Assembly: GCA_031266495.1 (NCBI GenBank)
Contig: JAISAX010000225.1
Location: 1 to 26,270 of the forward strand
Source: Opitutaceae bacterium
Lineage (GTDB): Bacteria; Verrucomicrobiota; Verrucomicrobiae; Opitutales; Opitutaceae
Direction of reading: 5' to 3'
DNA: 26,270 nucleotides
The translations under genes were made by a program, and so were the position numbers. Below the pieces are notes generated by a model that had not been told where the DNA came from, did not search any database, and was given only the letters and a program-made list of their open reading frames with translations. Of the stretch, positions 1 to 26,270 are shown in pieces (the stretch's first letter is position 1; each line of letters opens with the position of its first letter).

Positions 1-1
1 T

Positions 2-595
2 CAGGAGCAGACGGCAGTGGAAACGGAAAGCACGGAACTGCGCAAACGGTGGGGGCGCGCCCTGGATTCGTTGCGGGAGAGTTTGCGCGTGAAGCGGCGC
101 ACGCTGGAATTTTGCCGCGAACAGGGACGCTGGACGGCTGACGGATACTTCTCCGTGCGGGCAAAGGCGCTCGCCGGCGATGACGGCAACAATCCGGCGA
201 TCCACGGACGCAGGCGCGACAGGGAACGCAAGCGGGACCGTACAAACACGACCGCCGCCGACTCGCCCAAAACGGATACGAAACAAGCGTCATACGCGCT
301 CTATCGGGCAGGGAAATCGCTGGAAGAGATCGCCAATGCACGGTCCCTGACGGTGAGCACGATTCAGGGGCACATGATCCCCTATATTGCCAACGGGGAG
401 GTCCCGTTGTCGGCGTTTGTTCCCGATGAGAAGGCCGAAAAAATCCGCGCCGCGCTTGCCGCCGCGTCAGCATCCGCCGCGCCCGGCAATGCGGGAGGGG
501 CGGGAGGGGCGGACGTTTCGATCAAGGACGTGAAAACTTCGCTCGGCGCGGATTTTTCCTATGCAGAAATCAACCTTGTGCGCGCCGCGCCCTGA
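2..595 (+). CDS. C-terminal part of a DNA helicase-type protein with an HTH_40 domain (5' partial)
   Basis: The frame is open from the first bases of the window to TGA at 593-595, so the gene begins upstream and only about 197 residues are visible. A GTG at 17 is in frame but is probably internal. The last ~100 residues carry a helix-turn-helix pattern (SYALYRAGKSLEEIANARSL, then TVSTIQGHMIPYIANGE) and end with a DFSYAEINLV-like stretch. This matches the HTH_40 (RQC-like) C-terminal domain that closes many RecQ- and PIF1-type helicases. The motor domain is outside the window, so RecQ and PIF1 types cannot be told apart. The part before the HTH is charged and low in complexity and looks like a linker. 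It converges on the oxidoreductase gene with only 12 bases between the stops. The family call is inferred from this domain alone. Confidence 0.72.
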   Translation, partial: QEQTAVETESTELRKRWGRALDSLRESLRVKRRTLEFCREQGRWTADGYFSVRAKALAGDDGNNPAIHGRRRDRERKRDRTNTTAADSPKTDTKQASYALYRAGKSLEEIANARSLTVSTIQGHMIPYIANGEVPLSAFVPDEKAEKIRAALAAASASAAPGNAGGAGGADVSIKDVKTSLGADFSYAEINLVRAAP

Positions 596-607
596 CGTCG
601 CCCCGGG

Positions 608-1906
608 TCACTCAATCATCGCGCCGGTCGCCGCATCCGGGTGCGGTTTCACCAAATCCGCGTCGATGATGACGCCCGCCCGGCGCAGCATTTTCTGAAG
701 ATTTTTCAACGGAATGCGCCGCCGGTCCCCGATCCGCTCCCGAATCAACAACGCCGCCGCTGTTCCGCTGGCCTCGCCCGTCACCGCGCAGGCGCCGATG
801 GCGCGTGTGACATCAACCACCGTATGGTCGGATGAAATACACCGCCCGGCCACGAAAAGATTCGGGCAGTCGTCGGCGTGGATCGCGCGCAGGGGGATCG
901 GATACACCGGGCCCTTGCGCCTCCAGTCGCCCGTCATGCCCACGCAATCCTCCAGCCAAGTGTGCCGGTGGGCCTCCGCCAGCTCGAATCTGTTTTTCAG
1001 GCACCGCGTCACGCGAAACGTCGGGATCGAGGTCAACGCGAACGGATAAATCGCCGCCTCCGGCGACGCCTCCTGCTTCTTTGCCAGCCGCTCCAGCAGC
1101 AGCTTGCGCGAATCGATCACCTGGCGCGTCACGTCGCGATGATCCGTGCCGGAATAGAACGGCCCCGCCGCGTCATTTTTCCCCCCGTGCTCCTTGTCGT
1201 AGGGATTGGTCCACGAAACCAGCCGTACCCTGCCGTCATTGATTTCATAATACCATCCGCACAGCACATTGTGCCGATATGTCTCGACCGGACATCCGGC
1301 AAGGAACGCCACGTCGGCATCGCCGCTCGCATCGACAAAAACCTCCGCCGCGATCGCCAGCCGTCCGCTCTTGTTCTCCACGACCAGATGAGAAATCTCC
1401 TCTCCCCGTTTCAGCACCTGGCAGACGCGTGTGTCATACATGATCGTCACGCCCTCCGCCTCCAGAATGCGCTCCATTTCCATTTGAAACGCATAAGGAT
1501 TGAAGCTCGTCATGTAGCGTTTTTTCTCCCGCCCCTCCGGCCCAGTTCCCGCCCTCCAGCAATCCGGCACAGGGACAAAGCCGGCGGCCGGCAAGCCATT
1601 GCCCCGCAACTCCGTCACCGAGCGCAGCAACAACTCCTCGGCAATGCCACCCATCACCTGCCGACCGTATCCATCGCACAAGGGCAGATATTTGACGACA
1701 TGCCCCAGCGTGGCCAGTCCTCCGAGGCCGAACTGCCTCTCGATCAGCACCACCCGCATACCCTGGCGGACCGCGGCCAGAGCCGCCGCCACGCCGGCGA
1801 TGCCGCCCCCCGCCACGGCCACGTCACAAGTGAGCTCGACGGGAATGTGTCGCTCAGGTTCCACTACAAATGCGGCCTTGGCCGCCGGGAAGGATGCGGT
1901 TGTCAT
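608..1906 (-). CDS. FAD-dependent oxidoreductase (FAD_oxidored, PF12831-like)
   Basis: A 432-residue flavoprotein. Near the N-terminus it has a dinucleotide-binding Rossmann motif, CDVAVAGGGIAG (Gly33-Gly38), followed by an acidic residue (Glu56 in VVLIERQ) suited to bind the adenosine ribose. Close to the C-terminus is the second FAD contact, NLFVAGRCISSDHTVVDVTR followed by GACAVTGEA. This layout is typical of the FAD_oxidored family, whose members in Verrucomicrobia and Planctomycetes often sit in carbohydrate gene clusters. The substrate is unknown. The frame stays open 33 codons further upstream, but that part overlaps the IclR gene and the Rossmann fold starts normally after Met at 1906, so I chose that ATG. 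It overlaps the regulator's TGA (ATGA, 1903-1906), which suggests translational coupling. There is no clear Shine-Dalgarno before the ATG and no signal peptide, so it is probably cytoplasmic. Confidence 0.88.
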   Translation of the reverse strand: MTTASFPAAKAAFVVEPERHIPVELTCDVAVAGGGIAGVAAALAAVRQGMRVVLIERQFGLGGLATLGHVVKYLPLCDGYGRQVMGGIAEELLLRSVTELRGNGLPAAGFVPVPDCWRAGTGPEGREKKRYMTSFNPYAFQMEMERILEAEGVTIMYDTRVCQVLKRGEEISHLVVENKSGRLAIAAEVFVDASGDADVAFLAGCPVETYRHNVLCGWYYEINDGRVRLVSWTNPYDKEHGGKNDAAGPFYSGTDHRDVTRQVIDSRKLLLERLAKKQEASPEAAIYPFALTSIPTFRVTRCLKNRFELAEAHRHTWLEDCVGMTGDWRRKGPVYPIPLRAIHADDCPNLFVAGRCISSDHTVVDVTRAIGACAVTGEASGTAAALLIRERIGDRRRIPLKNLQKMLRRAGVIIDADLVKPHPDAATGAMIE

Positions 1907-2670
1907 GAGGATAAATTCCGGGTGATGGATTCGCCTGTCTTTCGGGACGCGCGGACAAGCTCTTTTTTCCGTCGTGCCAGACCGTTGCGTTCGCGCAGGT
2001 TCCACTGGACGGTCAGCGCCGCGGCCAGTCCGCCTCCGGGACGGAGAACAGGCAGCGCAAGTTTAAGCCGCAACGGAGAGCTTTCCGGCATCAGATAAAA
2101 ACCGTTTTCCCGCAGGTCCGCCAAAGCCGCCTCAAACGCGGACCGGCTTTCCCAGAACCGCAATCCGTAAGCTTCGAACGGATACCTGGCTTCGTGGGCC
2201 TCGCGCACCTCCTGCGGCCAGAATGCCAGATGCGCCAGACCACCTGCCGAAACGTAGGGAGGCAGCACGTGATTGACCTCCTCGCGCACCACGATGGCAT
2301 CCGCCGGGACATGGGCGCGCACCACCACGCTGTCCCCGATGTATTCGGAAAAATAGAGCATCACGCCCGGCAATTCCTGCGCCAGGTTTTTCATCTGCTC
2401 ATAAACCACCTGATAAAAGCGATCCCGCCGTTGCCCTTCGGCCAGTTGCAGCCACTTCTCGCCGGTCACGTAACGCGCGGGGTTTTCCTGCCGCCGCACA
2501 TAACCGCAATCCACCAACGTGTGCACCAAATGATATGCCGCCGGAGGAGAACACCCGATCACCGCCGCCAACTCCTTGAGCGACATGCCTTCCTTGCGCT
2601 GCGAAATCGCCTCAAAGAGCGCAAGGCCGCGCTGGAGAGACTGCACAGGTTTGAATGCTCGATTAACCAT
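1903..2670 (-). CDS. IclR-family transcriptional regulator
   Basis: A 255-residue protein of normal length for the IclR family. It has an N-terminal winged helix-turn-helix (about residues 9-65: SLQRGLALFEAISQ, then MSLKELAAVIGCSPPAAYHLVHTLVDCGYV). The C-terminal effector-binding region includes YVSAGGLAHLAFWP and RENGFYLMPESSPLRLKLALPVL. IclR proteins bind small molecules, often sugar or aromatic catabolites, and repress or activate neighbouring catabolic genes. Here the obvious target is its own transcript, which continues into the FAD oxidoreductase through a 4-base stop/start overlap. The start at 2670 is the first ATG after a very AT-rich stretch, and the HTH begins at the usual distance from it. 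The ligand cannot be told from the sequence. Confidence 0.93.
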   Translation of the reverse strand: MVNRAFKPVQSLQRGLALFEAISQRKEGMSLKELAAVIGCSPPAAYHLVHTLVDCGYVRRQENPARYVTGEKWLQLAEGQRRDRFYQVVYEQMKNLAQELPGVMLYFSEYIGDSVVVRAHVPADAIVVREEVNHVLPPYVSAGGLAHLAFWPQEVREAHEARYPFEAYGLRFWESRSAFEAALADLRENGFYLMPESSPLRLKLALPVLRPGGGLAAALTVQWNLRERNGLARRKKELVRASRKTGESITRNLSS

Positions 2671-2708
2671 AAGTTAATTTTTATTAAATTATAGTTAAAC
2701 GAAAATAG
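2664..2708 (-). promoter_or_regulatory. AT-rich promoter/operator region of the IclR gene
   Basis: About 40 bases of almost pure A/T in an otherwise GC-rich window, directly before the IclR start. On the minus strand there is a perfect TATAAT at 2693-2688, about 17 bases before the ATG. GTTTAAC and GTTAA-type words recur around it (2700-2694, 2678-2673, 2668-2663) and could be arms of an autoregulatory operator. The only exact TTGACA (2727-2722) is 28 bases from this -10, which is too far for a standard promoter. The -35 is therefore unresolved. Confidence 0.4.
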
Positions 2709-2798
2709 TTCAGGTAACGCATGTCAATGCTGGAGGCAATCACCTGCCGGATGTCTGAAAAACGGATGTTATGCAGCCGAGGATTTTTGAAGTCGAGC

Positions 2799-2972
2799 CG
2801 GTCCGGTCCAGGGAGAGTACGCGTCTCGCGTGCTGTGTTCGGATCGATTTAAATCGAGACCTGTCGATGCATGTCGAAGCCTGTCGAAACCAGTCGGACT
2901 GGACCGGTTTGACAGCCAAGGCCTGGGCGAGACGCCCAGGCCGGCACGCGAGACGCGTGCGCTCCCCGGACC
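2799..2972. repeat. REP/MITE-like cluster of hairpins in a gene-free stretch
   Basis: The interval 2701-3092 holds no gene I can support. Within it is a nest of inverted repeats. CCGGTCCAG (2803-2811) is mirrored by CTGGACCGG (2899-2907). A 14-bp palindrome lies at 2844-2857 (centre TTTAAA). CCAGTC-G-GACTGG lies at 2890-2902. A hairpin has ten-base arms GGCCTGGGCG (2920-2929) and CGCCCAGGCC (2933-2942) around the loop AGA. A second hairpin has arms GCACGCG (2944-2950) and CGCGTGC (2954-2960), also with loop AGA. The short hairpin ACGCG-TCT-CGCGT at 2819-2831 is the inverse of the last one. TGTCGA recurs three times at 2862-2887. This resembles dispersed palindromic elements; a family across the genome is inferred, not seen. 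Confidence 0.55.
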
Positions 2973-3092
2973 AGCGTTAGCGTGTGCCCTCGTTCTCCTG
3001 ATCAAAAAAGTGCCAATCGCATCAATCCCGGCCAAAGACAGGAACGACAGGATTTGTTTTAATCGGAACACGTGCCACACTCGCCCTTCATC

Positions 3093-4460
3093 ATGTCCAC
3101 CACTCCCACCACTCCCACCACTCCCGCCACTCCCGCCACTCCCGCGACTCCCGCCCCCCTCCTCCATCCCGTCCCGGATCGCTGGAGCCTGCACAGTTAC
3201 TACACGCTTTGTCCCTACGCGCCCGACGGCTCCGACCGCCTGCTCGTTTCCGGGGCCGACCTCGCCACCCGCACCGGCGAAATCATCATCCTCGGCCCCG
3301 CCAACGCCGATGGCTGCCGCGCCATCGAAACCCGCTTTCCCGCCGGTCCGGTCAACACTGCGTACTGGCATACCGGGTACTGGCAGACGTGGTCGCCCGA
3401 TGCCCGCGCCATTTATTTCCAAGGCGGCTCGCTGACTTCCCCGCGTATCCGCCGCCACGACCTCGCCACCGGCGTCACCACCGAAATCGGGGGCGACATG
3501 GAAGGCGCTCCCCCCGACGGCGAACCCATCCTCTCCGGCCTTCTCGGCATGCTCTACGCCGCCGGCTACGGCGACGGTCGTTACAAACCGGATACCGCTC
3601 CCGTTCCCTTCCAGGCCCGCGACCGCCACGGGCTCTTCGAATACCGTTTCCCCGACTCTCCTGGCCCCGGCCTCTGGACTCCGGGCTCCAAACCGGGCGA
3701 AGCCCGCCTTCGCCTGAGCATCAACGACGTCCTGCAAAAACTTCCCGCCGCCACCCGCGACCGCATCCGCGCCACCGACCGCGAACTCGCCGCCCGCCTT
3801 GACGCCCGGTTCGCCTCCCGCCCTGCCTCCCTCCTCGCCTCCCGCCCTGGCGCGGACGAGGCCGCCACGCTCATGCTCTACTGCGTCCGCTGGACGCGCG
3901 ACGCCCGCCGTTTTCTCTTCTTTTTCGGCAACCACTGCGTCGTGAAGGAGCGCGGCGAACCCAAGCTCACGTACATTCTCACGGCAGACCGTTCGCTCGA
4001 CGAAATCCACATCGCGCTCGATTTCAGCTACGAACGCCGCGGCGTCCACTGGAGCTGGCAGCCTGACGGCGATCACCTCATCGGTTACGGTCCCGATCCG
4101 GCGGATCCCGGTCGCCAGTGCCTCGCCGAAGTCCGTTACGACGGCACCGGCTACCGCAAGCTTAGCGACCACGCCAGCGGCGGCCACCCGAGTGTCAGCC
4201 CGCTCGATCCCGACCTCATTGTCACCGACGAAGGCACGGCGACCGGCGGAGCGGTTCTCTTCATCTCCCGACGCACCGGCCAGACGATCCGCCGCATCGA
4301 GCTGCCCAAATTCATCGGCGACCGCGAGCCGCCCGGTCGCAACCCGCTGCGCATCTGCCACCATCCCGTTTTCAATCACCGGGGTGACAAAGTGCTCATC
4401 AACACCCTGCCGGACGCGAATGCCGTTCTGGCCGAAATCACGCCGCCCGTCCTCAACTGA
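3093..4460 (+). CDS. Beta-propeller protein, TolB/oligogalacturonate-lyase-like
   Basis: A 455-residue protein with blade-like repeats: WQTWSPDARAIYFQGG, VRWTRDARRFLFFFGNH, VHWSWQPDGDHLIGYG, HPSVSPLDPDLIVTD and HPVFNHRGDKVLINT. These 'W/H-x-x-SPDG-x-x-[LIV]' strands are typical of six- or seven-bladed propellers of the TolB and oligogalacturonate lyase (PF14583) type. The spaced His residues (HPS, HHPVFNH) recall the metal-binding histidines of that lyase family, but I cannot confirm catalysis. There is no signal peptide. The start is uncertain: ATG 3093 is followed by six tandem 9-bp units coding TTP/ATP triplets, so the fold starts only near residue 25. An in-frame GTG lies at 3072. The esterase ATG begins two bases after this stop, so the two are almost certainly co-transcribed. 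A role in breakdown of acetylated plant polysaccharide is inferred only. Confidence 0.75.
   Translation: MSTTPTTPTTPATPATPATPAPLLHPVPDRWSLHSYYTLCPYAPDGSDRLLVSGADLATRTGEIIILGPANADGCRAIETRFPAGPVNTAYWHTGYWQTWSPDARAIYFQGGSLTSPRIRRHDLATGVTTEIGGDMEGAPPDGEPILSGLLGMLYAAGYGDGRYKPDTAPVPFQARDRHGLFEYRFPDSPGPGLWTPGSKPGEARLRLSINDVLQKLPAATRDRIRATDRELAARLDARFASRPASLLASRPGADEAATLMLYCVRWTRDARRFLFFFGNHCVVKERGEPKLTYILTADRSLDEIHIALDFSYERRGVHWSWQPDGDHLIGYGPDPADPGRQCLAEVRYDGTGYRKLSDHASGGHPSVSPLDPDLIVTDEGTATGGAVLFISRRTGQTIRRIELPKFIGDREPPGRNPLRICHHPVFNHRGDKVLINTLPDANAVLAEITPPVLN
3099..3152 (+). repeat. Six tandem 9-bp units in the start of the propeller gene
   Basis: Six consecutive 9-base units (three ACCACTCCC, two GCCACTCCC, one GCGACTCCC) run from 3099 to 3152. 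They encode TTP-TTP-TTP-ATP-ATP-ATP just after the start codon. The unit is three codons long, so copy-number change would alter linker length without shifting the frame. Confidence 0.85.
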
Positions 4461-4462
4461 CC

Positions 4463-5362
4463 ATGTCATCACCCCGCCTTCGCATTGCCCGACTGCTCTC
4501 CGGTTTTCTCGTTGTGGCTCTCCTCCCATGCCTCCCATGCGCCGGTGCGGCCAATTCCGACAATCCGGACTCTCTCCGCGTCTATAAAACGGCAGGAGAT
4601 CTTCAGTTATTCCTTCACCTGTTCGAACCCGTTCCAGCCATCGACGGCGAGCGTCCCTGCGTAGTGCTCATTCACAGCGGCGGCTGGGTTGGCAACAGTC
4701 CGAAAAGCTACTACCGGATCGCCCGTTCGCTGCGCGACATGGGCATTGTCGTCGCCTGCTTGCAATACCGCCTCGCCAAGCCGCCCGTAACCGTTCGAGA
4801 CGCGGTGGATGACACACATGATGCCATGCGCTACCTGCGCACCCATGCCGCGGAATTGCGCATCGATCCCGCCCGCATCGTGGCCTGCGGCGGTTCCGCC
4901 GGCGGACACCTCGCCGCCGGCCTCGCCCTGTTTCCCGACGCCACAAACGCCCCCGTCCCGCCCCCCGCCGCGCTCATTCTTTTCAATCCCGTCATCGACA
5001 CCTCGCCTGCCGGCTATGGCAATAAAAAGCTCGGCGCGAACTGGAGGGAATTGTCGCCGCTCCATCAAGTGCGCCCCGGCGTGCCTCCCGCCCTGCTTTT
5101 CCACGGCACCGCCGACCGCACCACACCCTTTGCCGGTGCGGCGGCTTTCCATCGGGCTATGCTGGAAAACGGCAACGAATGTGAATTTCACCCCCACGAA
5201 GGCGGCGACCACGGCTACTATCGCAAGCAACCGCTCTACGACGAAACCATGGAAATTATTCGCCGCTTCTGCGTTGAGCGCGGTCTGCTGTCCATTCCAC
5301 ATTCCGAAATCCGCACTCCCGCACTCCGCATTCCACCAAATGAGCTTCTGGACCTGGATTGA
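4463..5362 (+). CDS. Exported alpha/beta hydrolase (acetyl-esterase/lipase-like)
   Basis: A 299-residue hydrolase. It begins with an apparent Sec signal peptide: basic RLRIAR, hydrophobic LLSGFLVVALLPCLP, then AGAAN near residue 30. The catalytic set is visible: oxyanion-hole motif HSGGW (71-75), nucleophile Ser145 in GGSAGG, Asp218 in HGTADRTTPF and His250 in GGDHGYY. This is the layout of the bacterial acetyl-esterase/BD-FAE branch, which de-esterifies polysaccharides or small acyl esters outside the cytoplasm. The gene starts two bases after the propeller stop and ends inside or just before the acetyltransferase gene, so the three form one unit. The C-terminal tail after residue ~275 is encoded by a low-complexity word repeat (5291-5334) and is probably not part of the fold. 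Confidence 0.87.
   Translation: MSSPRLRIARLLSGFLVVALLPCLPCAGAANSDNPDSLRVYKTAGDLQLFLHLFEPVPAIDGERPCVVLIHSGGWVGNSPKSYYRIARSLRDMGIVVACLQYRLAKPPVTVRDAVDDTHDAMRYLRTHAAELRIDPARIVACGGSAGGHLAAGLALFPDATNAPVPPPAALILFNPVIDTSPAGYGNKKLGANWRELSPLHQVRPGVPPALLFHGTADRTTPFAGAAAFHRAMLENGNECEFHPHEGGDHGYYRKQPLYDETMEIIRRFCVERGLLSIPHSEIRTPALRIPPNELLDLD
5291..5334 (+). repeat. Low-complexity 'attccgcact' word repeat in the 3' end of the esterase gene
   Basis: A run of short near-repeated words (CATTCCACATTCCG, CCGCACTCCCGCACTCCGCATTCC) that reads through in frame and adds the tail SIPHSEIRTPALRIP. It is similar in style, though not in sequence, to stretches at 18733-18764 and 21353-21391. Confidence 0.6.
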
Positions 5363-5375
5363 TGGCGGCGAAAGC

Positions 5376-5939
5376 ATGCCGGCCAACCGAACCTGGCGGC
5401 AGCGCCTCGCTCTCCGCTTCGGCCATCACCTGGCTGTCCGCCACGGCAACGTCTTCATCGACCCCACCGCGCGCATCAGCCCCGATGCGCGCATCCATCC
5501 GCGCGCCGGCGAACTCCGCATCGGCGCGCGCTGCACAGTCGGCCCCGGCGTCATCCTGCAAGGCAACGTCACTCTCGGCGACGACTCCTCCATCCAGGCC
5601 GGCAGCATCATCATCGGCTACGGCAACCGCGAGGACCGCGCCGGCCAGATCACCATCGGCAACAAGGTCCGTATCGCCCCCTTCGTGCAGATGATCGCCG
5701 GCAACCACAATTTCGACGACATCACCCGTCCCATCCACGACCAGGGGGTGACGCCTGCCCCGATCACTGTCGAGGACGATTGCTGGATCGCCGGACGCAC
5801 CGTGCTCACGTCCGGCGTCACCGTCCACACCGGCGCCGTCGTCGCCGCCGGTGCGGTTGTCACGAAGGACGTCCCGGCCCGCGCCATCGTCGGCGGCATC
5901 CCGGCCAGGGTCATCCGCCTGCGCGGCCCGGCGTCGTAG
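5376..5939 (+). CDS. Hexapeptide-repeat (left-handed beta-helix) acyltransferase
   Basis: A 187-residue protein built of [LIV]-G-x4 hexapeptide turns (ISPDARIHPRAGELRIGARCTVG, VILQGNVTLGDDSSIQAG, ITIGNKVRIAPFVQMIAG, ITVEDDCWIAGRTVLTSGVTVHTGAVVAAGAVVTKDVPARAIVGGIPARVI). The conserved NHNFDD segment supplies the probable catalytic His111. These features are those of maltose/galactoside/WbbJ-type O-acetyltransferases, which use acetyl-CoA in the cytoplasm; the acceptor is unknown. The ATG at 5376 lies 13 bases after the esterase stop. An in-frame ATG at 5340 would add 12 residues (MSFWTWIDGGES) and overlap the esterase; I cannot exclude it. The 3' end overlaps the convergent LacI-type gene by 29 bp (5911-5939). 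Confidence 0.88.
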   Translation: MPANRTWRQRLALRFGHHLAVRHGNVFIDPTARISPDARIHPRAGELRIGARCTVGPGVILQGNVTLGDDSSIQAGSIIIGYGNREDRAGQITIGNKVRIAPFVQMIAGNHNFDDITRPIHDQGVTPAPITVEDDCWIAGRTVLTSGVTVHTGAVVAAGAVVTKDVPARAIVGGIPARVIRLRGPAS

Positions 5940-6984
5940 CAGAGCGGATACACTGCCCCTCTCTTGCTTCCCGCCAGACACCCTCGGCAAATACCGTCGT
6001 TGCGATATCCGGCAGTCCGCGCTCGTTGTGCAGGATCTGCGCCGACAACGCATCCACGACCAGTTCCCCGCAGCGCTCATGTTGCTGGTCGATCCCGCAC
6101 TCGTTCTCATCGGGTCCCAGGTCGAGTCCGACCAACAACGGCTCCCGCCCGTTTTTATTTGTCCAGCCTCTCAAACTCGCCGGCCAGCGCTCCGTGAGCG
6201 TGAGCACCGCTTCCGGTTGCTCACGCTCCAACCATTCACGAACATTGTCGGCATTCCAACGCGTTTCCTCGATTAGCAACGGCTCCAGCCGATGCTGTTT
6301 CGCGCGAAGTCGCTGCAACGCCAGCCAGGTTCCCGACCAGCCAAAATTCACTCGCATATCCATGCCTTTCTGCAACGCGAATCCGATGCGCCGCAAGCCC
6401 TTCCGCCGACACATACGCATGGCCAACTGTACTCCGTGCCCATGATTATGCGATACCCGGTACATCGCCGGACGCCGGGCGGACAACGCCACACCCACCA
6501 CCGCAAACCGCGCCCAATCCAGCTCCGCCCTCCACGCATGTTTTTCTGATGGACCCACAATCACGCCCAGTATCCCTCGCGTGGATAAAATATTGCTCAA
6601 TCTGCGGGGCGCCATGTCGGGGTCGGACATGCTGAACATTTCCATTGCGTACCCCAATTCCTTCGCCCGCCTTTCCGCTCCCTGATAGAACAGCCATTGC
6701 ATGTACCACGATTTCCTCTCCGGCGGTTTCACATGATACAAATATGCCAGCGTCGCCTTGTATCGCTGGCTCCCCGCGGAACGCATCTGTTGCAAAAACG
6801 CCGCTGCCACGGGATTCGGCTTGTAGCCGAGTTCCGCTGCCCTCCGACATATTTCCTCCCGCGTTTTCGCATTCACCCGCGGGCTGTTGCGCAAGGCATC
6901 CGCCACGGTCGTTTTGCTCAGATCAAGGGCGGTAGCCAGCTCTCGAACGGTCATGGGAGGAGAAGAAAGCATGAATCCACTCAT
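5911..6984 (-). CDS. LacI/GalR-family transcriptional regulator
   Basis: A 357-residue regulator. The N-terminus has the LacI helix-turn-helix and hinge: TVRELATALDLSKTTVADAL, then NSPRVNAKTREEICRRAAELGYKPNPVA. The rest is a periplasmic-binding-like domain, including RGILGVIVGPSE, RFAVVGVAL, HGVQLAMRMCRRKGLRRIGFAL, PEAVLTLTERW and PLLVGLDLGPDE. Such proteins bind a sugar and repress transport or hydrolase genes. Three in-frame ATGs are possible (6984, 6972, 6954). I prefer 6984 because GGCGGAG lies four bases upstream of it, whereas the sequence before 6954 is pyrimidine-rich. It is divergent from the PEP-CTERM gene, and a perfect palindrome between them (7014-7029) is the likely operator. 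The 3' end overlaps the acetyltransferase gene tail to tail. Confidence 0.92.
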   Translation of the reverse strand: MSGFMLSSPPMTVRELATALDLSKTTVADALRNSPRVNAKTREEICRRAAELGYKPNPVAAAFLQQMRSAGSQRYKATLAYLYHVKPPERKSWYMQWLFYQGAERRAKELGYAMEMFSMSDPDMAPRRLSNILSTRGILGVIVGPSEKHAWRAELDWARFAVVGVALSARRPAMYRVSHNHGHGVQLAMRMCRRKGLRRIGFALQKGMDMRVNFGWSGTWLALQRLRAKQHRLEPLLIEETRWNADNVREWLEREQPEAVLTLTERWPASLRGWTNKNGREPLLVGLDLGPDENECGIDQQHERCGELVVDALSAQILHNERGLPDIATTVFAEGVWREAREGQCIRSATTPGRAGG

Positions 6985-7013
6985 TCTACTCCGCCTCAAG
7001 CTATACAAACCAA

Positions 7014-7029
7014 TTCGGACGCGTCCGAA
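7014..7029. promoter_or_regulatory. Putative LacI-type operator, perfect 16-bp palindrome
   Basis: TTCGGACGCGTCCGAA is a perfect palindrome with a central CG, as in LacI/GalR/CcpA operators. It lies 30 bases upstream of the regulator's chosen start and 112 bases upstream of the divergent PEP-CTERM start. On the minus strand TATAGC (7005-7000) could be the regulator's -10, which would place the palindrome over its -35 and imply autorepression. Binding is inferred from symmetry and position. Confidence 0.7.
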
Positions 7030-7141
7030 ATCATCACACTTTCTCTTGATTTCCCCGCGAGTACATTTCGATTCGTCAAAACGATTTCCTCCCTGTTTTT
7101 GGCTCTCTCCAACCACAAGGCATCCAAACCTCATGCACATC

Positions 7142-7894
7142 ATGTCACCATCATCCTTCCCCTCGCTCCGGCCTGTCCGGGCGCGTCGTCTTCCGCTGCT
7201 CGCGGTCGTAACCGGCAGCCTGTTCGCCGCCTCCAGCCTGCCTGCCATCGACATCGTCCACTACAATTTCAATACGACCGGCGAGGAGGCACTCGCCCTC
7301 CGCGATACCGCTCCCGGCATCGTGTCCACCGCCGTCACCTACAATACGACGACGCTCACGCGCAATTCAGCTGGAAGCGGAGAGGACCGTCAGGTGCAAT
7401 TCGTCGTGGGTGGTGACTACATTGGCGGCACCACCGCCGCCGAAGCTCTCGGCAAGGAAACTTACTTCACCTTCAGCATCACGGTGCAGGAAGGCTACAC
7501 GCTCCATCTCTCCAGCTTTTCGCTCGACATCAGACCCAGTAGCACCACAGGCGATCGTGCCTTCTACGTTTTCTCCGACAAAACCGGCTACACTGCGGAC
7601 AAGGTTCTGCTCACCAAATCTACGAACGGTGGGGGACTGGTCGGCTCTCTCACAAACTTTGGAACCCCTCTCGGTTCTTCCGTCGGCCTTCAAAGCATCA
7701 CCGGGGGAGAGACCGTCACATTCCGGGTCTATCTCCAAACCGGAGGAACCACTCAGTCCTTCACCGTCGATAACGTCAAACTCACCGGCACCCTGTCTGC
7801 CATTCCAGAACCCTCCACCTGGGCGCTGATTGCCGGACTTGCTCTCCTTGTCGTTTCCGCGATTGTCAGGCGGGTCGCCCGCTCCCGTTGCTGA
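7142..7894 (+). CDS. PEP-CTERM sorting-domain protein
   Basis: A 250-residue secreted protein. It starts with a signal peptide (RPVRARRLPLLAVVTGSLFAASSLPA). A beta-rich central region follows (IVHYNFNTTGEEA, YFTFSITVQEGYTLHLSSFSLDI, ETVTFRVYLQTGGTTQSFTVDNVKLTGTL) that looks like a carbohydrate-binding-style sandwich. It ends with a canonical PEP-CTERM tail: PEP at residues 222-224, a hydrophobic helix (WALIAGLALLVVSAIV) and the basic end RRVARSR. PEP-CTERM proteins are processed by exosortase and released to or kept at the cell surface; the exosortase would be elsewhere in the genome. An ATG nine bases upstream (7133) is in frame. It is the first gene downstream of the putative LacI operator and lies 42 bases before the prepilin-like gene. 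Confidence 0.9.
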   Translation: MSPSSFPSLRPVRARRLPLLAVVTGSLFAASSLPAIDIVHYNFNTTGEEALALRDTAPGIVSTAVTYNTTTLTRNSAGSGEDRQVQFVVGGDYIGGTTAAEALGKETYFTFSITVQEGYTLHLSSFSLDIRPSSTTGDRAFYVFSDKTGYTADKVLLTKSTNGGGLVGSLTNFGTPLGSSVGLQSITGGETVTFRVYLQTGGTTQSFTVDNVKLTGTLSAIPEPSTWALIAGLALLVVSAIVRRVARSRC

Positions 7895-7936
7895 CTTGCC
7901 GGAACAACGTAATGCCAAAGTAAAGTGTTCTACCCA

Positions 7937-8668
7937 ATGCCTTCTTCCCCCATATCTCTCGCATCACGCCGCGCCCGTCTGCGCGGTTTCACTCTGGTCG
8001 AGTTGCTGACTGTCATCGCCATCATCGGCATCCTTGCAGCCATTATCATTCCGACCGTATCCAAAGTTCGTGATTCGGCGCGCGGAGCAACCTGCCGCTC
8101 CAATCTCCGCCAACTCGGCACGGCGGCGCTCCTCTATGCAGAGGATCACCGCGGCAAACTTTTCCCCTATGCCAGCGGTCCTGACGAGGACCGCTGGAAT
8201 GCCCTCCTTAAAACCTACGCCGGTTCATCCAGCGAAACAGGCACCAAAACCAATCTCCCCGTCTTCATTTGCTCAGCATCAAAAATCGAAATACAGCCCT
8301 CCGGCTGGTGGCCCCGTTTTTCCTACTCGATTAACGTCACCCTTACTGCCCGTACCTCAGGGGACACTGAACCCCGCCTCGACAGCATAACGGAGCGCTC
8401 CCAGGTATTTTCATTCGCCGATGGGAACCAATCCTCCCAATGGGGCGGCAGTTGCGCCATCGCATTCAAATGGACGCACACACGCCCCGCCGACCCCGAT
8501 GGGATTCTCTCCCCCGCAAGCGATCCCGATACCGATGTGGCAGGCAATAGTGGCACCGGTTATTTTCGCTATCGGCACAACGGCCAGAGCCAAGCTGTTT
8601 TCCTCGACGGCAGCGTCCGCTCCTTCAAGCCCGGTGAGTTGCGCAATCGCAACTACTGGTCCTACTGA
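7937..8668 (+). CDS. Prepilin-type N-terminal cleavage/methylation protein with H-X9-DG motif
   Basis: A 243-residue protein with a type IV pilin-like N-terminus: basic leader, then G17|F18-TLVELLTVIAIIGILAAIIIP. The expected prepilin-peptidase cut is between G17 and F18, with Glu at +5 (E22). The globular part starts with RDSARGATCRSNLRQLGTAALLYAEDHRGKLFP. Near the C-terminus is the H-X9-DG signature (RHNGQSQAVFLDGSVRSF). Proteins of this pseudopilin-like type are greatly expanded in Planctomycetes and Verrucomicrobia and often lie beside secreted hydrolases; their function is not settled. I chose ATG 7937 over GTG 7925 because the leader then has normal length. It ends 66 bases before the glycosidase, with a terminator hairpin between them. 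Confidence 0.9.
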   Translation: MPSSPISLASRRARLRGFTLVELLTVIAIIGILAAIIIPTVSKVRDSARGATCRSNLRQLGTAALLYAEDHRGKLFPYASGPDEDRWNALLKTYAGSSSETGTKTNLPVFICSASKIEIQPSGWWPRFSYSINVTLTARTSGDTEPRLDSITERSQVFSFADGNQSSQWGGSCAIAFKWTHTRPADPDGILSPASDPDTDVAGNSGTGYFRYRHNGQSQAVFLDGSVRSFKPGELRNRNYWSY

Positions 8669-8699
8669 CACGCTCGCCTTTGGCCTCACTCCCGTTTCG

Positions 8700-8731
8700 C
8701 TCCCGGAGCATCAATGCTTCGGGAGTAGTTT
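8700..8731 (+). terminator. Rho-independent terminator after the prepilin-like gene
   Basis: A stem of 11 pairs (CTCCCGGAGCA at 8700-8710 with TGCTTCGGGAG at 8715-8725, one G-U pair) closes a four-base loop, TCAA. TAGTTTTCC follows. The T-tract is short, so it may be only partly efficient and could act as an attenuator for the glycosidase, whose ATG is at 8735. Confidence 0.65.
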
Positions 8732-8734
8732 TCC

Positions 8735-10906
8735 ATGCACTTTATGTTCCGATACATCCTCTCCACTGTGTTTGCCGCGGCGCTTCTCGCAGCCCTCGAC
8801 TGCATCAGTAATTCCATTGCAGACGAATCGCCCGAAAGTCCTTCGTTCACCCTTGCGGCAAGTTCGGACTGGCAGCCCTATGCGCACCTCCTGGACATCG
8901 AGCCCGCCAGTGTATTCGATTTCTCTTTCATCAACGACGCCCCTGCCGGTAAACACGGCCCTCTCCGCGTCTCGGCTGACGGGCATTTCGAATTCGCTGA
9001 CCGCCTCGGTCAGTCTGTACGTTTCTGGGGAGTCAACCTCTGCTTTTCCTCCAACTTTCTTGAGCCCGCCGAGGCCGAACGCCTCGCCGTGCGTTTGGTC
9101 CGCTCCGGCTACAACACGGTCCGCCTCCACCATTATGATCGCGAACTCGTGCTTCCCTCACCCGATCACGCCGCGCTCGCCCCTGCCCGTCTCGAGCAAC
9201 TCGACACCCTCTTCGCCGCGATGAAGCGCCACGGTCTTTACATCAGCATCGACCTTTTCAGCCTCCGTCCTTTCCCTCCGGCCACGCTCAAAGCCCTCGG
9301 TATCGATCCGTCCCTTGATATCTCTGCTCAATTCAAGGCCCTCGTTCCCCTCTCGGACGCCGCCTTTGAGGAATGGGCCCGTTTCGCCCGCGCCCTGCTC
9401 ACCCACCGCAATCCCCACACCGGGCTCACGTGGGCCGAGGATCCCGCGCTCATCGGCATCTGCCCTGTCAACGAAGACTCTCTCCTTTCCTGGTACGCCC
9501 GTTCCCCCTCCATCAAACAACGCTACGACGATGCCTTCGAGGAATGGGCCTCTCAGCCAGCCAACCAAAACTATGCGAAACGCAATCGCACTCCTGCCTT
9601 CAACCGTTTCCTTCACGAAACTCAGGTCCGATCCGATGCTCGTCTCCATGTTTTCCTTCGCTCGCTCGGCTCCCAAGCGCTCCTCACCGGCGCCAATTTC
9701 ATAAACGGCCAAGAGCTCACCCTCCTCCGCCAGCACTACGATTATGTGGACAATCACCAGTATTGGGACCACCCCAAACGCGTCACCGGACGCTGGAGCC
9801 TCCCCTTTGGCTTCCACCAGACTGGAGCCACCGCAGAGGCAGCCGGGATGCCGCGCCAGATCATGCCCACTCGCATCTTTCAAAAGCCCTTCGTTGTCAC
9901 CGAATTCAACTACGTCCGTCCCAATCGCTACCGTGGTGAGAGTGCGGCTCTCATGCCCGCTTACGCTTCTCTCCAGGACTGGGATGCCATTTATCGCTTC
10001 GACTACGCCTCCAACAAAGATTCTGCCCTCAATGGCGGTGTCACCGGCACCTTCGCTCTCGCCGACGACCCCGTCGGCCTGCTCGCCGATCGTGTCGGGG
10101 CTCTCGTATTCCGCCGTGGCGACATCATGCCTGGCCGCCACGCCATCGCTTTCAAACCAGACTCCGATAGCATGTTTGCTCGTCTCAACAAGACCTACCC
10201 CGACACCTTCTCCCACCTTGGTCTCATCTCCCGCATCGGCACCCTCGCCGATGATACGAAGCCGCCTCCCGGCGCAGCACTCGTGACCGAGGTTTCCGGC
10301 CGCCCCGGCACCCTCCGCGTCCTTTCCGGCAACCCGCCTCTCGAGGCTGCCGCCGGTCCCCGCTACCGCAGCGATACCGGCCAGATCGACCTTCGCTCCG
10401 ACGAAGGCTCGTTGAAAGTCGTGACTGCGCACAGCGAACTCTTCGTGCTTCCCGCCAGACATGTGCTCGGCGGCGATCTCGCTACCGTCAAGAACGGCTC
10501 CACTCCGGCTACCATCGCGGTCGTCTCCGCCGGGCCACTCCCGCTCGCTCAAACCCGCCGCCTCCTCGTCCTCCACCTCACGGACGCCCTCCCCGACGGC
10601 ATGACCTTTGCCAGTGAGGAACGCCTCGAACTGCGGACTCGCGGACAACTCCCCCACCTCGTGCAACGCGGCGACGCCACCCTGTCCCTCCGCCTCGCGC
10701 CCGGCGAATGGCGGGCCTGGGCCGTGGATGCCACCGGCAAGCGCACCCGAGAGATCCCCCTCGCCCGCTCCGGCAAAGCAACGGTCCTGCAGGCCGAAAC
10801 CATCACGGCTGGCGGCACCCAACTCGCCTATGAACTGATCCGTGACCAGGCGCACACCCCGGCGGCCTCTCGTGACGCGGACAAGAATCCCGTCTCGGGA
10901 AACTGA
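8735..10906 (+). CDS. Secreted glycoside hydrolase, clan GH-A (cellulase-like TIM barrel)
   Basis: A 723-residue protein with an N-terminal signal peptide (FRYILSTVFAAALLAALDCI). It opens with a strand region, then the barrel start RFWGVNLCFSSNF and RSGYNTVRLHHYDREL, typical of GH5-like enzymes. The acid/base is probably Glu247 in CPVNEDS (the 'NE' motif) and the nucleophile Glu390 in FVVTEFNY, about 140 residues apart as expected for clan GH-A. Residues from roughly 480 on look like a C-terminal beta-sandwich accessory domain. I cannot assign the GH family or substrate. The position after the LacI, PEP-CTERM and prepilin-like genes suggests induction by a sugar. A second ATG at 8744 is possible. 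No truncation is seen. Confidence 0.87.
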   Translation: MHFMFRYILSTVFAAALLAALDCISNSIADESPESPSFTLAASSDWQPYAHLLDIEPASVFDFSFINDAPAGKHGPLRVSADGHFEFADRLGQSVRFWGVNLCFSSNFLEPAEAERLAVRLVRSGYNTVRLHHYDRELVLPSPDHAALAPARLEQLDTLFAAMKRHGLYISIDLFSLRPFPPATLKALGIDPSLDISAQFKALVPLSDAAFEEWARFARALLTHRNPHTGLTWAEDPALIGICPVNEDSLLSWYARSPSIKQRYDDAFEEWASQPANQNYAKRNRTPAFNRFLHETQVRSDARLHVFLRSLGSQALLTGANFINGQELTLLRQHYDYVDNHQYWDHPKRVTGRWSLPFGFHQTGATAEAAGMPRQIMPTRIFQKPFVVTEFNYVRPNRYRGESAALMPAYASLQDWDAIYRFDYASNKDSALNGGVTGTFALADDPVGLLADRVGALVFRRGDIMPGRHAIAFKPDSDSMFARLNKTYPDTFSHLGLISRIGTLADDTKPPPGAALVTEVSGRPGTLRVLSGNPPLEAAAGPRYRSDTGQIDLRSDEGSLKVVTAHSELFVLPARHVLGGDLATVKNGSTPATIAVVSAGPLPLAQTRRLLVLHLTDALPDGMTFASEERLELRTRGQLPHLVQRGDATLSLRLAPGEWRAWAVDATGKRTREIPLARSGKATVLQAETITAGGTQLAYELIRDQAHTPAASRDADKNPVSGN

Positions 10907-10990
10907 ACCGGACTTTGTAACAATCTCCCGTTTTTTCCTCTTACATGGATGACGCCCGGGTGACATTTTGCACCTGCGGCGATTCTCTCC

Positions 10991-13903
10991 ATGTCCACAC
11001 CTTCCGCTTCCTCTCCCCCCGACTCCGGTTCCGCCCGGAACTGCCCCCAGTGCGGCCGCCCCGTTCCGCCCGGCGCCGCGCTCGGCCTTTGCCCCGCCTG
11101 CCTTCTGGCCGCCGGCCTGCCGACACAACCCCACAACCCCGCTCCGCCTCCGCCCGCTCCGTCCGATATTGCTGCCGAGTTTCCGCAACTCGACATCCTC
11201 GCCCTGCTCGGACGCGGCGGCATGGGCGCGGTTTACAAGGCCCGCCAGCGCGACCTCGACCGTATCGTGGCGCTGAAAATCCTCCGCCCCGGCCTTGATG
11301 CCGATCCGACATTCGCCGACCGCTTCCGTCACGAAGCCCGCGCGCTCGCCCAGCTCAACCACCCCGGTATCGTCACCCTTTACGAAACCGGCCGCACACC
11401 TGGCGGCCTGTATTTTATCCTCATGGAGTTCGTGGACGGACTCACGCTCCGCCAGCTTCTCGACACCCGCGCCGGTCCCCTGCCCGCCCGCGAGGCGCTG
11501 GAAATCGTCCCGCAAATCTGCGACGCCCTCCAGTACGCGCATGACCGCGGTGTCGTCCACCGCGACATCAAGCCGGAAAACATCCTCCTCGACCGGCAGG
11601 GTCACGTAAAAGTCGCCGATTTCGGCCTCGCTCGCATCGCCGTTCCCCGTGGCGCGGGCATCCCGCCCGCTTCTCCGCAACCGGAAAGCACCTCGCCCTC
11701 ACCGGACGCCGGTCTGCCGACCCGTCCCGGCAAGATCATGGGCACGCCCGCCTACATGGCTCCCGAACAAACTGCGGCCTCGGGCGAGGTCGATCACCGC
11801 GCCGACATCTACGCGCTCGGCGTCGTTCTCTACCAGATGCTCACCGGCGAACTCCCGCCATCCGCCCGACCGCTCGCGCCGCCCTCGAAAAAAGTCCACA
11901 TCGACGTCCGCCTTGACGAAATCGTCCTTCGCGCCCTCGAACAAAACCCCGCCCGTCGCTACGAACAGGCCAGCGAACTGAAAACGCAGGTGGAAACCGT
12001 CACCCGCTCCTCCCGGACCTCCCGCCTCTCCTGCCCCGCCCCTCCCCTCCTCCCCCCCCCCGGCGGCTCCGGCGACTCCGGCAGGACATCAGACCAGCAC
12101 GGTCTGCAAGCCAATTCACCCCGCGACTCCCGTCCCCGCCTCCGTCCCCATCCCCTCCGCCTGCCATCCTGTCTGCTCGCCATTTTCGCCGCTCTTTTTT
12201 TGGGCCTGCTCGTTGTATCCGTCTATCTGTTACCCGATCCGGTGGCGACCCATTTCGGCGGCAACGGTGCGGCCAACGACTGGATCAGTCGTACCCCATA
12301 CCTCCTCTTCACCGAACTCATCGGCATCGGAATCCCCTTTTTCATTTGCTGCCTCTTTTTTGCCCTCGGACACATGCCTGCCCGCGCCTTCAACCTGCCT
12401 CACCGTGACTACTGGTTCGCCCCCGAACGCAGACGCGCGACCAACCTGTTCCTTCTCCGGCACGGCCTCTGGCTCGCCCTGTTGGCCCTCTGTTTTATCA
12501 CATGTATCCATATTCTCATCATTGCGGCCAACCGGCTCCCGTCTCCCCCCAGCCTCTCCGGTCGCTGGCTGGCTGCGCTTGTCATCACCGACTTCTCGCT
12601 CGCCAGCCTCTGGCTGTTTTCATTCCTGCGACCCTTTTTGCGGAAACCACCCCGTCCGCTTCCTGACGCCATCCCTCATCGACCATTCCCGCATCTGCTG
12701 CTGGTCGCGCTGGTTTTCGGCGGTTTTTCCGGCTCCATTGCCACCGCCTCACGGATACTCGGCGCCCCCCGGACCACGAACCCCGCGCCCATATCCGCGC
12801 CGCCCGTCGCCACCGATCCCGCGCGCCTGCGCTTTCTTCGTGAAGCCATTCCGGTGACAGTCGCCGGTATTTCCGCCGAACTTCGCCAGGCTGTCGCCGG
12901 ACTCGTTCCCGACTCCGCCATCCAGGTATCTGACGGAAAACTACAAATAACTTCCGGCACTGTGCGGCTCACCCTCGAACGCATCACCCGGCCTCCGGAG
13001 AAAGCTTTCTCCACTCCCGAAGTCACGCGTGGCGAACACTCGTTCATGTTCGTCAACGCCGGTTTCGATGCCGCCGCCGGGGAAGGTGCCCGCGTCGAAC
13101 TCGTCTGCACCGCCGCCCCGCCCGACTCCGATCCGTTGCTGAAGGCGCTCATGCTGACATCGATCGCCTGGCTCCACACCGGCCAGGAAACGCTTGTCGA
13201 TCACAGAGGAGAACCCTTGCGCGTGAACACCGAAATTTTCCTTGATGGCAGCGCGCTCGATTCCGTGGAAATCCGGCCCTCGCCCTCCCCTGAACATGGC
13301 AAACACGAGATCCTGTTCCGGTTCACCACGGAGGGAGTTTTCCGGCTCGACCAGTTATTCCAGACGGCCAGAAAACGCCGCATCGCCATCGTCCTCGATC
13401 AACGGGTGCTGAGCTCTCCGACAGTGATGGCCGACAGCGCCCCCTCAACCGTGTCGTTCATCGCCGATCTCTTCGATGAAGAAGCCGCCCTGCTCACCGG
13501 GTTGCCCCGGGCAGCACATTCCTCCGGACGCGCAAGCCCTCCGGAGCGTAATTCTATTTCCTCCGCTGTCGAGAGTGCCCGCGTCTGGTTGCAAAGGATC
13601 GACGCCGGTCCCGATCATTACGCGCAGAGCTGGCGCGAAGCCTCCGCCGGTTTTCGCGCCACCGTGGCGGAAGCGGAGTGGGTGACGACGCTGAAAGCCG
13701 GACGCCCTTCACTCGGCAGCGTCGCCTCGCGTCGGCTCGTTTCCACGCAAGAGACCCACACGTTACCCGGCGCGCCCGATGGCCATTACGTTGTCATGCG
13801 CTTTGCCACCGATTTCACCCGTCAGAAGTCCGTCATCGAAACCGTCACCTTCAGTCGGGAATCCGACGGCGCGTGGCGGGCTTCCGGATACTATCTCCAC
13901 TAA
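10991..13903 (+). CDS. Multi-domain membrane Ser/Thr protein kinase
   Basis: A 970-residue protein with an unusual domain order. Residues 18-37 form a zinc ribbon (CPQC and CPAC pairs: C18, C21, C34, C37). The Hanks-type kinase follows: glycine loop [10 protein letters not shown] (73-82), Lys96, HRDIKPEN (Asp192), DFG (210-212), then [10 protein letters not shown] and [16 protein letters not shown] proline-rich linker (~340-385) contains a C10 tract in the DNA. Several membrane helices follow (~390-555); the first ends in [19 protein letters not shown], a DUF1648-like motif. A region resembling the SecD/SecDF P1 head follows (~750-840: [45 protein letters not shown]). The last ~110 residues are a DUF4019-like domain. 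All catalytic residues are present, so it should be active. The domain calls after the kinase are by motif recognition only. Confidence 0.92.
12052..12061 (+). repeat. C10 homopolymer inside the kinase linker
   Basis: Ten consecutive C lie in the codons for the linker between kinase domain and membrane segment (about residue 355, in PLLPPPGG). As given, the 970-residue frame is intact. Loss or gain of one base would stop translation soon after the kinase domain. Confidence 0.85.
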
Positions 13904-13948
13904 GGTCCTTCCCATCCACATAAACCCTTAAGTAAAACAAAAAACACC

Positions 13949-14398
13949 ATGACCAGACAACTGATCACTGTCCTGTTCCTCCTCACGCTGCTCCCTGTCG
14001 AAGGGACATTTGGCCAGGAACCCAAATCCACACCCTCGCATAAACACGACGACGCCAGCGATCCCGTCATCGAAAGAACGCTCGTCTGGCTGGGCCACAT
14101 CGACAACGGCCGCTACGCGCAAAGCTGGCGCGACGCCTCCGCCGGTTTCAAAAATGCCGTGACCGAGGCCGACTGGGAAAAGGCCCTCAAATCTGTCCGC
14201 GCCCCGCTAGGCACGCTCGTCAAACGCCAGTTGCAGCACCGCCAGCAAACCTCCACGCTGCCCGGTGCTCCCAAGGGTGACTACGTCGTCATGCAATTTG
14301 CCACCGGATTCTCCCGCAAAAAATCCGCCATCGAAACCGTCACCTTCGCACGCGAGACCGACGGCGCGTGGCGGGCCTCCGGCTATTTCATCAAGTGA
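13949..14398 (+). CDS. Secreted DUF4019-like protein, paralogue of the kinase C-terminus
   Basis: A 149-residue protein with a signal peptide (MTRQLITVLFLLTLLPVEGTFGQ) followed by one DUF4019-like domain. That domain aligns along its whole length with residues ~860-970 of the upstream kinase; shared blocks include YAQSWR-ASAGF, TLPGAP, YVVM-FAT, IETVTF and DGAWRASGY. By my eye count about 60% of aligned positions are identical. The gene starts 46 bases after the kinase stop and ends five bases before the sigma factor start, so it is probably in the same transcript. The function of DUF4019 is not known to me. Its presence both on the kinase and as a free exported protein suggests a sensor domain or a competing soluble partner, which is inference. 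Confidence 0.82.
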   Translation: MTRQLITVLFLLTLLPVEGTFGQEPKSTPSHKHDDASDPVIERTLVWLGHIDNGRYAQSWRDASAGFKNAVTEADWEKALKSVRAPLGTLVKRQLQHRQQTSTLPGAPKGDYVVMQFATGFSRKKSAIETVTFARETDGAWRASGYFIK

Positions 14399-14403
14399 CA
14401 CCC

Positions 14404-15156
14404 ATGAGCGCCTCCTTCGCCACCACCCGCTGGACGCTCGTACTTGCCGCCGGAGGCGGAAACGCCGCCGCCTCGTCCACCGGTAACAGCAATGCGGATA
14501 CGAATACGTCCGCCCGTCGCGCGCTCTCCGAACTCTGCCGCGCGTACTGGTCGCCGCTCTACGCGCACGCGCGTCGGCGCGGACTGATCCCCGCCGATGC
14601 CGAAGACGCCGTGCAGGGATTTTTTGCAAAACTCCTCCGGCTCGACTCCCTCGCCGCCGTGCGCCGCGAACGCGGACGTTTTCGTTCTTTCCTGCTCGGC
14701 TCCTTCAACCACTACCTCGCCGACGCCCGCGATCACGCGCACGCCCAAAGGCGCGACGCCCGCCTGCTCGTCCCGCCCGACACCGCCTCCGCCGAAAATG
14801 CTTTTGCCGCCGCGATCTCCTCCGACCTGCCTCCCGACCGGGCCTTCGACCGCGCCTGGGCGCTCGCCTTGCTCGATACCGTCATCGCCCGCCTGCGCGA
14901 CGAACACGCCGTCGCCGGCCGCCTGACGCTCTTCGAGGCGCTCGCCCCTGCCCTCACCGTCCGGGGCGAAGCGACGACGTTCGCCGAAATCGCCGCCCGT
15001 CTCGGCATCGGCGAAGCCTCCGCCCGCGTCGCCGCACACCGCCTGCGCCAGCGTTACCGCCAGCTCCTCCTCGACGAGATCGCCCAGACCGTCGCCCGCC
15101 CGGAAGACACCGACGACGAACTCCGTCACCTGCTCGCCGCGCTCATCGGCGGCTGA
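14404..15156 (+). CDS. Sigma-70 family (ECF-like) RNA polymerase sigma factor
   Basis: A 250-residue sigma factor of the type opening with FATTRWTLVLAAG, often found beside Ser/Thr kinases in Verrucomicrobia and Planctomycetes. The region-2 part reads ALSELCRAYWSPLYAHARRRG, DAEDAVQGFFAKLL and RGRFRSFLLGSFNHYLADARD. The region-4 part carries the recognition helix-turn-helix (TTFAEIAARLGIGEASARVAAHRLRQRYRQLLLDEI). The ~100-residue stretch between them is longer than in minimal ECF factors. No anti-sigma gene is adjacent; the upstream kinase is the obvious candidate controller. The start is five bases after the DUF4019 gene stop. The 157 bases to the convergent TPR-like gene hold only a GGGGCGCCCC palindrome (15190-15199) and no clear terminator. 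Confidence 0.87.
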   Translation: MSASFATTRWTLVLAAGGGNAAASSTGNSNADTNTSARRALSELCRAYWSPLYAHARRRGLIPADAEDAVQGFFAKLLRLDSLAAVRRERGRFRSFLLGSFNHYLADARDHAHAQRRDARLLVPPDTASAENAFAAAISSDLPPDRAFDRAWALALLDTVIARLRDEHAVAGRLTLFEALAPALTVRGEATTFAEIAARLGIGEASARVAAHRLRQRYRQLLLDEIAQTVARPEDTDDELRHLLAALIGG

Positions 15157-15313
15157 ACGGCGTTCTCCCTGCCGGTTCAGCCGGCGCGCGGGGCGCCCCT
15201 CACGTTGTCGCCATCCTCGGGCCGCAGCCGCCGGTAGGTCAGCGACGAGGGAATCGTCAGCGCAGCGCGCCGAGCATGACAAACGCGTGCTGGATGCCCG
15301 CGCCTGGCTTCGG

Positions 15314-17413
15314 TCACGGTTCGGCGGTCGCGGGCGTGGCGATCTCCGTCGCGACGGCACCGCTGGCGCCGGTCGGCGAGAGGTTTTCCAATAATAGTCC
15401 GGAAACTCGCTCGACCCCGAGCCGGGCTATCGTGCTCGCCGGATATATGTCCTGCGCGGTTAGATACTGCGTGAGAGCGTCGGCGTAGCGGCCGCCTTCT
15501 TCATGACGGCGGGCGGCGTCGAGGCGTCCGGCAAATTCGGCCACGCGCGGGGCGAGTTCGGCTTTGCGTTGGTTGAGGATCACGTCGGTGGGGGCGAGCG
15601 GGGTCGCGGTTTGCAGGGCTTCCCAGGCGGCAAAGGGGTTGTTCTGCGCTAGCAGTTCGCGGGCCTGCGTCAGGTATATCTCGATACGGCTCATGCGTTC
15701 GATGATGTCCTTGAGCTGGGGGGCGCGTCGGGTGTCGCTCATGAGGGCGACGCTCAGTTCGGCCCGCCGGTCGTAGATGCTTCGAAAATCCTGGCGTTTC
15801 CCGGCTTCGTCAAAGGCGAGGGCGCCTTGCGAGCCGATGTCCACTTTTTGCGTCATGCTGTCGGTGTACGCCTTGATCGCGGGGTTGAGCGGCCAGAGCA
15901 TGGCGGCTTTTTCCACGTATTCCTGGGCCTTGATGTAGTCTTCGGCGAAGGCGGCTTGTTGCGCGGCGTTGAGCGCGAGTGTGCTCATGCGCTGGGCGGC
16001 GCGGATGGCGGAGGTGACTTCGGCGGAGCGGAAGTCGCTGGCGAGTGTGCCGATGTCGCCGGTGATCTTGTCCACCGCATCGTAGTCTTTGAGGTCGGCG
16101 AGTTTCCGGGCCTGGTCAACTTTGCGGTACAGTTCGAGGAGTTTTTGCTTCTTGTCGCGTTCGAACTGGGTGACGGCGGGGACGTATTCGCCGAGGAAAA
16201 AGGTTTCCTGGAGGCGTTCGAGGGCGAGGATGTGCTGGCCTTCGTCGTAGCTGGCGCGGATGGCCTGCATGGAGGTGTCGACGTCGTTGATGGCCTCGCG
16301 GGAAAGGTATTCGAGCGTCTCGATGGAGATGGCGAGGTCGGTGGAGGGCAGGAAGCTGGAGATTTCCTTCTTGCCGACTTCGAGGTCCTGGGCGGTGCCT
16401 TTGAAGATGTAGCGGTAGAAGCTGGCGGCGATGAGGCAGTGCTGGAAGCGGCGCTGGAGGAAGAGGTTCACCAGCGCGGTCTGGAACTGGAGTTTGGCCT
16501 GGGCGCCGGTGAGGAGTTCGCTGGCTTCGGCGGACTTGATCTTGGCCTCGGTTTCGGTGAGGTCGCGCATGCGGAATCCGAGCCCGACGGGGCCGGCGGC
16601 GACAGGCGCGTCCTGTTTCGGAGTGTCGGAGGACTTGCCCTTGCCCTTGTTCGTCCCCTTGTTGTTGTCGCCCGTGTTGACGTTGACGGAGGGGCTGTCG
16701 CCAGGGGTGGCACCCCGGATGCGCTCGCCGGTCACGCGGGCCAGGGTGTCTCCGCCATAGACAACGTCGCCGCGTTGCTGGCGGCGCATGCGGTCGAGTT
16801 CGATCTGGGTGATGCGGAAGGCTTCTTTTTCGTCGCGGATGCGCCAGGCGTTAAAAACCTGGTTGGCCACGGTGAGGCTGGCGCTGCCGTCGTCATCGTA
16901 TTCGGCCGCCCGGTACAGGAGTTGCCAGGCTTTTGTTATGTTGTCCTGCGCGTTGTTGCCGGAGCGGGTGGAGAGGAGCGCGAGGACTTCGTTGACGATG
17001 GCCCGGTAGATATCGGAGTCGGTCGAGGTGGGGAGGGCGAGGTATCGTTCGAAACGGGCGCGGAAGACCCGGAACTGGCCGAGGTTCCAGGTGTGGCCTT
17101 TCCACTGGATGGTGCCGTCTTCGGGGTTGATGGCGTCGCTGTTGGTGTCGAAGGCCGTCTTGATGATCGTGAGCAGGGTGTTGCTCTCGAGGTTGCCGGT
17201 GCCGAGGATTTTTAGCGCATCGTCGGCGGTGTTGCGCGCCGCGGGGGCAGTCGGCGTGGCGGGCGCGGCGGGTGCGTCCTGGGAAAAGCCCGACGGGGGA
17301 AGGGCGATGGAAGGGAGGGCAACGAACGCCAGCACGCAGACACGGAGGCGGAGGCGGAGGCGCGGCCGGCAGGGAGGGCGGGCGGGTTCAGAGTTTTTTG
17401 AGAGAGGTGACAT
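15314..17413 (-). CDS. Secreted helical/TPR-like repeat protein of unknown function
   Basis: A 699-residue protein with a long basic N-region and a signal peptide (LRVCVLAFVALPSIALPPSGFSQ). The rest is almost entirely alpha-helical. Later parts show TPR-like spacing (AEDYIKAQEYVEKAAMLWPLNPAIKAY, AQNNPFAAWEALQTATPLAPTDVILNQR, EEGGRYADALTQYLTAQDIYPAST). A low-complexity Asn/Gly/Lys linker (NTGDNNKGTNKGKGKSSD) interrupts it about a third of the way in. I do not recognise a named family. The start codon lies inside the last codons of the lipoprotein gene (26-base overlap), which indicates tight co-translation. It is probably an envelope scaffold working with that lipoprotein and the ABC transporter, by context only. 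Confidence 0.8.
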   Translation of the reverse strand: MSPLSKNSEPARPPCRPRLRLRLRVCVLAFVALPSIALPPSGFSQDAPAAPATPTAPAARNTADDALKILGTGNLESNTLLTIIKTAFDTNSDAINPEDGTIQWKGHTWNLGQFRVFRARFERYLALPTSTDSDIYRAIVNEVLALLSTRSGNNAQDNITKAWQLLYRAAEYDDDGSASLTVANQVFNAWRIRDEKEAFRITQIELDRMRRQQRGDVVYGGDTLARVTGERIRGATPGDSPSVNVNTGDNNKGTNKGKGKSSDTPKQDAPVAAGPVGLGFRMRDLTETEAKIKSAEASELLTGAQAKLQFQTALVNLFLQRRFQHCLIAASFYRYIFKGTAQDLEVGKKEISSFLPSTDLAISIETLEYLSREAINDVDTSMQAIRASYDEGQHILALERLQETFFLGEYVPAVTQFERDKKQKLLELYRKVDQARKLADLKDYDAVDKITGDIGTLASDFRSAEVTSAIRAAQRMSTLALNAAQQAAFAEDYIKAQEYVEKAAMLWPLNPAIKAYTDSMTQKVDIGSQGALAFDEAGKRQDFRSIYDRRAELSVALMSDTRRAPQLKDIIERMSRIEIYLTQARELLAQNNPFAAWEALQTATPLAPTDVILNQRKAELAPRVAEFAGRLDAARRHEEGGRYADALTQYLTAQDIYPASTIARLGVERVSGLLLENLSPTGASGAVATEIATPATAEP

Positions 17414-17798
17414 AGAGGAGCCCTCCTTTTTGCACGGTGATTTCGAAACGGTAACGCTGGGCGACCATCAGATTGGCGTTGAGAGCGTCGGCAATAAAGA
17501 CGGGCACGCGGGTGGCGGCGTTGCGGGCGGCGTTGGCGTTGAGCGGGCGCACGGCAATGAGGCGGCCGGTGCCTTCTTTCCAGTTGAGTTGCGCGTCGAT
17601 CTCGGCGTCGAGGGTGTAGCGGTTGCCGAGCAGGTTGTCCGTCGAGCGCAGGTAGGTATCGACGGGGAGGGGCTCGCCGCGTTCCGTGCAGCCGGTCTGG
17701 ACAAGGCTGGCGAGGGCGGCGGCGGCGAGGGCGGAAATGAATGCCGGAGGGCAGAGCGGACAGCGAGGCGGACAGCAAAGGACAGGTGGTCGCGGCAT
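17388..17798 (-). CDS. Small putative lipoprotein
   Basis: A 136-residue protein with a hydrophobic N-terminus (AFISALAAAALASLVQTGC) that fits a lipoprotein signal, cysteine at residue 37. The mature part includes DTYLRSTDNLLGNRYTLDAEIDAQLNW, then GRLIAVRPLNANAARN and QRYRFEITVQKGGLLYVTSLKKL, and suggests a small beta-rich domain. I do not recognise the family. The ATG at 17798 follows eight C and six T on the coding strand, so no Shine-Dalgarno is present. It lies 28 bases after the ABC transporter stop and overlaps the start of the next gene by 26 bases, so it is the middle gene of an apparent operon. Confidence 0.68.
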   Translation of the reverse strand: MPRPPVLCCPPRCPLCPPAFISALAAAALASLVQTGCTERGEPLPVDTYLRSTDNLLGNRYTLDAEIDAQLNWKEGTGRLIAVRPLNANAARNAATRVPVFIADALNANLMVAQRYRFEITVQKGGLLYVTSLKKL

Positions 17799-17826
17799 GG
17801 GGGGGGAAAAAATCGTACGTTCAGGG

Positions 17827-19518
17827 TCAGGGCCAGCGTTGCGTCGAGCAACCCCAAAACACCAGCGCCGCACCGGCTGCCGCATGGATGCCGAGCACGC
17901 CGGCGGCGACGGGAGGCGGAGCCAGCCAGCCCTTGTCGAGCATGACGACGGCATCGTAGAAACGGGTCTCGTTCATCGCGGTGAGGTAGCCGGACCAGCC
18001 CCAGTACGTGGCGATGAAGGGGCGCACGGCCCAGACGAGGGCGGAGGGCAGGGCGAGGACGACGCCGGAGAGCGGTAGCTGGAAGCCGACGAGGTAGATC
18101 GAGAGCAGCGAGGCCTTGTCCGGCGAGGTGAGCACGGCGGAGAGGCCCAGGCAGACGACGCTCATTGATGCGCCGACCGCGGAGAGCACGCCGAGTTGCG
18201 GCAGCCAGTGGCCGGGAAAATCGCAGAGCGTTTTGACGAAAACGGTCATCCACGCGCCCTGGGCCGCGCCGATGAAGAGGGCGAAAAGCAGTTTTGAAAC
18301 GGCATAGGCGGCGGGGCGCAGGCCGGCCATGCGTTCTTTTTCGTAAAGGGCGCGTTCGCCGGCGATCTCGCGGGCGCCGTTGTTGCTGCCCATGAGGCTG
18401 AGCAGGATGACCTGGAACACGATCAGCCCGGAAACGAGCATGGCGGTGTCGGCCGCCTGCTGGCGAAACTGCGCCCGCTCCTGAAGCGCGTCGAGGAGGC
18501 TGCCAGTCTGTTCGAGCGAGAGGCTTTTCATTTGCGGCAGGCCGCCGAGCGCGAAAATGACGACGAGGCAGGGAAACCCGAACGTGATGGCAAGTGTGAG
18601 CGCGAGGTAGCCGCGGTCGCGCATGAAGAGTCGCCAGCGGCGGCGCAGGAGCGTGGCCGTCTGGCGGAGAGGGCCGGGCGTTGCCGCAGTTGATTTGGCA
18701 ATACATGGAAGATTGGCGGGCACGGGTTCGTTTTCTGCATTCTTCATTCTGCATTCTTCATTCCCCGCGAAGCGGGATGCCGGGGCGCGCCCGAGCCAGT
18801 AATCGAGCGGGTGTTCGGCGAGGCGGTCGTAAAGGAGGAGGGCGTCATCGATCGCGAAATGGGCGAGCATGGCGGCGAGCGTGCCCTGGAAGACGACGGC
18901 GCCTTCATAGACGACGGTCACGGTGTCGAACCGCGTGAGCTTGGCCAGATTGTGGATGACACAGATGACGGTGCGACCCTGGCCGGCGACGAGGGAGCGG
19001 AGCAGGGCGAGGATCTGGTCCTCCGAGCGGGGGTCGAGGCCGCTGGTGACTTCGTCGCAGAGGAGGCAGGCGGGGTCGGTGGTGAGTTCGAGCGCGAGGC
19101 CGAGGCGGCGGAGTTGTCCGCCGCTGAGTTTTTCGACGAGGGTGTCGGCGCGTTCTTCGAGGCCGACGAGCTGGAGGAGATCGGTGCGACGGGAGGGGGC
19201 AGCGCGGGTCTGGTAAAGCCGGAGAGCGGCGTCGATGGTTTCGCCGACGGTGAGCTTGCCGTGGGCGATGCTGAACTGGGGGGCGAAAGCCACGGCGCGG
19301 AGGAGTTCGCGGGGGCCGGCCACGGTCTGGCCGCGCAGGCTGACCTCGCCCCGGGCGGGGAGGATGCCGAGCATGCCCTTGAGGAGCGTGGTCTTGCCGC
19401 AGCCGGAGGGCCCGATGAGGGCATGGAGTTGTCCGCCGGTCCAGCGGGCGGACGCATCGCGAACGAGCAGGGGAGCGCCGGGTTTCGGAAAAACGTCGAG
19501 GTGGTGACAGGCAAGCAC
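17827..19518 (-). CDS. ABCG-like ABC transporter (ATPase fused to ABC-2 permease)
   Basis: A 563-residue half-transporter. The nucleotide-binding domain has Walker A GPSGCGKTT (36-44), Q-loop Gln81, signature LSGGQ (131-135), Walker B CLLCDE (151-156) and H-loop His189 (VIHN). The second half (~285-560) holds about six membrane helices of the ABC-2/ABCG type (YLALTLAITFGFPCLVVIFAL, AMLVSGLIVFQVILLSLMGS, KLLFALFIGAAQGAWMTVFV, LSIYLVGFQLPLSGVVLALPSALVWAV). It probably exports a lipid-like or envelope substrate, working as a dimer. A word repeat is inserted in frame in the linker (18733-18764). The start is uncertain. GTG 19518 fits the domain, but a strong Shine-Dalgarno and ATG (19629-19613) lie upstream, out of frame by one base across a G12 tract. 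Confidence 0.9.
   Translation of the reverse strand: MLACHHLDVFPKPGAPLLVRDASARWTGGQLHALIGPSGCGKTTLLKGMLGILPARGEVSLRGQTVAGPRELLRAVAFAPQFSIAHGKLTVGETIDAALRLYQTRAAPSRRTDLLQLVGLEERADTLVEKLSGGQLRRLGLALELTTDPACLLCDEVTSGLDPRSEDQILALLRSLVAGQGRTVICVIHNLAKLTRFDTVTVVYEGAVVFQGTLAAMLAHFAIDDALLLYDRLAEHPLDYWLGRAPASRFAGNEECRMKNAENEPVPANLPCIAKSTAATPGPLRQTATLLRRRWRLFMRDRGYLALTLAITFGFPCLVVIFALGGLPQMKSLSLEQTGSLLDALQERAQFRQQAADTAMLVSGLIVFQVILLSLMGSNNGAREIAGERALYEKERMAGLRPAAYAVSKLLFALFIGAAQGAWMTVFVKTLCDFPGHWLPQLGVLSAVGASMSVVCLGLSAVLTSPDKASLLSIYLVGFQLPLSGVVLALPSALVWAVRPFIATYWGWSGYLTAMNETRFYDAVVMLDKGWLAPPPVAAGVLGIHAAAGAALVFWGCSTQRWP
18733..18764. repeat. Tandem 14-bp word repeat inside the ABC transporter linker
   Basis: TCTGCATTCTTCAT occurs twice back to back (18734-18747, 18748-18761), followed at once by the small hairpin CCCGC-GAA-GCGGG. 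It reads in frame in the transporter as part of GNEECRMKNAENEPV, between the ATPase and membrane domains, so it looks like a tolerated insertion. Confidence 0.75.
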
Positions 19519-19577
19519 CCCGCGACGTTGGCGGGCGCGGACAGCGAGGACAAGTCCGGCGGCAGGCTGACGGCAGG

Positions 19578-19629
19578 CCCCCCCCCCCCGTCCCTCCGCC
19601 CGTTATCGACGGCATTGCTATTTCCCTCC
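19578..19629 (-). promoter_or_regulatory. Strong RBS and ATG followed by a G12 tract upstream of the ABC transporter
   Basis: On the minus strand GGAGGG (19629-19624) lies nine bases before ATG (19615-19613), the clearest Shine-Dalgarno arrangement I saw in the window. Twelve G follow at 19589-19578. With twelve G the ATG is one base out of frame with the transporter. With eleven it would be in frame and add 32 residues to the N-terminus. In the transporter frame itself a TAA lies just before the tract. Confidence 0.55.
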
Positions 19630-19926
19630 AACAACGGCTTGCGCAAATTCCCGGTAACACATTTTTGAGGAATCGCCGTTTGACCTTGTGACGCTTGCCG
19701 CCATGACTGGAGATGGGTATCTCGCGCCACCGCAGCCGGTGGGACGCTTCCGGGATACGCCTGGAAACGTTCCCCCCAAGGTGGCCGGGATTGCGTCCAC
19801 ATGACGCGCTCATCCAGACCATGACGCCACCCGTCCCCTTTCATTCGATCATTGACCGCCGCGGCACGCCGACCCCGGCCTACCGCCCGCAAGGCGGCGT
19901 GACGCCATGCCGCAGTCCGGCCGGAG

Positions 19927-19945
19927 CGGCGGCGTCCCGCCGCCG
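19927..19945. repeat. GC-rich hairpin preceding the 42-bp array
   Basis: An eight-pair stem (CGGCGGCG with CGCCGCCG) closes a three-base loop, TCC. Its form resembles the TCT/AGA-loop hairpins at 2819-2960, so it may belong to the same dispersed family. No gene is supported between 19630 and 20410; open frames there are explained by GC bias and by the 42-bp repeats. Confidence 0.45.
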
Positions 19946-19981
19946 GACGCGCGACAGCGCGCCCCCTGCGATTTGCCCCTC

Positions 19982-20337
19982 CGTTTGCAAACGCAAGCCT
20001 GCCCCGCGTCCGGCTTGCCCCGCCGTTTGCAAACGGAACCCCGCCCCGCACCCGGTCGAGCATTCCGCCGGTGGACGCAACTCCGCCCGGCACCCGGTTG
20101 AACATTCCTCCCATGGATGCAACCCTGCCCGGCATCCGGTTTGCCCTTCCGTTTGTGAACGCAAGCTTGCCCGGCGTCCCGTTATTCATTCCGCCCATGG
20201 GCGGAACCCTGTTTCGGGTCTCGATCCATGCATCGCCTGCAAACGAAACCCTGTTTTGGGCTCCGATCCATGCATCGTTTCGAAACGAAACCCTGTTTCC
20301 GGGTCGATTTGATGAACCGTTTCGAAACGAAACCCTG
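19982..20337. repeat. Array of nine 42-bp imperfect repeats, each with a palindromic core
   Basis: Core 12-mers start at 19982, 20024, 20066, 20108, 20150, 20192, 20234, 20276 and 20318, exactly 42 bases apart. Units 1 and 2 carry CGTTTGCAAACG, unit 6 CGCCCATGGGCG and units 8 and 9 CGTTTCGAAACG, all perfect palindromes. Unit 5 (CGTTTGTGAACG) is near-perfect; units 3, 4 and 7 are partly symmetric. The core is followed by an AAC-CTG-type word (AAACCCTG or GAACCCTG in later units). The spacers drift from GC-rich at the left end to AT-richer at the right. Units 6 and 7 share the same spacer end (GATCCATGCAT), as expected from local duplication. Because 42 is fourteen codons, several frames stay open. 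It is not CRISPR-like, since the spacers are themselves repeats. Confidence 0.9.
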
Positions 20338-20410
20338 AATTTCGAGAAAAACATCCTGCCGTACGCAAACGCCCCCCGTCTCCCCTTCCAGCCCGCACTA
20401 TCGTAACATC

Positions 20411-21334
20411 ATGAAAATACACGCCATAAACCTCGGACGCCTGCGCAACGAGGAAATGTATCAATTCCAGACGGACCTGCACAGTCTGCTCAAGAACAGC
20501 GAGCCCGTAAAAACCGGACTCGGAGACGCGCTCTACGGCGAGTTCAACCGCCTGCGGGCCGCCGCCGACGCCGCCCTGCAACCCGCCCGCAAGAGCGCCC
20601 TGACGCCGATTCTCGCCGCGGAAGACGCCCAACGCGACCAGCTCTACGGGGCGCTGCGCGACCTCGCCACCCTCTACGCCCAGCGCCACTACGAAGCGAA
20701 CAAGCGCCCCGTGGCCGCGCAACTCCTCGTCACGCTCGACAAGTACAAGCGCGACATTGCCACCGGCACCTACAACGAGGAGACCGCCGCCATCACCAAC
20801 CTCGTCGAGGACCTGCAATCGGCCACCGTAGCCGCCCCCCAGGTGAACACCCTCGGGCTCAACGCCTGGGTGGAAGCCCTTGCCAACATCAACAACCAGT
20901 TCGTGACAGACCTTGCCGCCCGTTACGCCGAGACGGCCGCCCAACCCGCCGCCGGAGCGATGCGCGACCTGCGCCCTGCCATCGAACAAAACCTGCGCGC
21001 CCTCTTCGAAAAAGTGAACGCCCTGTTATTGACCGCGCCCGATGCCGCCGCCGCCACGGTGATCGATACCTTTATCGCGGCGCTCAACGCCCGGATCGAT
21101 TACTACGCCCGTGCCGCCGCCCGCCACGGCAAACGCAAGACGCCCGGCGATCAACCCTCCGGCGCACCCGATGCCGGCGACGACGCCGACGCCTCCGACG
21201 TCCCCGCCCCAGGTAATGGCACCGGCAACACGGGCGGCTCCGGAGTCGGGGCCGGCAACGGCGAAGCCGAAATCACCATTCCCGTGCCGCTCGAAGTGGA
21301 TGTCACCGCCACCGCCCGCGCCAAAAAAGCGTAA
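20411..21334 (+). CDS. DUF6261-like protein
   Basis: A 307-residue, mostly helical protein. The N-terminal motif MKIHAINLGRLRNEEMYQFQTDLHSLL and later segments (ILAAEDAQRDQLYGALRDL, NEETAAITNLVEDLQS, DTFIAALNARIDYYARA) match my memory of the DUF6261 family, known mainly from Bacteroidetes and with no established function. The last ~60 residues are a low-complexity Gly/Asp/Asn tail ending in VPLEVDVTATARAKKA. There is no signal peptide and no membrane helix, so it is probably cytoplasmic. No Shine-Dalgarno is visible before the ATG. The 42-bp repeat array ends about 70 bases upstream, and an open frame through the array stops at 20404-20406. A DNA- or RNA-binding role toward the array is inference only. 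Confidence 0.8.
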   Translation: MKIHAINLGRLRNEEMYQFQTDLHSLLKNSEPVKTGLGDALYGEFNRLRAAADAALQPARKSALTPILAAEDAQRDQLYGALRDLATLYAQRHYEANKRPVAAQLLVTLDKYKRDIATGTYNEETAAITNLVEDLQSATVAAPQVNTLGLNAWVEALANINNQFVTDLAARYAETAAQPAAGAMRDLRPAIEQNLRALFEKVNALLLTAPDAAAATVIDTFIAALNARIDYYARAAARHGKRKTPGDQPSGAPDAGDDADASDVPAPGNGTGNTGGSGVGAGNGEAEITIPVPLEVDVTATARAKKA

Positions 21335-21352
21335 GCATGCAGCCGGTCCGGG

Positions 21353-21391
21353 ATCTGAAATCTGAAATTCGAAACCTGAAATCTGCAATTT
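21353..21391. repeat. Low-complexity 'atctgaaatctg' word repeat between genes
   Basis: ATCTGAAATCTGAAATTCG, then AAACCTGAAATCTGCAATTTT, is a run of near-repeated words of 8-10 bases in the 68-base gap between the DUF6261-like gene and the giant repeat protein. No promoter or terminator is evident in it. Confidence 0.65.
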
Positions 21392-21402
21392 TCCGTTCGT
21401 CT

Positions 21403-24400
21403 ATGAAACTACAAATGCCAAGAACACCACCCACCCTCACCGCCGCCGCCCTGCGCCCGCGCCCTGCGCTTGCGGCCCTCGCCATCGCTGCGGCTGTCGC
21501 GGTCCTCTCCCTCGCGTCGCCCCTCCGCGCCGCCGCCACCTGGAGCACAGGTGGCCCCGACCAGCCCATCACATCCAACCGCACCGTCACCGTTTCCTCC
21601 GGGGCCGAGACGGAGTCCACCCCGCTCACCGGCAGCACCGGGGGCGTCACCCTCACCAAGCTGGGCACCGGCACGCTGACGCTTTCCGGCACGCTCGACG
21701 GTTATGTCGGCAACCTCGTGCTGGGCAGCGCGACGGGATCGACTACCGCAGGCGGCTGGCTGATCCTTGCCGGGGACAACCGTGCCTACGCAGGCAATGT
21801 GACGGTGGGCTATGGCTCATTGGCGATGGCATCCGACACCAATTTCGGCACCGGTACGTACACCCTCTATGGTAACAGCGCTTCCACCGGTGCGTTCTTG
21901 CGCCTCACCGGGACGACTGGTACGGCCTATAGCAAAGGCATCGCGTTGCGTGGCAGCTACAATGCCATCACGACGGATAACGCTGTGACCTTGAGCGGAG
22001 TGCTCGGCAACGGCGCTGCTGCGGGAGGATTTCACAAGCAGGGAGCGGGCACGCTCACCCTCACCGGAGCCAACACCTATACGGGGGAGACCGATATCAC
22101 GGCGGGCACGCTGGCCCTGGCTGGTGGCGGGTCCATTGCGACATCATCCCTTGTCGCCTTCAATGACGCTAACGCGACATTCGATATATCGGGCATCAGT
22201 ACGGCTACGGCCACCATCAAGGCTCTCGTCGATTCATCCAGCACTAAGGGATCGGTGGTCCTGGGGAGCAAGGAACTGCTGCTCAACGGCACCAACAACA
22301 CCGAGTATTATGGTACCATTGCCGGCACAGCCGGGAGCACGCTGACCCGGGCAGGCACCGGCATCACCAGACTGTATGGCGACAACAGCGCGTTTGAAGG
22401 CAAGACCAAGGTTACCGGGGGAACCCTGAGCATCGGGGCCAACACCAATGTCGGTGTCATCATTGATGGCGGCACACTGGAACTCCGCGATACAGGCACC
22501 TATGCCAAGGGCTGGACCATCGGCAACAGCACCGACAGCAAGATCAGCGTTGGCAGCGGTCTGACGGCAACCCTTACCAATCCCCTTGTTGGTACAAGCG
22601 GCACCCTCACCAAGCAGGGTGCCGGCACGCTGGTCCTTGCCGGGGTCAATACCGGCTACGCAGGCAATGTGACGGTAGGCGGGGGTACACTGGCGATGGC
22701 ATCCGATGACAATTTCGGCACCGGCACGTACACCCTCTATTACGGGACATTATCGCTCACCGGGGAGAGCGGCACAGACTATACCCGAGGAAACATCGCA
22801 CTGCGTGGCAACGGCGGCATCTTGACGGCAAACGATGTGACCTATAGCGGAGTGCTCGGCAACAGCGCTGATGGCGCAGGAGGATTCACCAAGCAGGGAG
22901 CGGGCACGCTCACCCTCACCGGAGCCAACACCTATACGGGAACCACCTCCATCAATGCGGGCACGCTGGCCCTGGCTGGTGGCGGGTCCATCGCGACATC
23001 AAGCGAGATCAGCTTCGGCGGCAATAACACGACATTCGATATATCGGGCATCAGTGCGGATACGGCCACCATCAAACGTCTCAACAGCTCATCCAGTAAT
23101 ACGGGAGTGGTGGTGAACCTGGGGAACAAGGAACTGGTGCACAACGGCACCAGCCCCGACTCTTATTACGGCACTATTACCGGAAACGCCACCAGCAAGC
23201 TGACCAAGGCAGGCAGCGGCTATATTTACCTGTATGGCGACAACAGCGCGTTTGCGGGCACGACCCGGATTACCGGGGGATACCTGAACATCGGGTCCGA
23301 CAGCAATGCGCCAGGCGACACCACCGCTGACGGCACCGCCAGGCGCATCATCGACGGCGGCATCCTGGAACTCCGAGAGACAGGCACCTATGCCAAGGGC
23401 TGGACGATCGGCAGCAGCACCGCCAGCAAGATCCGCATTGCCAACGGCCTGACGGCGACCCTTACCAGTCCCCTTGTCGGCGGCACGGGCGGCACCCTCG
23501 CCAAGACGAATGCCGGTACGCTGATCCTTACCGGCACGCTTGCCGGTTACCAAGGCGACCTCGTGGTGGGCGACGCGACAGGATCGCTCACCGTAGGCGG
23601 CAAGCTGGTCCTTGCCGGGGACAACCGTAACTACGCAGGCAATGTGACGGTGGGCACGGGCACACTGGCGGTGGCATCCGCCGACAGTTTTGGCACCGGC
23701 ACGTACACCCTCTATGGTTACAGCGCCAGCAGCAGCTACCAGTCGATTTTGTCGCTCACCGGAGAGAACGGCACAATCTATACCCGAGGAAACATCGCGC
23801 TGCGTGGCACCTATAACCGCAACACCATCGAGACGGCGAACAACGTGACCTTGAACGGAGTGCTCGGCGACGGCGCTGCTGCGGGAGGATTCAACAAGAC
23901 GGGGGCGGGCACCCTCACCCTCACCGGAGCCAATACCTATACGGAGGGCACTGCCATCAATGCGGGCAAGCTGGTTGTCAGCGGCGCGGGCGCGCATCTG
24001 GGCCCGGGCGCGCTCACCTTCAGCACGGAGGGGAACACGCTGACGATCACGGACAGAGCAGCGCAAAGATTCACGGGCGATGTAGGCAGCACGACACTCG
24101 CCAACAATGCGCAAGTCACCGTGAGCAACGGTGCCACGCTGGAATATGGCGATGCAGTCAGCGACAATTTCTATGCGCCGCTGCAACTCGGCAGCGGCAC
24201 CACGCTGGCAGGCCTGGGCACGATCCGGGACGCCAACGCCAGTACCGGCAAAACCGCCGTCACGCTGGCTGCGGGCAGCACGCTAGCCCCCGGAGCCATC
24301 GGCAGCACGACGCCCGGCACCCTGACCTTCAACAAAGCGGCCCCCCTGACCTTCAGCGGTCTCACGTATGCCATCGACGCCAACGCCACCACGTCCGACA

Positions 24401-26270
24401 CGATTGCCCTGACCGGTACAGGCGGAGCGACCTTCGACGGCACCGACAGCACGATCAACTTCGTTCGTAACGACGGCAGCACCTGGAAGCAGGAAAACAC
24501 CTGGGACATCCTCACCGCCACCGGAGACGGTGGCCTGACCGCCAGCAACCTCGACAAAGCTACGGTCAACATACGCGTAGCGGGAATGGACGGCCCTTAT
24601 ATAGGCCACTGGAGCGCCGGGCTGACGAACACGGCAACTGCGATCCAGGTAAAGACCGACTACCGCAACCTGCAAGTCACCTGGGACGGCGCGGACAGTG
24701 ACATCGCCTCCACCACCGCGTGGAAGAAAGGCGGCGTGGCCCTCACCGACGAAAGTTTCATCGCCAATGATTCCCTCATTTTCGGTTCTGCTGGCAGCAA
24801 GAGCGTCACCGTCGGTGCCGCCGCCACCGTCAGCGGCCTGACCGTGGAGGCGACGGGCTACACCTTCAGCGGAGAAAAGCTCACCGGCACCGCGACGGCC
24901 AAAGATGCGGACTACACCCCCACCGGAGCCCTGCTCGTGACGGCCAACGGCGGAGCGACGTTTGACAACGCGCTCGACTTCGTCTCGGCGGAAATCGCAG
25001 GCGCAGCCACAATCAACAATACCCTGACCGTCGCCGAAGGCGTGACGGTGCGCGCCGGCGGCACGCTATCCGGCACGGGCACGATCACCGGCAACACTCA
25101 CACGCTGGAGGCGGGCAGCACGCTGGCCCCCGGAGCCATCGGCGACACGACGGCAGGCAAGACTCTGATCTTCCAGAAGACGATCCCCCTGACCCTCAGC
25201 GGGCTCACGTATGCCATCGACGCCGACGCCAGCACGTCCGACAAGATCGCCCTGACCGGCGCGGGCAACGCGACCTTCGACGGCACCGGCAGCACGATCA
25301 ACTTCGCCCGCAACGACGGCGGGACATGGAAGCAGGAAAAAACCTGGGACATCCTCACTGCCACGGGAGGCACCCTGACCGTACAAAACCTTGCCGCTGC
25401 CACGCTCAACATGAGCGCGGCGGACCGGGATGCCGCCAGCTACACGGGCCACTGGAGCGCCGGGCTGACGAACACGGCGACGGCGATCCAGGTGAAGACC
25501 GGCTATCGCAACCTGCAAGTCACCTGGAACGGCGCGGACAGCACCCTTGCCTCCGCCACCGCGTGGCAGAAAGGCAACGCAGCCCTCAGCAACGAAAGTT
25601 TCATCACCAATGACTTCCTTGTTTTCGGCGCTGTCGGCAACAAGAGCGTCAACGTCGGCACAGCGGCCACCGTCAGCGGCCTGACCGTGGAGGCGACGGG
25701 CTACACCTTCGGCGGAGAAAAGCTCACCGGCACGACGACGGCCAAAGATGCGGACTACACCGTCACCGGAGCCCTGCTTGTGACGGCCAACGGCGGAGCG
25801 ACGTTCGACAACGCGCTCGAATTCGTTTCCGCCGAAATCGCAGGCGCAGCCGCGTTCAACAGCACGCTGACCCTGACCGCCGCCGATGGCATGACTGTGC
25901 TCACCGGCGGCACGCTGGGCGGCACGGGCACGATCACCGGCGACGTATCTATTGCGGACGGGGGCATGCTGGCCCCCGGCAACTCGCCCGGCGCGCTGAC
26001 GGTCAACGGCAACGTGACGCTGGGAACCGGAGCCACTGCGCTCTTCGAGATCGGCGGCGCGGGCGACGGCGAGTACGACCGGTTGATCATCAGCGCCGCC
26101 AGCGGCTCCGCCGCGCTGACCCTGGGCGGCACGCTCGAACTGGTAGCGTATAACGGATACACGGGCGCGGAGGGCGACACGTTCCGGCTCTTCGATCTGG
26201 TGAGCGGAGCGACCGTCACCGGCGAGTTCGAGGGCGGCATCAACGGTTTCGCCCTGGGCGACGGTCTGGC
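21403..26270 (+). CDS. Giant secreted protein with autotransporter-associated beta-strand repeats (3' partial)
   Basis: The frame from ATG 21403 stays open to the window end, giving at least 1622 codons with no stop. After a signal peptide (ALAALAIAAAVAVLSLASPLRAAA) come repeats of the PATR type (PF12951): TKLGTGTLTLSG, KQGAGTLTLTGANTYTGETDI, KQGAGTLVLAG, KQGAGTLTLTGANTYTGTTSI and KTGAGTLTLTGANTYTEGTAI. Further on is an LAPGNSPGALTVNGNVTLGTG segment typical of the end of such passengers. They form a long right-handed beta-helix displayed at the cell surface. The C-terminal anchor (autotransporter barrel or PEP-CTERM) lies beyond the window, so the export route is unknown. The gene has grown by internal duplication. 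Composition is Thr/Gly/Ala/Asn-rich and nearly free of Cys. Confidence 0.9.
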   Translation, partial: MKLQMPRTPPTLTAAALRPRPALAALAIAAAVAVLSLASPLRAAATWSTGGPDQPITSNRTVTVSSGAETESTPLTGSTGGVTLTKLGTGTLTLSGTLDGYVGNLVLGSATGSTTAGGWLILAGDNRAYAGNVTVGYGSLAMASDTNFGTGTYTLYGNSASTGAFLRLTGTTGTAYSKGIALRGSYNAITTDNAVTLSGVLGNGAAAGGFHKQGAGTLTLTGANTYTGETDITAGTLALAGGGSIATSSLVAFNDANATFDISGISTATATIKALVDSSSTKGSVVLGSKELLLNGTNNTEYYGTIAGTAGSTLTRAGTGITRLYGDNSAFEGKTKVTGGTLSIGANTNVGVIIDGGTLELRDTGTYAKGWTIGNSTDSKISVGSGLTATLTNPLVGTSGTLTKQGAGTLVLAGVNTGYAGNVTVGGGTLAMASDDNFGTGTYTLYYGTLSLTGESGTDYTRGNIALRGNGGILTANDVTYSGVLGNSADGAGGFTKQGAGTLTLTGANTYTGTTSINAGTLALAGGGSIATSSEISFGGNNTTFDISGISADTATIKRLNSSSSNTGVVVNLGNKELVHNGTSPDSYYGTITGNATSKLTKAGSGYIYLYGDNSAFAGTTRITGGYLNIGSDSNAPGDTTADGTARRIIDGGILELRETGTYAKGWTIGSSTASKIRIANGLTATLTSPLVGGTGGTLAKTNAGTLILTGTLAGYQGDLVVGDATGSLTVGGKLVLAGDNRNYAGNVTVGTGTLAVASADSFGTGTYTLYGYSASSSYQSILSLTGENGTIYTRGNIALRGTYNRNTIETANNVTLNGVLGDGAAAGGFNKTGAGTLTLTGANTYTEGTAINAGKLVVSGAGAHLGPGALTFSTEGNTLTITDRAAQRFTGDVGSTTLANNAQVTVSNGATLEYGDAVSDNFYAPLQLGSGTTLAGLGTIRDANASTGKTAVTLAAGSTLAPGAIGSTTPGTLTFNKAAPLTFSGLTYAIDANATTSDTIALTGTGGATFDGTDSTINFVRNDGSTWKQENTWDILTATGDGGLTASNLDKATVNIRVAGMDGPYIGHWSAGLTNTATAIQVKTDYRNLQVTWDGADSDIASTTAWKKGGVALTDESFIANDSLIFGSAGSKSVTVGAAATVSGLTVEATGYTFSGEKLTGTATAKDADYTPTGALLVTANGGATFDNALDFVSAEIAGAATINNTLTVAEGVTVRAGGTLSGTGTITGNTHTLEAGSTLAPGAIGDTTAGKTLIFQKTIPLTLSGLTYAIDADASTSDKIALTGAGNATFDGTGSTINFARNDGGTWKQEKTWDILTATGGTLTVQNLAAATLNMSAADRDAASYTGHWSAGLTNTATAIQVKTGYRNLQVTWNGADSTLASATAWQKGNAALSNESFITNDFLVFGAVGNKSVNVGTAATVSGLTVEATGYTFGGEKLTGTTTAKDADYTVTGALLVTANGGATFDNALEFVSAEIAGAAAFNSTLTLTAADGMTVLTGGTLGGTGTITGDVSIADGGMLAPGNSPGALTVNGNVTLGTGATALFEIGGAGDGEYDRLIISAASGSAALTLGGTLELVAYNGYTGAEGDTFRLFDLVSGATVTGEFEGGINGFALGDGL
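21787..23940 (+). repeat. Three long diverged copies inside the giant gene
   Basis: The 20-mer TACGCAGGCAATGTGACGGT occurs at 21787, 22657 and 23632, each followed by closely similar sequence (a GCATCCGA-type segment, then TTTCGGCACCGG or TTTTGGCACCGG, then ACGTACACCCTCTAT). This marks copies of about 870 and 975 bp. The third copy is cut short by a different block. Confidence 0.8.
24271..25850 (+). repeat. Two tandem ~840-bp copies inside the giant gene
   Basis: Matching anchors lie 840-843 bp apart: GCGGGCAGCACGCT at 24271 and 25111, GGCCACTGGAGCGCCGGGCT at 24604 and 25447, and GTGGAGGCGACGGGCTACAC at 24844 and 25687. Long nearly identical stretches lie between them, so the duplication is fairly recent. 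The period is a multiple of three and the frame is kept. Confidence 0.85.

Follow-up and report, generated by a model that had tools for sequence, protein, structure and literature searches.

A DUF6261 gene behind a tandem array of palindromic 42-bp units: a possible protein-DNA module with conserved geometry

The array and the gene it precedes

The window, i.e., the whole stretch of DNA that was analysed (26,270 nucleotides of an Opitutaceae contig), contained a DUF6261 gene (PF19775) that encoded 307 aa at 20411..21334 on the plus strand (Pfam E 9.4e-29) and had been missed in the preliminary description of this DNA. The gene was preceded by a 73-bp spacer (20338..20410, plus strand, delimited by the sequence and the self-alignment) and by a tandem array of nine 42-bp units at 19959..20337, located by self-alignment and TRF. 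For the array, plus denotes the strand of the gene that follows, its palindromes being strand-symmetric. The exact 42-bp period and the nine units described previously were borne out. Namely, the units started at 19982, 20024, 20066, 20108, 20150, 20192, 20234, 20276 and 20318, in exact 42-bp steps, and the self-alignment gave a lag of 42 with a score of 125, spanning -452 to -73 relative to the DUF6261 ATG, while the top score in ten shuffles of the same 700 bp was 11. The TRF rows over the array were 19972-20183, 20033-20141 and 20205-20337.

Each unit began with a 12-bp core, to which no strand was assigned, and five of the nine cores were perfect palindromes. As stated in the preliminary description, three different perfect palindromes were present: CGTTTGCAAACG in units 1 and 2 (19982..19993 and 20024..20035), CGCCCATGGGCG in unit 6 (20192..20203; 18 bp with its flanks, TTCCGCCCATGGGCGGAA) and CGTTTCGAAACG in units 8 and 9 (20276..20287 and 20318..20329). 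The other four cores, omitted from that description, were imperfect: CGCCGGTGGACG in unit 3 (20066..20077), CTCCCATGGATG in unit 4 (20108..20119), CGTTTGTGAACG in unit 5 (20150..20161) and CGCCTGCAAACG in unit 7 (20234..20245). Thus, the claim that symmetry was kept as the cores changed held for the five perfect units and not for the four imperfect ones, and it was wrong that the central pair was always self-complementary, since it read G,T in two of the four imperfect units. Moreover, one palindrome half was altered without the other in unit 7, a kind of change that had been named beforehand as refuting the earlier reading.

The dyad of the array nevertheless exceeded that of all 200 column-permuted versions (p = 0.005, the floor), and 45 of the 54 core cells were Watson-Crick pairs (48 of 54 when G.U was included). 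The covariation check proposed earlier gave a divided answer on the nine units. The covariation score was 0.542, compared with 0.275 for shuffled partners, none of 500 shuffles was as high, and slid versions reached at most 0.36. On the other hand, two of the five covariation measures did not rise above the shuffles: 4 pairs had a change on both sides, a number reached in 92 of 500 shuffles, and the 7 further pair types were reached in 419 of 500. A search of Rfam gave no match at gathering score across the whole window.

The DUF6261 protein

The window protein matched the PF19775 profile at 100.8 bits, against a curated cut-off of 27, and no other Pfam family, nor any DNA-binding domain, was above cut-off. 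Its nearest relatives were 71-87% identical, and the named ones were annotated as Opitutaceae MAG proteins. The AlphaFold2 model was all-helical, with a mean pLDDT of 84.6, and was confident for residues 1-240, followed by a low-confidence tail. Structure comparison against the PDB and against viral models gave nothing at E <= 0.001 for this model, and the family profile had no sequence match to any solved structure in the PDB. The protein was acidic, with a pI of 5.4, which was also the family median (36 proteins). In a Pfam scan of 36 members, all matched DUF6261, and the other 24 families listed were weak matches in 1-5 members each. The family was patchily distributed: sampling of 296 Bacteroidota genomes showed it in 6, among them the centre genome, and its copies reached 21 in one genome.

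Several arrangements of these genes were seen along the way. Two loci (L001 and L020) had a tandem pair of DUF6261 genes, and the pair at L020 was preceded by just one array, of roughly ten 42-bp units. Two others (L175 and L176) were on records listed as Parabacteroides distasonis plasmids; one of these stretches also carried era and der, so the records may be chromosomal pieces. In the window, the DUF6261 gene was directly followed by a long open frame (21337-26268) with five PATR (passenger-associated transport repeat) stretches; by eye, its likelier start was near 21404, with a signal-like N-terminus.

Association of the array with DUF6261 across genomes

An array was called where self-alignment at lag 40-43 reached a score of at least 25 no more than 700 bp from a DUF6261 start codon. 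Upstream of the gene, 77 of the 94 distinct loci had such an array; the downstream control, which was shorter (40 kb vs 63 kb upstream), gave one in 93. Shuffled upstream regions of the first batch scored 9 to 18 at any lag. The other 17 loci were below the threshold, and some of these misses had weaker or more distant arrays (L015, L157, L169 and L170). From the end of the array to the ATG, the distance was 21 to 786 bp in 66 arrays, and at most 312 bp in 63 of them.

The loci were drawn from Bacteroidota genomes, most of which had been found via similarity to the window protein. The DUF6261 listing held 164 matches in 19 genomes; 71 were fetched by region, besides L001-L024, and 8 more came from the 296-genome sample. 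Of 104 entries, 94 upstream regions were kept, after dropping those with identical last 200 bp or with almost no upstream sequence, and a partial match (L025) never entered. Among the 30 loci taken directly from that listing (L026-L055), 23 repeated counted loci, one was too short and six were new. The least selected sample consisted of 8 loci in five genomes drawn evenly across the phylum (the centre genome apart). Three of these 8 reached the array score, 6 beat 200 shuffles scored at those lags (p = 0.005, the floor) and 2 gave no signal. All four loci from named records also beat 200 shuffles (p = 0.005, the floor), with scores of 87, 17, 20 and 15 at lag 40-43, so that one of the four was at or above 25. 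Additionally, five of the six new loci from the DUF6261 listing, which were absent from all other statistics, reached the array score.

In 800 kb of one isolate genome (G010), all five DUF6261 genes had an array, and 7 of the 12 arrays with a lag of 41-42 were not beside DUF6261, one of these orphans being homologous to a DUF6261-linked array. The same 800 kb (L115-L154) held a second, different set of arrays: the period was 21, 22, 23, 41, 42, 44 or 46 bp in 49 of 64 tandem-repeat rows, and several of the repeat families were dispersed beside unrelated genes. At five loci (L058, L059, L060, L065 and L066), a separate repeat with a 21-bp lag (scores 18-31) was located about 500-680 bp upstream, beyond the 41-bp array.

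The flanks of 26 loci showed no other recurrent gene family beyond three two-locus pairs and one four-locus group, the latter made up of antisense ORFs that overlapped the array or the gene. Since no other gene family recurred, we took the module to consist of the array and the gene. The earlier statement that the array was not CRISPR was likewise upheld, because the whole unit was repeated without unique spacers and no neighbour gene family recurred in the flanks.

Geometry was conserved while sequence turned over

Across 66 arrays, the period was 42 bp in 34, 41 bp in 30, 40 bp in one and 43 bp in one; an AG dinucleotide run with a period of 40 (L083) was dropped from the array statistics as an artefact. 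The period was thus not a multiple of 3 in 32 of the 66 arrays (30 of them at 41 bp), which made a conserved protein frame, mentioned earlier as a possible cause of the palindromes, unlikely.

The sequences of the units behaved differently. Array likeness was judged by blastn at 1e-4, and the comparison was limited to loci whose proteins aligned over at least 120 residues in BLASTP. None of 1851 array pairs was alike below 50% protein identity, while 13 of 16 were alike at 80% or above, and we concluded that the arrays travel with their protein. The alike pairs totalled 22, all between proteins at least 57% identical; two pairs scored as unlike by blastn (L056/L063 and L095/L096) had unit pieces in common by eye.

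The dyad symmetry noticed in the window was real there and in the family. An uninterrupted stem of 5-8 bp was present in 42 of 54 independent arrays, compared with 20% in column-permuted arrays. The dyad spacer ranged from 0 to 15 nt and was 0-4 nt in 27 of the 42 stem-bearing arrays. When the arrays were tested singly, the dyad had p <= 0.05 in 43 of 66, leaving 23 without it.

Helical phasing and k-mers were tested in 54 of 78 arrays with no 10-mer in common. The fourth harmonic of the unit was chosen since four turns of B-DNA make 42 bp, and it corresponded to 10.25-10.5 bp. It was the strongest of the first twelve harmonics for A and for T. Relative to dinucleotide shuffles, the 54 consensus units gave z of 4.2 for A, 3.5 for T and 3.8 for purine, and the raw units 5.3, 3.8 and 4.9, respectively; A plus T combined had no fourth harmonic in the consensus units (z -0.7). 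The phase was locked to the dyad, with R of 0.40 for A (p ~2e-4) and 0.36 for T. In a dyad-preserving shuffle, 0 of 1000 versions were as high at k = 4, though this shuffle did not keep dinucleotides and the first harmonic was high too (A z 5.2). Taken apart, the 42-bp arrays gave 2.9, 3.5 and 3.6 for A, T and purine; in the 41-bp arrays (n=26), A held (z 3.4) and T (1.2) and purine (1.3) did not. Among the controls, the near flank gave z of 2.2 for A and 1.6 for T, the far flank was below 1, and the gene gave 3.2 for T and 0.8 for A. Purine phasing was absent from the near flank, the far flank and the gene (z -1.3 to 0.6).

DNA or RNA

The preliminary description had offered either a dimeric protein site or a folded RNA as the object of selection. 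The dyad common to both was confirmed, and the RNA branch found no support from wobble pairs. If RNA helices of the gene strand were kept, G.U should exceed A.C in the stems. The stem mismatches showed no such preference, with 57 G.T and 70 A.C cells; G.T predominated in 21 arrays and A.C in 22. Nor did the gene strand fold better than the opposite strand, which it outdid in 25 arrays and fell short of in 40.

We therefore weighed these results against an array that is transcribed into a tandem-hairpin RNA binding DUF6261, similar to the RNA of type III toxin-antitoxin loci or the stem-loop arrays of TIGR-TasA. In most loci the array precedes the gene, which suits such an RNA, and so do stems of 5-8 bp with spacers of 0-4 nt in 27 of 42 cases. 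Promoter-like sites were present ahead of the array in 15 of 74 cases (5.4 expected), and in 16 of 79 cases the array ended no more than 60 bp before the ATG, with no clear promoter there by eye. Precedents exist for tandem repeats upstream of a gene acting as type III antitoxins (PMC4627078) and for variable yet palindromic TIGR stem-loop arrays (PMC12045711). The orientation of the array was fixed relative to the gene, and some k-mers were strand-biased, such as GGAAC, present in 9 of 54 arrays, with 1 on the reverse strand, the mean top count in shuffles being 8.4; both features could be explained by RNA. Against it stood, besides the wobble and folding results, the period of 41-42 bp across unrelated sequences with A and T phased to the helix, the acidic protein, the occurrence of paired variable spacers in only 2 of 63 arrays, the scarcity of terminator-like sites between the last unit and the ATG (4 of 78, 1.0 expected) and the presence of promoter-like sites also between array and gene (15 of 69, 6.7 expected). 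We considered the RNA doubtful, yet still a live rival. The absence of a wobble bias and of a strand bias in folding, together with the period and the helical phasing, favoured double-stranded DNA, i.e., an element that acts at the DNA level with four helical turns per unit.

The promoter-like sites between array and gene would also fit an array that serves as operator for some other regulator of DUF6261 expression, with no contact between DUF6261 and the array. The upstream position of the array and an acidic protein with no known DNA-binding domain agree with this. However, no second gene family accompanied the loci, and under a host regulator the paralogues of a genome should have a common operator, whereas likeness was limited to the 22 array pairs between proteins of at least 57% identity. 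We judged such a regulator improbable.

How the symmetry might be maintained

It had been argued that random drift would break the symmetry and that selection was therefore likely. As argued, this was not supported, because template switching was left out. Template switching in imperfect palindromes homogenises the arms and inverts the spacer (PMC8604942). Cores that were reverse complements of each other were found at the dyad centre in 10 of 79 arrays, where the rate at other centres (51 of 5369) predicted 0.75; the control centres had no palindromic flanks, so this excess was somewhat overstated. Examples were ACAT/ATGT in L085 and AACACT/AGTGTT in L097. The flipped cores differed by at least two bases in six arrays (L001, L020, L085, L091, L097 and L110); in the other four, the difference was a single central base, explicable by plain substitution. 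These observations suggested that template switching helps to keep the symmetry. Since mutation itself can repair symmetry in this way, selection was not its sole explanation.

In a rival reading, the array would be a self-propagating minisatellite, in which slippage multiplies the units and quasi-palindrome template switching matches the arms, present at these loci as a functionless bystander. The flipped cores, the imperfect cores in 4 of the 9 window units, the orphan arrays and the tandem families of 21, 22, 23, 44 and 46 bp in 800 kb of one genome all agree with it. A neutral process, in turn, leaves unexplained the upstream position beside one gene family (77 of 94 loci, vs 1 of 93 downstream), and why a four-turn period had A and T phased to the dyad; we found it an unlikely account of the family. 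The narrow period, and the placement of the arrays next to a single gene family, still pointed to selection.

Comparison with known systems

Plasmid iterons and ParR-parC partition centromeres are direct repeats at whole helical turns beside the gene of their presumed binder. Whole-turn spacing was common to these and to the DUF6261 arrays (period 41-42 in 64 of 66; fourth-harmonic phasing). In contrast, the site sequence of the DUF6261 arrays was not conserved though the protein was, and the protein had no known DNA-binding domain. REP/BIME elements are likewise palindromic, go with a single protein family (the RAYT transposases) and have orphan copies at other genomic positions. Orphan DUF6261-type arrays existed as well, including the one homologous to a DUF6261-linked array, but the DUF6261 arrays differed from REP/BIME by their strict tandem period, the lack of a transposase domain and a palindrome sequence that was not conserved. 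A CRISPR array was rejected on the grounds given above, namely repetition of the whole unit, no unique spacers and flanks in which no neighbouring gene family recurred.

The closest systems in layout were the type III toxin-antitoxin loci (ToxIN, CptIN and TenpIN), which likewise have a single gene immediately preceded by tandem repeats of comparable unit size, with units of 36 nt and 45 nt in two cases (PMC4627078). Their repeats also differ greatly between loci. The DUF6261 module differed by few terminator-like sites before the gene and by the lack of a wobble signature. This candidate was rejected because no ToxN/CptN/TenpN-type family was among the Pfam matches listed for 36 members and the model was all-helical.

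In looks, the TIGR-TasA stem-loop arrays were the closest. They are described as holding "variable but consistently palindromic sequences" (PMC12045711, Faure et al. 2025) and have, like the DUF6261 arrays, tandem palindromic variable units beside a single gene for a nuclease-less protein, the unit sequence being conserved within a locus and different between loci. Palindromic variable unit parts of the TIGR type were present in the DUF6261 arrays (42 of 54, against the 20% null). As a TIGR-Tas array the candidate failed, with dual variable 8-12-nt spacers in only 2 of 63 arrays of at least four units; the test called for two 8-column windows at no more than 60% majority identity, and the mean majority identity was 0.85. 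The window array, at 0.69, was more variable than most and had one variable window rather than two. No Nop family was among the 25 Pfam families listed for 36 members, nor was a Nop protein among the fold-search matches listed, though a match to Nop may lie outside these listings. The DUF6261 module departed from TIGR-TasA in its acidic protein, its narrow 41-42-bp period and its DNA helical phasing.

A phased DNA scaffold as the proposed function

We propose that the array and DUF6261 form one module, in which the array is a phased DNA scaffold or operator for assembly in cis of DUF6261 as a putative binder; we put the probability of this reading at roughly 0.5. By association, array and gene would be inherited together as a two-part module. 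The array would act as double-stranded DNA, each 41-42-bp unit making four helical turns, so that whole-turn spacing would place the palindromic sites of all units on the same side, with A- and T-rich steps phased to the helix around each dyad, as the statistics suggest. A protein, most simply the cognate DUF6261, may then assemble on it in cis. The unit sequence would turn over fast through duplication within the array and through template switching between arms that re-creates the symmetry, a step for which the flipped cores provide part of the evidence. With spacing and symmetry mainly kept, the letters themselves would matter less for recognition than shape, spacing and dyad.

Several findings counted against the phased-DNA reading. 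The protein was acidic with no DNA-binding domain above cut-off; 17 of 94 loci were under the threshold, and in the evenly drawn sample 3 of 8 passed and 2 of 8 gave no signal; orphans made up 7 of 12 arrays in 800 kb, and 23 of 66 arrays had no dyad at p <= 0.05. Dyad spacers of 0-15 nt would be unusual for a rigid dimer site. Additionally, phasing in the 41-bp arrays was limited to A, some signal was present in flank and gene, A plus T combined gave z -0.7, and the fixed orientation and strand-biased k-mers could be explained by RNA.

More tentatively, DUF6261 and its arrays could be a new protein-DNA module that passes on geometry and not sequence: the four-turn palindromic units would diversify themselves by template switching, and the protein would read spacing, dyad and phased bending to build a nucleoprotein structure in cis. 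We took the module as a new kind since no family with testable defining features fitted it; its mechanism may prove to be a variant of phased-site arrays. If this were true, each paralogue in a genome would have a privately worded and identically shaped scaffold. DUF6261, an uncharacterised family with up to 21 copies per genome, gains a recurrent nucleic-acid partner. The arrays also amount to a natural experiment in which sequence was almost fully exchanged while the period and, mostly, the symmetry were kept, so that the reading of shape can be told apart from the reading of letters. Finally, the 41-42 bp period across unrelated sequences offers a simple search rule for further members.

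Other features of the window

Elsewhere in the window, a tandem 9-bp repeat, CCACTCCCG, was present in 6.2 copies at 3100-3155. A protein-kinase-like protein with a terminal DUF4019 (10991-13903) was followed by a stand-alone DUF4019 protein (13949-14398). A run of 12 C (19578-19589) was located 60 bp from the start of a divergent ABC-transporter-like ORF (17827-19518, minus strand); it was poly-G on the strand of that ORF and is a possible phase-variation tract.
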